64,000 nt of DNA, taken from assembly GCA_030452985.1 (NCBI GenBank), contig JAKDLG010000006.1, forward strand, positions 1-64,000. The letters run 5' to 3'. The notes under the pieces were generated by a model. The model was not told where the DNA came from. It saw nothing but the letters and a program-made list of their open reading frames with translations, and searched no databases. The stretch is from Humibacillus sp. Its GTDB lineage: Bacteria > Actinomycetota > Actinomycetes > Actinomycetales > Dermatophilaceae. The position numbers and the translations under genes are program-made. Position 1 is the first letter of the stretch; each line of letters opens with the position of its first letter. Below are positions 1 through 64,000 of this stretch, one piece after another.

Positions 1-1067
1 AAGATCCCCACGACATCGGTGCGGCGGCGGATCTCCCGGTTGAGGCGCTCTTGGGGGTTGTTGCTCCAGATCTGGCGCCAGATCTCCTTCGGGAACACGG
101 TGAACGCGAGGATCTCCTCCCGCGCGGCCTCGAGGTGCTCAGCCACCTTCGGGAGCTTGCCAGCCAGCCCTTCCAGGACCCGGTCGAACTGGGCGTGGAC
201 ACTGGCCGCGTCGGGCTGGTCATACACGCTGTGCAGCAGCGCCTTGGTCCAGCCCCACTGGCTCTTCGGGGTGATAGCCATCAGGTTCGCCGCGTAATGG
301 GTCCGGCACCGCTGCCAGGACGCGTCCGGCAACGTGGCCCCGATGGCCTCGATCAGCCCGGCGTGCGCGTCAGAGGTCACCAACGCGACACCGGACAGGC
401 CGCGGGCGCTCAGGTCCCGGAAGAAGCTGAGCCAGCCGGCGCTCGATTCTGTTGTGGTGGTGTGGATCCCGAGGACCTCGCGGTACCCGTCGGCGTTGAC
501 CCCGGTGGCGACCATCACCGCGACCTTCACGACCCGCTTGTCCTCGCGGACCTTCATCGTCAGGGCGTCGGCCGCGAGGAATGTGTACGGGCCCTCGTTC
601 AACGGGCGGGTGCGGAACGCGGCGACCTGCTCGTCGAGGTCGGTCGCCATCTGCGACACCTTCGACTTGGACAGGCCGGTGATCCCCAACGAGCGCACCA
701 GCTTGTCCATCCGCCGGGTGGACACCCCGAGCAGGTAGCAGGTCGCCACGACCGTGGTCAGCGCCGCCTCGGCGCGGCGGTGGCGCTCCAACAGCCAGTC
801 CGGGAAGAAGGTCCCCTCGCGCAGCTTCGGGATCGCCACATCCAGGGTGCCGGCCTTGGTGTGCAGGTCCCGGTGGCGGTACCCGTTCCTACTGTTGACC
901 CGTTCCGGGGTGCGGGTGGCGTACTCCGCGCCGCACACGGTGTCGGCCTGGGCGCACAACAGGGCGTTGATGAACGTGCCGAGCAGCTCACGCATCAGGT
1001 CAGGGCTGGCCTGGGCCAGCTGCTCGTGCAGAAACGCTTCGGGGTCAATACTGGTGTTCGCGGTCAT
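1..1067 (-). mobile_element. IS256/Mutator-type transposase, 3' end truncated by window edge
   Basis: Reverse-strand translation from ATG at 1067: [49 protein letters not shown]...[43 protein letters not shown]... ending ...[24 protein letters not shown]. Typical Mutator-family transposase. Missing from the ORF track because it has no stop inside the window. Confidence 0.9.
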
Positions 1068-1322
1068 CGTGATGCTCCATTCGAGAGTGCTGTGAGAGGT
1101 TCACTCGAAGGATCACGCGGTGACCGCGCCTACGTCTGCAGGACACGCTCACCGGTGTCGTCGTACACCAACGCTACGGACTCAACTGCTTTTGCCGCGG
1201 AGAGCGCGTTGGCGTGGTGGGCCGAGCGAGGCCAGTTTCACCCGTCCCTGTGGCTCAAAGTTGAGTTGTCGGGGTCACGCCTTGCCGAAGCGCCGACCCG
1301 TTCTACGACACCAGGGTCAATG

Positions 1323-2012
1323 ATGGGACCCGTGAGGACACATCTGGGTCTTGTAAGCCAACCCCTTGACCGCTTCAGGCACCAAGGGGCAGTCCGGCGC
1401 CAACGTGCTCGAATCTTCATTGCCCTGACCGCGGTGGTGCTGCCGCCTCTTCTTGGCGCGTGTACAACTAGCGAGCCGCGCCTCCATGCAGCCACGGCGC
1501 AGCCCGGCCCGGTCGCAAAAAGTCCTTATTACGACGACGTCGTTGCCGCTGGCAAGTCGGCCGTGTCCGACTTCGAACGCAAAGTGTTCGCCGACGGGAC
1601 CATCACTCGAGGAGAGTACGAGATGTCCGTCCAAAAGCTGGTCGACTGCGCCAAGGCCAAGGGAGTCACCATCGCCGCGACTCCCGATGCCTACGGGTTA
1701 AGTACCTACTCGCTCACCGCCAGCGCGGTCAACGACCAGGTCATGACGAAGTGCAGCGCCGGCACCACCTTGACGATCGAAGGCCTGTACGCAGAAATCA
1801 CCAAGAACCCAACCCGGGCTGACTGGGAGGCCCTGGTGACGGAGTGCCTGGTCAGCACCGGCCTGGCCCCATCGGGGTACACCAAGCGCCAGTACGTCAA
1901 AGACCGCATCGGCATCAAGCAAGGTCAGGTCAACCGACCCCAGTTCCCATTCAGCACCGCGGACTCGCGATTCAATGCTTGCGAACAGGACCCCAGTTCC
2001 GCGGAGCTGTGA
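1323..2012 (+). CDS. putative secreted lipoprotein, unknown function
   Basis: C-terminal part of the 51..2012 ORF. N-terminal hydrophobic segment with lipobox-like LLGAC, then a hydrophilic domain. The first part of that ORF is antisense to the transposase and spurious. Confidence 0.6.
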   Translation: MGPVRTHLGLVSQPLDRFRHQGAVRRQRARIFIALTAVVLPPLLGACTTSEPRLHAATAQPGPVAKSPYYDDVVAAGKSAVSDFERKVFADGTITRGEYEMSVQKLVDCAKAKGVTIAATPDAYGLSTYSLTASAVNDQVMTKCSAGTTLTIEGLYAEITKNPTRADWEALVTECLVSTGLAPSGYTKRQYVKDRIGIKQGQVNRPQFPFSTADSRFNACEQDPSSAEL

Positions 2013-2076
2013 GCCCTCCGCGACTTCCTCACATGCCGCGTAGCGGGAAGATAACCACGCGAGATATGCGCGCCAG

Positions 2077-2168
2077 TGCGGTCACTTCTCACGCACAAGC
2101 TGTGGCGCGTCGCCGTCGCCAATGCGGTCGAAACTGGCGCCCAACTGCGGTCATGTCTCACGCTCAAG
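2077..2168. repeat. imperfect direct repeat TGCGGTCA(C/T)(T/G)TCTCACGC(A/T)CAAG, 2077-2099 and 2146-2168
   Basis: Two 23-bp copies with three mismatches, 69 bp apart; a third partial TGCGGTC at 2123. Confidence 0.6.
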
Positions 2169-2173
2169 GCCAA

Positions 2174-2692
2174 CTACCAGAGCGGCAACTGGTCACGTTC
2201 GACGTCGGGGATCCCGGCCTGCAGGACCTCGTAGGGGTCGAGTCCGTCGCGCAGGGCTTGGCGGATGGCTTCGGCGCGGCCGCGGGCGCCGCGCCGGTCG
2301 CGGAGGTGTCCGCCGAGCCGGTGCCGGCGGATGGCCCAGTCGCCCGAGTTCTCCGCGATGGTGGACGGCCTCAGGTGGGTGGGGTCTTGGCACATCGGGT
2401 TGTCACACACGGCGTGCGCCAGCAGCGGCGCCCGCTGCAGGGCGTCGATGCCGTACGCGAGGCCGTAGCCGAAGCGGTGCGCGATGACGACGAACCCGGC
2501 CCGGGACCGGGTCGGGTCGGGGCCGACCCAGAAACGCCCGTGACCTTTCGCGGTCAGAGCGCCGACCCACCAGGTGCACCCGTTGACCTTCTCGGGGTGG
2601 ATCTTGGCCCGGTACCGGGCGATGACGTCGGGGTCGCGCAGGGCGGCCCGCAGCGCGGCGCGTGACGCGTCGCTGCTCTCTGTGGTCGACAC
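2174..2692 (-). CDS. HNH-type endonuclease-like protein
   Basis: CTWWVGALTAKGHGRFWVG...VVIAHRFGYGLAYG...LAHAVCDNPMCQDPTHLRPSTIAEN resembles the HNH zinc-binding loop of homing or phage HNH proteins. GTG start. Confidence 0.7.
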   Translation of the reverse strand: MSTTESSDASRAALRAALRDPDVIARYRAKIHPEKVNGCTWWVGALTAKGHGRFWVGPDPTRSRAGFVVIAHRFGYGLAYGIDALQRAPLLAHAVCDNPMCQDPTHLRPSTIAENSGDWAIRRHRLGGHLRDRRGARGRAEAIRQALRDGLDPYEVLQAGIPDVERDQLPLW

Positions 2693-2752
2693 CCGGTGAC
2701 CCCCTTTCCTTCCTGCCGTTTGCCGCGGGCCAGGCCGTTCGGCTCGAGGTGG

Positions 2753-3583
2753 TCAGCGGCGTTGGGTCTGGGCCGGCGGGTCGTACTCGTCGCGGGTGTC
2801 GTCCCAGATTTGCGCCGAGACGGCGCGGGCCCGGGCCACCTCGACCCGTGGGGGAGGGGCAGTCGGGCCCGGCGCGGTGGTGGCCGAGGCGGTCGGTGCC
2901 GGTCCGCGTGAGGCCGCCGCAGTCGAGACTTGGTCGGCCAACGCGTGCAGCCGGGCTGCATTGCTGGTGGCTTGCCGGGTCACGGCTTGCTCGATCGTGA
3001 CCTCGGCTGCCGCGACACTTTCGGGGGTGAACCCGGCCCGGGCTGCGGCCTGCCGGTAGACCGCCTCGCCCAGGTGCAGGTCGACCTGCGGCGGTTCCGG
3101 CTCGCCCGCCACCGGCAGATTCCTGCCGATGATTCCAGTGAAATCATCGGCCGCGATCGCGGCATCCGCGTCGCGGTCGACCTCGACTCTGGTGGGTTCC
3201 GGTTCGGCCAACAGGGCGGGTTCGGTGACGCCGGTGGTGCTGGTTTCGACTCCTCGTTCGGCGTGCGTGTCGCTGCTGGGGAGGTAGTCGGTGTCCCAGG
3301 CGAGGGCGACATGTGCGGGTCGCAGCTGCTCGACGTGGAGGTGATGGTCCTGTTCGCCGTCGCTGAAGTCGGCCACCTCCCGGGCCAGGTCCGGCGGGAT
3401 CCGTAACGCCACAATGGCGTCTCCGGCGCCGCCGGCCTGCCCGTCGCGGTGCGTCGAGGCGATCACCTCATCACCGTGTCCGCCGGCCGGCCAGGTGCCG
3501 GTCCGGGTGACCTGTTCGGCCCGGGCCCGGGTCGTTCGGTGGTACAGCTCGAGATGCTCGTCGTGGCCGAGCGCGGCCATCAC
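2753..3583 (-). CDS. hypothetical protein of mobile-element module; N-terminal compact domain (YHRTTRARAEQVTRTGTW...), Ala/Pro-rich C-terminus
   Basis: Long ORF whose start overlaps the stop of the upstream gene (GTGATGG). Located next to the relaxase gene. Confidence 0.6.
   Translation of the reverse strand: MMAALGHDEHLELYHRTTRARAEQVTRTGTWPAGGHGDEVIASTHRDGQAGGAGDAIVALRIPPDLAREVADFSDGEQDHHLHVEQLRPAHVALAWDTDYLPSSDTHAERGVETSTTGVTEPALLAEPEPTRVEVDRDADAAIAADDFTGIIGRNLPVAGEPEPPQVDLHLGEAVYRQAAARAGFTPESVAAAEVTIEQAVTRQATSNAARLHALADQVSTAAASRGPAPTASATTAPGPTAPPPRVEVARARAVSAQIWDDTRDEYDPPAQTQRR
3126..3150. repeat. 25-bp near-perfect palindrome CCGATGATTCCAGTGAAATCATCGG inside the 2753-3583 ORF
   Basis: One mismatched pair. 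Same TGATTCCAGTG core. Confidence 0.8.
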
Positions 3584-4050
3584 GAGGCCCGTTTCTGCTC
3601 AGACCCCGCGCCTGTCTCGTCGCCGTCGCGTTCGCCGGCAGCACCATCTTCGATCTGTGAGCCACCCGGTTCTGGCTCGTCCGGGGTCGTGGTTTCCGAC
3701 GAGTCGAGCTCCTGGCCTGGCGAGGTTTCGGTATCCACCGTGGCCGTGTCAGCGCCGGCTGTGGTGGCTTCCTTGCGCAGCGCGCGCACCTGCGCGGCGG
3801 TGAGGTCGCACAGGACCGCGACCCCGGCGACGGGTTCCTTGAGGTCACCGATCAGCGTTTCGACGTGGGCGGCCATGGCCGCCCGGGCGGTCGTCATCGC
3901 CGCGAGTGCGGCCTCGTACGCGTCGGCTGCGAGGTAGAACTCGGTGACCGTGTCCTCGATTCTTTGCTCGCGTTTCGCCTGGTCGGCGTACCGCTTCACC
4001 TTCGCCAACCGCGCACGTTCCCGAGCAGCGACCGCACCCTTACCCGCCAT
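3580..4050 (-). CDS. small coiled, basic N-terminal accessory protein, divergent to relaxase
   Basis: MAGKGAVAARERARLAKVKRYADQAKREQRIEDTVTEFYLAADAYEAALAAMTTARAAM... Ends in an acidic tail and overlaps the downstream gene. Confidence 0.6.
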   Translation of the reverse strand: MAGKGAVAARERARLAKVKRYADQAKREQRIEDTVTEFYLAADAYEAALAAMTTARAAMAAHVETLIGDLKEPVAGVAVLCDLTAAQVRALRKEATTAGADTATVDTETSPGQELDSSETTTPDEPEPGGSQIEDGAAGERDGDETGAGSEQKRAS

Positions 4051-4295
4051 CCGAACCACGCTTCCCCTCAGACCTTGTGACGACCCATGCATAACGCCGA
4101 ACCGCGACCCACCGAACCTTCCAGCACGCCTCACGCTACCCCGACCACCCCCGAATCGACCCAAGGCACGACTACCGACTTTGACACACCTCTTGCACTC
4201 TGGTCCGTTTCGCTGCGCCGCGTGGCATCCTTGGAGCCAAGCACCCCCAAAACGGGCGCACAGCAGACAACGCAGGCGAGGGTGGTGGCGGCGGC

Positions 4296-7200
4296 ATGAT
4301 GAGCCTGCACAAGCTGACCGCGGGGGACGGGTACACGTACCTGACCCGGCAGGTCGCTGCGGCCGACAGCTCAGAACTGGGCCGGGTCGCACTGGCGGAC
4401 TACTACACCGAGAAGGGCGAACGCCCCGGCACCTGGCTCGGGACCGGCCTGGCCGGCATCGCCGGTGTCGAGGTGGGCGCGGTGGTGTCCGAGGCGCAGA
4501 TGAAGGCGTTGTTCGGGGAGGGGCGCCACCCCGACGCCGACGAGCTTCAGAAGGCGGTCATCGCGGCCGGGGGCACCGTGAAGGTAGCGATCGCTTCTTC
4601 GGCGTTAGGGCGGCCGTTCGCGAAGTACGACGACGAACCGTCGGCGTTCATCACGCAAGTGACCCTGGCGTACCGGCAGTGGAACACCGACCAGGGTCGG
4701 TCGTATGACGCGCCGGTCCCGGCGGAGGAACGCTCCTGGATCCGCTCGACGGTCGGGCGGGAAACCTTCACGGAGCAGTACGGGCGGGCCCCGCTCGATG
4801 ACCGGGAGCTGGCCGGTCACATCGCCCGCTCCTCACGCCCGGCCCGTCTCGCGGTCGCCGGGTACGACCTGACCTTCTCACCGGTGAAGTCGGTGTCGAC
4901 GTTGTGGGCGCTGGCCGCGCCGGAAGACTCCGCGAAGATTGAGGCGGCGCACGAGGCGGCCGTGAAGGACACCATCGCCTGGCTGGAGCGGGAGGTCGCC
5001 TACACCCGGGTCGGCGCCCAAGGGGTGCGTCAGGTTGATGTCACCGGGCTGGTCGCCACCGCCTTCACGCACCGCGACTCCAGGGCCGGGGACCCGGACC
5101 TGCACACCCACGTCGCGGTCTCGAACAAGGTCCAGTCCGCCGGTGAGGGCAAGTGGTTGGCGTTGGACGGGGCGGTGCTGCACCGGGCCGTGGTCGCCGC
5201 GTCCGAGCGGTACAACACCCGCCTCGAACACGAGGTGACCGACCGGCTCGGGGTCACCTTCGCCCCGACCGAGAAGTCCCTGGCGGAGGGCAAGCGGGTC
5301 ATCCGTGAAGTCGTCGGGGTCCCGGCCGAGCTGATCAGGGCCTGGTCCAAGAGGCGCGCGGCCATCGACGTGGTCCGTAAGGAGCTGGCCCGCGACTTCC
5401 AGGCCGACCACGGCCGGCCACCGACCCCGAAAGAGGCGGTCGAGCTGGCCCAGCAGGCGACGCTGGCCACCCGCGAGGCCAAGCACGAACCCCGGTCGTT
5501 GGCCGAGCAGCGCGCCACCTGGGCCGCGCAAGCCGAAGACGTCCTCGGCGGCTCCCGGGCTGTGGAGGCCATGCTGGCCACCGTCACCACCCGGCCCGCG
5601 ACCAAGGCCACCGCCGGCGGCGAGCAGGAGGAACAGCCGGCGGAAGAACTGACCGACACGCAGATCACCGACCTCGCGAAGCGGGCCCTGTACACGGTCC
5701 AGCTCTCGAGGGCGAGGTTCCAGTGGGCCCACGTCTACGCCGAAGCCTCCCGCCTGGCCCGTGGGCTGGACCTGACCGCCGACCTGCTCGACACAACTGT
5801 TGACGCCGTCGTCGCCGAAGCCCTCGGCGAGCAGCGGTCGGTGGCGATCATCCCGCCCGAGTTCGCCGAACTCACCCCCGAGAAGAGCCCCACCGAGACA
5901 GCCACCGAAACCACCGCGAAGGTCACCGAGGGTGCCGAGGAGAGCGCCGACGCCAAAGAGAGCGCGGCCGCGGCAGACACGGAAGCGGGTGGTGATTCCA
6001 CTGGAATCACCCCGGCCGGCTCGCCCGAGAAGCGCGACGGCGGGCCAGGTGTGGAGGCCGTGGTGGAGCCCGCGGTGTTGCGGCGGGCGGACGGGGAGAG
6101 CGTCTACGTCCAGGCCAAGTCCCAGCTGTACACCACGACGGAGATCCTCGACGCTGAGGCGTACCTGGTCACCACCGCCGGGGAGGCCGGTGGGCGGGTG
6201 GTCGATGAGACGACCCTGGGGTTGGCGCTGCTGGAGCAGGCCGCGAACGGGGTCACCCTCAACCCGGGCCAGGTCCAGCTCGTGACGGAGATGGCGACCT
6301 CCGGCGCCCGGCTCCAGCTCGCCCTGGCCCCGGCCGGGTCCGGCAAGACCACCGCCATGAGTGTGCTGTCGAAGGCCTGGACGGACAGTGGTGGGCAGGT
6401 CATCGGGCTGGCTCCCTCAGCCGCGGCCGCGAAAGAGCTCGGAGACGCGACCGGCGGCCAGGCCGACACCCTGGCCCGGCTCACCTACTCGATCCGGACC
6501 GGCGGGTTCATGCCGGACTGGGGCGAAAGCATCGGCCCCGAGACCTTGGTGCTGATTGATGAGGCCGGGATGGCCGGCACCCTCGAGCTGGCGATGGCGA
6601 CCCGGTACGTCACCGCCCGGGGTGGGTCGGTGCGCCTGGTCGGCGATGACCAGCAGCTCGCCGCGATCGCCGCCGGCGGGGCCCTGCGCGATATCGCCGA
6701 AGAAGTCGGCGCCGTCACCCTGTCCGAGCTGATGCGGTTCACCGACCCGGCCGAAGGCGCCGCCACCCTGGCGTTGCGGGCGGGTGACCCTGAAGCGCTC
6801 GGGTTCTACCTCGACCGCGGCCGGGTCCACCAGGCCGACGAGTCGACCGTCGCCGACCAGGTCTTCGAGGCCTGGATGGCCGACACGGATGCGGGCAAGA
6901 CCTGCCTCATGCTCGCCTCCACCAACGACATAGTGACCGACCTCAACGCCCGTGCGCGAGCCCACCGCCTCGCCACCCAACCCGCCCCCGACACCGACCC
7001 TGACGACACTGACGCCGACGACGCCGACGCTGACGCCACCGAGGCTGAGACCGAGGCCGGGGAGCGGCAGGACGGTCAGGGGGGCCGGTGGCGGCCGCGG
7101 TGGCCCGGGCAGGCCAACCGGGAGCAGGCCGAGCGGGAGCAGGCCGCGCAGGATCGGGCCCGGACGGTCGTGCTGGCCTCCGGGCTGGAGGCCTCCGCCG

Positions 7201-10200
7201 GGGACCTGGTCATCACCCGCCGCAACGACCGCCGGCTCGGGATCACCGCCACGGACTGGGTCAAGAACGGGGACCGGTTCACCGTCATCGCGGCGCACCG
7301 GGGCGGGCAGCTGACCGTTCGGCACGCGGCGACGGAGCGGACCATCACCCTGCCCGCGGAGTACGTCGCCGAGCAGGTGGACCTCGGGTACGCGTGCACC
7401 TTCCACGGCGCCCAGGGCGCGACCGTGGACACCAGCCACAGCGCCCTCTCCGGTGGGGAGACCCGCCAGCTGCTCTACGTCGGGATGACCCGCGGCCGCG
7501 AAGCCAACCACGCCTACCTCGCCACCGCCGGCGACGGCGACCCCCACGCCATGATCCGCCCCGAACGGATCAAACCCCCGACCGCCGGGGAAGCCGTCAC
7601 CGAAGTGCTGGCCGTCGACGGGTCGCAACGCTCCGCCACGACGGAGATCCGCCACCAGCACGAGGCCACCACCAAACTGGGCCGGTCCGCGCCCCGATAC
7701 GTCGACGCGCTCGGGGTCGCCGCGACCGAGCTGCTCGGCCCCGAGAAGGTCGCGCAGCTCGAGGCGCACGCGGAGAAGACCCTGCCCGGGCTCACGTCCG
7801 AGCCGGCCTGGGAGGCACTGCGCGGGGAGCTCGCCCTGACCGCCCTGGACGGGACCGACCCCAACGGAGCGTTGACCGCTGCCATTGAGTCGCGGGAGCT
7901 GACGACCGCGCGGGACCGGGCCGCGGTGCTGCACTGGCGCGTCACCGGCGCCCATCCCGGCCCGGTCGGGCCGCTGCCATGGGTTCAAGGCATCCCGCAG
8001 CAGCTGCGGGAGCATCCGACGTGGGGGGTGTACCTGACCGCCCGGGTCGCCCTGGTGGTCACCCACCTCGCCCAGGTTCGTCAGGCCGCGAAGGATCTGG
8101 CCCCCGAAGCGGCGCCCCGGTGGGCGCACCCGATCCTCGCGGACCGGGAGCTGCTCGGGGACGTGCTGGTGTGGCGGGCCGTCACCGGCGTCACCGACAC
8201 CAACGATCAAGGCACCATCCTCGGCGGACCCCACCCGCAGGTCGCGGCCCGACACCACCAGAACACCCTCCAAACCTGCATCGACGCGCTGGTCGCCCGC
8301 GAACAGGCCGGGACCGCCGGCACCCTCTGGCGCCCCGTCATCACCGACCTGACCAACCTCGGCCCGCGGGTGCTGGACGACCCGTACTGGCCGGTCCTGG
8401 ACCGGCGCCTGGACCTGGCCAACGCGGCCGGGTTCGACGTCCCGGCCCTGCTGTCCGAAGCCGCCGGGCAGGGCCCGGTCCCGGACGAGCACCCCGCCTC
8501 CGCGCTCTGGTACCGCCTCGCCCCAACCCTGGCCCCCGCCGCCGCGATGGCCGCCACGGCTGGCTCCGGCGCCACCCGCCTGCGCCCACCCTGGTGCGCC
8601 CTCCTGGTCGCGCACCTGCCCGAGGCCGTGGCGTTGGCGGTGATGACCGACCCGTACTGGCCCGCCCTCGTCGCGGCCGTCCACACCGCCAGCACCCGGG
8701 GCGTCACCCCCGAACAGGTCATCCCCGACGCGATCGCCCTCATCGGCCCCGACCGCATCGGCCAACCCGACGGAGTCGCAGTCTCAGACCTGGCCACCGC
8801 GCTGGCCTGGCGCATCGCCGACCTCACCGAACACCCCGACCACGCCGGGACGGCCCCTGGTAGCGAGGGCGCCACCCCGGACGAGCACGACCTGTTCAAC
8901 GCCGAGGAAGAAGACTTCCTCAACAACCTCGCCCGCGACCACGACGAAACCGAACAAGCCCAACACCCCGACCCCGACGCTGATGCTGGCGACGACGACC
9001 GGGTGGGGCGGCCGGTCCCGACCGCCCCCGCCGACCTGGACGAGCTGGGGCCGGCCCGGGACGAAGACGCACCACCGGACGACGACGAAGCCCCACCCGA
9101 CCCCGCCGACCCGGTCGCCGCAACGACGCCAGCGCCCCTCGAGACCCCCGAGGAGCTGCAACCCACCACCGCGCCCGAGCGGGTCCTGGCCCTGAACACG
9201 GCCGCGATGGACTTCTACGCCACCGCGTACACCGGGTCCGCCGCCGCGGCCTACGTCAAGACTCGATTGGGCACCGACCTTCTCCCCACCGCCACCACCA
9301 CAGGCCCGACCAACAGCACTGACGCCACTGACACCTCTGAGACCAGAACGCCGACGCCGCTGGAGCAGGGCCGGTTCGCGGTCGGGTACGCACCCGCCGG
9401 GTGGACCACCCTGGTCGACCACCTCAAGACCGACCCCGCCATATCAGCGACCGACGCCGAGCTGGTCGACGCCGGACTGGCCGCCTACACCCGCCGCGGC
9501 ACCACCATCGACCTCTTCCGCGACCGCCTCATCTTCGGCCTGCACAACACCGACCGCGACCTGGTCGGGTTCATCGGCCGCGCAGCACCCAACGCCGACA
9601 CCCCCGGTGAGAACGGGTACCGGATCCCGAAGTACCTCAACACCCCCGACACGGCCGTGTTCAGCAAGGGCACGATCCTGTTCGGCGCCCCCGAAACTTC
9701 TGACCTGCGCGCCGCCGGCGCGACGTTCGTGCGGGTCGAAGGGCCGCTCGACGCGATCGCGGTCACCCTCGCCGGGAACGCCGCCCACGTCGGCGTCGCC
9801 CCCCTCGGGACCGCGCTCACGGACCACCAGGCCGACCAGCTCGCCGTCCCCACCCCCGGCACCAACCTGACCGGACCCGGAGTTGGACAGGGCGCCGGAC
9901 AGGGTGCCGGGCCGCGAGTGTTGGTGGCCACCGACAACGACCCCGCCGGCCGCAAAGCCGCCGAAGCCGACTACTGGAAACTCACCGCCCGCGGCGCCGA
10001 CCCCCGGCAGCTGCTCACCCCCGACGCAAACGACCCCGCCGAGCTCTACCAAACCAACCCGCAGATGCTGGCCACCATGCTCACCCTTGGCGAGCAGGCC
10101 CCCTCCCTGGCGCAGTCCCTCATCGACACCCGCATCACCGCCTGGGGCGCCGACCTGGACAAGCAATGGGCCCACGCCCGGCTCGGCGCCGCCCGGTCCT

Positions 10201-10634
10201 GCGCCGGCATCATCGCCGCCCTCCCGCCCGAGCAGTGGGACGACCAAGTCACCTACACCGCCAACCGGGTCGGCGACGAGGCCGTGCAGATGGTCTACAC
10301 CGAAGTCATCGCCGCCGCCATCAACTACGACACCAGCGGGCAACACCACCCCCCACCCGCCGAGCAAGGCGCCCAAGCCATCAAGCTCGCCGACATCGCC
10401 GCTCGCCTCGACCGACTCGAAGCCTCCGCGGCCATCAACCGGAAGGCCCGCCTCGATGCGGTCAAGACCCTGGCCGGCACCGTCCACAACACCAGCACCA
10501 AGCCGCAGGATCCCGCGACCGAGGCAGCACGACAGGCCGAGAAACGCCGACGCGAGGAACAACGACGACGCGACGACCAACGCCGCTACGACACCCGCCA
10601 CGACGGACCCGCCCGCGGCCCATCCATCCACTGA
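4296..10634 (+). CDS. MobF-type TrwC/TraI relaxase fused to RecD-like helicase and C-terminal DnaG/Toprim-like primase module
   Basis: 2112 aa. Relaxase signature SRPARLAVAGYDLTFSPVKSVSTLWAL...AFTHRDSRAGDPDLHTHVAVSN; Walker A LAPAGSGKTTAMS; C-terminal helicase ACTFHGAQGATVD...LYVGMTRGREANH; primase-like FRDRLIFGLHNTDRDLVGFIGRA...PKYLNTPDTAVFSKGTILFG and Toprim-like VRVEGPLDAIAVT...VLVATDNDPAGRKA. Confidence 0.93.
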   Translation: MMSLHKLTAGDGYTYLTRQVAAADSSELGRVALADYYTEKGERPGTWLGTGLAGIAGVEVGAVVSEAQMKALFGEGRHPDADELQKAVIAAGGTVKVAIASSALGRPFAKYDDEPSAFITQVTLAYRQWNTDQGRSYDAPVPAEERSWIRSTVGRETFTEQYGRAPLDDRELAGHIARSSRPARLAVAGYDLTFSPVKSVSTLWALAAPEDSAKIEAAHEAAVKDTIAWLEREVAYTRVGAQGVRQVDVTGLVATAFTHRDSRAGDPDLHTHVAVSNKVQSAGEGKWLALDGAVLHRAVVAASERYNTRLEHEVTDRLGVTFAPTEKSLAEGKRVIREVVGVPAELIRAWSKRRAAIDVVRKELARDFQADHGRPPTPKEAVELAQQATLATREAKHEPRSLAEQRATWAAQAEDVLGGSRAVEAMLATVTTRPATKATAGGEQEEQPAEELTDTQITDLAKRALYTVQLSRARFQWAHVYAEASRLARGLDLTADLLDTTVDAVVAEALGEQRSVAIIPPEFAELTPEKSPTETATETTAKVTEGAEESADAKESAAAADTEAGGDSTGITPAGSPEKRDGGPGVEAVVEPAVLRRADGESVYVQAKSQLYTTTEILDAEAYLVTTAGEAGGRVVDETTLGLALLEQAANGVTLNPGQVQLVTEMATSGARLQLALAPAGSGKTTAMSVLSKAWTDSGGQVIGLAPSAAAAKELGDATGGQADTLARLTYSIRTGGFMPDWGESIGPETLVLIDEAGMAGTLELAMATRYVTARGGSVRLVGDDQQLAAIAAGGALRDIAEEVGAVTLSELMRFTDPAEGAATLALRAGDPEALGFYLDRGRVHQADESTVADQVFEAWMADTDAGKTCLMLASTNDIVTDLNARARAHRLATQPAPDTDPDDTDADDADADATEAETEAGERQDGQGGRWRPRWPGQANREQAEREQAAQDRARTVVLASGLEASAGDLVITRRNDRRLGITATDWVKNGDRFTVIAAHRGGQLTVRHAATERTITLPAEYVAEQVDLGYACTFHGAQGATVDTSHSALSGGETRQLLYVGMTRGREANHAYLATAGDGDPHAMIRPERIKPPTAGEAVTEVLAVDGSQRSATTEIRHQHEATTKLGRSAPRYVDALGVAATELLGPEKVAQLEAHAEKTLPGLTSEPAWEALRGELALTALDGTDPNGALTAAIESRELTTARDRAAVLHWRVTGAHPGPVGPLPWVQGIPQQLREHPTWGVYLTARVALVVTHLAQVRQAAKDLAPEAAPRWAHPILADRELLGDVLVWRAVTGVTDTNDQGTILGGPHPQVAARHHQNTLQTCIDALVAREQAGTAGTLWRPVITDLTNLGPRVLDDPYWPVLDRRLDLANAAGFDVPALLSEAAGQGPVPDEHPASALWYRLAPTLAPAAAMAATAGSGATRLRPPWCALLVAHLPEAVALAVMTDPYWPALVAAVHTASTRGVTPEQVIPDAIALIGPDRIGQPDGVAVSDLATALAWRIADLTEHPDHAGTAPGSEGATPDEHDLFNAEEEDFLNNLARDHDETEQAQHPDPDADAGDDDRVGRPVPTAPADLDELGPARDEDAPPDDDEAPPDPADPVAATTPAPLETPEELQPTTAPERVLALNTAAMDFYATAYTGSAAAAYVKTRLGTDLLPTATTTGPTNSTDATDTSETRTPTPLEQGRFAVGYAPAGWTTLVDHLKTDPAISATDAELVDAGLAAYTRRGTTIDLFRDRLIFGLHNTDRDLVGFIGRAAPNADTPGENGYRIPKYLNTPDTAVFSKGTILFGAPETSDLRAAGATFVRVEGPLDAIAVTLAGNAAHVGVAPLGTALTDHQADQLAVPTPGTNLTGPGVGQGAGQGAGPRVLVATDNDPAGRKAAEADYWKLTARGADPRQLLTPDANDPAELYQTNPQMLATMLTLGEQAPSLAQSLIDTRITAWGADLDKQWAHARLGAARSCAGIIAALPPEQWDDQVTYTANRVGDEAVQMVYTEVIAAAINYDTSGQHHPPPAEQGAQAIKLADIAARLDRLEASAAINRKARLDAVKTLAGTVHNTSTKPQDPATEAARQAEKRRREEQRRRDDQRRYDTRHDGPARGPSIH
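5991..6011. repeat. 21-bp perfect palindrome GGTGATTCCACTGGAATCACC inside relaxase gene
   Basis: Read directly. Confidence 0.85.
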
Positions 10635-10714
10635 CCCCACCCCGGCCCGGATCGGGCATGCTGACACCCCTGGTCACCCGGCCTCGCCACGGACAATAGG
10701 ACGAGCAGACACCC

Positions 10715-11056
10715 ATGCGTGAAGAACCCATCAAGCACCCTGACCTCGCGAAGTACCCCCATCGGCCGAGCCACCTAATCCGACACGGCGGCGTGCTCTA
10801 CGAGGTGCCGTTCCGTGACGCGCTCGATGAAGCGGTACCGGTGCTGCCCGTGACCGATCTCGTGCACGCCGTCGCGGCCATCCACCAGCTGCGCCAGCTC
10901 GTTGACAAGACCGACCTCACGGAGTTCCAACTCGAGAGCATCGGGGAAGCGATCGTGCTGACCACCAACGAACCGATCCCGGTCACGCGACAAGAAGTCT
11001 CGGCGGAACTGCGCCGGCTCGGCCAACGCATCAACGGGTGGAAGCCCTACTGGTAG
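10715..11056 (+). CDS. hypothetical protein
   Basis: 113-aa ORF just downstream of the relaxase; sensible composition, ATG start. Confidence 0.55.
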   Translation: MREEPIKHPDLAKYPHRPSHLIRHGGVLYEVPFRDALDEAVPVLPVTDLVHAVAAIHQLRQLVDKTDLTEFQLESIGEAIVLTTNEPIPVTRQEVSAELRRLGQRINGWKPYW

Positions 11057-11149
11057 GCCCCGGCCCTCCTGAGCGTGTCACCTGCCGCACCCTGGCATAA
11101 CCACCCCCGGCAAGAATCGGCCCGGCGCCCGGGCCGGCGCGAACTGGAG

Positions 11150-11650
11150 CTACTCAGCTTGGGGATCGATGGGCGGGTTCTCATCTGCGGCCGCTGCCGG
11201 GTCTGATGAGCACTCCGTCTCGTTCGGATCCTGATCCTTCCAGATCTGGCCCATTCCGACGCCGACCATAGCCATCCCGAAGACGGCCGCGACCACAGAT
11301 CCCGCTCTCGCGAGAAAGTAAACCCACCCCGGCCAGTCATGACCATCCCCGACCGACCACAGAAAGAGGGCCATCCCGGTTGTCGTGACGGTGATGACAC
11401 CCATCGTCGCGATAGTGCTGCCGTCGAGCTTGCGGTGCATCCGGACGTGGGCCCGCCGGGTGAAGTCGCTCAGTTCGATTTCCAGCACGCTGACGAAGGG
11501 TGCCTTCTCTACTTCGGTGGGCAAGTCCTTGTAGATCTCGAGGTGTCGGCGCAGGCGTCGTTCCCGAGTGAGCCCGAACGTGTCGTGTAGCGCTTTCGCC
11601 CCGGCTCCCGCCGCAGGGAGCGCGGCGACCCACTGTCCAAGATCCGGCAT
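11150..11650 (-). CDS. hypothetical membrane protein (two predicted TM segments)
   Basis: Internal ATG at 11650 (MPDLGQWVAALPAAGAGAKALHDTFG...) with hydrophobic stretches ATMGVITVTTTGMALFLW and GWVYFLARAGSVVAAVFGMAMVGVGM. Confidence 0.6.
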   Translation of the reverse strand: MPDLGQWVAALPAAGAGAKALHDTFGLTRERRLRRHLEIYKDLPTEVEKAPFVSVLEIELSDFTRRAHVRMHRKLDGSTIATMGVITVTTTGMALFLWSVGDGHDWPGWVYFLARAGSVVAAVFGMAMVGVGMGQIWKDQDPNETECSSDPAAAADENPPIDPQAE

Positions 11651-11885
11651 ACCGGCAGATGGTACGACAATGACCCGCGGTTCGAATCTTTGGCCTCTAC
11701 TTGTCCGCAGACCCCTCATCGGTAACTTGGCGTCGGGTGCCAGTCGACTGCGATCCCCTGCCGTAGCCCCAGCCCGCGGTCTTGGGTAGCACCCCAAACA
11801 AGGTCGTGCGTTAAGAAGGCGCCCGTTCGGTGTCTTTCTGGGGTACACCTGCCCCCCTCATGTGTCCGGACAAGTCGGGTCAGCA

Positions 11886-11914
11886 GGGCGGTGATTCCAG
11901 TGGAATCACCGCCC
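11886..11914. repeat. 29-bp perfect palindrome GGGCGGTGATTCCAGTGGAATCACCGCCC
   Basis: Read directly. Core shared with palindromes at 3126-3150 and 5991-6011. Confidence 0.85.
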
Positions 11915-11979
11915 CGATGGTGCTCGTTCGAGAGCCGTAACGCGAGGATGCTGGCGGTTGCTGGAGCACCCCAGTGTTG

Positions 11980-12930
11980 CTACCCAGCTCCGACCCTCCG
12001 CGTCGCGGCGCGGAGGTGCGTGCTCAGGGGTGCGCCGCGACGCCACGGGCCGAGGACGGCAATGGCTACGGCACCCCACACCAGAACCACAGGAAGGCCG
12101 ACCATCGGCGCGGTGAGGTTGTGGACGCTCTGGTCACTCGAACCGAGGAGGACCGGGATTACCGTCCAGGCGTTGACCGCGCCGTGAGCCACCGCAGACG
12201 GGATTACCGAGCCAGAGCGCAGCCGGAGCCACCCGAGGAAGGTCCCGAGCCCAACGCAGAAGAGGATGAAGAGCCCGATGCCCAGGACAGGGTTGGTCTC
12301 GGGGCCGTACTCGTAGCCCTTAATGATTAGGGGGGCGTGCCAGGCGCCCCAAAGCACCCCGGTGATGAGGTGAGCCTGAATCCGACCTCGCGTCATGAGG
12401 TGCGGCAGCAGCCAGCCTCGCCAACCGCACTCCTCGCCTAACGCGAGGGCGGCGCTGAGCGTGATCGAGGCCAGGAGGGCCTGGACGAGGGCGAGGAGCA
12501 CGAACTCTCTCGGTCCGAGGCCGTGCCCGGCGGTCCCTGAACGGGCCATGACGAACCGTGCCCCGGAGAGGCCGGTGAGGTCTAGCCGGAACCAACCGGT
12601 CGCGGCACCGAGAACGGTCGCGGCGGCGGTCACCGTGACGACGGTGGACAGGCCGATCAGGGAGTTGCGCGCGAGGACCGCGGGGCCCGACCCCAGCCCC
12701 AGGCCGACGCGCTCACGCCAGTCGCCACCGGTCACGAGGCGAGTTACTGCCAACGATGCGAGGGCGGGTGCGAACATGACGGCCGCGAGCGTGGCCGAGC
12801 CGGCCGTGGAGGCCAGGGGGACACCACCGACGACAAGCACGAGCGCCTCAACCCCCCACGCCAGCCCGAACGCCACCACAAGGAAGACGACCAGCGGCGG
12901 AGCCGAGGGAAAGCGCGGCGTCAGGCTCAC
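11980..12930 (-). CDS. CPBP (CAAX/Abi-type) intramembrane metalloprotease
   Basis: Multi-TM protein with EECGWRGWLLPHL and HLITGVLWGAWHAPLI motifs. Confidence 0.88.
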   Translation of the reverse strand: MSLTPRFPSAPPLVVFLVVAFGLAWGVEALVLVVGGVPLASTAGSATLAAVMFAPALASLAVTRLVTGGDWRERVGLGLGSGPAVLARNSLIGLSTVVTVTAAATVLGAATGWFRLDLTGLSGARFVMARSGTAGHGLGPREFVLLALVQALLASITLSAALALGEECGWRGWLLPHLMTRGRIQAHLITGVLWGAWHAPLIIKGYEYGPETNPVLGIGLFILFCVGLGTFLGWLRLRSGSVIPSAVAHGAVNAWTVIPVLLGSSDQSVHNLTAPMVGLPVVLVWGAVAIAVLGPWRRGAPLSTHLRAATRRVGAG

Positions 12931-13376
12931 CGGCTCGAGGCCCGTCGTATCGTCTGGGCGAGCTCGCGAGCTAGCGGGGTGTCGATGACGACGACGTCAT
13001 AGAAGTTGTCGGTCAGCTCGAGACGCAGGGATAGCTCGGCCCCGCTGGTGAGAAAGAAGCCACGCCCCCAGTCTCCGTCGAAGGTGCCGGCCGAGATGGT
13101 GCCGAACTGCCCGCCCCCGACCCGCAGCGCGCCCGTCTGGGGCATGGCGAATCCGGGCAGCAGGTCCGCGGTGTCGATCTGGCTTATCGGGATGGTCAGG
13201 ACCCGGGTTAGAGCGACCAACCCGAAGACGCCGCGAGGGCGGATCCGGACCTCGTCCTCCCTGACTTTGACCTGGGCGAGGTCGTGGGTGCGGGCCTGGC
13301 GCAGGCTCAGCACCACAATGAGGCCGACGACGGCAACGATGAACAGCGCCGGCGCGATGGATGATGAGTGACCCAT
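12927..13376 (-). CDS. small membrane-anchored, PH-like domain protein
   Basis: One N-terminal TM (ALFIVAVVGLIVVLSL) then a beta-rich domain. Overlaps the CPBP gene start and abuts sdpB. Confidence 0.55.
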   Translation of the reverse strand: MGHSSSIAPALFIVAVVGLIVVLSLRQARTHDLAQVKVREDEVRIRPRGVFGLVALTRVLTIPISQIDTADLLPGFAMPQTGALRVGGGQFGTISAGTFDGDWGRGFFLTSGAELSLRLELTDNFYDVVVIDTPLARELAQTIRRASSR

Positions 13377-14387
13377 CTATTCCGCTTCCTTAGTTGCGTG
13401 CACCAAGACCCGACCAGGGTTGGCGCGCACGAGGTGGGTCGGTGGCGACGCGGCAGGCTGCGCCGAGGGTCGACGACGCCACCGTGGCAGTGAGAGGCCG
13501 TGTAGGAGCGAGCGCACGTCCTCGGTCGGGACGAGGTAAAGCAGTAGAGCACCTGCCATCGCGAGGTCGAAACTGATGAGCCCCATTGTCAGCGCGATGG
13601 TGTCGTGGAACACCAGGCCAAGCAGGAGCAGGACCCGTTTGGCGGGGCGTCCGAGGACAATGGCGATACCGAGTGCGAACTCGATTGCCAACGAGCCCCA
13701 GGTTAGGGTCACGACGAGGACCGGGCTGCTCGTGAGGAGGTTGGTCAGCGGCTTGAGGTACGGCGGCGCCCCGAAGATCGAGTTGTTAAACCAGTAGAAC
13801 ATCGCGGACCCGTCGGCCCACTCGGCTACTCCGAGCTTGGAGATCGCCGCCTGCAGGTAGAGCCCGGCGACCTGGAGGGCGATGAGGCCAAGGGCAGCGT
13901 AGGCCAGGACCCAACGCGTTGGGGACGCCGTGTGGATGTCCTCGTGGGCGACCTGCCAGTGCCACCGGCGGCGGTCGGTGAGCAGGAGCGGGACGAGCAG
14001 CAGGGTGAGCACGGCAGTGATCTGGTCTCCGCCGTCCTGCACGGTCAGGTTGGAGATGAAGCTCCACGAAACCCACCAGTGCAGTACTGCGCTCCAGCGG
14101 GGGAGCCACCCTGAAGCGGCCCAGGCCAGTACGACCACGGCGACCCACAGGGCGAGCGATCGGTGGGTCTGCGGGACGACGCACCACAAGGCCGCACGGG
14201 CGGGGCCGATGCACGCCGGTGGCGTGACGGACCCGACGATGGGGGATAGCAGGTAGCGCTCGGGGGTGGCGAGCAGCGTCCCGAGCGTTCCCAGGGCCAG
14301 GAGGGTTCGGGCTGTCCCGACGAGCGGGGTCCACGGCACTCGCTCAGCCCGTACGAGGAACCAGCGTCCGAGCCGTTCGATCAGCAT
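13377..14387 (-). CDS. sdpB-like: SdpB-like (HTTM-type) membrane protein, antimicrobial peptide maturation
   Basis: 336 aa, multi-TM. WWVSWSFISNLTVQDGGDQITAVLTLLLVPLLLTDRRRWHW...GLYLQAAISKLGVAEWADGSAMFYWFNNSIFG resembles the SdpB/HTTM family. ATG overlaps the sdpA-like stop (ATGCTGA). Confidence 0.85.
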   Translation of the reverse strand: MLIERLGRWFLVRAERVPWTPLVGTARTLLALGTLGTLLATPERYLLSPIVGSVTPPACIGPARAALWCVVPQTHRSLALWVAVVVLAWAASGWLPRWSAVLHWWVSWSFISNLTVQDGGDQITAVLTLLLVPLLLTDRRRWHWQVAHEDIHTASPTRWVLAYAALGLIALQVAGLYLQAAISKLGVAEWADGSAMFYWFNNSIFGAPPYLKPLTNLLTSSPVLVVTLTWGSLAIEFALGIAIVLGRPAKRVLLLLGLVFHDTIALTMGLISFDLAMAGALLLYLVPTEDVRSLLHGLSLPRWRRRPSAQPAASPPTHLVRANPGRVLVHATKEAE

Positions 14388-15016
14388 CGGACGTCCAGCC
14401 GCACGACCCGGGAGGGCAGGGCGGTCCCTGAGCCCCGCCAGGCCCAGGGCAGGACCTGCTGTTCGGCGATGCCAAGCTCGCCACACAGCTCGGTGTGTGG
14501 GGTGACGTTGACGACTGGCACCGGATGCGCATCGGCCGCGAGACAGGTGGCCGGGGTGGACTGACATGCAACGAATGAGGAGGTCGGGACCTGGGACTCG
14601 AGGATGGCCAGAGCGGTCCCCTCGGAGCGTTGGGTCCGTGAAAGACCCATGAGCTGTGACGGCACTGCCAGAGAAGGGTCGTGTAGCGGAGCCCACTCGG
14701 CACCGGGCAAGGACTGCCGCCATGGCACCGGGTACACCGTTCGGGGTGACGCGGTGAAGAACGCCCAGCCTTCGGGCAGGAACTCCTTGGTGATGGTGGC
14801 GTGTTGTGAGGAAAACTCGATGGCGTTCGGTGGCAGGTTGGCCTCTAGCACGTAGAGGGCCGCGAGGACAGCGATTGTGCCGATGAACAGCACCCGAACC
14901 CCAAGACGACCGATCAGGTCCGCGGTGTAGGCCGAGTGAACGCCGTCCACGTCGGAGGACTGCGGACCATCGATCAGAGATGGACGGTTGCCGCCGGGAG
15001 CAGTGTGGATGCTCAT
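14381..15016 (-). CDS. sdpA-like: SdpA-like protein
   Basis: N-terminal TM followed by FLPEGWAFFTASPRTVYPVPW, matching the SdpA-family pattern. Lies between SdpC-like and SdpB-like genes. Confidence 0.8.
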   Translation of the reverse strand: MSIHTAPGGNRPSLIDGPQSSDVDGVHSAYTADLIGRLGVRVLFIGTIAVLAALYVLEANLPPNAIEFSSQHATITKEFLPEGWAFFTASPRTVYPVPWRQSLPGAEWAPLHDPSLAVPSQLMGLSRTQRSEGTALAILESQVPTSSFVACQSTPATCLAADAHPVPVVNVTPHTELCGELGIAEQQVLPWAWRGSGTALPSRVVRLDVRC

Positions 15017-15119
15017 GGGATCGAGCGCGGGTCGCCCCCGTCGGTGCCTCGAGCGGTTTGGCTCGACTGGCACCGGTCGGATCCCCGCCGACCGACGGGG
15101 CCGACCTCGCGCACCGCGG

Positions 15120-15800
15120 TCACCGGACCGCGAGCCCTTGAGCCATGGTGTTGACGAAGCGGTCCGTTGCGACCTGCGTCGAGCCAGCCACCCCGGTCAC
15201 GGCACACGGCGGACAGATCAGGAAGATCAGAATGATGATGGCGACCGCGCCGTAGACGGCCGCGGCCGCGTAGTAGTAGTCATAGTTGATCGTCTGGACG
15301 TAGTTGACGACGCCGGAATCGGGAGCCGCCGCCCGCGTCGTGGTCTTTCCAAGGCTGCTCAGGGCGGTCTGGGCGTTGCGTAGGGTTGCTGAGTACTGGT
15401 CTTGCGTCATCTGTCGCTGCATCGAGGTCTTCGCCACGGTGCCGAGGTCGGAAAGGCCGGCCGCAACCTGCACCCGGTTGCCGCTCTGCACCCGCTGCGC
15501 GAACGAGGCGGCGAAGGCGGCGTGGTGGTCGAGGTAGGAGTGCACCTCGGTGCGGACCGTCGCCATCTGCGGGGTCATCTTGGCCTCCGGGCGGTGGGCT
15601 CCTACGAGCCGTACGGCGGCCGGGCCTTGGCCGAACATGATAGCGTCGGCCAGCTGGCCAGCGGTGTAGCGGGCGGAACTCGCGGACGGACTGGCGGTCG
15701 CCGACTGACTGTAAATCAATCCGGTGACAATGGCGAGCAGAGCCGCCAAATACACAGCCGTAACGTGACGATAGCCGCGATTCTTAGGAACTTCTGACAT
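15120..15800 (-). CDS. sdpC-like: SdpC-like antimicrobial (killing factor) precursor
   Basis: Signal peptide; YTAGQLADAIMFGQGPAAVRLVG (SdpC-family FGQGPxA motif); C-terminal hydrophobic segment with a CxxC pair: YYYAAAAVYGAVAIIILIFLICPPCAVTG. Confidence 0.85.
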   Translation of the reverse strand: MSEVPKNRGYRHVTAVYLAALLAIVTGLIYSQSATASPSASSARYTAGQLADAIMFGQGPAAVRLVGAHRPEAKMTPQMATVRTEVHSYLDHHAAFAASFAQRVQSGNRVQVAAGLSDLGTVAKTSMQRQMTQDQYSATLRNAQTALSSLGKTTTRAAAPDSGVVNYVQTINYDYYYAAAAVYGAVAIIILIFLICPPCAVTGVAGSTQVATDRFVNTMAQGLAVR

Positions 15801-16495
15801 TATGCAAGAACCTTTCACTTGTGCGGGATCCGACAAAAGATCTGGGACGCGAAACGGGCATGACAATTGATCCAATGTCCTGAACGACAGATGGGGCGTG
15901 TCAAGTGTGACAAGTGGCCGCGTTGTCTCGATCAACGATCGGAACCCCTGAAGGCATATTAGAATCGGCCTAACCCTCACCGGCGACCAGCGGGTAGCAG
16001 TCTTGAATCCATCGCCGGATTCAGACGTGAAGGCCTCTTAAAGCAGGCTTTGTCTTTCAATGCGCCACTAAGACGTAGCACTCGCGCACGGCATGCTTGA
16101 AACTCCAATCCATAGATTACATGCTCGCCGATTAGACGGGCGTCGGAAAGGTGCGTCAGGTGGACATCGACCTCGCCGATCGAGCAGTGCGAAGAAGAAC
16201 CTTCTTATCGTCACACTATCTTCGGTTGAATCGGTGTCAGGGTGATGCGGAAGCGGAATTCTGGTAAATTTCAGACTGCTCTTGACCCCGGGGCCTGTCA
16301 AGACAAACGGTACAATCTCATCATAATCTCTTCAAATTCTCAGGTTGTCCCCAGAGTCGCTGAGGTTCTGTCACCCGCGGCCGCTGTACGTGGTCAGGAT
16401 CGCCCAGGGCAGCGGCGGTGATGCGGCCGAGGCGCCACTGGTTGCCTCCCCGCGGTCTTGGCTCGCATGTTGTGGGGGTGAGGGCATCTCCAGGG

Positions 16496-17470
16496 CTCCT
16501 GACATGGTGCGATATTCGGTGATGGGGTCAGGGCACGGTTTCGATCTCGTAGCGTTAATCAGGTTGCTGCCGGGGTAAGCGAGATCTGGTGGCACTCGAG
16601 TGCTCGCACGGCTGCCCGATGGCGTTGGTGGCGCGGCGGGTGGGTTGTAGATGGACACGTCAGATGACCATGGTGACGACACTTAAGGTGTAGATGACCA
16701 TTGCTCGATCCAGGCCGCCCTTGTCGGCGCGTTGGAGGTGTCAACGTGGAGCGCGCGCAGCGCAGCGAGCACGAACGACGTTGACACTGACGAGCGACGA
16801 CAGACGATGGCCGTCGAAGATTGGCCTTGCAACGTCATCACTGTGAGCGTCCACTCGTCGTCAATTCGCGTGTCCGTCTACATGGGTAGCGGGTCGAGCC
16901 GGATTGTCGGGACGCCGTCGACGCTCGGGTCGACGTCGCCGCTTGAGGTGGGGACCTGCCGGATCAGGGTGTGCGCTTCGCGGTTAGCGCTGGCGTACCC
17001 GGAGTGGTCGCGTAGCTCCCCGCGCGAGGGTGGTCGCGGTGTTGAACGCGGCGATCCGGATCGTGTGGGTGATCAGCTTGGTTTCGGCGTCGAGGACCTG
17101 CTGGCCGGGGTTGACCATGTTGAGCGGGAGCCGGGCTGGGGTAGCCTGGTGCGCGGCTTCGACGCCGCTCAGGGCGGCCTCGACGTAGCGCAGGTTGGTG
17201 GTGATCGCGTCGTGGGCCTCGTTCGTGAGCAGGGCCGGGGTACCCGGGGTCCGGGAGTGGGCCGCCAGCAGCGCGGCATCGGTGGCCGCGGCCGCGCGCT
17301 CGTGTCAGCGCGGGCGGTGAGCACGCTCTGGTAGGCCTTGCGTTTCGCCGGGTTGGGCACCAACCGGTGCGGGTCATCGTCGGTGACGGCGTAGCTGTCG
17401 TGGGAGTCGAGGTCGAAGCGCATCCGGGCGTAGCGGAAGTAGTTCTACTGCCGCCACCGTGAGCCGATAG
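16496..17470 (-). pseudogene. decayed 3' portion of a second copy of the 20994-23573 IS (transposase pseudogene)
   Basis: Nucleotide similarity to 20999-21720, from the shared end CTCCTGACAT (16496-16505) through the MRFDLDSHDSYAVTDDDPHRLVPNPAKRKAYQSVL region (cf. MHFDLDSHDSYTVTDDDPDRSVPNPARKRTYQQVL). Frameshifted and interrupted by the 16646-16882 insert. Confidence 0.88.
16646..16882. mobile_element. 237-bp MITE-like element with 14-bp TIRs and 5-bp target duplication TGGGT
   Basis: Left end TGTAGATGGACACG, right end (reverse complement) TGTAGACGGACACG; TGGGT at 16641-16645 and 16883-16887. The flanks rejoin in alignment with the intact IS copy. Confidence 0.85.
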
Positions 17471-18064
17471 GGAACGTCGACGGGCAAGCTGCTGTCGTTC
17501 TGGGGTACACCCAACCTGGGCGGTGGATACCAAGCCCTGGGCGGTTGAGTCCGTGCGATGACGCCTCCCCAACACCTGCCTCGCGCCATGGCATTTACGT
17601 GCAAGCCCGACAGCAAAATGGGTGACCTGTATGCGGAGCTCGGCGTCACCCGTCCATATCTCCTGCCGACACGCTTCGCCCGCTGGCCAGCTCCGCCCAA
17701 GACGGAAGTGGAGGCGGGCGAACTGGCGCAGGATCGTCGACGCTCTCAGCCGACGCCGTCGGCAGCCAGAATAGAGCGGCAGCGCGTGGCGCAACCCTGG
17801 CGACGGTGGAGCTCATCAGAAAGCGACCGAACCACGACAACAGATCTAGGCCGGGCCTCATAAGGGCATGCGGCAGCAATGAAGGGCGCCGATGCCCGTA
17901 CTCAACGGCAAGAGAGCAGGTAATCCGCGACACTCCGCGCGTCGGCGGCGCGGCGGCCCAGCCTGCCGTAGACCATCCGGCCACAAATGGGCTCAATCGA
18001 TTCCTGCCCGATTGCCTTTGATATGAGGTAGGGTTCCTGCACCCACGACAGTCTGAGGAGTCTC

Positions 18065-19438
18065 ATGAGATTTCAGGTTCGACGCCGAGTTGCTGTTTTG
18101 GCTGGTCTCTCGTTCGCGCTTCTTCTACCATTTGCCGGCCCGTCGTTGGCCAACACGGAGTCTGCCGGTAAGCCTGATCCGGGCTACAACTGGACCGACC
18201 CACCGGCAGACATCGAGCAGTGGCGGCGCGAGAATCTCGTCACAGAAGTAGCGCAACGTCTCGTCCCGGACCCAGAGGAAACCGGTATTGGCTACGCGGG
18301 AATGGTCGTGTCGGGTGAACGCCTAAGCATCACCATGTGGTGGCACGGGGAACTACCTGCGACAGTCCGCAAGGTCGTCGAGGACGCCAACGACGGGGTT
18401 TCCGTGCAGGTTCGCCCTGCTGAGCGCTCTATTAGTGACATTCGAAGGGCAGTGAGCCGGATTGTGGCGCCGGCCAGAATTGACCCCCGGATCCTCTCAG
18501 CAAATATCGAAGTACTTGGGACGGGGGAGGAGCAGGATGGGTCAGGCATCTCGGTTCGGTACGATGCGATCGACTCCTCGCAGGCGTTGCCGGCCCCCGA
18601 TGAGGTTCGACGCGTCCTCGAGCTGGTAGCTGGCGTCCCGGTCTTAGCCGCCAACTTAGGATCCAATGCCGTTTGGGCGTCTCGTCAAGACGACACCTCT
18701 CCCTGGTATGGCGGTGGTATGATTCAGAACTCCGGGGGGAAATGCTCTATCGGCTTCGCCGGGAGCAGAAATTCGGACGGCGGGTCCGTTATGCTAAGTG
18801 CAGCTCATTGTAGTGACTGGGGCCAGAATTCCTCGTATTGGTACGATGGAACGGGAAGCGAGCTTGTTGCAACTTGGCCGAATATCAGTATCGTGAGCGC
18901 TCTAGACTCAATGTCCATGAAGACACAGGGCGGCTCATTCGCGAGGGTTTTTGGCGGCGGTTGGAGCACCCAGTACGGCGGATACCGCTACACGCTTGAT
19001 GTTATTGGCTCATTTGCGAATCATGTGGGTAATAAAGTTTGTGCGTCTGGGGCGAATTCGGGTGAACACTGCAACCTCACGATTACAGGTACTGCTACCG
19101 CCGCGTGCGGACCCAACGGAAATATTGCCTGCCCTGCCTGGGAGGCCCAGAATCCTAGCAACGATTACGCCGTGGTTTCTGGCGACAGCGGTGGGCCGCT
19201 CTATCAAAACACCGGTCAAGGTAACGTCAGGGCGCAGGGTATTATCTCGTATACGGGCTCCTACCGCGGGAACGCAACCTTCTTCAATTGCACAGGCCTC
19301 GGTGGTACCCGTATCCGGTTTGGAGGATCAGGAGTCGCTTGCTCGGATGTAGTTGGTTACATTGACGTCTCGCGGGTTTTGAGTCAGCGGGGTATTACGT
19401 TGAAGAACTCAGGCACCTTGAGGCTCACAGCTTCCTGA
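18065..19438 (+). CDS. secreted S1 (trypsin-like) serine protease with N-terminal pro-domain
   Basis: Signal peptide; catalytic motifs LSAAHC and SGDSGGPLY; about 200-aa N-terminal pro-region. Confidence 0.88.
   Translation: MRFQVRRRVAVLAGLSFALLLPFAGPSLANTESAGKPDPGYNWTDPPADIEQWRRENLVTEVAQRLVPDPEETGIGYAGMVVSGERLSITMWWHGELPATVRKVVEDANDGVSVQVRPAERSISDIRRAVSRIVAPARIDPRILSANIEVLGTGEEQDGSGISVRYDAIDSSQALPAPDEVRRVLELVAGVPVLAANLGSNAVWASRQDDTSPWYGGGMIQNSGGKCSIGFAGSRNSDGGSVMLSAAHCSDWGQNSSYWYDGTGSELVATWPNISIVSALDSMSMKTQGGSFARVFGGGWSTQYGGYRYTLDVIGSFANHVGNKVCASGANSGEHCNLTITGTATAACGPNGNIACPAWEAQNPSNDYAVVSGDSGGPLYQNTGQGNVRAQGIISYTGSYRGNATFFNCTGLGGTRIRFGGSGVACSDVVGYIDVSRVLSQRGITLKNSGTLRLTAS
18170..18277 (+). 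repeat. left arm of 108-bp inverted repeat (partner 19842-19949)
   Basis: 106/108 nt identical to the reverse complement of 19842-19949. Confidence 0.93.
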
Positions 19439-20102
19439 GCGGACCCCGTACTACATCATCAAACTTTGGCTTCGCCTCAAGGACCGGGATGCCTGCGACG
19501 TCCTCGAGCACCTTATGTGCGCGCTCGTGGTCGACCAAGCCGGCTACGGAGCGGTCGTAAGTGATCCAAAGGCCCGTACCCTCAAGCACCGCACCCACAC
19601 CCAGCACCTTTATGCCTTGCTGTGCAAGGCGGGGATCTGCCGGCCCGGACGGAAGCACCCGACTGATAGCTTCCTGGAGTTCAGTGTTGTTGTACGGGGC
19701 CGGTGATATCTCGACGTCTACGCCGTCTGTGCTGTTGTCAGCAACGGCCCGGACCGCCGGAGGCACCGGACCCTTCCACCAGAGCCAAACCTTCAGTTGA
19801 TCTCCGGACACCTTCAAACCTGTGTACCCACTGCCGGGTCTCTCTGGGTCCGGGACGAGACGCTGCGCTACTTCTGTGACGAGATTCTCGCGCCGCCACT
19901 GCTCGATGTCTGCCGGTGGGTCGGTCCAGTTGTAGCCCGGGTCAGGCTTGGACACGGACGAAACCGTTGAAGGGTTCGCCTCTGCCGGGCCCGTCGCTTG
20001 GTGTCCTAGCACTGTGCTGGATGGGGTAAAAGAGCTGGCTGCTCCGCAACCTGCTACGGCCACGATGCTCACCAGTGCACCAACTACTCGCCTGTCGGTC
20101 AT
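19425..20102 (-). CDS. lipoprotein paralogous to the pro-domain of the 18065-19438 protease
   Basis: Lipobox VAVAGCG, then KPDPGYNWTDPPADIEQWRRENLVTEVAQRLVPDPE identical to the protease N-terminus, with full-length weaker similarity to the pro-region and no catalytic domain. Confidence 0.85.
   Translation of the reverse strand: MTDRRVVGALVSIVAVAGCGAASSFTPSSTVLGHQATGPAEANPSTVSSVSKPDPGYNWTDPPADIEQWRRENLVTEVAQRLVPDPERPGSGYTGLKVSGDQLKVWLWWKGPVPPAVRAVADNSTDGVDVEISPAPYNNTELQEAISRVLPSGPADPRLAQQGIKVLGVGAVLEGTGLWITYDRSVAGLVDHERAHKVLEDVAGIPVLEAKPKFDDVVRGPLRKL
19842..19949 (-). repeat. right arm of 108-bp inverted repeat (partner 18170-18277)
   Basis: See partner. Confidence 0.93.
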
Positions 20103-20993
20103 GTCCAGTCCTTCCCACTTTCCCGGGCTCGGCCGCCCGCGCGCATACCACACCTACTACATAAGACGCCGAATCCGCGAGAAACGTTGCATCAGGCGCA
20201 GCACGGTCGTCTCGTATCACTCTGGCACCATCTGGCGCTGCTGGCCTGGCTGCCGCGTCTAACGCTTGCGTCACAAGGATGCTGAAACCCGGTACCCGAT
20301 TCACGATTCTACGACGGCCGATGAGTTCTTGGTCGGTGGCCCGACCGTCCGCTCCGAGAGCGGCCAGCTTCCGACGTTCCCCACAAATCCCATCGGGAGC
20401 ACCCCAGGTGATGTTACGCAGTCCGTAACGCACGATCCTGCAGCGTTGCTACCCAACCCCCCTACCGGGGCCGGGAGGCGTAGGTGTCGAATCATCGGGT
20501 CGAGCCAGACCGGGAGGACGCCGAGGACACGGGCGACCTCGGGCTCGAACAGAAGACGACCCAACGTACGCGCGAACGGGCGGGCCGGCATGGCCACCAT
20601 CATCGCGGCATCCCTACCGTTCCACCGAGAGCGGGCAGGCACTTTCACGGTGGTGGGGGTCGGCTCCGGCGCGGTTCGTCTTGACCGCGGATCTTCGAGA
20701 AGAGAACGTGGTGCTCGTGTCTCAGCTTTCCTACGGTGACCCGGACGGGTTCGGCGTCTATGGCGTCCTGCAGCAGTCCGACGACGGCCTCTTGATTTGT
20801 GCTGACTGTGGGCTCTGCTTCGAACACTTGGGCCTGCACGCGGCCCACGTCCACGACGGCGCCGCCGACTACCGGGTCCGCCACGGGTTGAAGCGGACTC
20901 GCGGGCTCGTCGCGGACAGTGTCCGCGTCAAGCAGGTGCAGAACGGGGCCCGGATCAGCGGTTCACCAGCCGGGCAGGCCCTGGCCCAGGCGC

Positions 20994-23573
20994 CAGGACT
21001 CCTGACATAGCGGCATAGTTGCTGCGGTGTCAGGGAGCGGTTTTGATCTCGTAGCGCAGGGTCAGGTCGGTGCCGGGGTAGCGGGTTTCGGTGGCGGTGA
21101 GGTGCTCGCAGAGTTCCTTGATGGCGGTGGTGGCGCGGCGGGTTGGTAGCGGGTCGAGCCGGATCGTTAGGACGCCCTCGGTGGTGGGGTCGATGTCGCC
21201 GCTGGCGGTGAGGACGTGGCGGATCAGGGTGTGCGCTTCGTCATTTTTGCGGGCGTACCTGGTGTGTAGGCGCAGCTCGCGGGCGAGGGTGGTGGCGGTG
21301 TTGAACGCGGCGATCCGGATGGCGTGGGTCAGCAGTTTGGTTTGCACGTCGAGGACCTGCTGGCCGGGGTTGACCTCGCGCAGCGGCAGCCGCGCCGGGG
21401 TCGCCGCGTGTGCGGCTTCGGCGGTGGTCAGGGCGGCCTCGGCGGTGCGTAGGTCCGCGGTGAGCGCGTCGTGGGCGGCGTTGGTGAGCAGGGTCGGGGT
21501 GCCGGGCGCTGGTGAACGAGCCGCCAGGAGCGCGGCGTCCGCGGCCGCGGTCTGCTGCTGGTGGCAAACCCTGGCGGCGAGCACCTGCTGGTAGGTGCGT
21601 TTACGGGCGGGGTTGGGCACCGACCGGTCCGGGTCGTCGTCGGTGACGGTGTAGCTGTCGTGGGAGTCCAGGTCGAAGTGCATCCGCGCGTAGCGGAAGT
21701 AGTTCTCCTGGCGCCACCTCGAGCCCATCCGGTAGATGATCTCGGCCGGGGGTAGGTCGGTGCGGGTGGTCAGGATGTGGATCTGACGCAGCCCGCCACC
21801 GTCTTCTGTGCCGTTCTCGGTGGTGTGTTTCTTGGAGTGTTTGGTGACCGGGACAGCGAGGGTGATCTGCCGCATCGTAAAGACCTGCGGCTCGCCCTGA
21901 GCAGTGTCCCGGGTTGCTCCCTCGGTAGCGTTTTCGGTTTGGCTCAGGGGCAGCGTGGTGGTGGTGTCCGCGACCCGCCAGGCATGGGTGAGGCCGGTCT
22001 CGTCGGTGAAGTCAAGGTCGGTGAACTGGTCGGGGTCGATGTCGGGGGTGGGGCCCTTGCGCCAGGTCAGCACGTCGAACCCGGCCTCGTCCAGGTGTTT
22101 GAACAGGGCCGGGGACCAGCCGCCGCGGTCGAACCCGACCAGGACGCGGCGGTTGTCCCCGACCGCGGCCCGTAGCTGCGGCATCAGGCGGCGTAGCTCA
22201 CCGGCCAGCGACGCTCCGGGCTGGGCCATCACGACCAGGACCGGGTCGCCGGCCGCGTCGGACACCCACGTTTCGAGCGTGGCCGGGGCGGGGAACCGCA
22301 GCCGGGCCAGGTGGGTCTTGCCGACCTTGCGACCGCCTTGGTAGGCGCGGACATGTCCATCGACGTACAACACGATCCCCACCGACCCGGCCTCACCATC
22401 GCCGCCGCTGCCGTCACTTCCGGTGGGTCGGGCCAGGTGGGTGGCGGCCATGGCCGCGATCAGCCGGTCCGCGTGGCCGGCGGCGGCGAGCAGGCCCAGC
22501 TTGCGGCGGATGGTCTTGACCTCCGGGGCCCGGTCCATCCCGAGGACCCGACCCAACGCGGTCGGGTCGATCCGGGTGGCGCCCTCGGCGCGGGGCTGGC
22601 CGGCCAGGGTGCGTAGCACGGCCTCGAGCAGGACCGTGTGAAGGCCGTAGAACCCGTTCGGCAACGCCCCGTACACCCGGCCCGCGCAGGCCAGTAGCCC
22701 GGTCGCTTCCAGCGCGGGCAGGGCCAGCAAGAGCCCGGCCAACGGGACCCGGCCCGCGGGCGTGAACACCGGCGCCGCGTGCTCGATCAGCCCGAACCGG
22801 GCCGCTACCCGCTCCGCGGACCGGTCCACCGGCTGCGCCAACACCGGCAGCATCGGCGTGTTGATGTCCGCACGCGCGACCTCACCCAGCGCCTCCTGCG
22901 CGCTCTCCTCCACCGCCTCGTCGATGGACTCGTCCATGGTGGTGTCGGACTGCGTGGTGTCGTCCATGGCCTGCACCGGGGTGGCGGGTAGGGCGCGGCG
23001 AACGCTGTCGGTCGAGACCCCGACCGCGGCCGCGATCGCCCGCAGGCTCGCTCCGGCCGTACGGCGGGCCCGGATGCGGGCTACCACGGCCGGCGTCAAC
23101 GCCGAGGGGCCCTTGGGGCCGGTCTTGGCCGGGACGAGCCCGCCCGCGCCGGCCACGTCCATCGCCTGGCCCCACCGGCGCAACGTGTCCGGGTCGACAC
23201 CGAACCCGGCGGCCACCTCGAACGCCCGGGCGGCCTTGATCGTCACCAGCTGCACTGCGGCCAACCGCCGGCAGGCGTGGTCCCCGGGCTGCCAGGCCAT
23301 CACCAGCTCGCCGCGCACGAACACCCGCCCGCCGTCGGTGTCCTCCACGAGCGCGGCGGCCGCCCCGATCAGCACCGCGTCCGGGTGCGGGACCACCGGC
23401 AGCGGCGCTTGGGCTGTCATGACCGCCATCAAACCAAACCTCCGAAACCCGACTGCTGAGACCGCACTAATTATCTCACATTTCGGGCCTGTAGACGACC
23501 GGAAGAATGATCGGATCCCCCCTGGGAACAACGGAATCCCCGCGAGGGCTACAGAACTATGTCAGGAGCCCTG
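20994..23573 (-). mobile_element. insertion sequence, 17-bp TIR CAGG(A/G)CTCCTGACATAG, 6-bp TSD AGGCGC
   Basis: Ends 20994-21010 and 23557-23573 are inverted with one mismatch; AGGCGC at 20988-20993 and 23574-23579. Confidence 0.9.
21030..23429 (-). CDS. transposase of that IS (N-terminal helix-turn-helix, DDE-like C-terminal region; family not assigned)
   Basis: About 800 aa, within the TIR-bounded element. HTH-like ...ARRTAGASLRAIAAAVGVSTDSVRRAL; MGSRWRQENYFRYARMHFDLDSHDSY. Confidence 0.82.
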   Translation of the reverse strand: MAVMTAQAPLPVVPHPDAVLIGAAAALVEDTDGGRVFVRGELVMAWQPGDHACRRLAAVQLVTIKAARAFEVAAGFGVDPDTLRRWGQAMDVAGAGGLVPAKTGPKGPSALTPAVVARIRARRTAGASLRAIAAAVGVSTDSVRRALPATPVQAMDDTTQSDTTMDESIDEAVEESAQEALGEVARADINTPMLPVLAQPVDRSAERVAARFGLIEHAAPVFTPAGRVPLAGLLLALPALEATGLLACAGRVYGALPNGFYGLHTVLLEAVLRTLAGQPRAEGATRIDPTALGRVLGMDRAPEVKTIRRKLGLLAAAGHADRLIAAMAATHLARPTGSDGSGGDGEAGSVGIVLYVDGHVRAYQGGRKVGKTHLARLRFPAPATLETWVSDAAGDPVLVVMAQPGASLAGELRRLMPQLRAAVGDNRRVLVGFDRGGWSPALFKHLDEAGFDVLTWRKGPTPDIDPDQFTDLDFTDETGLTHAWRVADTTTTLPLSQTENATEGATRDTAQGEPQVFTMRQITLAVPVTKHSKKHTTENGTEDGGGLRQIHILTTRTDLPPAEIIYRMGSRWRQENYFRYARMHFDLDSHDSYTVTDDDPDRSVPNPARKRTYQQVLAARVCHQQQTAAADAALLAARSPAPGTPTLLTNAAHDALTADLRTAEAALTTAEAAHAATPARLPLREVNPGQQVLDVQTKLLTHAIRIAAFNTATTLARELRLHTRYARKNDEAHTLIRHVLTASGDIDPTTEGVLTIRLDPLPTRRATTAIKELCEHLTATETRYPGTDLTLRYEIKTAP

Positions 23574-23872
23574 AGGCGCGGGACCCGCGCCGGGCGGCGC
23601 GGATCTGGCGGGAGATGGGCGCCCCGGTCTCGGCCGAGGCCGCTCGTGAACGCGACCAGCGCATGTCGGCGGTGGGCAAGGCGGCCCGTAAGGGCACCGT
23701 CACGGTGTGCGCCGAATGCGGCGTGGAGTTCTGCGCCCTCGTCGCGGCCAGCAAACGGCGGTACTGCGGCCACTCCTGCGCTAATCGGGCGAACCGGCGA
23801 GCCCCACGACGGGCAAGGCCAGAACCGTTGTGACCGTGAACCCTTATCGAACTGGCGTTCCATACTGGGGGG

Positions 23873-24124
23873 ATGGCAGGTGGGTCCGGGCGAGGCGTCG
23901 AGCACCACGTGCCCGCGCCGCCGCCAGCCCGCTCCCATGTGTGGGTCCAAGGCCCACCGGGCACGCACGGCCCGGTCCCGGGCCTGATCCTGAGATGGGT
24001 CCGCGGACCCACCGGGGCGTGGCGCGCCTTGACGGTGTTCTACCTCGAGGACCAGGAGACCTTGGTCCAGCAATGGGTCGATGCCCAGATGCTGACCCCG
24101 GTCGCCCGGCAGACCCGACGATGA
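23873..24124 (+). CDS. small hypothetical protein (HVWVQGPPGTHGPVPGLILRWVRGP...)
   Basis: 83-aa ORF upstream of the recombinase. Confidence 0.5.
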   Translation: MAGGSGRGVEHHVPAPPPARSHVWVQGPPGTHGPVPGLILRWVRGPTGAWRALTVFYLEDQETLVQQWVDAQMLTPVARQTRR

Positions 24125-24253
24125 CCTCGCACCCGGCGCACCGGGCGTCGGTGGCCCAGTCGCGCACCTGGCTCAAAACCCGAGGGATACGAGACGTCTC
24201 ACTGCGGCCTCCCCCGCGCCAGCGAAAGTGGCGGAGTCCCGCACGGGAGCGCT

Positions 24254-24314
24254 TCTCGTAACTATGTCTCGCAACTAGATGGCTAGACTGATGTACTCAG
24301 TGTTAGTTACGAGA
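24254..24314. promoter_or_regulatory. inverted repeat TCTCGTAACTA (24254-24264) / TAGTTACGAGA (24304-24314) just upstream of the recombinase; candidate res site or operator
   Basis: Perfect 11-bp arms ending 14 bp before the start codon. Confidence 0.55.
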
Positions 24315-24328
24315 CACCCCAGGAGTAC

Positions 24329-24913
24329 ATGGTGGCCAAGCTGATCGGGTACGCCCGGGTCTCGACCAAAGGACAGTCCACCGACCGGCAAGAGACCGAC
24401 CTACTGGCCGCAGGGGTACGCCGAGATGATCTCTACACCGACCACGGCGTGTCCGGAGCCAGAGCCTCCAGACCCGCGTTCGACCAGGCCCTGGCCGCGT
24501 TGCACAACGGAGACACCCTGATCGTCACGACCCTGGACCGGTTAGGACGATCCACCCAGCACATGCTCGCCTTCGCCGACCAGCTGCGCGACCGCGGGGC
24601 AGGCCTCCGGGTCCTGAACCTGGGCGGCGGTGACGTAGACACCGCCACACCCATGGGGTCGATGCTCTTCACGATCATGGCCGCCCTGGCGCAAATGGAA
24701 CTAGAGATCAAACGCGAACGAGTCACCGACTCCATCAGCAAACGCCGCGCCGCCGGTCAGAACCTCGGCGGCCGGCCCCAGCGTGTCACCGACTCCCAGA
24801 TCCGCAGCGCCACCCGACTCGTCCACGCCGGAGACCCCGTCACCCAGGTCGCCCGCGACCTCGGAATGTCACGAGCGACGTTCTACCGCCGCTCACAAGC
24901 CCTCAACACCTGA
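24329..24913 (+). CDS. serine recombinase (resolvase/invertase family)
   Basis: GYARVSTKGQSTDRQETDLL...DHGVSGARASRPAFDQAL...TLDRLGRS...C-terminal HTH. Confidence 0.95.
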   Translation: MVAKLIGYARVSTKGQSTDRQETDLLAAGVRRDDLYTDHGVSGARASRPAFDQALAALHNGDTLIVTTLDRLGRSTQHMLAFADQLRDRGAGLRVLNLGGGDVDTATPMGSMLFTIMAALAQMELEIKRERVTDSISKRRAAGQNLGGRPQRVTDSQIRSATRLVHAGDPVTQVARDLGMSRATFYRRSQALNT

Positions 24914-25110
24914 TCGCCGCCACGGTAGTGAACACGTCCGTTGCGCAGAACGAACCGGCCGTCGAGGAACATCGGAACGAGATGCCCCACTAACGATCTG
25001 CGTCTGGTTGAGATGTCAGCCTGGCGGCACGACGGCCAGGCCGCCCAACCCGAGCGATCCGCTCACCCAGTGCGGCTGGTGACAGCACCGTTACCAGCAC
25101 CCCGAGCACC

Positions 25111-25263
25111 GTGCTCGGCCCGCAGGTCTCAGCGGCGCTGCTCGCCACACACCTCAATGGTGAGCGCCTCAACCTCGACCACGGCTACCCGTTGCGGCTG
25201 ATCTCGCCAAACCGGGCCGGCGTGCTCAACACCAAGTGGCTGGCCCGGATCGAGGTGGTCTGA
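25111..25263 (+). pseudogene. 3' remnant of a sulfite-oxidase-like molybdopterin oxidoreductase
   Basis: In-frame LLATHLNGERLNLDHGYPLRLISPNRAGVLNTKWLARIEVV* with no preceding catalytic domain. Confidence 0.7.
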
Positions 25264-25264
25264 G

Positions 25265-25708
25265 ATGAAGGCCTGGCGCATCGCCTTCGCGGCCTCCGGC
25301 ATCCTGCTCGGGCTCTTCGGGATCTTCCGACTGGTGACCGAAGTGCCCATCGGCAACCTGCTCGTTCTGGCCGGTTGGATGATCGGTGCCGTCGTCATCC
25401 ACGACGGCATCCTCTCGCCTGCTGTGATCGCGGTCGGGTGGTTCGTCAGTCGCGTCATGCCGGCCCGGGCCCGCCGATACGTTCAAGGCGGCCTCATCGC
25501 TGGCGGGCTGATCACTGTCGTCGCCATCCCGTTGATTCTGCATGCCGGGCAAGAGCCGGCCAGCAAGGCCCTCCTGCGGCAGAACTTCGGGGGCAACCTG
25601 ACCATCCTGCTCGGGGCGGTCGCGGCCGTGAGCCTGGTGCTCTACGCCGTGCGCGTCGCCCGCGAGACCCGCGAGACCCGCCAATACCCATACTGCTTCC
25701 AAAGCTGA
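25265..25708 (+). CDS. hypothetical membrane protein
   Basis: 147 aa, four hydrophobic segments. Starts 1 nt after the stop of the truncated oxidoreductase. Confidence 0.7.
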   Translation: MKAWRIAFAASGILLGLFGIFRLVTEVPIGNLLVLAGWMIGAVVIHDGILSPAVIAVGWFVSRVMPARARRYVQGGLIAGGLITVVAIPLILHAGQEPASKALLRQNFGGNLTILLGAVAAVSLVLYAVRVARETRETRQYPYCFQS

Positions 25709-25771
25709 GCCGTCGCCCAACAGCCGCTTGCCCAAGAACCGAGCCGTCGGCACAGGTGGCGACGGCTCGGT

Positions 25772-26593
25772 CTACCGACGTCGGCCGGTGACCCAGTCGT
25801 ATCGGTTGTCGTCGTCGACGATGGGGTGCCCCGCCCGCTTCCCGACGCCAGCCCCACCGTCGACAGGTAGCACGGCACCGGTCACATAGCTGGCGCCCGA
25901 CGAGCACAGCCAGAGCACCAGGTTGGCGACCTCCTCCGGTAGTCCGGGCCGAGCCAGCGGCAGCGTGGGGATTCGTGTCGAAAGGCTCTGCGCCATCGAG
26001 GGCGGCAGCGGCTTGGGTTGGGTGTCGATCAGCCCGGGGCTCACGCAGTTGACGAGAATCTCGTGTGGTGCCAGTTCGATCGCCGCCACCCGAGTGAAGC
26101 TCTCGGTAGCCGCTCGACTGCTGGCGTAGGCGGCTGCTCCCGCTGACCCCACGCTGCTCACACCCGAGGAGAAGTTGACGATCCGACCCCCCTCGCCCTG
26201 CGTGATCATGATGCGGGCGGCGGCTTGGGTCATGAGAAAGGTGCCACGACAGTTGACGGCGTAGACGGTGTCCCACACCTCCACCCGCTCTTCGAGCAGA
26301 CTGGCGTGAGGCGCGACAGCGGCATTGTTGACGCAGACGTCCAGTCTGCCGAAGTGAGTGGCGGCGGCGTCAACCACTTCTTGCGCTCCGGCTGCTGTGC
26401 TGATGTCAGCCGCGACCGACAGCACCCGGTCGCCGTGCGGGGAGCACGTCTCTCGTAAGCCCGCCTCATCGCGGTCAGCCGCAACCACCTGCGCGCCGGC
26501 GGCCACGAACGAGGAGACGATGCTTCGCCCCACTCCCCGGGACGCGCCGGTGACCACAGCGGTCGTGCCTGAGAACTCGTAGTGAACATCCAT
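25772..26593 (-). CDS. SDR-family oxidoreductase
   Basis: TAVVTGASRGVGRSIV, NNAA, YASSRAA motifs. Confidence 0.9.
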   Translation of the reverse strand: MDVHYEFSGTTAVVTGASRGVGRSIVSSFVAAGAQVVAADRDEAGLRETCSPHGDRVLSVAADISTAAGAQEVVDAAATHFGRLDVCVNNAAVAPHASLLEERVEVWDTVYAVNCRGTFLMTQAAARIMITQGEGGRIVNFSSGVSSVGSAGAAAYASSRAATESFTRVAAIELAPHEILVNCVSPGLIDTQPKPLPPSMAQSLSTRIPTLPLARPGLPEEVANLVLWLCSSGASYVTGAVLPVDGGAGVGKRAGHPIVDDDNRYDWVTGRRR

Positions 26594-26696
26594 GTGCGGG
26601 TCCCTGTCGTGAGGTCGGTTCGGCGCTCCGCCTGCGCCTGCCCTCTCAGTCATGGAGGGAGCCCAGGGCCGGTTGATGTTGAGCGATCGTAATCTG

Positions 26697-26781
26697 ATTG
26701 TCGACAATGGGCAACGATCTGCGGAGGTATTCGGAGCTCCAAAAATGTTCTCGTCCACAACCGTTGACTGATTGTCGACAA
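26697..26781. promoter_or_regulatory. two operator-like palindromes: ATTGTCGACAAT (26697-26708) and ATTGTCGACAA (26771-26781)
   Basis: In the divergent intergenic region between the SDR and Opp genes. Confidence 0.6.
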
Positions 26782-26880
26782 GCGACCTACAGTCACCCTT
26801 CATAATCGCTGTGATCGACCAGGGTGAGAGAGCAGCCACGACAGCAGCATCACCATCTCGGGAAGGCGGACCGCGCTGCC

Positions 26881-27933
26881 ATGACGGGCAACGACGATGG
26901 GTTCCTGTTGCAGACCGAGGGGTTGAGCAAGCACTACCCGGTTCGGCGTACCCCCCTGGAGCAGGCTCGTCGCGAGCCCGAACAGGCCCTCAAGGCGGTC
27001 GACGGAGTGAGCGTCGGGGTTCGTGCCGGCCAGACGCTCGGCGTCGTCGGCGAAACCGGGTCCGGGAAGAGCACCCTGGGCCGACTGCTGCTCAGACTCG
27101 AGACACCCACGGGCGGCGACATCCGCTACGAGGGAGAGAGCATTCTGACCCCAACTCGGAAGCGGTCCGCGCAGCTGCGGCAGCGAATCCAGATCATTCT
27201 GCAAGACCCGTACTCGACGCTCAATCCCTACCAGTCGGTCTCCAAGTCCATCGAGGAGGTCTTGGTGGTGCATCGCGACCTGTCGCGCTCAGACCGCCGT
27301 GACGAGGCCATCCGCCTGCTCGAAACCGTCGCTTTCCCAGCCGATCTCGCCGACCAGCGGCCCGACCAGCTGAGTGGAGGAGGCCGTCAGAGAGTCAGTA
27401 TCGCCCGGGCCCTGGCGGTTCGACCCCGACTGATCGTGGCCGACGAGCCGGTCTCCGCGCTGGACGTCTCCGTTCAGGCTCAGGTGCTCAACCTCTTCGA
27501 GAAGCTTCGCGCCGAGCTCGGCCTCGCCTACGTGTTCATCACCCACGACCTCGCCGTCGTCCGGCGTCTGAGCGACCGTATTGCCGTCATGTACCTGGGC
27601 CGGGTGGTGGAGGAGGCCTCGACCACCGACCTCTTTCGCCGACCCCTCCACCCGTACACCAAGGCACTGCTCGACGCGGCCCCTGATCTCAACACGACCA
27701 GACAGGCGCGTAATCCGGCCCTCACCGGTGACATGCCCAATGCCATCACTCCCCCGTCCGGCTGCGTCTTCCACCCCAGGTGCCCACAGGCGATGGACCT
27801 CTGCCGACGAGAGGTACCCGTCGCGATCCGTCCAGCCCCGCAACGAACCGTCGCCTGCCACCTGCACACCGGGCCACCAGCCGCCCACAACGAGTTGCCC
27901 ACCCCCAACCCTGCGGAGGAACCACACCCCTAG
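26881..27933 (+). CDS. oligopeptide ABC transporter ATP-binding protein (OppF/DppF-like)
   Basis: Walker A GETGSGKSTLG; LSGGGRQRVSIARAL; C-terminal oligopeptide-type extension with CxFHPRCP. Confidence 0.92.
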   Translation: MTGNDDGFLLQTEGLSKHYPVRRTPLEQARREPEQALKAVDGVSVGVRAGQTLGVVGETGSGKSTLGRLLLRLETPTGGDIRYEGESILTPTRKRSAQLRQRIQIILQDPYSTLNPYQSVSKSIEEVLVVHRDLSRSDRRDEAIRLLETVAFPADLADQRPDQLSGGGRQRVSIARALAVRPRLIVADEPVSALDVSVQAQVLNLFEKLRAELGLAYVFITHDLAVVRRLSDRIAVMYLGRVVEEASTTDLFRRPLHPYTKALLDAAPDLNTTRQARNPALTGDMPNAITPPSGCVFHPRCPQAMDLCRREVPVAIRPAPQRTVACHLHTGPPAAHNELPTPNPAEEPHP

Positions 27934-28034
27934 ACCCCGCTGTCCCTTACGGCCCTTCGACGGCTTCGACGGCTCCCTCGGGACCACCGCACGGCCGCCC
28001 ACCCAGCACCCCAATCGCTCACAAGGAGACCAGA

Positions 28035-29639
28035 ATGACAACTCAACTGCCCGGACTGGACACCTCCAGTCGTCGGTGGCGCCGCACTGGTCTGGCCGCC
28101 GCAGTGGTCGGCGCGCTTGCGCTCAGCGCATGCAGTTCGGACCCTGGCACACCCAGCACCAACGCAGGAACCGGCGGTGCCGGTGCCAGCGAGGTCGACA
28201 CCCTCATCATCGCCAACCCGGTGAAGGTCGACACCCTCGACCCGCAGGTCGCCTCGGTCAACGAGTCGATCTGGTTGGACCAGAACCTGTACAGCGGCCT
28301 GGTGCAAGCCGACCCGGAGGGAAAGAAGATCGTTCCCGACCTCGCCAAGGACTGGGAGGTCTCGAGCGACGCCCTCACGTACACGTTCCACCTGCGCGAC
28401 GCCAAGTTCTCGGACGGCACCCCGGTGCTGGCCTCCGACGTCAAGTTCTCCATCGACCGGGCCAAGGCCTACGACGGCGGGTGGGGGTTTCTGATCACCG
28501 CGGTCAAGGAGGTGAGCGCTCCCGATGCGAAGACGGTCGTCGTGAAGCTCTCGAAACCGCACGCCCCCCTGTTGGCCGACCTGGCCATGTACGCCTACTC
28601 CGTGCTTCCGGAGAAGCTGGTGAAGGCACAAGGTGACACGTTCTTCACCAAGCCCGTGGGCAGTGGTCCGTTCGCCGTCAGCACCTACTCGCCGACCTCG
28701 GAGATCGACCTCGTCCGCAACGACAACTACTACGGCACCGCGCCCAAGATCAAGAACGTCAAGATCAAGATCATCACGAACGACAACGCGCGGGTCCTGG
28801 CCCTGCAGAGCGGTGACGTCGACGTGATCGAGAACCCCCCGGGCAACCTCACCGAGCAGATCGAGGCGAACCCGAAGCTACAGGTCGACCTCTTCCCTTC
28901 CACGCGGGTCGACTTCATCCAAATGAACACCAAGGACAAGCACTTCTCGGACGTGCGGGTGCGGCAAGCAGTCCAGGCGGCCGCTGACCTCAAGCAGATC
29001 AACAAGCTCGCCTACAGCGACACCGGCACCCCGGCAACCTCGTTCATGCCGTACAAGATGCTCTACTGGAACGACCAGCTTCCCGAGCCGACGGTCGACC
29101 TCGCCAAGGCCAAACAGCTGATGGCCGACGCGGGGTTCCCGAACGGCTTCAGCACCAACCTGGTGACGGTCAGCGGTGACGCAGCCGGGCAGGCCCAGGC
29201 GGTGTCCCTGAAGGACTCGCTCGCCAAGATCGGCATCGACGTGAAGATCGAGTCGTACGAGCTCGTCACGGCGTACGACAAGGAGCGCAACGGCGAGTAC
29301 GGCCTGGGTGAGCGCTACTGGACCAACGACATCATCGACCCCGACGAGGTCGTCACCTTCGGCGTTGTCGTGGATGCCGGGTCCAACTCCTTCAACACGA
29401 GCTGGAGCGACCCAACCGCGACGAAGCTCGCCAAGGATGCACGGTCCGAGCCGGACGTGGCCAAGCGCGAAGAGATGTACCAGCAGATCCAGAAGATCGT
29501 CTACGACCAGGTTCCCTATCTGCCGGTCAACTACCCCCCCTTCCGCTACGCCAGCGGCAAGTGGGTCAAGGGCTTCAAGGCCTCACCGTTGGGCAACTAC
29601 AACGACTCGCTCCTGACCTTGACGGTCGACAAGCACTGA
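28035..29639 (+). CDS. ABC transporter substrate-binding lipoprotein (family 5, peptide/nickel type)
   Basis: Lipobox LSACSS; DTLDPQVASVNESI...YTFHLRDAKFSDGTPV. Confidence 0.92.
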   Translation: MTTQLPGLDTSSRRWRRTGLAAAVVGALALSACSSDPGTPSTNAGTGGAGASEVDTLIIANPVKVDTLDPQVASVNESIWLDQNLYSGLVQADPEGKKIVPDLAKDWEVSSDALTYTFHLRDAKFSDGTPVLASDVKFSIDRAKAYDGGWGFLITAVKEVSAPDAKTVVVKLSKPHAPLLADLAMYAYSVLPEKLVKAQGDTFFTKPVGSGPFAVSTYSPTSEIDLVRNDNYYGTAPKIKNVKIKIITNDNARVLALQSGDVDVIENPPGNLTEQIEANPKLQVDLFPSTRVDFIQMNTKDKHFSDVRVRQAVQAAADLKQINKLAYSDTGTPATSFMPYKMLYWNDQLPEPTVDLAKAKQLMADAGFPNGFSTNLVTVSGDAAGQAQAVSLKDSLAKIGIDVKIESYELVTAYDKERNGEYGLGERYWTNDIIDPDEVVTFGVVVDAGSNSFNTSWSDPTATKLAKDARSEPDVAKREEMYQQIQKIVYDQVPYLPVNYPPFRYASGKWVKGFKASPLGNYNDSLLTLTVDKH

Positions 29640-29670
29640 CAGCCATGACGAATCAGGAACGGAGGACACC

Positions 29671-30612
29671 ATGGCCTGGATAGCGATCATCGGCCGACGG
29701 CTGGTACAGATGCTGCCGATCATCTTCGGCATCACCATCGTGTCCTTCGTCCTGATCCGCATGGTGCCCGGCGACCCGGCCTCGCTCATCCTGGGTAACC
29801 ACTACACCCCGGAGGCGGCCACGCAGATCCGCCTCAACCTGGGTCTCGACCAGGGGGTCCTCGCCCAGTACTGGATCTTCGTCACCAACGCGTTGAGCGG
29901 GCAGTTCGGGCATTCGTACTCCCTGAACGCCTCGGTCGGGCAGCTGGTCTCGGACGGGCTCGGCCCCACCCTGTTCCTCATTGCCCAGGCTGGGCTCTTC
30001 ACGGCGGTCATCGCGATCCCCACGGGGCTCTACGTTGGACTGCACCGGGGCGGCATCGCCGACCAGGGCAGCCGGGTGTTCCTGCTCATCGGCTACGCCC
30101 TTCCGAGCTTCCTGCTCGGGGTCCTGCTCATCCTCGTGTTCGGGGTCAAGGTGCCGATCCTGCCGATCAGCGGTTTCGGCGAGGGGTTCCTCGAGCACGT
30201 GCAGCACCTGATCCTGCCGTCGATCACGATCGCCATCCCGTTCTCGACCGTGCTGGTGCGTTCACTCCGCGCCAGCGTGATCGAGACGCTGGACGCCGAC
30301 TACGTGACGACCGCGCTGCTCAAGGGCGTGTCATGGCGCCGGGTCGTCTCACGACACATCCTGCGCAACGCCGGCATGAAGGTCGTCGTCGTCTTCGGCG
30401 TGAACCTGGCCTTTCTCGTGGGAGGCACGGTCGTCATCGAGAACGTCTTCTCGATCCCCGGCCTGGGCTCGCTGCTCGTCAACTCGGTCTCGACCCGCGA
30501 CTACCCGGTGGTCCAGGGTCTGACCCTGCTCTTCGCCCTGTTCGTTCTCGCAGCCAACCTGCTCACCGACCTGGTCCACGTGGCCATGGATCCCCGACTC
30601 GCGGCGGCCTAG
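29671..30612 (+). CDS. ABC transporter permease (DppB-like)
   Basis: GRRLVQMLPIIFGITIVSFVLIRMVPGDPA... Confidence 0.93.
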   Translation: MAWIAIIGRRLVQMLPIIFGITIVSFVLIRMVPGDPASLILGNHYTPEAATQIRLNLGLDQGVLAQYWIFVTNALSGQFGHSYSLNASVGQLVSDGLGPTLFLIAQAGLFTAVIAIPTGLYVGLHRGGIADQGSRVFLLIGYALPSFLLGVLLILVFGVKVPILPISGFGEGFLEHVQHLILPSITIAIPFSTVLVRSLRASVIETLDADYVTTALLKGVSWRRVVSRHILRNAGMKVVVVFGVNLAFLVGGTVVIENVFSIPGLGSLLVNSVSTRDYPVVQGLTLLFALFVLAANLLTDLVHVAMDPRLAAA

Positions 30613-30615
30613 ACC

Positions 30616-31488
30616 ATGACCCTCACCCTCCTCGGACGACCGTCCACGCGAACCACTTCGCGTCGCCCGCTGCTGCCCGGGCTCAGCGGCAACGTGTCAC
30701 TGGCGGTCGGCGTCGCGATCCTGCTCGTGATGATCGTCGTGTGCTACGGCGCTCCGCTCTTCACGTCGTACTCGCCGATCGCCGTGGATGCGACGAACCC
30801 GTTGGCCCCGCTCTTCTCCCCCGGCCATTTCCTCGGCACTGACGAGTACGGCCGAGACCTCTGGACACGCGTCATCTACGGTGGTCGTTACGACCTGGCC
30901 ATCGCGTTCGGCGCCACCGCTGTGACCCTGGTGGTCGGCACCCTGATCGGGGTGGTGTCTGCCCACGTCGGCGGTCGGACCGACGCCGTCGTCATGCGCA
31001 TCGTTGACCTGTTCTTCGCCTTCCCGTTCATCGTGCTCGTCATCGCGATCATCGCGGCCCTCGGGACCAGCCTGATCAACCTGTTCATCGCCCTGTGGGT
31101 GGTCAGCTGGGTGAGCTACGCACGCATCTCCCACGGACAGACCCTCTCGGCGAACAAGTACGGCTACGTCGTGGCGGCAAAGGCCCTCGGGTTCTCCCAC
31201 CTGCGAATTCTGTCGCGCCACCTGCTGCCGAGTGTGCTCCCCGGTGTGATCATCTTCGCCATGGTCGACGCCGTCGGCAACGTGCTGCTGGGCGCCTCCC
31301 TCGGCTACCTCGGTGTCGGGATCCCCGAGCCCACCCCGGAGTGGGGCTCGATGATCTCGTCGGGTCAGAACTTCATCCTGTCGAACTGGTGGCTGTCGCT
31401 GGTGCCCGGAGCCGCTCTGGTGGTGTTGGGCGTGGCCCTGAGCCTTGTCGGTGACGGCCTGTCAGACCTGCTGAGGACCAAGCGATGA
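30616..31488 (+). CDS. ABC transporter permease (DppC-like)
   Basis: FLGTDEYGRDLWTRVIYGGRYDLAIAF... Confidence 0.93.
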   Translation: MTLTLLGRPSTRTTSRRPLLPGLSGNVSLAVGVAILLVMIVVCYGAPLFTSYSPIAVDATNPLAPLFSPGHFLGTDEYGRDLWTRVIYGGRYDLAIAFGATAVTLVVGTLIGVVSAHVGGRTDAVVMRIVDLFFAFPFIVLVIAIIAALGTSLINLFIALWVVSWVSYARISHGQTLSANKYGYVVAAKALGFSHLRILSRHLLPSVLPGVIIFAMVDAVGNVLLGASLGYLGVGIPEPTPEWGSMISSGQNFILSNWWLSLVPGAALVVLGVALSLVGDGLSDLLRTKR

Positions 31489-32588
31489 GAACCGTTCACG
31501 CCGTGCCCGCCCCCCAGGCACCCGTCCTGCTCGAGGCCAACGACGTCTCCATCACGATCCCGACCTCAGGGGGCATCGTGACCCCCGTCGACCACGTCTC
31601 ACTGACCCTGCGCTCGGGAGAGGTGCTCGGCATCGTCGGCGAGACCGGCAGCGGCAAGACGGTCACCTGCCGGTCGCTCCTCGGCCTGATGCCGTCGGCC
31701 GAGGCGCGGCACACGGGGTCGGTCACCTATCCCGGGGTGATGGACGAGAACGTCCTCGATGCGGGGCGGGGTGTCATGCGCAAGCACTGGGGCACCTACA
31801 TCTCCATGATTCCGCAGAACCCGATGACCTCACTCAACCCGGTGCACCGCATCGGCGACCAGATCGCCGAAGCCATCGCGGCGCACTCGTCGATGCCGAA
31901 GCCGCAACGGTTCGACCGGATAGTCGAGCTGATGACCCGAGTGGGTATCCCCAACCCGCAGAAGCGAATGCGCGACTACCCGCACCAGTTCAGCGGCGGC
32001 ATGCTGCAACGCACCCTGATCGCCATCGCCTTGGCCGGTGACCCCCGTGTTCTCATTGCCGACGAGCCGACCACCGCGCTCGACGTCATCATCCAGGACC
32101 AGATCCTCAGCCTTCTCGTAGAACTGCAGCGAGACCTGGGTACGAGTCTGGTGCTGGTCAGCCACGACCTGTCCGTGATCGCCCAGGTGTGTGATCGCGT
32201 CGCTGTCATGTACGGGGGTCAGGTGGTCGAGCTCGCCGAGACTGCCACACTCCTACACACGCCACGGCACCCCTACACGAATGCGCTCCTGAGGTCGCTT
32301 CCCGGCGCCGTGCCGCGCGACCAGCCGCTCACCGCGATCTCTGGTTCGCCGCCGCGCCTCATCGACCTTCCCGACACGTGCCGGTTCCGGCCCCGATGCA
32401 CGTTCGCCGATGAAGGCTGCTCGACGTGGACGACGCAGTTGTTGGTGGCCGGCGGCGCAAGCTCACCGGCCAGCGTCCGGTGTCGCAGGCACCAGGAGAT
32501 CGAGCTTCAACCCCCGTCCCGGTCGGGCCAGGAGACACCGCCCCGATCGTCCCTGGTGGAACCCATGGACTTCTGGGCAGCCCGCTGA
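31485..32588 (+). CDS. ABC transporter ATP-binding protein (DppD-like)
   Basis: GETGSGKTVTCRSL; FSGGMLQRTLIAIAL. Confidence 0.92.
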   Translation: MRTVHAVPAPQAPVLLEANDVSITIPTSGGIVTPVDHVSLTLRSGEVLGIVGETGSGKTVTCRSLLGLMPSAEARHTGSVTYPGVMDENVLDAGRGVMRKHWGTYISMIPQNPMTSLNPVHRIGDQIAEAIAAHSSMPKPQRFDRIVELMTRVGIPNPQKRMRDYPHQFSGGMLQRTLIAIALAGDPRVLIADEPTTALDVIIQDQILSLLVELQRDLGTSLVLVSHDLSVIAQVCDRVAVMYGGQVVELAETATLLHTPRHPYTNALLRSLPGAVPRDQPLTAISGSPPRLIDLPDTCRFRPRCTFADEGCSTWTTQLLVAGGASSPASVRCRRHQEIELQPPSRSGQETPPRSSLVEPMDFWAAR

Positions 32589-32624
32589 ACGTCTCGCACC
32601 CGAGACATCCTCAAAGGAGAAACT

Positions 32625-33755
32625 GTGTCTGAGAACAAGCTTCGCGTCGGCGTCGTCGGCACCGGTCGCTGGGCCACCCGTTCGCACATCCCCGGCTGGC
32701 AACGGGACCCGCGCGTAGAGGTGGTCGCGCTCGCCGATACAGACGCGGGCGCCCTCGCGAGGGCCGGGAAGGAGTTCGGGATCGAGCGGCTCGAGAGTGA
32801 CTACCGCCGTCTGGTGGAAGACCCCGACATCGACGTCATCGATGTGGTGACGGGCGACCAGATGCACTTCGAGGTCTCGTGGGCAGCGCTCGAGGCGGGT
32901 AAGCACGTGTTGTGCGAGAAGCCGGTGCACTCGGACTATCACCAGGTCATCGCAGCAGCCGACCTGGCTGAGAGCAAGGGCCTGAAGACCAAGCTCGGCT
33001 TCACGTTCCGCTACGCCCCCGCCACCATGTACGCGGCCGAGCTCATCGCCCAGGGTTTCATCGGCGAGCCCTACATGCTCAACGCCTTCGAGCAGAACAG
33101 CCAGTGGCTGGACCCGCAGACTCCCCTGCGACAGCTGCGCACGACCGACGACGACGCAGAGATCGCGGTGTCTTCCATCGAGGGGTATGGAGCACCCGTC
33201 ATCGACATCATGCACTGGTGGATGGATGCCCCCCTGGAGTCGGTGGTGGGCACGATGCGCAACTTCGTGCCCAACCGCGTGGTACGTGAGACCGGTCAGA
33301 TGACGCGCGTGAACATTGACGACGGTGACATGTGGATCGCAGAGTTCGGTGGTGGCCGCCTCGCCTCCGTCCAGTCCTCGTTCGTGACCGTCGGGAACTA
33401 TCCGGGGATCGAAGTGCGGATCTACGGGTCCGAAGGGGCCATCATCGTGCGTCTGGTCGAGGAGGCCGGCATCTGCCAGACGATCAAGACCGCTACGAAG
33501 GATGCCGTCGAGTTTGTCAAACGTGAGATTCCCGAACGCTTCTTTCCTGTCGGTGGCACCTCGAACGAGCCGTGGCCCTTCCTCTTCTACTCCAACGTGC
33601 TGCGTGACTTCACCGATGAGATCCTAGGTGGCGGACCCGTCAACCAGGGTGACTTCCGCCAGGGCGCGCTGGTACAGCAGACGATCAACGCGTTCGAGCA
33701 GGCCCATCGCACCCGCGCCTGGGTTGACTTTCCGCTCGCCGCTGGCGACGACTGA
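32625..33755 (+). CDS. Gfo/Idh/MocA-family oxidoreductase
   Basis: RVGVVGTGRWATRSHIPGW...GKHVLCEKPVH. Confidence 0.92.
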   Translation: MSENKLRVGVVGTGRWATRSHIPGWQRDPRVEVVALADTDAGALARAGKEFGIERLESDYRRLVEDPDIDVIDVVTGDQMHFEVSWAALEAGKHVLCEKPVHSDYHQVIAAADLAESKGLKTKLGFTFRYAPATMYAAELIAQGFIGEPYMLNAFEQNSQWLDPQTPLRQLRTTDDDAEIAVSSIEGYGAPVIDIMHWWMDAPLESVVGTMRNFVPNRVVRETGQMTRVNIDDGDMWIAEFGGGRLASVQSSFVTVGNYPGIEVRIYGSEGAIIVRLVEEAGICQTIKTATKDAVEFVKREIPERFFPVGGTSNEPWPFLFYSNVLRDFTDEILGGGPVNQGDFRQGALVQQTINAFEQAHRTRAWVDFPLAAGDD

Positions 33756-33802
33756 CGTCACCCTTGACGAGTTGACCCTCCGCTGCGACAGCAAGGAATC
33801 CC

Positions 33803-34480
33803 ATGGCCATATCTGCCACCACCTCACGCCACACCACAGGTCGGAACGAGACGGTTCTGCAGCATCGTTCGCTGCCCGAGTCGGTTCACGACATCCTTCG
33901 GTCGCGGATCCTGAGCAACGAGCTGCCGGCCGGAACGCCCCTGGTGGAGCTGAACCTGGCGGCGGAGTTCGGCGTCTCCCGCACGACCGTTCGCGCCGCA
34001 CTGCGCGAGCTGCAGACCGAGCGACTGATCGAGGTGCAGCCGAGACGCCGTACGATCGTGTCGCGGATGTCGGCCGAAGACGTGGCCGAGGCCTGCTATA
34101 CGAGGTTCGTCCTGGAGTCGGCGTCACTGCCTGACGTGTGGGAAGTTGTCCGACCCGGCCTGCTCGCCGAGATGAGCGACGTGGTCGACCTGATGCAGCT
34201 GGCGGCCGACACAGAGGACGTGTCGGGCATCGTCGAGCTCGATACCGCGCTGCACCGGCTCATCATGGAGTCCAGTGGGCATCCACGTCTCGTCGAGCTC
34301 TGGTCGACCCTGAACGGGCAGATGGGCGCGCTGATGCGATCGACGCTGGACCGCCAGGGTTTGTCGTTGGACGAGACCGTCGCCATGCATCGCAAGCTGC
34401 TGACGTCGTTCCGTCGCAAGGACCCGACGGTTGCGGTCGCCGCGTTGCGCGACCACTACGTGGGGTCAACCCATGCCTGA
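33803..34480 (+). CDS. GntR-family regulator, FCD-like C-terminal domain
   Basis: VHDILRSRILSNELPAGTPLVELNLAAEFGVSRTTVRAALRELQTERL. Confidence 0.92.
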   Translation: MAISATTSRHTTGRNETVLQHRSLPESVHDILRSRILSNELPAGTPLVELNLAAEFGVSRTTVRAALRELQTERLIEVQPRRRTIVSRMSAEDVAEACYTRFVLESASLPDVWEVVRPGLLAEMSDVVDLMQLAADTEDVSGIVELDTALHRLIMESSGHPRLVELWSTLNGQMGALMRSTLDRQGLSLDETVAMHRKLLTSFRRKDPTVAVAALRDHYVGSTHA

Positions 34481-35450
34481 TTCGATGAGATGGGGCGTGC
34501 TGGGCACGGCGAACATCGCTGCGAAGGCCTTCCTTCCTGCGCTGCGCGAAGCGGGAGGAGTGGCCACCGTGGTCGGCAGCCGCTCCGAGACCCGCGGCCG
34601 GGCCTGGGCCGCCGAGAACGGTGTGATGCGGGCCGGCACCTACGAGTCCGTGGTGGCCGCCGACGATGTCGATGCCGTGTACGTGGCGCTGCCCAACGAC
34701 CAGCACGCCGTCTGGGCGGCCGCCGCCCTTGCAGCGGGTAAGGCGGTGCTCTGCGAGAAACCCATTGCCCTGAGCGCCGCTCAGGCTGAGCACCTGGTCG
34801 CCGCGGTCGGTCGCGACGACCTGCTGTGGGAGTCGTTCGTCTTCGCGTTCCACCCCCAGACCGCTCTTCTGCTCGACCTCGTGGCCGATGGCCGGATCGG
34901 TGATCTCGCTGAGATCGTGTCGGAGTTCCACTTCGACATCACCGGTGCCACCGGCAACATCCGACTTCGTAGCGAGCTCGGTGGTGGGGCGCTCTACGAC
35001 GTCGGGTGCTACCCCCTTCGCCTCGCTCGACAACTGTTCGGTTCGGAACCGGTGCACGCTGCGACCGCGCTCACTCCGGTCCCTGGCGGTGTAGAGCTCG
35101 ACATGGCAGCCGTCGTCGACTTCCCTCAGTCACGGCGGTTGATCATGTCGGCCGGTATGCGCCGCCCGATGTCGACCTTCACCCGCATCGTCGGTACCAC
35201 CGGTGAGCTCCGGGTGACCAACCCGTACCACCCCACCGCCCGCGACACGGTCGAGCTGTGGGCCGGTCGGGAGCACGTCGAGACCTGGCCGGCAGCCTCC
35301 GGCTCGGCGTTCCGGCACGCCATCGAACACATTCACGACGTCATCCTCGGCCAGACGACGGCGCGACACACGGCCGTGCAGGATGCCGTCCCGCAGGCTC
35401 GGTCGCTCGACCTGGTTCGCGCCGCCGCCACGACAGGAGAAGCACGGTGA
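34473..35450 (+). CDS. Gfo/Idh/MocA-family oxidoreductase
   Basis: MRWGVLGTANIAAKAFLPAL...GKAVLCEKPIA. Confidence 0.92.
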   Translation: MPDSMRWGVLGTANIAAKAFLPALREAGGVATVVGSRSETRGRAWAAENGVMRAGTYESVVAADDVDAVYVALPNDQHAVWAAAALAAGKAVLCEKPIALSAAQAEHLVAAVGRDDLLWESFVFAFHPQTALLLDLVADGRIGDLAEIVSEFHFDITGATGNIRLRSELGGGALYDVGCYPLRLARQLFGSEPVHAATALTPVPGGVELDMAAVVDFPQSRRLIMSAGMRRPMSTFTRIVGTTGELRVTNPYHPTARDTVELWAGREHVETWPAASGSAFRHAIEHIHDVILGQTTARHTAVQDAVPQARSLDLVRAAATTGEAR

Positions 35451-36493
35451 CCCGACCCACCCAACTGCCCGACCGCCCGGCTGTTCTGATCTCGACGCCG
35501 CTCGAGCCCGCCCTGGTCGAACGGATCAGGCAGAGCGCCGACGTCGAGGTGCTCTACGCGCCCGAGCTGCTCCCCGTGCCCCGGTACGGCAACGACCACA
35601 CCGGAACGCCCCCGACGCTGTCGCCGGCCCAGGAGCGTGAGTGGCGGCAGATGCTGGCGACCGCTGACGTGGCCTTCGACTTCGACTGGCGCGACCCTGC
35701 CCAGCTGCTCACCAACGCCCCCCGGCTTCAGTGGGTGCAGGCGACCAGCGCGGGGATCGGGGGTTTTGTGAAGCGGTACGGGCTCGACGGTGGCGAGCTC
35801 ACACTCACCACCGCCGCGGGCACGCACGCCGCACCGCTCGCCGAGTTCGCCCTGACCGGCGTGCTGCACTTCGTCAAAGATGTGCCGCACCTGATCTCGC
35901 GCCAGCGCGAGCACCACTGGGAGCGACACGTCAGCGGTCAGCTCGTCGGTCGACGAGCCACCATGGTCGGGCTCGGCTCCATCGGACGCCAGGTCGCCAC
36001 GGTCTTCGATGCGCTCGGCGTGCAGGTGACCGGCGTCGGTCGCTCGGGCAGCAGGTACGAGCTGCCGAAGGGTGTGACCACCATCGACATCGAGAACCTC
36101 GACGACGTGCTGGGGGCGACCGACATCCTCGTGCTGGCGGTTCCCCTCACGCCCGAGACCCAGAACCTCATCGATGCCTCGAGGGTGTCCGCGCTGCCCG
36201 CGGGGGCCATCGTCGTGAACGTCGCACGGGGGCAGGTGATCGACGAGACGGCCCTGACCGAGGCACTCGCGGCCGGGACCCTGGGCGGCGCCGCGCTCGA
36301 CGTCTTCGACGTCGAGCCGCTGCCGTTCGCCTCACCGTTGTGGGATCTGCCGAACGTGCTGGTCTCACCGCACTCGGCCTCCACCGCCGCCGTCGAGAAC
36401 GAGGTGCTGACCGACCTGTTCATCGACAACTTCCGTCGCCTTCGGGGCGGCGAGACGCTCCGGAACCTCTACCACGCGGGCCGAGGCTACTGA
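35447..36493 (+). CDS. D-2-hydroxyacid dehydrogenase
   Basis: TMVGLGSIGRQVATVF; VNVARGQVIDETAL. GTG start. Confidence 0.92.
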   Translation: MTRPTQLPDRPAVLISTPLEPALVERIRQSADVEVLYAPELLPVPRYGNDHTGTPPTLSPAQEREWRQMLATADVAFDFDWRDPAQLLTNAPRLQWVQATSAGIGGFVKRYGLDGGELTLTTAAGTHAAPLAEFALTGVLHFVKDVPHLISRQREHHWERHVSGQLVGRRATMVGLGSIGRQVATVFDALGVQVTGVGRSGSRYELPKGVTTIDIENLDDVLGATDILVLAVPLTPETQNLIDASRVSALPAGAIVVNVARGQVIDETALTEALAAGTLGGAALDVFDVEPLPFASPLWDLPNVLVSPHSASTAAVENEVLTDLFIDNFRRLRGGETLRNLYHAGRGY

Positions 36494-36494
36494 G

Positions 36495-37991
36495 GTGCCA
36501 CTCGAGACCGACGGCGAGAGTGCCGCTCGCGGCCGGGCGCACGACTGGGGCGATCTCGCCGACGACGGGTCGGCGACGAGCCTGTTGGAGGAGGCTCTGG
36601 CGGTGCTGCCCGGCGATGTCGAGTTCGCGGACGTGAGGCTCATCGAGGCGGAGGAGCTTCGTGCCTATCACCGCCACGAGGGTGACCCCGACGAGCGTCG
36701 GGAGCACAACGTGGGGATCGGCGTGCGAGTGCTGCTCGACGGCGCCTGGGGCTTCGCGTCCCGCCCCTTGGGAGCGTCCGGCGACCCGGCGGCCGCAGCT
36801 CGGCGAGCCCGGGCCGGTATCGGCGTCGGGGCTCCCTCGCGCCTGCCGGCTCGCGAAGGCGTCTCGGGTCGCTATGCCACCGAGGTCGGGCTCGACCCGT
36901 TCGCGGTGGACGACGCGAGCCGTCACGGCCTGCTCGCGGAGGTGATGGCCACGATGACTGTTCCGACCGCCGTTCGAGACGCCCAGACCGGGGTCAACGC
37001 GAAGCGACAGCATCGGCACTACGCCGACACCGAGGGCTCCCGCCAGCACCAGCACCTGATGGAGTCGGGCGCCATGATGGTCGCCACGGCGACCGACGGC
37101 CACGACATCCAGCGACGCAGCTACCCGAACTCCTTCCACGGTGACACTGCAGGGGCCGGCTGGGAGTTCGTGCTCGGCCTCGATCTGCTCGCCAACGCCG
37201 GCCGGGTCGGCGAGGAGGCCGTCGCGCTGCTGACGGCGCCGGTTGCGACACCCGGTCGTGCCGACCTGGTGATCGGGGCGCAACAGGTGTCGCTGCAGAT
37301 CCACGAGTCGGCAGGGCACCCCCTCGAGCTCGACCGCATCCTCGGCGACGAGCAGAACTTCGCGGGAACCTCGTTCATCGGGGTCGACGACGTCGGCCGG
37401 CTCCGCTACGGCTCACCCGCCGTGAACATCACCTCCGACCCCACCGTGCCGGGCACCCGGGGCAGCTTCGCGTTCGACGACGAGGGGACCCCCGCCTCTC
37501 GCACCCCGTTGGTCATCGAGGGCGTCGTGCACAACACGCTGTCTTCGCGTGAGTCGGCAGCTCGGGCCGGACTGCCGGTGACCGGTGCGGCCCGCTCTGA
37601 CGGCTGGGCCTACCTACCGGTCTGCTTCTCCACGCACGTGCACCTCGAGCCGGGGCACGGGTCGTTGATCGAGCTGCTCGAACGCCTGGGGACCGGCTAC
37701 TACCTGGACGACAACCACAGCTGGTCGATCGACGATCGGCGGGTCAACTTCCAGTTCGGGACCGAGGTGGCCTACGAGGTGAAACGCGGACGCAGGGGTC
37801 GGTTGTTGAAGAACTTCAGCTACGGCGGGGTGACCCCCCAGTTCTGGGGTTCGGTCGAGGCCGTCGCCGGCCCGGAGGAGGTTCGCAACTTCGGCTACCC
37901 CTGTGGCAAGGGCGAACCCAAGCAGTGGGGCTTCCTCAGCCATGGCGCTGCCCCCATCCTCGTCCGGGACCAGCGGATCGGGGTGGCCTGA
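36495..37991 (+). CDS. tldD-like: TldD-like metalloprotease
   Basis: HESAGH zinc motif in QIHESAGHPLELDRI; GTG start. Confidence 0.9.
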   Translation: MPLETDGESAARGRAHDWGDLADDGSATSLLEEALAVLPGDVEFADVRLIEAEELRAYHRHEGDPDERREHNVGIGVRVLLDGAWGFASRPLGASGDPAAAARRARAGIGVGAPSRLPAREGVSGRYATEVGLDPFAVDDASRHGLLAEVMATMTVPTAVRDAQTGVNAKRQHRHYADTEGSRQHQHLMESGAMMVATATDGHDIQRRSYPNSFHGDTAGAGWEFVLGLDLLANAGRVGEEAVALLTAPVATPGRADLVIGAQQVSLQIHESAGHPLELDRILGDEQNFAGTSFIGVDDVGRLRYGSPAVNITSDPTVPGTRGSFAFDDEGTPASRTPLVIEGVVHNTLSSRESAARAGLPVTGAARSDGWAYLPVCFSTHVHLEPGHGSLIELLERLGTGYYLDDNHSWSIDDRRVNFQFGTEVAYEVKRGRRGRLLKNFSYGGVTPQFWGSVEAVAGPEEVRNFGYPCGKGEPKQWGFLSHGAAPILVRDQRIGVA

Positions 37992-39421
37992 TGTCTACAG
38001 ACCCGACGAATGACGATGCCTTCGGTTCCGCCGTCGACCTCGACGCCGCTCTCGAGACCCTCACTGCGGTCGTCGGCGGCTCGGGCGCAGACGAGTTCGA
38101 CGCCTTCCTGACCGGCCGCAACGGGCAGTACACCCGGTTCGCCGGAGACCGCATCCACCAGCCGCAGGACATCGTCGAGGTGCAGGTGATGGTGCGAGCG
38201 GTCGTGAACGGTCATGCGGCGCGGGCCTCCACGAGCAGTCTGGCCGGTGCCGCACAGGCCGCGGCGTCGGCCGCCTCGTTGGCGCGGGCGATCGCCGCCG
38301 GGTCGGCTGCGCCCGGCGGTCAACGGGTCGCGACCCGCCAGACCTTCGGTACCGGCCCGGCCGGTCCGCCCCGTTCGATGCTCTGGTTCGACGACACAGC
38401 GGCGTTCGACGAGGCGGCCCGGGTCGAGCAGGTGCGGGCGGCCATGACCGCCGCGCAGGAGGGTGGCGCGACCGTGGCCGGCATGTTCGGGCGGGCCGCC
38501 ACCTCACTCGTGACGGCCACGAGTGGGGGCATCGAGCGAGCGACGCTCGCCACGGAGGCGCTGGCGAGCTGTACCTTCACCGTCGACGACGGCACGAGTC
38601 ACTTTGTCGACGTCGGGCGGTCGAGTGCGCGCCTGCAGCTCGGGCTCGCCATCAAGACCGGCCTGCAGCAGGCCGCGGCGAGCACGGGTCGAGGTGACCT
38701 GGAGCCGGGCGTCTACACGGTCGTGCTCGGGCCCGAGGCAACGGCAGAGCTTCTCGAGTTTCTCCCCACGTTCGGCTTCTCCGGGGAGCTCGCCGCAGCA
38801 GGGGTCGGGCTCTGGGCGCGGTCTCGGGGGCGGCAGGCGGCCGCCGCTGCCGTCGACATCGCCGACGACGCTCTGGCCGATATCGGCCTACCGGTCGGCT
38901 TCGACATCGAGAGTGTTCCCAAACAACGGGTGGGGCTGCTGAGCCACGGCGTCGTCGACTCCCCCGTGCTCGACCTCCACACGGCTCGCGTGCTGGCCTC
39001 CTCCCTCCCCCCGGCTCGGTCCACCGGTCACGCGCACATCGCCCGGGAGGAGGTTCCGGAGACGCGGGCCGCGAACATTGTGATGGCGGCGGGCACCTCG
39101 ACCGAGGCGGAACTGATCGCGGGCGTCGACCAGGGTGTCTACATCCAACGGTTCTGGTACACCCGTCCGGTCGACACCACGGCCACCACGATCACGGGAG
39201 TGACCCGCGACGCCTGCTTCGAGATCAGGGGTGGGCGCCTCGGCCGCCCGCTTCGTGGCATGAGGTTCACCCAGTCGGTTCTCGAGGTGCTGGCCTCGGT
39301 CGACGGGGTCGGTGACGTCCGGCGTTCGTCGCCGGTCATGAACGTGTGGAACGGCGCCATCACTGCTCCCGCCATTCGTGCGCACGGGTTTCGTCTCGGC
39401 GCCGCCCCGACGACGCCCTGA
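37991..39421 (+). CDS. pmbA-like: PmbA/TldE-like partner protein
   Basis: RNGQYTRFAGDRIHQPQDI...GDLEPGVYTVVLGPEA...; overlaps the tldD-like stop. Confidence 0.85.
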   Translation: MSTDPTNDDAFGSAVDLDAALETLTAVVGGSGADEFDAFLTGRNGQYTRFAGDRIHQPQDIVEVQVMVRAVVNGHAARASTSSLAGAAQAAASAASLARAIAAGSAAPGGQRVATRQTFGTGPAGPPRSMLWFDDTAAFDEAARVEQVRAAMTAAQEGGATVAGMFGRAATSLVTATSGGIERATLATEALASCTFTVDDGTSHFVDVGRSSARLQLGLAIKTGLQQAAASTGRGDLEPGVYTVVLGPEATAELLEFLPTFGFSGELAAAGVGLWARSRGRQAAAAAVDIADDALADIGLPVGFDIESVPKQRVGLLSHGVVDSPVLDLHTARVLASSLPPARSTGHAHIAREEVPETRAANIVMAAGTSTEAELIAGVDQGVYIQRFWYTRPVDTTATTITGVTRDACFEIRGGRLGRPLRGMRFTQSVLEVLASVDGVGDVRRSSPVMNVWNGAITAPAIRAHGFRLGAAPTTP

Positions 39422-39506
39422 CGACGCCCTGATACGCACCCCGACCTACAGGACCAACCCCCGACCAGCCCCGACCACCTCGAGGCCCCTGACTCCAAGG
39501 AGTGGA

Positions 39507-40382
39507 ATGACCCTGCTGTGCAACCGCGACCGTCTGGTGACCCAGGTGCTCACCGGCGAGGTGTGGCCCGCGCTGGGCGACCGGAACGGGTACCGCACCG
39601 ATGCCGACGGGCACCCCTTCCTGCTACCCGGTATGGGCGCCGTCACTCTGGGAGTGCACCCCGGCGACCCGGCGACCGGCTACGCCACCGACCACCTGGA
39701 GCCCGGCCTGTCGGTGCGCCACCGCGACGAGCGGGCGAACATGGCCCTGCAGTTCCTCACCTGTGTCGGTAACGCCGTCACCGTCCGCTCCGGCCCCTCT
39801 GCAGGAGCCGTCGGTCGGGTCATCGGGCAACACGCCTACGTGCTGGTCGATCTCGCCGAGAAGGCGCTGACGGGAGTCACCGTCGGCGACACCGTGACCG
39901 TGCACGCCCGGGGTCAAGGACTGCGCCTGACAGAGCATCCCGACGTCGTGGTGAAGAACACCGACCCGGACCTGCTCGACCTTCTCGGCATCGAGACCGG
40001 CGCCGACGGTCGACTTCAGGTGCCCGTGGCCACACGGGTACCGGCCGCGGCCGTCGGGGCGGGCGCCGGGATGTACTCCGAGTTCGCGAACACCGACCTG
40101 ATGGGGGCCTACCCCGGTCAGAAGGCGGATCTCTCGCTGGGCCTGGAGGGGCTGCGGGTCGGTGACCTCGTGGCGCTGGACGACCAGGACCACCGGTTCG
40201 GCCGTGGCTACCGACCCGGGTTCACGACCATCGGGGTGATCAGCACCGGTCACTGTCGGCTGTTCGGTCACGGCCCGGGCGCGAGCACGCTGCTCTCCGG
40301 GCCGTCGTCGGCGTTCGACGTCCGCATCGACGACGCGGCCAACCTTGCCGCTGCCCTGACCACGATGGGAGACCTGTCATGA
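39507..40382 (+). CDS. DUF4438-like protein
   Basis: Domain layout and tandem paralogy; family assignment from memory. Confidence 0.65.
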   Translation: MTLLCNRDRLVTQVLTGEVWPALGDRNGYRTDADGHPFLLPGMGAVTLGVHPGDPATGYATDHLEPGLSVRHRDERANMALQFLTCVGNAVTVRSGPSAGAVGRVIGQHAYVLVDLAEKALTGVTVGDTVTVHARGQGLRLTEHPDVVVKNTDPDLLDLLGIETGADGRLQVPVATRVPAAAVGAGAGMYSEFANTDLMGAYPGQKADLSLGLEGLRVGDLVALDDQDHRFGRGYRPGFTTIGVISTGHCRLFGHGPGASTLLSGPSSAFDVRIDDAANLAAALTTMGDLS

Positions 40383-41254
40383 ACACCCCCACGCTGGCGG
40401 CCAGCAACCTGGCCGGAGTCGTCGAGCACCCCGGTCTCGACAACAACCCGTACCTCGTCGATGTCGATGGACGCCCCTACGTGCCCGTCGGTGACGGAGG
40501 GGTTGTGCTGGGAATCTCTCTCGGGGACAGCGTCTTCGCCTTCGACGCCGATCACGCCAGCGCCGCGGTGTCGCTGGTCCACCCCGATCAGGCTGCGCGG
40601 TACGCGCTGACCGCGTTCGCCTGCCTGGGCAACCCGGTGACGGTGCGCAGCGGCGCTGCCGGGGGTGCCACAGGCGTCGTGCTCGGCAAGCGGGGCGAGC
40701 AGGGCCGGGTGCTGGCCTGGTTCCCGCCCGAGACCCTCGCCACCATCGTTCCCGGCGACGCCATGTCGGTACGGGCCTTCGGTCAGGGAGCCGGCTTGTC
40801 AGTGGCCCTCACCGAGACTGGGGCCGAGCTGCTCAACGTCGACCCCGGCATCCTGCCCCGGCTCGGAGTTCACCTCGGCGACACCTCGCTCTCGGCGGCG
40901 GTGCGGGGCATCGTCGGCTCGGAGCTCGTGGGGAACGGGCTCGGTCGCCCGGCCCACCAGTGGGACCTCGACCTTCAGGTCGACGTGGGCAACGCCGGCC
41001 CCTTGGGGTTGCGGGGCTTGGCGATCGGCGACCTGGTGGCTGTCGCCGATCTCGACGTGCGGCACAACGCCGGGTACCGCAGGGGTTGGGTGACCCTCGG
41101 TGTCGTCGTGACGACCACAAGCCCCCGCCCCGGCCACGGGGTGGGGATGATGCCGATGCTGTCGGCCCCGAGCACGGCGGTGGAGCTCGACCTGCGACCC
41201 GATGACCACGTCGGCGTCAGCGCGAAGCTGCTGACCGAGCTGGCCGGTCGATGA
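40379..41254 (+). CDS. DUF4438-like protein, paralog of preceding gene
   Basis: Similar positions of GNxVTVRSG, Vx...NxDP, GDLVA(L/V)xD...YRxG(F/W)xTxGV. Confidence 0.65.
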   Translation: MNTPTLAASNLAGVVEHPGLDNNPYLVDVDGRPYVPVGDGGVVLGISLGDSVFAFDADHASAAVSLVHPDQAARYALTAFACLGNPVTVRSGAAGGATGVVLGKRGEQGRVLAWFPPETLATIVPGDAMSVRAFGQGAGLSVALTETGAELLNVDPGILPRLGVHLGDTSLSAAVRGIVGSELVGNGLGRPAHQWDLDLQVDVGNAGPLGLRGLAIGDLVAVADLDVRHNAGYRRGWVTLGVVVTTTSPRPGHGVGMMPMLSAPSTAVELDLRPDDHVGVSAKLLTELAGR

Positions 41255-42096
41255 CCCTGAAACGGGCTTTGGCGGCCCCCAACTTCGCGGTGGACCCGCA
41301 CGACCTCGTCGAGCTCGGAGTATCGGCAGAGAAGGCCGGCTTCGACGGGTTCTTCCTCTGGGACCACATCATGTTCAGCAACGACGGGGTCGGTCCCGAC
41401 ATCCTCGACCCCTGGCTCGTGCTGGCGTTGATCGCTGAGGCGACCGACCGCATCACGATCGGCACGATGATCACGCCCGTGTCGCGCCGACGACCAGCAG
41501 TGCTCGCCCGCCAGACCGCCACCCTCGACCGGATCAGCGGGGGGCGAGTCGTGCTGGGCGTAGGCATCGGCTCGCCCGCCCAGGGTGACTTCGCCCTCTT
41601 CGGCGACGAGGCGGATGCCGTGACCCGCGCGGAGATGCTCGACGAGGGGCTCGCCGTGCTCGAAGGGCTCTGGAGCGGGGAGCCGTTCACCCACTCGGGC
41701 AAGCATTACACCATCGACGGGGTGAGCTTCACTCCGACGCCAGTACAGCGGCCCAGGATTCCGGTCTGGGTCGGCGGCACCCTCCCTCGGCGACGGCCCC
41801 TGCTCAGGGCCGCCCGGTGGGACGGCGCGGTGCCCATCACGTGGGCCGACGGCCGGCTGGCTCGACCCTCTGTCGAACAGATCGCCGGCGTTCGTGACCT
41901 CGTGGCCCAGCACCGTGAGCCCGGAGGCTCGGCGTTCGACCTCGCCGTCTGGGCCGAGGTCACCGATGACCCGCGGCAGCTGATGAGCGAGCTGCCTGAC
42001 TACGTGGAGGCAGGTGCAACGTGGTGGATCGAGACGGCGAAGCCGGAACCGGGCTGGCACGCCGAGCTCGTCGAGCGCATCAGGGCAGGAGTCTGA
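41251..42096 (+). CDS. LLM-class flavin-dependent oxidoreductase
   Basis: AEKAGFDGFFLWDHIMF...ATLDRISGGRVVLGVGIG. Confidence 0.92.
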   Translation: MTLKRALAAPNFAVDPHDLVELGVSAEKAGFDGFFLWDHIMFSNDGVGPDILDPWLVLALIAEATDRITIGTMITPVSRRRPAVLARQTATLDRISGGRVVLGVGIGSPAQGDFALFGDEADAVTRAEMLDEGLAVLEGLWSGEPFTHSGKHYTIDGVSFTPTPVQRPRIPVWVGGTLPRRRPLLRAARWDGAVPITWADGRLARPSVEQIAGVRDLVAQHREPGGSAFDLAVWAEVTDDPRQLMSELPDYVEAGATWWIETAKPEPGWHAELVERIRAGV

Positions 42097-42193
42097 ACCG
42101 GCGAACCGTTCGCTGGCGCGCAGCCGGGCACCCCCGGGCGCGCAGCCGACGCCGTGCGGGGGAACGCGCGCCGGGTGATGACGGAGGTGGCGT

Positions 42194-43117
42194 ATGTCTC
42201 AGGTCGCAGTGAGTCTGGCGGGTCTGCGTGCCATCGAGGCCCTGGCGACCCACGGGTCGATCTCTGCCGCAGCCGTGGCGCTGGGATACACCCCTTCGGC
42301 CGTCTCGCAACAGATCCTCCGGCTGGAACGCGACCTGCGCCAGAGCCTCGTCGAACGTGGAGGGCGGCGCGCGACGCTGACGCAGCCGGGCGAGATCCTC
42401 GCCCTCTCTGCCCGCCGCATCATCATCGAGCTCGAGAGCATGAACGCCAGGCTCCAGGCGGACGCGCAGACCGTCACGGGCACCCTGACCGTCGCGGCCT
42501 TTCCCAGTGCCGCGAGAGGGGTGCTACCCATCGCGATGAGCCGGTTGCTGGGTCACTGGCCACAGCTGCAGCTGCGCCTGATGGAGGTCAGCTCCCATCG
42601 CGCCGTCGACCTGGTCGCCGGTGGCAGCGCCGACCTCGCCGTGGCCCATGACTGGATCGGCGTCAACGTGGAGGTTCCCGCCGACGTGGTCACGAGGCAC
42701 CTAGGCGACGACGTCTCCGACGTGCTGGTCAGCTCGCGTCACCCGATGGCCGCCAAACCGGACGCTGACCTGCTCGACTTCGCCGACGATGCCTGGTTGT
42801 TCGAACCGGGTTCGGTCGCCCACGAGTTCTTGCTCCACGCCTTCCGCGGGGTCGACGAATCGGTCTCGCTCGGCCACATGATCAGTGAGTACTCGACCCA
42901 GGTGGAGATGGTGGGTGCTGGTCTCGGCGTGGCACTGGCGCCTCGGATGGGGCGGGGCCGGCTACCCGACACCGTTCGTGCGGTCGGGGTGCGATCACCA
43001 CCCCTACGTCGGATCTTCGGGGCCTGGCGATCCTCGTCAGACGGGCGTCCAGCCATCGAGGCCGCCCTGCAGGAGCTCGAGCACGCCTGCCTGCCCTCGC
43101 AGGATCAACCGAGGTAG
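42194..43117 (+). CDS. LysR-family regulator
   Basis: LRAIEALATHGSISAAAVALGYTPSAVSQQILRLERDL. Confidence 0.93.
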   Translation: MSQVAVSLAGLRAIEALATHGSISAAAVALGYTPSAVSQQILRLERDLRQSLVERGGRRATLTQPGEILALSARRIIIELESMNARLQADAQTVTGTLTVAAFPSAARGVLPIAMSRLLGHWPQLQLRLMEVSSHRAVDLVAGGSADLAVAHDWIGVNVEVPADVVTRHLGDDVSDVLVSSRHPMAAKPDADLLDFADDAWLFEPGSVAHEFLLHAFRGVDESVSLGHMISEYSTQVEMVGAGLGVALAPRMGRGRLPDTVRAVGVRSPPLRRIFGAWRSSSDGRPAIEAALQELEHACLPSQDQPR

Positions 43118-43476
43118 ACGACGGCATCCAGCTCGACCTTGACCTGGCGTAGCCCCGCGACCACGGTCGTCCGCGCCGGCGGCGTGTCGTCGAAGAACTC
43201 GGCGTAGGCCCGGTTGAACTCCGCGAAGTCGGCGCCGTCGGCCAGGTAGGCCGTGATCTTGACCGAGTCGGTGAGTCGACCGCCGGCAGCACGGACGATC
43301 ACCTCGAGGTTGCGCAGCGTCAATCGGGTCTCGCTGGCCACCCCGGCCGCTTCGTAGGTGCCATCGGCCTGGCGAGGCACCTGTCCCGAGACGTACAGGA
43401 AGTCACCCGCGCGAACCGCCTGGGAGTAGGGGCCGGCGGGTACGGGCGCCTCCACTGTTCGAATCGACTGCCTCAT
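43105..43476 (-). CDS. RidA family protein
   Basis: VPAGPYSQAVRAGDFLYVSGQVP...VKVELDAVVYL. Confidence 0.93.
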   Translation of the reverse strand: MRQSIRTVEAPVPAGPYSQAVRAGDFLYVSGQVPRQADGTYEAAGVASETRLTLRNLEVIVRAAGGRLTDSVKITAYLADGADFAEFNRAYAEFFDDTPPARTTVVAGLRQVKVELDAVVYLG

Positions 43477-44594
43477 TGCTGCTCCATCCTGCTGGTCGTT
43501 GGTGTCCGGTTGATCTGGTGGTGGTCGACCTCGGGAAAGTGGCACCGAGCCCGGTGCCCTTGCGACACCAGGGGCAACAGGTCTGGGGCCTCACTCTCAC
43601 AGATGTCCTGGGCCTTGTAGCACCGGCTGCGGAACGGGCACCCGGAAGGAGGGTTCAACGGATCGGGAAGCTCCCCGCGGATCCTCGGTGGCTTCTTGGC
43701 CGGCGACCCGTCAGCGTCGAACTCGGCGGTCGCCACGCTTGCCAGCAGGGCCTCGGTGTAGGGATGGGCCGGCTGGGTGTACACCGTCTCCGAGGGGCCC
43801 TCCTCCACGATCCGGCCCAGATAGATCACGGCGATCCGGTCGGAGACGTGACGAACGATCGACAGGTCGTGGGAGATGAACACGTACGACAGGCCGAGCG
43901 AGGACTGCAGTGAAACCAGCAGGTTGATCACCTGGGCCTGCACCGACACGTCCAACGCCGATACCGGCTCGTCACACACCATGATCGACGGTTTGGGCGC
44001 CAGGGCTCTCGCGATCCCCACCCGCTGCCGCTGCCCTCCCGACAGCTGGTGCGGAAACTTCTCCAGCTGGTGCGGCCCCAACCCGACCAGGCCCAGCATC
44101 TCGACCACCAGGGCTCGACGCTCTGACCGCGCCGCGAGCAGCGGATGGGCCACGAACGCCTCGGCGACGATGTCGTACACCGTCATCCTCGGGTTGAGCG
44201 ACGAGTAGGGGTCCTGCATCACCAGCTGGATGGCGCTGCTTCGCCACGTTCGGCTCGCCGACGCGAGCGATCGTCCCATCAGCTCGACCGTCCCCGAGGT
44301 CGGCGTCTCCAGGCCGAGGGCGAGCTTCGCGAGGGTGGACTTGCCGCATCCGCTCTCCCCCACCACGCCCAACGTCTCGCCGGCCGCCAGACTCAGCGAG
44401 ATGCCGTCGACGGCCGTGAGCACCGGGCGCCGCTTCGGGATGAGGCTTCGGCCGACGGAGTAGGTCTTGACGACCTGACGCACCTCGAGCACCGGCGACA
44501 CCGCGGGCGTGGCCCTGGCCCCCGCGGCGTCGGCTCGGGCACCACCCTGGACACCGGACTGGGCACCGGACCGGGCACCGACCTGCTCAGACAT
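43473..44594 (-). CDS. oligopeptide ABC transporter ATP-binding protein (DppF-like)
   Basis: GESGCGKSTLAKL; LSGGQRQRVGIARAL. Confidence 0.93.
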   Translation of the reverse strand: MSEQVGARSGAQSGVQGGARADAAGARATPAVSPVLEVRQVVKTYSVGRSLIPKRRPVLTAVDGISLSLAAGETLGVVGESGCGKSTLAKLALGLETPTSGTVELMGRSLASASRTWRSSAIQLVMQDPYSSLNPRMTVYDIVAEAFVAHPLLAARSERRALVVEMLGLVGLGPHQLEKFPHQLSGGQRQRVGIARALAPKPSIMVCDEPVSALDVSVQAQVINLLVSLQSSLGLSYVFISHDLSIVRHVSDRIAVIYLGRIVEEGPSETVYTQPAHPYTEALLASVATAEFDADGSPAKKPPRIRGELPDPLNPPSGCPFRSRCYKAQDICESEAPDLLPLVSQGHRARCHFPEVDHHQINRTPTTSRMEQQ

Positions 44595-45633
44595 GGTCGG
44601 CCAGCTCTCGGGCGATGAGGCAGGCGGAACGGTGACCGGGTGCCACCGTCACGGTCGGCGGTACGGCGACGAGACACTGGTCCATCGCATGGGAGCACCG
44701 CGGTGCGAACGCGCACCCCACCCCGACCTCGCGCGGGTCAGGGGGTGCGCCGGGAATGACGTTGAGCCCGGTCTCACGATGAGCAGACTGTGGCACCGAG
44801 TCGAGCAGCGCGCGAGAGTAGGGGTGAGCGGCCTGCGTGAAGATCCCTGCTGTGACGCATGACTCGACGACGCGTCCGGCGTACATGAGGATGATGCGGT
44901 CGGCGAACTCGGAGACGACCCCCAGGTCGTGGGTGATCAGGATCAGGCCCATGTCGCGATCGGAGCACAACCGCTGCAACGTCTCCATGATCTGCGCCTG
45001 GATGGTGACGTCCAAGGCCGTGGTGGGCTCATCGGCGATGAGCAGCTCGGGTTCGAGGGCGATGGCCATCGCGATCATGACTCGCTGGCGCATGCCTCCG
45101 GAGAACTCGTGCGGGTAGTCCCGCATGCGGTTTCGCGCGTTGGGGATCTCGACGAGGTCGAGCAGCTCTGCGGCCCGCGCGTTCGCCTCACGGCGGCCCA
45201 TGCCGGCCCGCTTTCGCAGCACCTCCGCCACCTGAAAGCCCACACTGAAGACCGGGTTCAACGCGGAGAGGGAGTCCTGGAAGATCATGCTGATGTGCCG
45301 TCCGCGGATGTCGCGGCGCCGGCGCTCCGGCATCTTAAGCAGGTCGTGGCCCTGGAACGAGATGCTTCCTGAGCTGATGTAGGCGGGCGGTGTGTCGAGG
45401 ATCCCCATGATGGCGTGACCGGTCATCGTCTTGCCCGAACCAGACTCACCCAGCACCGCGACCGTCTCCCCTCGAGCCACCTCGAACGAGACGTCACGCA
45501 CGATGTCGATCGACTCGCGACGGGTCCGGATCTGTACCCCGAGTGAGCGGACCTCGAGCAGAGCCGGCTCGGTAGCAGCACCGGCGAGGACGGGGCCCGG
45601 CAGGGCCGGCGAGTCATCGAGCATGACGGTCAC
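44587..45633 (-). CDS. oligopeptide ABC transporter ATP-binding protein (DppD-like)
   Basis: GESGSGKTMTGHA; FSGGMRQRVMIAMAI. Confidence 0.93.
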   Translation of the reverse strand: MTVMLDDSPALPGPVLAGAATEPALLEVRSLGVQIRTRRESIDIVRDVSFEVARGETVAVLGESGSGKTMTGHAIMGILDTPPAYISSGSISFQGHDLLKMPERRRRDIRGRHISMIFQDSLSALNPVFSVGFQVAEVLRKRAGMGRREANARAAELLDLVEIPNARNRMRDYPHEFSGGMRQRVMIAMAIALEPELLIADEPTTALDVTIQAQIMETLQRLCSDRDMGLILITHDLGVVSEFADRIILMYAGRVVESCVTAGIFTQAAHPYSRALLDSVPQSAHRETGLNVIPGAPPDPREVGVGCAFAPRCSHAMDQCLVAVPPTVTVAPGHRSACLIARELADHV

Positions 45634-46607
45634 CTCCTGTTCGTGGGGTCGAGGGCTTCACGCAGGGCCTCGCCGGCCAGCACGAACGCCAGGATGGTGA
45701 TGGCCAGGAAGATGCTGGGAAAGAGCAGCACATGGAACCCGGTACGAAGGTAGGGCTGCCCGTCACTGACCATCTGACCCCAGGAGACGGCCGGGGGGTG
45801 GAGGCCCAGGCCCAGGTAGGACAGCGACGCCTCCGTCGCGATGTAGCCGCCGACCCGCATGGTGGAGAGCACCAGGATCGGTGAGATCGCGTTCGGCAGG
45901 ATGTGGCGGAAGAGCACCCGAGACCCCGATAGCCCCAGTGCCTTGCCGGCGACGACATAGTCGGCGTTGCGGGTGACCAACACGGTCGAACGCAGCACCC
46001 TGGCGATGCTGGGCCAACCGAAGACGATGATGGTCAGGATCAGGATCGTCTCCACCTGCCAGTTCGGGGTGTCGAACGTGGTCAGGGTGCTGAGCACGAT
46101 GATACCGGCCAGCGCGAAGGGGATACCGAGCAGCATGTCGCCGATCCGCGAGATGACCGAGTCGACGGGGCCGCTCGAGTAGGCCGCGACCGAACCGAGC
46201 ACGATGCCGATCAAGGTGGTGCCCAGGGTGCAGGCGAAGCCGACCGTGAGCGAGGCGCGAGCGCCGTAGACCACTCGGGTGTAAACGTTGCGGCCGTTCA
46301 CGTCGAAGCCGAACCACCCCTCGGACGACGGCCCCTGCAGGCTCTTCGACAGGGAGCCCTGGTTCGGGTCCCCAGAGGCAAACCATGACGGAGCGATCGC
46401 CATCAGGGTCAGGATCAGGATCACCCCGATACTGATGAGGAACAGCGGCTTGCTGCGAAGCACGCGCCACGCGTCGATCCACACCCCCCGGGTGCGAGTG
46501 TCACTCGCCTCCTCCTCGCCGCGGGACACCGGTCCCGTCGGCCCTGCCGAATCCGTCTGGCCCCCAAGGACCTCGGCCGCCATCTCCTCCGCCAGTGGCT
46601 CAGACAT
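45630..46607 (-). CDS. ABC transporter permease (DppC-like)
   Basis: Typical binding-protein-dependent permease; overlaps neighbours. Confidence 0.92.
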   Translation of the reverse strand: MSEPLAEEMAAEVLGGQTDSAGPTGPVSRGEEEASDTRTRGVWIDAWRVLRSKPLFLISIGVILILTLMAIAPSWFASGDPNQGSLSKSLQGPSSEGWFGFDVNGRNVYTRVVYGARASLTVGFACTLGTTLIGIVLGSVAAYSSGPVDSVISRIGDMLLGIPFALAGIIVLSTLTTFDTPNWQVETILILTIIVFGWPSIARVLRSTVLVTRNADYVVAGKALGLSGSRVLFRHILPNAISPILVLSTMRVGGYIATEASLSYLGLGLHPPAVSWGQMVSDGQPYLRTGFHVLLFPSIFLAITILAFVLAGEALREALDPTNRR

Positions 46608-47526
46608 CGCGACTCCTGGGGTCGAGCTGAGCACACGCGACGTCGACGATCAGGTTGATGACCAGATAGAAGATGATCACCAGCGTCACCATCGTCGAGA
46701 CGGTCAGCTGCTCCCGGTCCTGAATGGCCTTGTAGATGGCCCCTCCGACCCCCTTGATGTTGAAGATGCCCTCGACGATGACCGTGCCGCCGAGCAGGGC
46801 CGCGAACTCAAGACCGAGAACGTTGAGGGCCGGGGCCATCACGTTGCGCATGAGGTGAACGCCGATGACTCGCCTCTCCGAGAAACCCTTGGCCCGCGCC
46901 GTTCGTAGGTAGTCGGCGTGCAGACCCTCCGCGACCGACGCGCGCAGGACTCGCATGAGGGTGGCCATGATCCCGATGGCGAGCACGGCGGCCGGCAGGA
47001 TCAGCTCGCTGATGGGGGCAGCCGGGCTCACGGTGGGCTTGACCCACGCGAGTCTGACGCCGAGAACGTACTGGGCCACGAAAGCGACCACGAAGACGGG
47101 CAGCGAGAAGAGGATCAGCGAACCGAAGAGTGCTGTCACGTCGACGAACCCGTTCTGTCGCAGACCGGAGTAGATCCCGATCGACACGGCGAGCACCACC
47201 TGGATGAGGATGCTGAGCACCGCCAACCTTGCGGTGACGGGCAGGGCTTGGCTGATGACGGCAGAGATGTCCTGCCCCGAGAACGTCTCCCCCAGGTTTC
47301 CGGTGAACAGGTTCCGTAGGAAGACCAGGTACTGAACCGGAAGCGGCTGGTCGAGCCCGTACCGTTGGGTCATCGTCTGGACGTACTGGTCCGAGCAGAC
47401 GACCTGTCCGCACCTCCCACGGAACGGGTCGCCCGGAAGGGCCCACACGAGGCCCCAGCAGATGATGGTCGACCCGATCATGACGGGAACGAACTGCAGC
47501 AGCCTGCGCCCGACGAACTTCAGCAC
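46600..47526 (-). CDS. ABC transporter permease (DppB-like)
   Basis: VGRRLLQFVPVMIGSTIICWGLVWALPGDPF. Confidence 0.92.
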   Translation of the reverse strand: MLKFVGRRLLQFVPVMIGSTIICWGLVWALPGDPFRGRCGQVVCSDQYVQTMTQRYGLDQPLPVQYLVFLRNLFTGNLGETFSGQDISAVISQALPVTARLAVLSILIQVVLAVSIGIYSGLRQNGFVDVTALFGSLILFSLPVFVVAFVAQYVLGVRLAWVKPTVSPAAPISELILPAAVLAIGIMATLMRVLRASVAEGLHADYLRTARAKGFSERRVIGVHLMRNVMAPALNVLGLEFAALLGGTVIVEGIFNIKGVGGAIYKAIQDREQLTVSTMVTLVIIFYLVINLIVDVACAQLDPRSRDV

Positions 47527-47629
47527 ACCACCACCCCCACTGCACGGACCGGCAGGGCCCGTTCGGGGCGGACACCGAGGCTGACGCGAGGGGTCGGCGC
47601 AGCATCGGTGTCCGCCGGTCGTTGAACGG

Positions 47630-49252
47630 TCACGAGGTCTTGTAGGCCTTCAGCAGGTCCGGCCACCCGAATCCGGTGATGACCAGATCCTTGGTGTTGC
47701 TCGACCAGACCCCGGCCCCCTGCTGGAAGTAGATGGGGATGTCAGGCATGTCCTGTCCCAGCAGCGCCTGAGCCTGGTTGAAGAACGTCGCCGCGGCGGC
47801 AGCGTCACTGGCCCCGTTGGCCTCGTCGATCAGCTTCTGGTAGCCGTCGGAGTCGTACTTCATCCAGTTCGACGAGGCGTTCGCCACAAACCGGGGGACC
47901 AGCATGTTCTCCATGGTCGGGTAGTCGATGGCCCAGCCCCACCGGATCGGCCCCGGGGCCTTGAAGGCCTGGGCGATGGCCTTGTAGCTGGTGCGATCCG
48001 CGATCGAGTTCACCGTGCACTTGACCCCGAGCGTGTCGGTGATGCTCTGGCACACCGACGTGAAGAGGGTCTTCTGCGGCTCGAGCGTCGTGATCACGAC
48101 GTCGCCCGTGAAATTCGTCTCGGCCCACATGGCCTTGGCCTTGTCGGGGTTGTAGACGCAGTTGCTGCCGCAGGCTCCCGCCTCGTAGCCCGGCAACGGA
48201 GGTGACACCCATCCGTCGGCGGGGCTGGCCGCTCCCGGCAGCAGCGCGTCGACGATGCTCTTGCGGTCGATAGCCATCGAGAGCGCGATGCGCACCTTCG
48301 GGTCTGCGTACTTCTCGACGTAGAGCGGAAGCTGCATGTCCATCATGCTGGTACCGGTGACCAGGGCGCTGTGGCCCGGGAAGTCGGTCTGGAAGGTCTT
48401 CAGGTAGGCCGTCGGCACGGTGGCGTAGTCGAGCTGGTCGCCCTGGACCGCGGTGTAGGCAGCGGTGTCCTCGGAGAAGCTGATGAAGTTGATCCCGGCG
48501 GCCTTGCCCGCGTCATCGTGGTCGAAACCAGGCGTCTTGACCAGGTCGACCTCCTGGCCCGGCACCAGTTTCGTCATCGTGTACGGGCCGTTTCCGATCG
48601 GCAGCTTCTCGTAGGTTTTCGGGTCGTCGAAGAACGACTTCGGCATCGGATAGAAGATGGAATAGCCCAGGATCGAGGGAAAGCTCGACATGGGCTTGTC
48701 GAGGGTCACCGTGAACTCGAGGTCACTGTTCTTCTTCAGCCCCGAGAGGGTCTGGGCCGTGGGCTTCGGTGCCGTTCCACCGTCGGGGGCGTCAGGGTTG
48801 GTCGCGGAGTATCCCTTGATCAGGCTGAAATAGCTGGCTGACTGGGCGGCGTTCGGCCCGTAGGCGGAGTAGTTCCACGAGTCGACATAGCTGTCGGCAT
48901 TGACCGGGGTGCCGTCCGAGAACGTGTAGTCCTTCTTGAGCTTGATGACGAACGTCGTGTTGTCCGACGTGGTGATCGACTCCGCGTTGGCGTTGTAGGG
49001 CGCCAGTTTGTCGTCGTAGCGAACCAGACCCGTCCAGACCATGTCCATCACGCGGGTCGTGCTGGTGTCAACAGTCATCGGGATGATGGGGTCAGTGGTG
49101 ATGGCATTGGCGATCCGCAGGGTGCCGCCGGGTCCGGCACCCCCGCCCGAGGCCGTGCCACTGCTCGTGTCCGACCCGCTGGAACAACTGCTGATCGTGC
49201 AGGCGAGCGCGACGGCGCCTGCGACTGCTGCCACTCTGGTGCGGAAATACAT
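47630..49252 (-). CDS. ABC transporter substrate-binding lipoprotein (family 5)
   Basis: Lipobox CTISSCSS; FVIKLKKDYTFSDGTPVNADSY. Confidence 0.92.
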   Translation of the reverse strand: MYFRTRVAAVAGAVALACTISSCSSGSDTSSGTASGGGAGPGGTLRIANAITTDPIIPMTVDTSTTRVMDMVWTGLVRYDDKLAPYNANAESITTSDNTTFVIKLKKDYTFSDGTPVNADSYVDSWNYSAYGPNAAQSASYFSLIKGYSATNPDAPDGGTAPKPTAQTLSGLKKNSDLEFTVTLDKPMSSFPSILGYSIFYPMPKSFFDDPKTYEKLPIGNGPYTMTKLVPGQEVDLVKTPGFDHDDAGKAAGINFISFSEDTAAYTAVQGDQLDYATVPTAYLKTFQTDFPGHSALVTGTSMMDMQLPLYVEKYADPKVRIALSMAIDRKSIVDALLPGAASPADGWVSPPLPGYEAGACGSNCVYNPDKAKAMWAETNFTGDVVITTLEPQKTLFTSVCQSITDTLGVKCTVNSIADRTSYKAIAQAFKAPGPIRWGWAIDYPTMENMLVPRFVANASSNWMKYDSDGYQKLIDEANGASDAAAAATFFNQAQALLGQDMPDIPIYFQQGAGVWSSNTKDLVITGFGWPDLLKAYKTS

Positions 49253-49283
49253 GTGACTCCTTCAGGGAAGTGCGGTGCCGTTC

Positions 49284-49310
49284 GGTGAGGTGACGCGGTG
49301 CCACCTCACC
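49284..49310. other. perfect 9-bp stem hairpin GGTGAGGTG-N9-CACCTCACC between aminotransferase and SBP genes
   Basis: Read directly. No adjacent T-run. Confidence 0.6.
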
Positions 49311-49321
49311 TGTCAAGCCGG

Positions 49322-50548
49322 TCAGAGCTCAGAGGACGCCGCCTGTAGGGCGGCCGTCATACGTTCGAGAGCGCGGGACCACTGCTGTTCGTCTCGCGCG
49401 TAGCAGATGCGGAATCGGCTCATCCCTGATGGTCCGAACTGGTAACCCGGGCTGACCACGACACCCGCTTCCTGCTGCAGGATTCGGGCCGCCTCGAGAC
49501 CCGATAGACCGAGACCGGAGACATCCGGCCAGAGGTAGGCGGTGCCTGCACCGGGTGAGACCTGGAGACCGGGTACGGACAGCAGCTGCTCCGTCGTCCA
49601 CTCTCGGATGGCCTGCAGCTGCGAGACCCGCTGCGAGACGAAGTCGCTGTCATCGACGAGCCACCTGGTGAGCACGTGCTGGGCGTACGCCGGTGCGCGG
49701 AGGCAGAGCATCGCCAAGGTCTGCTCGACGGCGTCGATGACCGACGCCGAGCTGACCACCACTCCCACCCGGAAGCCGCTCAGAGACTCCGTCTTCGAGC
49801 CGCCGAGCAGCGTGATCGTACGGTCCTCCATGCCCGGTTCCGCCGCCAGATGGGTATACGGGATGTCGTCGTACACCAGCCTGCAGTACAGCTCGTCGAC
49901 GAGCACGAGGAAGTCGTTCTTCACGGCGATCCTAGACAACCGCCTGATGACCTGAGGGCTGAGAACGGTGCCCGTCGGGTTGTGGGGGTTGGAGGTCACG
50001 AACAGCTTGATGCCGAGACGGCTCAGCCGCTCGAGCTCGTCGAGGTCTGGCTGGAGGCCCTCCTCGCAAGGGACGAACGGAAGTCGCACCACGTCGGCGC
50101 CGAGGAACCGGAGCATCCTTTCGACGAAGAGATACTCGGGGTCGGCGAGTACCACGACGTCACCGTCGTCGACCAGGGCGCTGAGCACTGCGAAGAGGGC
50201 ACTCTGCGTACCGGCCGTGATGGCGATGTTCCGGGAGGGGTCGACGTCGATACCCATCAGCCCCGACACCGAACCAGAGCAGATGCGGCGAACTTCGTCG
50301 CTTCCGCGATAGGCGGTGTAGGCAGTCGTTCCGTCGGCAACCGCCGCGGCTACCGTGCCGATTGCCCAAGCAGGCGGCGGGAATCGAACAGTGTCGAAAT
50401 GCGTGGTATCGAGAAGACCGTCGCCGGCACCGTTCAAGCCTAAGGAAAGATCTGCTTCCCTGACTGTCATACCCAGTTGTTCGCGTCGTTCGGGAAGGTG
50501 CGTCCGGTGCAGCCGCTGCGATTCGACAGGTCGCTCGGACAAGCTCAT
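49322..50548 (-). CDS. PLP-dependent class I/II aminotransferase
   Basis: VTSNPHNPTGTVLS; LLGGSKTESLSGFRVG. Confidence 0.92.
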   Translation of the reverse strand: MSLSERPVESQRLHRTHLPERREQLGMTVREADLSLGLNGAGDGLLDTTHFDTVRFPPPAWAIGTVAAAVADGTTAYTAYRGSDEVRRICSGSVSGLMGIDVDPSRNIAITAGTQSALFAVLSALVDDGDVVVLADPEYLFVERMLRFLGADVVRLPFVPCEEGLQPDLDELERLSRLGIKLFVTSNPHNPTGTVLSPQVIRRLSRIAVKNDFLVLVDELYCRLVYDDIPYTHLAAEPGMEDRTITLLGGSKTESLSGFRVGVVVSSASVIDAVEQTLAMLCLRAPAYAQHVLTRWLVDDSDFVSQRVSQLQAIREWTTEQLLSVPGLQVSPGAGTAYLWPDVSGLGLSGLEAARILQQEAGVVVSPGYQFGPSGMSRFRICYARDEQQWSRALERMTAALQAASSEL

Positions 50549-50803
50549 TGAGGGCGTCCTTCAATGTGAGTTCTTGAACAGACCCAGGGGACTTCGAGGG
50601 GCTCTGCGATTCCGTTGCCGAGTATTGCGGCCCATGTCAGGTGCGAACAAGCGCAAGTATTTGATGGCTGGGGTTAACGTCTCCTACAGGGTCATCTTCA
50701 AGTCAGACGCCTCATCGGTGATTCCGTCTCGGTGGTCGGCGTGGAACATGGAAGCACCCACGTCAAGCGAGATGGCGCGGTTGGTCCTCGGTCGGGAGTG
50801 AGG

Positions 50804-51835
50804 TCAGCCGCGCTCGGACACCCGCAGCACTCCGGCACCGCGAACGTCGCCCACCGCGAGGTACTCCAGCGCCCGATCCGCCTCCTCGAACGGGTACGAC
50901 GTCGTCTGAGGCGAGATGCCCAGCCTCGCCGCCAGCACCAGGAACTCCTCACCATCTCGCCTGGTGTTGCTCTCCACCGAGGTGATCGTTCGTTCGTGGA
51001 ACACGTGCTGCTCGTAGTTCAGGGGCGGGATGTCGCTAACGTGGATGCCGGCCAGAGCCAGTGTCCCCCCGGGGGCGAGGGCCTCCAGTGCGAACGGCAC
51101 GATGTCGCCCGCGGGTGCGAAGATGATCGCCGAGGCCAACGGCACCGGGGGTCGGTCTCGCGCGTCTCCGGCGGAGGCCGCTCCGAGCTCCAGCGCGAAT
51201 CGCCGCGCCGCCTCGCCGCGCGTGAGCACGTGCACCTCGACACCCTGAGCCATGGCCACCTGCGCAGTCAGATGTGCCGAGCCACCGAACCCGTACAACC
51301 CCAGCCGGCCACCCGGCGGTACCTGTGCGCGCCGCAGCGCCCGGTAGCCGATGATGCCGGCACACAGCAATGGTGCGGCCGTGGCGTCGTCGAACTGCTC
51401 GGGGATGCGGTAGGCGAAACCTTCCGGCACCGTGGTGTACTCCGCGTACCCGCCGTCGACGTCCCAACCGGTGTACTGCGATGCGCGGCAAAGGTTCTCC
51501 CTCCCGGACCGGCACCACTGGCACGCCCCACACGTACGGCGCAGCCAGGGCACCCCCACCCGGTCACCGATCGCGAACCGTGCCGAGCCCGGGCCGGACG
51601 CCGCCACCTCACCCACCACCTCGTGCCCCGGCGTCACCTGCTCACGATGCACGGCCAGGTCCCCCTCCGCGACATGCAGATCCGTGCGGCACACCCCGCA
51701 CGTCAGCACCCGGACGAGCACCTCTCCCGAGCCGGGTTCCGGCACGGGCTTCTCGACCAGCTCCAGTGGATGACCGGAGATGGGGCCTGGCTCGCGCACC
51801 TGCCAGGCGCGCATCGTGTTCGGGCTGGTGGTCAT
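50804..51835 (-). CDS. zinc-dependent alcohol dehydrogenase family protein
   Basis: [40 protein letters not shown]. Confidence 0.93.
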
Positions 51836-51989
51836 CGAAGGCTCCTTGCAGCCGGGCCGTACCGCGACGCGGATCGCGCCGCCGGACCGGGAGCGGCGCC
51901 CTTGACCTGTCGATCGTAGGCCGCGCGGCCTGAGGGCAGCAATCGCTGTTGCAGCAGGTTCCTCCTTTGTTCATGTTCCTTGAGCTTGG

Positions 51990-52005
51990 ATACCCTATGG
52001 GGTAT
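51990..52005. promoter_or_regulatory. CsoR/CstR-like operator candidate ATACCCTATGGGGTAT
   Basis: Dyad 29 bp upstream of the SQR-like start. Confidence 0.5.
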
Positions 52006-52033
52006 AGTTCTGTTGAGAGAAGAGAGGTTCGAC

Positions 52034-53493
52034 ATGGCTGAGATCGTGGTTCTGGGCGGAGGAGTCGCTGGGCACACCGCAGCTCTGCACCTGCGACGGC
52101 TGTTGAGCAAAGCCCACGCCGTCACGGTCGTGACGCCCAACGCCGACTGGAACTGGATCCCGTCGAACATCTGGGTGGGCGTGGGGCAGATGGACAGCAC
52201 AGACGTTGTCTTCCCGTTGGCGCCGGTCTATCGCAAGCAGGGCATCGAGTACGTGCAGGCCAAAGGCGTTGCCATCCGGCCCGAGGGAGACCCTGCCGAT
52301 GGGCGCGGTGCCGTCGACCTCGTGCACACCTCCGCAGCCAGGCAGGGCGAGACCGACCAGATCCGCTACGACTACCTGATCAACGCGACCGGGCCGCAGC
52401 TGAAGTTCGCGATGACGCCGGGTCTCGGGCCCGATAACGGGCACACCGTCTCAGTGTGCACCGCGGGTCACGCGACGCAGGCCGCGATCGCTCTGCAGCG
52501 CGCGATCACGAACCTCAAGGCCGGCGAGCCTCAGACGCTCGTCGTGGGCATGGGTCACGGCACCTGCACGTGTGAGGGCGCGGCGTTCGAGTACGTCTTC
52601 AACGTCGACCATCAGCTGCGTGAGGCCGGCGTCCGCGACCGGGCACGCCTCGTGTACCTGACCAACGAGGCCAGTCTCGGCGACTTCGGCGTCGGAGGGC
52701 TGACCTTCGAGGAGAACGGCTTCCAGACCTCCAGCGAGCTCTGGACGGCATCCCTCTTCCGCGAGCGTGGGGTCGAGGCCATCCTCGGTGCACACGTCGA
52801 GATGGTCGAGCCGGGGATGGTGCGCTACGAGACGCTCGATGGGGCTCACCACGAGCTGGCCTTCGACTTCGCGATGCTCCTGCCGCCCTTCGGCGGCGTG
52901 CCGCTCGCTGCGTACGACAGGGCGGGAGCCGACATCACCGGGGAGCTGTTCGCCCCGAACGGCTTCATGAGGTCGACGCTGACTACACGCCCAAGGCGTT
53001 CGACGACTGGTCGGCCGCTGACTGGCCGAGCACCTACCTCACCCCTGGTTACGACAACATCTGGGCCGTCGGGATAGCTTTCGCGCCACCCCACCAGATC
53101 TCCCGGCCGCGCAAGAGCGCCAACGGCACGCTCATCACACCGGCGCCGCCGCGAACGGGCATGCCGTCCGGGGTGATGGCCAAGGCGGCGGCCCTCTCGA
53201 TCGTCGACCGCATCACGAAGGGTCCATCAGCACGTCCACACGAAGCCTCCATGGCCCGGATGGGCGCAGCCTGTGTCGCCTCGGCTGGTACCGGCCTGCG
53301 TACGGGATCGGCGGCGGCCATGACGATGATGCCCGTCGTTCCCGACTTCGAGCGCTACCCGGAGACCGGCCGGTCTCTGGAGGAGACCCGTGGCGAGATC
53401 GGGCTCAGCGGCCACTGGGCCAAGCTCATGCTCCATCACCTGTTCCTGCACAAGGCCAAGGCCAGACCTGGCTGGCAGTTCATCCCGGAGTGA
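52034..53493 (+). pseudogene. sulfide:quinone oxidoreductase-like flavoprotein split by a 1-bp frameshift near 52969-52971
   Basis: Frame 1 MAEIVVLGGGVAGHTAALHLRR...LFAPNGFM; a second frame continues VDADYTPKAFDDWSAADWPSTYLTPGYDNIWAVGIAFAPPHQ...GWQFIPE* to 53493. Confidence 0.8.
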
Positions 53494-53501
53494 GGCCCAC
53501 C

Positions 53502-53705
53502 ATGAAACCACCGACGACACCACCCACCACCCCACCGACCAGGAACCCGGCACCAGTTCAGGGCGACCCTGTCGCCGACCTTTCAAAGGCGCCTTTGCCG
53601 ACCGCGAAGACCCTGAAACGGCGACGCAACCTCGGCCTTCAGACGCTCCGCTTCGTAGCGTTCAACCGACGGATCCTGCGGATGGTGGGCAACGGTCACC
53701 AATGA
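53502..53705 (+). CDS. small hypothetical protein
   Basis: MKPPTTPPTTPPTRNPAPVQGDPVADLSKAPLPTAKTLKRRRNLGLQTLRFVAFNRRILRMVGNGHQ. Confidence 0.5.
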   Translation: MKPPTTPPTTPPTRNPAPVQGDPVADLSKAPLPTAKTLKRRRNLGLQTLRFVAFNRRILRMVGNGHQ

Positions 53706-53721
53706 CCGGACGCGAGCGAGG

Positions 53722-54579
53722 TCAGCCTCGGTCGAAGAGCGCTCGGGTGCCACAGTTGCGAAACCCGAGCCGTTCGTAGAGCGTCCGTGCGGGGTTCTCA
53801 CAACCCACGGCCAGCCACGCCTCTGAAGCGCCGCGCTTGGCGATCGCCGTGAGCGAGCGGGCGACAAGATGAGCGCCGAGGCCCTGCCCGCGCCAGGCGG
53901 GGACGACTCCGACCTCATCGATCCAGCTTGCCGAGATCGTGACGAAGCCGGCGACGTGCCCGTCACGGTCGAGGGCGACGCGGGAGTCCTCCGGCTGGAA
54001 GCCGCGTTGTTCACGCAACCGCGGGCCCCACGCCCGGGCGTTGCCGGCGTCGTAGCCGGGCTGGTCACGGAACGAGGCGGCGTAGGCGTGCTGGAAGGCC
54101 TCCGAGGTGTCGTCGGTGAAGGGCATCATGACGATGTTCTCGGGCAGACGGACGCTGGGGATGCTACGCAACGGGTGGCACATCACGGTCTCCGCGAAGA
54201 CCCGGCGCAGACCGAGCCGCACGAAGAGCCCCTCCGCCTCGGGGCTCATCGAGTCCATGACCAGGCTCACCGGCCCCCCGGAGTGCTCGTCGACCCACGC
54301 GGCCAGCTCCTCCCCGATCCCCCGCCCCATGACGCTGGGGTCGACCAGAGCGGCCGCGAAACGTTCGCCGGCGGCGTTGCGCGCGACGGCAGCCGCGGCG
54401 ACGATCTCGCCGAGCTCGTCCCGACCGCAGATCGCCGTGTCCGTCACGAACACCTTCCGCAGGTGCTCGGGATCGGCGACGTCCGGCAGGCCGCCGTCGC
54501 GATCGAGGCAGGCCTGGCCGAGGCGCACCAGGTCCTCGACGTCCTGTGGTGTCGTCGACGACCAGTTGAGATGGCTCAT
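53722..54579 (-). CDS. GNAT-family acetyltransferase
   Basis: VGVVPAWRGQGLGAHLVARSLTAIAKRG...NPARTLYERLGFRN. Confidence 0.88.
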   Translation of the reverse strand: MSHLNWSSTTPQDVEDLVRLGQACLDRDGGLPDVADPEHLRKVFVTDTAICGRDELGEIVAAAAVARNAAGERFAAALVDPSVMGRGIGEELAAWVDEHSGGPVSLVMDSMSPEAEGLFVRLGLRRVFAETVMCHPLRSIPSVRLPENIVMMPFTDDTSEAFQHAYAASFRDQPGYDAGNARAWGPRLREQRGFQPEDSRVALDRDGHVAGFVTISASWIDEVGVVPAWRGQGLGAHLVARSLTAIAKRGASEAWLAVGCENPARTLYERLGFRNCGTRALFDRG

Positions 54580-54685
54580 TCGCGTGCACCACGACTCAAG
54601 CACCCTGGGCGACCTGTCGCGGTTGGGCTCTTCACGCTCCACACTTTAGGGTTCTGGGCACCGGTAAGGCGGGTACCGTCGCTTC

Positions 54686-54898
54686 ATGGAGAAGAAGAAG
54701 TGGTCGGATCTGACGGGCGTTCAACAGAAGGCGATTGTCGTTGCCGGCGCCGTGGAGGCGGTCGTGACTGCCGCCGCGTTGCACGATCTGGCGCGCAGAC
54801 CGGCCAGCCAGGTGCGAGGACACAAGTCGCTGTGGGTGCTGGCGTTCTCCGTCCAACCCTTCGGGCCGCTGGCGTACTTCGTCCTAGGCAGACGCTGA
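54686..54898 (+). CDS. small membrane protein, PLDc_N-like
   Basis: ALHDLARRP...SLWVLAFSVQPFGPLAYFVLGRR. Confidence 0.75.
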   Translation: MEKKKWSDLTGVQQKAIVVAGAVEAVVTAAALHDLARRPASQVRGHKSLWVLAFSVQPFGPLAYFVLGRR

Positions 54899-55000
54899 GC
54901 CCAACCGGGCTGATGACGTCGGTCCGTCCGATCACATCCACCGGCGACGGCAACATACCCCTGGTCCGCGTCTGCGCAGTTCAGGGATCATGATGATGGT

Positions 55001-55072
55001 GGGCGATACTGGGATCGAACCAGTGACCTCTTCCGTGTCAGGGAAGCGCGCTACCGCTGCGCCAATCGCCCC
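55001..55072 (-). tRNA. tRNA-Val(GAC)
   Basis: Reverse complement GGGCGATTGGCGCAGCGGTAGCGC...CTTCCCTGACACGGAAG...GGTTCGATCCCAGTATCGCCC. Confidence 0.93.
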
Positions 55073-55098
55073 GGTGTAGACCAGGTGGTGCTATTCGA

Positions 55099-55168
55099 GG
55101 TGGAGACGGGATTTGAACCCGTGTACGCGGCTTTGCAGGCCGCTGCCTCGCCTCTCGGCCACTCCACC
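55099..55168 (-). tRNA. tRNA-Cys(GCA)
   Basis: Reverse complement GGTGGAGTGGCCGAGAGGCGAGGCAGCGGCCTGCAAAGCCGC...GGTTCAAATCCCGTCTCCACC. Confidence 0.93.
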
Positions 55169-55201
55169 GTGTCGGCAAGGTTGATCTCTATTTGCCTCCG
55201 A

Positions 55202-55273
55202 GCGGACAACCGGGCTCGAACCGGCGACCTCAACCTTGGCAAGGTTGCGCTCTACCAACTGAGCTATGTCCGC
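55202..55273 (-). tRNA. tRNA-Gly(GCC)
   Basis: Reverse complement GCGGACATAGCTCAGTTGGTAGAGCGCAACCTTGCCAAGGTTG...GGTTCGAGCCCGGTTGTCCGC. Confidence 0.94.
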
Positions 55274-55391
55274 GGAAACACCAGCGACGAAACTGCTCCG
55301 CTCGGTGCGAGGTAGACATTAGCCGATCACCCGACGAGACACCAAACCCGGTTCCGAGGTGTCGATGCGATGCCCGAGACGCCCGGGTCGG

Positions 55392-56543
55392 TCACCGTTC
55401 GTCATCGTCTTTGGAGCGGCGCAGACCGTGCGCCAGCTCGCGCTCGATCGCCTCGGCGAGGGCCGAGCGTTCGAGCTTGGCGAACTGCTGGTCCCTGGCC
55501 CGCTGGCGGGTGTCGGGGTCGTCCATCAGGGTCGGGCCGGCCGGTATCGGCCGTGACTCGACGCCCTCCCCTTCCGTCTCGGCGAGGTCGGCATCAGAGT
55601 CGGCCGAGGGTACGAAGACGGCTCTCACCCGGGCCCAGATGCGCTCACTCAGGCCTTCGTGGAGCTCGACCGGCCACACGATCCGGGTGGCCGCGTTGAG
55701 CCCCGCGCCGATGAGGATGGCGATGGCGAGGGTGTAGAGCCAGATGAGCAGCACGATGGGCGTGCTGAGGGGCCCGTAGATGGTCGAACCGCCGAGGGAG
55801 GCCTCGAGCGCCATTCGTACGACGACCGACGCCAGCAGCCAGATCGCGAGCGCCAGCAAGGAGCCTGGGGTGTCGCGCCACCACGAACCGCGCCGCGGGG
55901 TGGCGATGTGGTACAGCGTGGTGAGCCCCGAGATGCTGAGCAGCACCACGAACGGCCAGTAGACGATCGTCACGAAGGTCAGCTGGTCGGGTAGCCATTC
56001 GCCGATCAGCTCCGGCCCGATCAGCACGAGCGGCAGCAGCACGATGATGACGAGCATGCCCAAGGTGTAGAGCGCGAGGCTGAGCGCCCTCATGTGCACG
56101 ATGCCACGCACGTCCTTCTGCCCGTACATGATCGAGATGGTGTCGACGAACACGTTGAGGGCGCGCGACCCCGACCACAGCGACAGCAGGAAGCCGATGG
56201 AGACCAGCTCGGCACGGCCCGTCTTCAGCACGTCCTGGATCGTCGGCAGCAGCACGTCGACGATGCTCGACTCCGTGAGGAACTGGGACGCGTAGTCACG
56301 GATGTGCGTGATGACCTGGTCGACGGTGTCGGGCCCCAGCAGGCTGCCGACGAAACCCACGGCGCCGAACAGTCCGAGCACCAGGGGTGGCAGCGAGAGC
56401 AGCATGAAGAACGCCGCCTCGGCCGCCAGCCCCGTGACCCGGTAGTCCAGGCAGACGTTGAAGGTGTGCAGGGTCAGCCGAGCGACCGGCATCCCTCCCG
56501 GAATGCGCTCGAGGAAAGCGCGACCGCGGCTCTTCAGGCTCAT
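55392..56543 (-). CDS. YihY/BrkB-family membrane protein
   Basis: YRVTGLAAEAAFFMLLSLPPLVLGLFGAVGF... Confidence 0.9.
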   Translation of the reverse strand: MSLKSRGRAFLERIPGGMPVARLTLHTFNVCLDYRVTGLAAEAAFFMLLSLPPLVLGLFGAVGFVGSLLGPDTVDQVITHIRDYASQFLTESSIVDVLLPTIQDVLKTGRAELVSIGFLLSLWSGSRALNVFVDTISIMYGQKDVRGIVHMRALSLALYTLGMLVIIVLLPLVLIGPELIGEWLPDQLTFVTIVYWPFVVLLSISGLTTLYHIATPRRGSWWRDTPGSLLALAIWLLASVVVRMALEASLGGSTIYGPLSTPIVLLIWLYTLAIAILIGAGLNAATRIVWPVELHEGLSERIWARVRAVFVPSADSDADLAETEGEGVESRPIPAGPTLMDDPDTRQRARDQQFAKLERSALAEAIERELAHGLRRSKDDDER

Positions 56544-56648
56544 TGCACCGAAGGTTATCCGTCTGCCACCGTGCCGCCATCCCACCAGGAGGCTCGCCAC
56601 CCGCGGAGGGGATGCCGTCGGGCGCCCTCGCGACCTACAGTCGCACGT

Positions 56649-58286
56649 GTGAGCACCTCCCCCACCGACAACCAGCCCCCACCGTTCGTCGGGCATGACC
56701 TGCTCGCCGACGACCCCGCCCTCGCTGAAGCGCTCCGTCGCTACGACGGCGAGCCTTCCGAGGCTCTCCTGGAGCTGGGTCGACTGGCGGGCTCGGCCGC
56801 CGCCCAGCAGCAGGGGCAGCTCGCCGACTCCCACCCGCCCGTGCTGCGCGCCTTCGACGCCCGAGGCAACCGGGTCGACGAGGTGGAGTTCCATCCTGCC
56901 TGGCACTGGCTCTTGACCCGGTCGGTCGGCGCCGGCCTCACCGCCGGCCCCTGGACGGCGCCGAAGGGCAGCGGCGCGCACGTGCGTCGCGCGGCGGGGT
57001 TCATGCTCTGGTCACGGGTCGAGGCCGGTCACCTGTGCCCGGTGTCGATGACGTATGCCGCCGGGTCGGCGCTGCGCCACGACGCCACGCTCTCGGCCCG
57101 CTGGCTCGCCCCTCTCGCCAGCCGGGAGTATGACCCTCACCTCGTTCCGGTCAGCCAGAAGCCGGGCGCCCTGGCCGGGATGGGCATGACCGAGAAGCAG
57201 GGCGGCTCCGACGTGCGGGCCAACGTCACCCGGGCCGTCGCGGCGGTATCCGGCCCGGTGCCGGGAGAGGCCTACCGCCTCACCGGCCACAAGTGGTTCT
57301 GTTCGGCGCCGATGAGCGACGTGTTCCTCGTGCTCGCCCAGGCGCCCGGCGGACTGACCTGCTTCGTGGTGCCCCGGGTTCTCGACGACGGCACGCGAAA
57401 CCCGTTCGCGTTGCAACGGCTCAAGGACAAGCTCGGCAACCGCTCGAACGCCTCCAGCGAGGTGGAGTTCCACGCCACCTGGGGCAGCCGCATCGGCGAC
57501 GAGGGACGCGGCGTTCGCACCATCATCGACATGGTCGGGGCGACGCGGCTCGACTGCGTGCTCGGCTCGACGGCGACGATGCGGGATGCCGTGTCGCGCG
57601 CGGTGCACCACGCGCGGAACCGCTCGGCCTTCGGCGCCCTGCTCGTCGACCAGCCCCTGATGCGCAACGTGCTCGCCGATCTGGCTCTCGAGGCCGAGGC
57701 CGCGACGGTGCTGGCCATGCGCCTGGCGCAGGCGTTCGACCGGGGTGAGACCGACCTGGCCCGGCTGGGCGTGGCCCTCGGCAAGTTCTGGGTCTGCAAG
57801 CGCACGGCGCCGATGGTGGCCGAGGCTCTCGAGTGCCTGGGCGGCAACGGCTACGTGGAGGAGAACGGCCTGGCCCGCCTCTACCGTGAGGCCCCGCTCA
57901 ACTCGATCTGGGAAGGGTCGGGAGACGTCAACGCCCTCGACGTGATCCGCGCTCTGTCGCGCGAGCCGGCCGCCCTCGACGCACTCACCGCCGAGCTGCA
58001 CCGGGTGCGTGGCCGCAGCCTCGAACTCGACCGGTTCACCGACTCCGCTCTGCGGCACGCAGGCTCCCTTGATCCCGCGTCGCCGGCAGCGGCCTTCGAG
58101 GCGCGAGGGACCGTCGAGTCGCTCGCTATCGCCCTGCAGGGCGCACTCCTCGTCGAGCACTCCCCCGGCCCTGTCGCTGACGCGTTCGTGGCGGCACGGG
58201 TGGTCGGTGCCCACGGTCACACCTTCGGCACGCTGCCTGCTGACCTGGCCTTGGCGACATCCGCGCTGATCTCTCGGACGGGCTGA
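56649..58286 (+). CDS. acyl-CoA dehydrogenase family protein (AidB-like)
   Basis: GMTEKQGGSDVRANVT; HKWFCSAPMSDVFLVLAQ; ECLGGNGYVEE. GTG start. Confidence 0.9.
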   Translation: MSTSPTDNQPPPFVGHDLLADDPALAEALRRYDGEPSEALLELGRLAGSAAAQQQGQLADSHPPVLRAFDARGNRVDEVEFHPAWHWLLTRSVGAGLTAGPWTAPKGSGAHVRRAAGFMLWSRVEAGHLCPVSMTYAAGSALRHDATLSARWLAPLASREYDPHLVPVSQKPGALAGMGMTEKQGGSDVRANVTRAVAAVSGPVPGEAYRLTGHKWFCSAPMSDVFLVLAQAPGGLTCFVVPRVLDDGTRNPFALQRLKDKLGNRSNASSEVEFHATWGSRIGDEGRGVRTIIDMVGATRLDCVLGSTATMRDAVSRAVHHARNRSAFGALLVDQPLMRNVLADLALEAEAATVLAMRLAQAFDRGETDLARLGVALGKFWVCKRTAPMVAEALECLGGNGYVEENGLARLYREAPLNSIWEGSGDVNALDVIRALSREPAALDALTAELHRVRGRSLELDRFTDSALRHAGSLDPASPAAAFEARGTVESLAIALQGALLVEHSPGPVADAFVAARVVGAHGHTFGTLPADLALATSALISRTG

Positions 58287-58310
58287 CGCCCGCGCAGCAC
58301 GACGGCCCGG

Positions 58311-59246
58311 TCAGCTGCCCGCCAGCCGCACCTTCTCGACCTCGACGTCGAAGTCGGCCGCCGGCCACTGCAGGTCCATGGCGCGCAGGGCCTCGAGCAG
58401 CAGCTGCTGAACGGCGAGGCGGGCATACCACTTGCGATCGGCGGGAACGACGTACCACGGCGCCCCCACCGTCGAGGTCTTGTCGAGCATCGCCTGGTAG
58501 GTCACCTGGTACTCGTCCCAGTGCAGCCGCTCGTCGACGTCACCGGGGTTGTACTTGTAGAACTTGTCGGGCCGGTCGAGGCGCTCGGCGAGCCGGTCCT
58601 TCTGCTCGTCCTTGGAGATGTGAGTCATCACCTTGATGACCGTGGTGCCTGAAGCAGTGACCTTGCGCTCGAAGGCGTTGATCTGCGCGTAGCGCTTCGA
58701 CCAGGTCTCCTCCGGCACCAGGTCGTGCACCCGCACGATGAGCACGTCCTCGTAGTGCGACCGGTCGAACACGCCGAGCTCGCCGGGCTCGGGCAGGGCC
58801 TTCTCGATGCGCCAGAGGAAGTCGTGGGCCAGCTCCTCCTTGGTCGGAGACTTGAAGGCTGTCGCCTTGACGCCCTGGGGGTTCACCGAGATGACGTGGC
58901 GCATGATCCCGCCCTTGCCGGAGGTGTCCATCCCCTGCACGACGAGCAGCAGCGCGCGCTTCGAGCCGGCGGTCGACTCGGCGAACAGCCGCTCGAGCAG
59001 GTCGGACAGCTCAGCCTCGCAGACGGCGAGAGCGGCCTTGCCTTCGAGCTTGTCGCCGGTGAATCCGGGGGTCGAGCGGGTGTCGATGTCGCTCAGCACG
59101 AAGCCCTTCGCCACCCGCAGGGCCGAGCCGAACTCGGCAATCTCGGCGACGGCCTCCTTCTCGGCCTTGGCGATCGCTACGTCTGACTCGATCCGCTCCT
59201 GCCGCGCCTTGACCGACTTCTTGTCGTGCTTCTTCTTCTTGCCCAT
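58311..59246 (-). CDS. ppk2: polyphosphate kinase 2 family protein
   Basis: LLVVQGMDTSGKGGIMRHV; FDRSHYEDVLIVRVH. Confidence 0.92.
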   Translation of the reverse strand: MGKKKKHDKKSVKARQERIESDVAIAKAEKEAVAEIAEFGSALRVAKGFVLSDIDTRSTPGFTGDKLEGKAALAVCEAELSDLLERLFAESTAGSKRALLLVVQGMDTSGKGGIMRHVISVNPQGVKATAFKSPTKEELAHDFLWRIEKALPEPGELGVFDRSHYEDVLIVRVHDLVPEETWSKRYAQINAFERKVTASGTTVIKVMTHISKDEQKDRLAERLDRPDKFYKYNPGDVDERLHWDEYQVTYQAMLDKTSTVGAPWYVVPADRKWYARLAVQQLLLEALRAMDLQWPAADFDVEVEKVRLAGS

Positions 59247-59333
59247 GGCCTCATCCTGCCGGAACCGGGCCGCCCGCGGCGGGATGCCGCCGGCGAGAGC
59301 TCGGTGAGCACGCCGGGCCGACATACTGGGGTC

Positions 59334-60122
59334 ATGCGCCTCCTTGTCGCCGGCTCGTCCGGAATCGACCCGTTGACCGAGCTCGACGAGGCGGCCCTGT
59401 TCGCGGCCTACGCACCACCGTCGCCGGCTCGCGGCCACGGCGACCACGTCGAACCGGGTTGGCTGCGCTGCAACATGGTGACCTCGCTCGACGGTGCGGC
59501 CACCGGCGCCGACGGTATGACGGGCTCGATCAACAACGCGGCCGACCGCGCGGTCTTCGACGTACTGCGCGCCTCGAGCCACGCCGTGGTCGTCGGGGCG
59601 GGCACCATCCGCGCAGAAGGCTATGTGCCACTCTCCGTTCCCGCGACGCTGGTGGGGCTACGGCGCGGGCGCGGACTTCCGGACGCGCTCCCCCTCGTCG
59701 TCATCAGCCACCGGGGTGAGGTGCCGCCCACCCTGCGAGGGCGCCGTGACGGCTCGGTTCTCATGGCGACGCCCGAGAACGCTCCCGGGCTCTCCCGCAC
59801 CAGAGACGATCTCGGCGACTCGAACGTGCTTGTCTGTGGAGACGGTTCGCTCGACCTGCACGCCCTCATCGGGCAGCTGCACGACCGCGGCCTGACCCAG
59901 CTGCTCACCGAGGGCGGGCCGTCGCTGCTCGGCTCCTTCATCGCGGCCGGGCTGGTCGATGAGCTCTGCTACACCGTCGCGCCTCATCTCGTCGGGGGCG
60001 AGCATCCCCGCACCGTGGGGGCGGACGGCATCCCGGCGGCTCTCGAGCTCACCCTGCTCGTCGAGCAGGACTCGACCGTCATGGGTCGCTGGTCGGTGCT
60101 GCGTCAGACGACCGGCGACTGA
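59334..60122 (+). CDS. RibD C-terminal-like pyrimidine reductase family protein
   Basis: NMVTSLDGAATGADG; LTEGGPSLLGSFIAAGLVDEL. Confidence 0.9.
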   Translation: MRLLVAGSSGIDPLTELDEAALFAAYAPPSPARGHGDHVEPGWLRCNMVTSLDGAATGADGMTGSINNAADRAVFDVLRASSHAVVVGAGTIRAEGYVPLSVPATLVGLRRGRGLPDALPLVVISHRGEVPPTLRGRRDGSVLMATPENAPGLSRTRDDLGDSNVLVCGDGSLDLHALIGQLHDRGLTQLLTEGGPSLLGSFIAAGLVDELCYTVAPHLVGGEHPRTVGADGIPAALELTLLVEQDSTVMGRWSVLRQTTGD

Positions 60123-60169
60123 CCCGGCCGCAGCCGCTCCCGCCTTCCGAGCCTTCGCCACCGGCTGTC

Positions 60170-61384
60170 TCACAGGCCCGACAGAAACTCCCTGACGACG
60201 CGTTCCCAGCGCTGGGGGTCGATGTTCCACTCCTTGCAGTGCCGCGCCCCGTGCCAGCGTTCGAAACGCACGAGGTCGGGCCGCCGAGCGGCCAGCTCGG
60301 CGGCCGGGCCGATCGGCACGAAGTCGTCTCCGTCGGAGGCGATGAGCAGCATCGGGTGCCGCAGCTCGTCGGCTCGGGCGACCCAGTTCGTCAGGGCCAC
60401 GTCAACGGGCTCGGCGACGCCGACCAGCCGTTTCGACCCGCGAGAAGCCATCAACATCTGGGCCAGCCGCACGAGAGGGGGCGGCAGGTTGTGGGTGCGC
60501 GCGTGATGGGTCAGCACATCACCCCAGTCGACCACCGGCGAGTTCAGCGCCACCCCCACCACGCAGTCGGCCAGGGCCGAGCGCGACAACAGCTGAAACA
60601 CGATGGCGCCGCCCATCGACCACCCGAAGAGCACCACCCGTCGGGCACCGTGCGCCACGGCGTAGCGCAGTGCCGCATCGACATCGCGCCATTCCGACAA
60701 CCCAAGGTTGTAGCGACCGTCGGGCCCCCTCGGCGCGTCGCGGTCGTTGCGGTAGGCCACGACGAGGCTGGTCCACCCGGCGTCACGCAGCACGGGCACC
60801 GCCCGGAGAGCCTCTTCCTTGCGGGCACCCCGGCCGTGCACGAGCACGGCCCAGTCGCCGCCGTCTGACCCCTCGATGGGGTCGTCGTGCTCGTCGTGCT
60901 CGCCGTGGTGGGCCGTTACAGCAGGGCGAACGACCCAGGCCGGCATCGGCCCCAGCTCGGAGACGATCGTGACATCTTCGTCGGGCAGCGCGAGACTCAG
61001 CCGCGGGCGGTCGCTGTAGTAGTACTGGTTCCACCGGGCCGGGCCGACCGCGAGCTCACCGCGGTCGACACCCAGCAGGTGCCGCGTCACGGTCAGGGCG
61101 TCGCGCTCGATGACCTCGCCGACCCGGGCATGACCACGCCCACCGTCGAGCCAGAGGCCGTACCGACCCGGCACCACCGTGTCGGGGGTGACGCCGAGGG
61201 TGACACTCACCTCGTCGTGGGCGGTCACGGCCACGTCGTCGGGCATCAGCTCGTCCGGCGTCAGCACCCGCCTCGCGATGTAGGAGCCGGTGGCGATGGT
61301 GGCCGAGGCGACCCCGAGCAGACCCCCGGTGCCGGCCGCCAGCGCCGCAAGGGCCGGGCGCGTGACGAGCTTGCGTTTCTGCAC
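60170..61384 (-). CDS. alpha/beta hydrolase
   Basis: WAVLVHGRGARKEE; VLFGWSMGGAI. Confidence 0.88.
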   Translation of the reverse strand: MQKRKLVTRPALAALAAGTGGLLGVASATIATGSYIARRVLTPDELMPDDVAVTAHDEVSVTLGVTPDTVVPGRYGLWLDGGRGHARVGEVIERDALTVTRHLLGVDRGELAVGPARWNQYYYSDRPRLSLALPDEDVTIVSELGPMPAWVVRPAVTAHHGEHDEHDDPIEGSDGGDWAVLVHGRGARKEEALRAVPVLRDAGWTSLVVAYRNDRDAPRGPDGRYNLGLSEWRDVDAALRYAVAHGARRVVLFGWSMGGAIVFQLLSRSALADCVVGVALNSPVVDWGDVLTHHARTHNLPPPLVRLAQMLMASRGSKRLVGVAEPVDVALTNWVARADELRHPMLLIASDGDDFVPIGPAAELAARRPDLVRFERWHGARHCKEWNIDPQRWERVVREFLSGL

Positions 61385-61417
61385 GCGCCCACCTTTGCAG
61401 ACGAGGCCGGATGCCGT

Positions 61418-62515
61418 TCAGCGGGCGGTGAGGATCTCGGACAGCTCGTACGACACGGGCTCCTCCAGCTGCTCGTACGTGCACGAGCGCGGTTCGCGGT
61501 CAGGGCGCCACCGGCCGAACTGCGCCATGTGGCGAAAGCGCGCCCCTTCCATGTGCTCGTAGCGCACCTCGACGACCCGCTCGGGGCGCAGCGGCGTGAA
61601 CGACAGGTCCTTGCCGGCGTTCCACCGGCTCGTCTCGGAGGCTCGCGGGGTCCGGGTGCCCTCCTCCTGCTTCGCCCACGCCCACGGGTGCTCGTCGAAC
61701 GAGGTGACCAAAGGCTGCAGCTCCTCGAACAGCTCCTTCCGCCGTGCCATCGGGAACGAGCCGATGACCCCGACCGAGGCGAGCGAGCCCTCATCGTCGT
61801 AGAGGCCGAGCAGCAGCGACCCGATGGCGTCGGGCCCGCTCTTGTGCACGCGGTAGCCGGCCACGACGCAGTCAGCAGTGCGCGTGTGCTTGATCTTGAA
61901 CATGGTGCGCTTGTTCTGCAGGTAGGCGCCGTCGATGGGCTTGGCGATGACCCCGTCGAGTCCGGCCCCCTCGAACTGGTCGAACCACTCCCCCGCGGTG
62001 TCGGCGTCGCGCGTCGCCGGTGTCAGGTGGATCGGGGCGGCGGCGGCGGCCAGTGCGTCCTCGAGACGAGTGCGGCGCTGCTCGAACGGCATCCCGGTCA
62101 GGTCGTCGTCACCGAGCGCCAGCAGGTCGAAGGCGATGAAGGTTGCCGGGGTCTCTCCGGCCAACAGGGTGACCCGGCTCGACGCCGGGTGGATGCGCTG
62201 CTGCAGCACCTCGAACTCGAGCCGGTCGCCCATCACCACGACGATCTCGCCGTCGACGACGCAGCGCTCGGGCAGGTTGGCCTTGACTGCCGCGACGACC
62301 TCGGGAAAGTAGCGCGTCATCGGTTTGCCGTTGCGCGAGCCGATCTCGACCTCGTCGCCGTCCCGGAAGATGATCGACCGGAAGCCGTCCCACTTCGGCT
62401 CGTACGACAGCGCCCCGGTCGGGATCGACGGCACGGCCTTCGCGAGCATCGGCGCGACGGGCGGCATCACTGGCAGGTCCATGCCGCCCATTCTCACTGG
62501 TTCGAGGTACTCCAC
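61418..62515 (-). CDS. ATP-dependent DNA ligase (LigC/LigD ligase-domain type)
   Basis: YEPKWDGFRSIIFRDGDEVEIGSRNGKPMTRYFPE; DGVIAKPIDGAY. Confidence 0.92.
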   Translation of the reverse strand: MEYLEPVRMGGMDLPVMPPVAPMLAKAVPSIPTGALSYEPKWDGFRSIIFRDGDEVEIGSRNGKPMTRYFPEVVAAVKANLPERCVVDGEIVVVMGDRLEFEVLQQRIHPASSRVTLLAGETPATFIAFDLLALGDDDLTGMPFEQRRTRLEDALAAAAAPIHLTPATRDADTAGEWFDQFEGAGLDGVIAKPIDGAYLQNKRTMFKIKHTRTADCVVAGYRVHKSGPDAIGSLLLGLYDDEGSLASVGVIGSFPMARRKELFEELQPLVTSFDEHPWAWAKQEEGTRTPRASETSRWNAGKDLSFTPLRPERVVEVRYEHMEGARFRHMAQFGRWRPDREPRSCTYEQLEEPVSYELSEILTAR

Positions 62516-62567
62516 GGCGGCTGGGCGCGGACGAATACCCCGAACGAAGCGAGGTTACGGCGGTGGC

Positions 62568-63626
62568 TCAGGGCTTCTCGGCCCAGTTGGCCTCGTTCTT
62601 GCGGCCGGGCTGCACCCGCGGTGGTTCGCCCGTCATCTTGGGAAAGTCGGGTGGGAAGTTCTTCTCGGGCAGTCCCCGTTCGACGTCGGCGTCCCAGAGC
62701 GACATGGCCGCGGTGAAGTCGCCGACGGCCTCGCCGATGCCGTGCCAGGGGTCACCGTCGGCGACATACCGATCGGGCACCGAACGCACGGTGAAGTCGG
62801 CGGGCACGACGTCGCGCACCTCCGACCAGGCCAGCGGGGTCGACACCGGTGCGCCGGGCAACGGTCGTGGGCTCCACGCCGAAGCGATGGTGCGGTCGCG
62901 GTTGGCCTGGTTGAAGTCGACGAACACCTTGTCGCCGCGCTCCTCCTTCCACCACGCGGTGGTGACGAGCTCGGGCAGGCGGCGCTCGAGCTCTCGGGCG
63001 ATGCCGATGACGCCGTGCCGCACGTCGAGGAACTCCCGCTCGGGCTCGATGCGGGAGTAGACGTGCAGCCCCCGGTTGCCGGAGGTCTTGACCCAGGCGG
63101 TGAGGCCGAGCTCGGTCATCAGCTCACGCAGCACCACCGCCGCCTCCACGACGTCGGCAAACGGTCGCCCCGGCTGTGGGTCAAGGTCGATCCGCACCTC
63201 GTCGGGGTCGTCGAGCGAGCCGCCATCCCCATCGACATCCCCGGCCGACACCGGCCACGGGTGGAAGGTGATGGTGTTCATCTGGATCGCCCAGACGGCC
63301 GTCGCCACCTCGTCGACGACGAGCTGGGGGTGCTTTCGCCCGGAGGGATACGTCACGACGACCGTGCGCGTCCAGGCCGGCACCCCCCGAGGGGGGTTCT
63401 TGGAGTAGAACTCCTCCCCCTCGATACCGGTCGGGAAGCGCTGCAGGGTCACCGGTCGAGCCCTGAGGGCATCGAGCAGGGCCGGCCCGACCGACACGGC
63501 GTACCGGGCGAGCTCGAGCTTGGTGATGCCGCTGTCGGGCCAGAGCACGCGCGCCGGGCTCGAGACCCGCACGTCACGGCTCCCGCCGTCTGGGGTGGGC
63601 ACCTCGAGCACGGTCGCGTCGGCCAT
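62568..63626 (-). CDS. LigD-type polymerase/primase domain protein
   Basis: SGNRGLHVYSRIEPE; VFVDFNQANRDRTIASAWSPRPLPGAPVSTPLAW. Confidence 0.92.
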   Translation of the reverse strand: MADATVLEVPTPDGGSRDVRVSSPARVLWPDSGITKLELARYAVSVGPALLDALRARPVTLQRFPTGIEGEEFYSKNPPRGVPAWTRTVVVTYPSGRKHPQLVVDEVATAVWAIQMNTITFHPWPVSAGDVDGDGGSLDDPDEVRIDLDPQPGRPFADVVEAAVVLRELMTELGLTAWVKTSGNRGLHVYSRIEPEREFLDVRHGVIGIARELERRLPELVTTAWWKEERGDKVFVDFNQANRDRTIASAWSPRPLPGAPVSTPLAWSEVRDVVPADFTVRSVPDRYVADGDPWHGIGEAVGDFTAAMSLWDADVERGLPEKNFPPDFPKMTGEPPRVQPGRKNEANWAEKP

Positions 63627-63718
63627 CCGCCCAGCCTAGGTGGGTCGGGACCGGGGTTCGTAAGGAGGCCGCAACCGGGGGCGGGCACAAACCCGGGCGC
63701 CCTCGCGTTGCCAAGGAC

Positions 63719-64000
63719 ATGAGAGACAAGACCGCAGACCGCAAGACCCACGCCGTGGAGCGCACCGACGAGCAGTGGCGCGAGAGCCTCACCCCCGAGG
63801 AGTACCGCGTGCTGCGCAAGGCCGGCACCGAGGCCCCCTTCCGTGGTGAGTACACCGATACCAAGACCCAGGGTGTCTACTCGTGCCGTGCCTGTGATGC
63901 CAAGCTGTTCCGCAGCGACACCAAGTTCGAGTCGCACTGCGGATGGCCCTCCTTCTACTCACCACTCGCCGGTGACTCGGTGGAGTACATCGAAGACCGC
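63719..64000 (+). CDS. msrB: peptide-methionine (R)-S-oxide reductase, truncated by window end
   Basis: GVYSCRACDAKLFRSDTKFESHCGWPSFYSPL. Confidence 0.94.
   Translation, partial: MRDKTADRKTHAVERTDEQWRESLTPEEYRVLRKAGTEAPFRGEYTDTKTQGVYSCRACDAKLFRSDTKFESHCGWPSFYSPLAGDSVEYIEDR

What the first reader, a model, noticed from the sequence alone, without database searches (positions are those of the whole stretch)
11980..15800. Complete SDP-like (SdpC-SdpA-SdpB) peptide toxin operon on an actinobacterial mobile island
Seen: three adjacent minus-strand genes. The first is a signal-peptide protein with the MFGQGPAAVRLVG motif and a hydrophobic C-terminal segment carrying CPPC. The second is a TM protein with EGWAFFTASPRTVYPVPW. 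The third is a multi-TM HTTM-type protein overlapping it (ATGCTGA). Established: in Bacillus subtilis, SdpC is the precursor of a hydrophobic, disulfide-containing killing peptide and needs SdpA and SdpB for maturation. Inference: this island encodes a contact-free or cannibalism-type membrane-active peptide, with the mature toxin likely drawn from the YYYAAAAVYGAVAIIILIFLICPPCAVTG region.
Basis: partly seen in the sequence, partly recalled or inferred. Interest (0 to 1): 0.85.

Follow-up and report, generated by a model that had tools for sequence, protein, structure and literature searches.

The report
SDP-type toxin operon with unusual immunity
This is a genuine relative of the Bacillus "cannibalism" toxin operon, sitting next to a conjugation gene in an actinobacterium; its toxin and processing genes belong to a known family, but the usual immunity gene is missing and two other membrane-protein genes sit in its place.

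Summary
The three genes are real and the reading as SdpC-SdpA-SdpB is correct. SdpA and SdpB pass curated family cut-offs. SdpC matches TIGR04032 over its whole length but scores well below that cut-off (41 against 99 bits); all 35 homologues scanned match the same model. The same five-gene order recurs in Microbispora bryophytorum at only 29-50% protein identity. The usual immunity family, SdpI, was not found anywhere in the assembly (94% complete), so I propose the PH-CPBP pair as immunity (about 0.55). AlphaFold gives a confident helical precursor scaffold that includes the C-terminal tail helix, with residues 164-205 as the low-confidence, looped-out segment; this matches the length and position of the Bacillus toxin. 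CPPC is not the Bacillus disulfide, and the closest relatives have no cysteine there. SdpB aligns with human vitamin-K carboxylase: a lysine present in all 56 covered SdpBs falls on Lys218, recalled as that enzyme's catalytic base. SDP islands in actinobacteria are already published. New variant of a known kind; toxicity and immunity are untested.

The parts
15120..15800 (-). SdpC-like toxin precursor, 226 aa
   Evidence: TIGR04032 E 1.4e-10 over profile 4-170 of 172, 41 bits against cut-off 99; 35 of 35 homologues match the same model; 32% identity to the Microbispora homologue
15690..15800 (-). N-terminal signal peptide, about residues 1-37 (cleavage site not tested)
   Evidence: positively charged start, hydrophobic stretch 13-31, then SATA-S
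15339..15680 (-). conserved helical pro-domain, about residues 41-154 (G59, S106, G107 nearly invariant)
   Evidence: AlphaFold pLDDT mostly 86-97 from residue 41 to 140, 78 at 141-150; conservation
15186..15311 (-). predicted toxin segment, residues 164-205, with one hydrophobic span (178-196) and CPPC
   Evidence: low-confidence segments 164-186 and 192-205; position matches B. subtilis SDP C141-S182 of 203 aa (PMC6818787)
15123..15185 (-). conserved C-terminal tail helix, residues 206-226, probably removed in maturation
   Evidence: helix 205-223 with pLDDT 88-90; recurring pattern RxFVxxVAxxLA in relatives
14381..15073 (-). SdpA: one N-terminal TM helix and a domain with four nearly invariant cysteines (170, 177, 197, 230); start GTG 15073 or ATG 15016
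   Evidence: PF17418 1.1e-22, TIGR04034 5.2e-22; cysteines in 53-56 of 58 rows; model
13377..14387 (-). SdpB, multi-TM protein with the GGCX/HTTM core; start overlaps the SdpA stop by 7 nt
   Evidence: TIGR04033 3.6e-69; profile matches human gamma-carboxylase at 1.3e-6
13836..13838 (-). codon of SdpB Lys184, which aligns with Lys218 of GGCX
   Evidence: alignment; K in 56 of 56 covered sequences
12927..13376 (-). small membrane-anchored protein with possible PH-domain affinity, candidate immunity partner
   Evidence: TM 7-25; weak bPH matches, E 0.053 for it and 0.014 for relatives; homologue in the same place in Microbispora
11980..12930 (-). CPBP (Abi/CAAX-type) intramembrane protease, candidate immunity protein; GTG start overlaps the preceding stop by 4 nt
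   Evidence: PF02517 6.6e-17 over cut-off; EExxxR (EECGWR), WH and HxxxN (HGAVN) motifs intact; subfamily tree
4296..10634 (+). TrwC/MOBF-type relaxase-helicase next to the operon
   Evidence: PF08751 1.8e-90, PF13604 8.8e-60 on its first 901 residues

Best explanation
A five-gene SDP-family antibacterial peptide operon. SdpC is exported by a signal peptide; a helical pro-domain together with a C-terminal tail helix holds a hydrophobic segment of about 42 residues, which SdpA and SdpB help release as a membrane-active peptide against competitors. The membrane-anchored PH-like protein and the CPBP protease encoded behind SdpB protect the producer in place of SdpI. Shown here: gene identities, gene order, homologue conservation, precursor architecture as a model. 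Inferred from B. subtilis: SdpAB-dependent release and membrane killing. Inferred only: the immunity role (about 0.55), target range and regulation. The SDP identity alone stands at about 0.95.
For: Family matches for all three core genes. SdpC, SdpA and SdpB occur together in nearly all of about 57 SdpB loci, mostly as C-A-B in actinobacteria. AlphaFold gives a scaffold plus tail helix around a low-confidence segment of SDP-like size that corresponds to SDP C141-S182 in a 203-aa precursor. SdpA-SdpB-PH-CPBP are overlapped or abutting. The same order occurs in Microbispora despite 29-50% identities. No SdpI (PF13630) was found in the own assembly, while the search rings in 5 of 14 controls. 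SdpI lies beside SDP in 12 distinct loci and CPBP in 5, never both. Four of the 5 SDP-linked CPBPs fall in one CPBP subfamily that holds 2 of 20 background CPBPs (Fisher 0.005). A CPBP-PH pair with a 4-nt overlap also exists without SDP (L122). CPBP (Abi) proteins have been implicated in bacteriocin self-immunity (cited in PMC8692603).
Against: SdpC scores far below the curated TIGR04032 cut-off. The full PH-CPBP arrangement was found in only one other genome. SdpI/CPBP exclusivity is what chance would also give at these counts. CPBP enrichment depends on the density assumed (p 0.003 to 0.1). The PH assignment is weak. Many actinobacterial SDP loci show no recognisable immunity gene nearby. 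CPBP proteins have other roles, and PH proteins of a leaderless bacteriocin act in export (PMC8657885). About 6% of the genome is missing, so SdpI could lie there.
Confidence: 0.6

Rival explanations
1. The CPBP protease and PH-like protein serve maturation or export of the peptide (for example the C-terminal cut), not immunity.
For: CPBP proteins are proteases with intact motifs. Bacterial PH-domain proteins DdE and DdF are needed to export enterocin DD14 (PMC8657885).
Against: Most SDP loci, including SdpC relatives in Micromonospora (L055) and Asanoa (L056), have SdpCAB without PH-CPBP, so neither gene is generally needed for maturation.
Confidence: 0.2
2. PH-CPBP is a general envelope-stress or resistance cassette that lies beside the SDP operon without a dedicated function in it.
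For: A CPBP-PH pair occurs without SDP (L122); PH relatives lie beside TetR and alpha/beta-hydrolase genes on Streptomyces plasmids; the CPBP subfamily is not exclusive to SDP loci.
Against: Zero-gap and 4-nt overlaps with SdpB, and the same order conserved in a second, strongly diverged genome.
Confidence: 0.2
3. A decayed or silent SDP locus that makes no active toxin.
For: SdpC diverges from the family model; no promoter consensus was recognised upstream; transposase remnants lie upstream.
Against: All five frames are open with coding-type GC3; nearly invariant SdpA and SdpB residues are kept; sigma-70 consensus scans say little in actinobacteria.
Confidence: 0.08

Closest known systems
Bacillus subtilis sdpABC-sdpRI (SDP toxin)
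   Same: SdpA, SdpB and SdpC families; secreted precursor with an internal hydrophobic toxin segment near the C-terminus followed by a tail of about 20 residues
   Different: Order C-A-B instead of A-B-C; no SdpI or SdpR; no CX5C pair at the start of the toxin segment; PH and CPBP genes in the operon
B. subtilis yitPOM-yitQ (YIT toxin; PMC6818787)
   Same: Paralogous production genes with a toxin segment unrelated in sequence, and an immunity protein unrelated to SdpI
   Different: YitQ is a different membrane protein and is encoded upstream; no PH or CPBP gene was described there
Microbispora bryophytorum SDP locus
   Same: Identical five-gene order SdpC-A-B-PH-CPBP; same subtype of toxin segment without the CX5C pair
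   Different: SdpB about 50%, SdpA 45%, CPBP 38%, SdpC 32%, PH 29% identity; a DCC/DUF393 gene follows; no CPPC
Brevibacterium aurantiacum sdpABC genomic island (PMC5719810)
   Same: Predicted SDP operon on a horizontally acquired island in an actinobacterium
   Different: The passages read describe no PH-CPBP pair; sequences were not compared here
Human vitamin K-dependent gamma-carboxylase GGCX (PDB 9bvk and others)
   Same: About 130 residues of the SdpB TM core align, with an SdpB-invariant Lys at GGCX Lys218
   Different: SdpB is 336 aa against 758 and lacks the rest of the enzyme; no carboxylase activity is known for SdpB

Membership tests
SDP (SdpABC) peptide system | SdpB (TIGR04033) | tested here: met
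   233.4 bits against cut-off 178.4, E 3.6e-69
SDP (SdpABC) peptide system | SdpA (TIGR04034, PF17418) | tested here: met
   78.5 bits against 53.1; 80.9 against 25
SDP (SdpABC) peptide system | SdpC precursor (TIGR04032) | tested here: inconclusive
   Significant over the full length (1.4e-10) but 41.3 bits against cut-off 99.2; relatives in SDP operons match the same model, 35 of 35
SDP (SdpABC) peptide system | signal peptide plus C-terminal hydrophobic toxin segment and tail | tested here: met
   hydropathy peaks 13-31 and 178-196; AlphaFold layout
SDP (SdpABC) peptide system | disulfide of B. subtilis type (CX5C at the start of the toxin) | tested here: not met
   only CPPC at -31/-28; a CX4-6C pair is present in about 10 of 57 homologues, so it does not define the family
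SDP (SdpABC) peptide system | SdpI immunity | tested here: not met
   PF13630 not found in the own assembly, 94% complete; also absent beside many other SDP operons, so it does not define the family
SDP (SdpABC) peptide system | SdpAB-dependent release of an inhibitory peptide | not testable with these tools
   needs expression and mass spectrometry
CPBP (Abi/CAAX) protease | PF02517 with catalytic Glu/His motifs | tested here: met
   62 bits against 22.4; motifs EECGWR, WH, HGAVN in the sequence
bacterial PH-domain protein | bPH fold | tested here: inconclusive
   best E 0.053 for this protein, 0.014 for relatives; structure not predicted
vitamin K-dependent carboxylase (HTTM core) | TM core with the catalytic Lys | tested here: met
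   E 1.3e-6 to GGCX; K184 on Lys218; 56 of 56
vitamin K-dependent carboxylase (HTTM core) | full-length enzyme and carboxylation activity | not testable with these tools
   only about 130 residues align; activity needs biochemistry

The most novel reading that the evidence does not exclude
SdpB is a quinol-using enzyme of the vitamin-K-carboxylase fold whose invariant Lys184 acts as the base, working with the cysteine-rich, membrane-anchored SdpA on the toxin precursor; and in this operon subtype a PH-CPBP pair, not SdpI, is the immunity system.
Probability: 0.15. Interest if true: 0.8.

Novelty: new variant of a known kind. Interest (0 to 1): 0.48.

Why it matters
SDP-type systems are known mainly from Bacillus. 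This locus offers a compact test of a different immunity principle (intramembrane protease plus membrane-anchored partner) within the same toxin family. The invariant SdpB lysine aligned with the base of human vitamin-K carboxylase turns the open question of what SdpB does into a single-residue test. The precursor model, a conserved scaffold and tail around a hypervariable toxin segment, suggests how the family can change its toxin while keeping its processing machinery.

Tried and rejected
A weak Pfam match of SdpC to Bacillus_HBL (E 0.013) was rejected: far below cut-off, with no support in the fold search. Fold searches of the SdpC and SdpA models against the PDB gave nothing with E under 2; the idea that SdpA is the split-off lumenal domain of GGCX thus found no support. 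A link between CX4-6C toxins and SdpI was only weakly visible (p 0.04 on a table with non-independent rows). SDP-linked CPBPs as one exclusive clade was rejected: the tree needs 4 changes and shuffles reach that often (154 of 500). IMG/VR gave no SdpB relative. PHROGs and PADLOC gave nothing useful. The first SdpB alignment was too diverse for the contig scan. Literature searches found no open paper that joins SdpB with HTTM or that names these NCBI families; subscription papers are not held, so this is not proof of absence.
Full report
WHAT IS THERE. Five minus-strand genes run from 15800 to 11980: SdpC (15120-15800), SdpA (14381-15073), SdpB (13377-14387), a 149-aa protein with one N-terminal membrane helix (12927-13376) and a CPBP intramembrane protease (11980-12930). 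SdpA and SdpB overlap by 7 nt (ATGCTGA); the fourth gene starts on the base after the SdpB stop; the fifth overlaps the fourth by 4 nt.

FAMILY IDENTITY. SdpB scores 233 bits on TIGR04033 (cut-off 178), SdpA 78.5 on TIGR04034 (cut-off 53) and 81 on PF17418 (cut-off 25). SdpC matches TIGR04032 over nearly its whole length at 1.4e-10 but with 41 bits against a cut-off of 99. The below-cut-off score reflects divergence: all 35 SdpC homologues taken from SDP loci match the same model, and the position next to SdpA and SdpB is shared by nearly all loci.

DISTRIBUTION. Among 58 relatives, only the own genome has SdpB over cut-off; in the class, 13 of 395 genomes do. Named relatives include Microbispora, Micromonospora, Asanoa, Streptomyces, Nocardiopsis, myxobacteria and a Sediminibacillus, and plasmids of Streptomyces, Tsukamurella, Curtobacterium, Rhodococcus and Niallia. 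The patchy spread fits horizontal transfer. In the window, a TrwC relaxase, transposases and a resolvase surround the operon; a transposase remnant about 79% identical to the intact copy lies upstream of SdpC. An SDP-like island was reported earlier in Brevibacterium (PMC5719810), so an SDP operon on an actinobacterial island is not new as such.

PRECURSOR. AlphaFold with 35 homologues (mean pLDDT 74, pTM 0.65) gives a confident helical pro-domain and a confident C-terminal helix 205-223; the stretches with pLDDT under 50 are 164-186 and 192-205. In B. subtilis the toxin is C141-S182 of a 203-aa precursor, which leaves a tail of 21 residues (PMC6818787). The same bookkeeping here puts the toxin at about 164-205. 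Low confidence is also what a hypervariable segment would give, so the match in size is suggestive only. The window's cysteines (CPPC, 31 and 28 residues from the end) have no counterpart among the homologues; the B. subtilis-type CX4-6C pair occurs in about 10 of 57, and the closest SdpC relatives (L044, L052, L055, L056) have no cysteine in this region.

MATURATION GENES. A profile of 14 SdpBs matches human vitamin K-dependent gamma-carboxylase structures at E 1.3e-6 over about 130 residues. In the alignment the SdpB motif YLQA..KL..EWADG falls on YFIAGVKKL.ADWVEG of GGCX. Counting along the alignment and comparing the match positions in the two chains (162-288 in 9bvk, 188-314 in the 758-residue chain 13ib), the SdpB lysine falls on GGCX Lys218, which I recall from the literature as the enzyme's catalytic base. 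This Lys (window K184) is present in 56 of 56 covered sequences. SdpB also has two conserved cysteines (C59, C69; 53 of 56 covered), and SdpA four (170, 177, 197, 230). This suggests a quinone-linked chemistry for SdpB, but SDP itself is, to my knowledge, not carboxylated, so the reaction is unknown.

IMMUNITY. SdpI (PF13630) was not found in the assembly, while the same search rings in 5 of 14 control genomes; the assembly is 94% complete, so an SdpI in the missing part is not excluded. Across the collected loci, SdpI lies beside SDP in 12 distinct loci and CPBP in 5 (window, Microbispora, Curtobacterium plasmid, Tsukamurella plasmid, L133), never both; with these counts chance would also give little overlap. 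The background density of CPBP is about 0.1 to 2 per Mb in six genomes, which makes four neighbours in 55 loci unlikely (p 0.003 at 0.7, 0.012 at 1, 0.1 at 2 per Mb). Four of the 5 SDP-linked CPBPs fall in one subfamily that holds 2 of 20 background CPBPs (Fisher 0.005), though the subfamily is not exclusive to SDP and several tree branches are poorly supported. The full five-gene order is conserved in Microbispora bryophytorum at 29% (PH) to about 50% (SdpB) identity. A CPBP-PH pair with a 4-nt overlap also stands alone in L122. CPBP (Abi) proteins have been implicated in bacteriocin self-immunity (cited in PMC8692603), while PH-domain proteins of a leaderless bacteriocin act in export (PMC8657885). 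I therefore favour immunity (about 0.55) over maturation or export (0.2) or a general stress cassette (0.2).

VERDICT. A real, new and divergent member of the SDP family with an unusual immunity end: a new variant of a known kind. What is shown: genes, order, homology, conservation, model. What is inferred: toxicity, processing, immunity.

Noticed in passing
5991-6011 and 11890-11910: The 21-bp palindrome GGTGATTCCA(C/G)TGGAATCACC occurs exactly twice in the 5.5-Mb assembly (up to 2 mismatches allowed), both in this window: inside the relaxase gene and about 70 bp behind the CPBP stop, where it extends to a perfect 29-bp palindrome (11886-11914). Operator, terminator or recombination site unknown.
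   Followed up: partly
18065-19438 and 19425-20153: A predicted secreted protein with the trypsin-type motif GDSGGP (plus strand) and a convergent minus-strand gene share a duplicated N-terminal stretch (SKPDPGYNWTDPPADIEQW...), with a 149-nt inverted repeat of 89%.
   Followed up: no
16573-17468: Degenerate partial copy (74-89% identical in pieces) of the transposase gene at 21030-23531, upstream of SdpC.
   Followed up: no
L036:3740-4312 and 6353-6934: The Curtobacterium plasmid pTCL carries two different SdpC-like precursors around one SdpA-SdpB pair, with a CPBP gene of the window's subfamily.
   Followed up: partly
L038, L041, L044, L045, L055, L126, L127, L128, L136: A DCC/DUF393 thiol-oxidoreductase-like gene recurs beside SdpA-SdpB in about nine loci, and is absent from the window's operon.
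   Followed up: partly
L055 and L056, just behind SdpB: A small GntR-type regulator gene follows SdpB in Micromonospora lupini and Asanoa hainanensis, whose SdpC is close to the window's.
   Followed up: no
L077 and L078: On Streptomyces plasmids a relative of the window's PH-like gene lies between a TetR or HTH regulator and an alpha/beta-hydrolase gene, without SDP genes.
   Followed up: no
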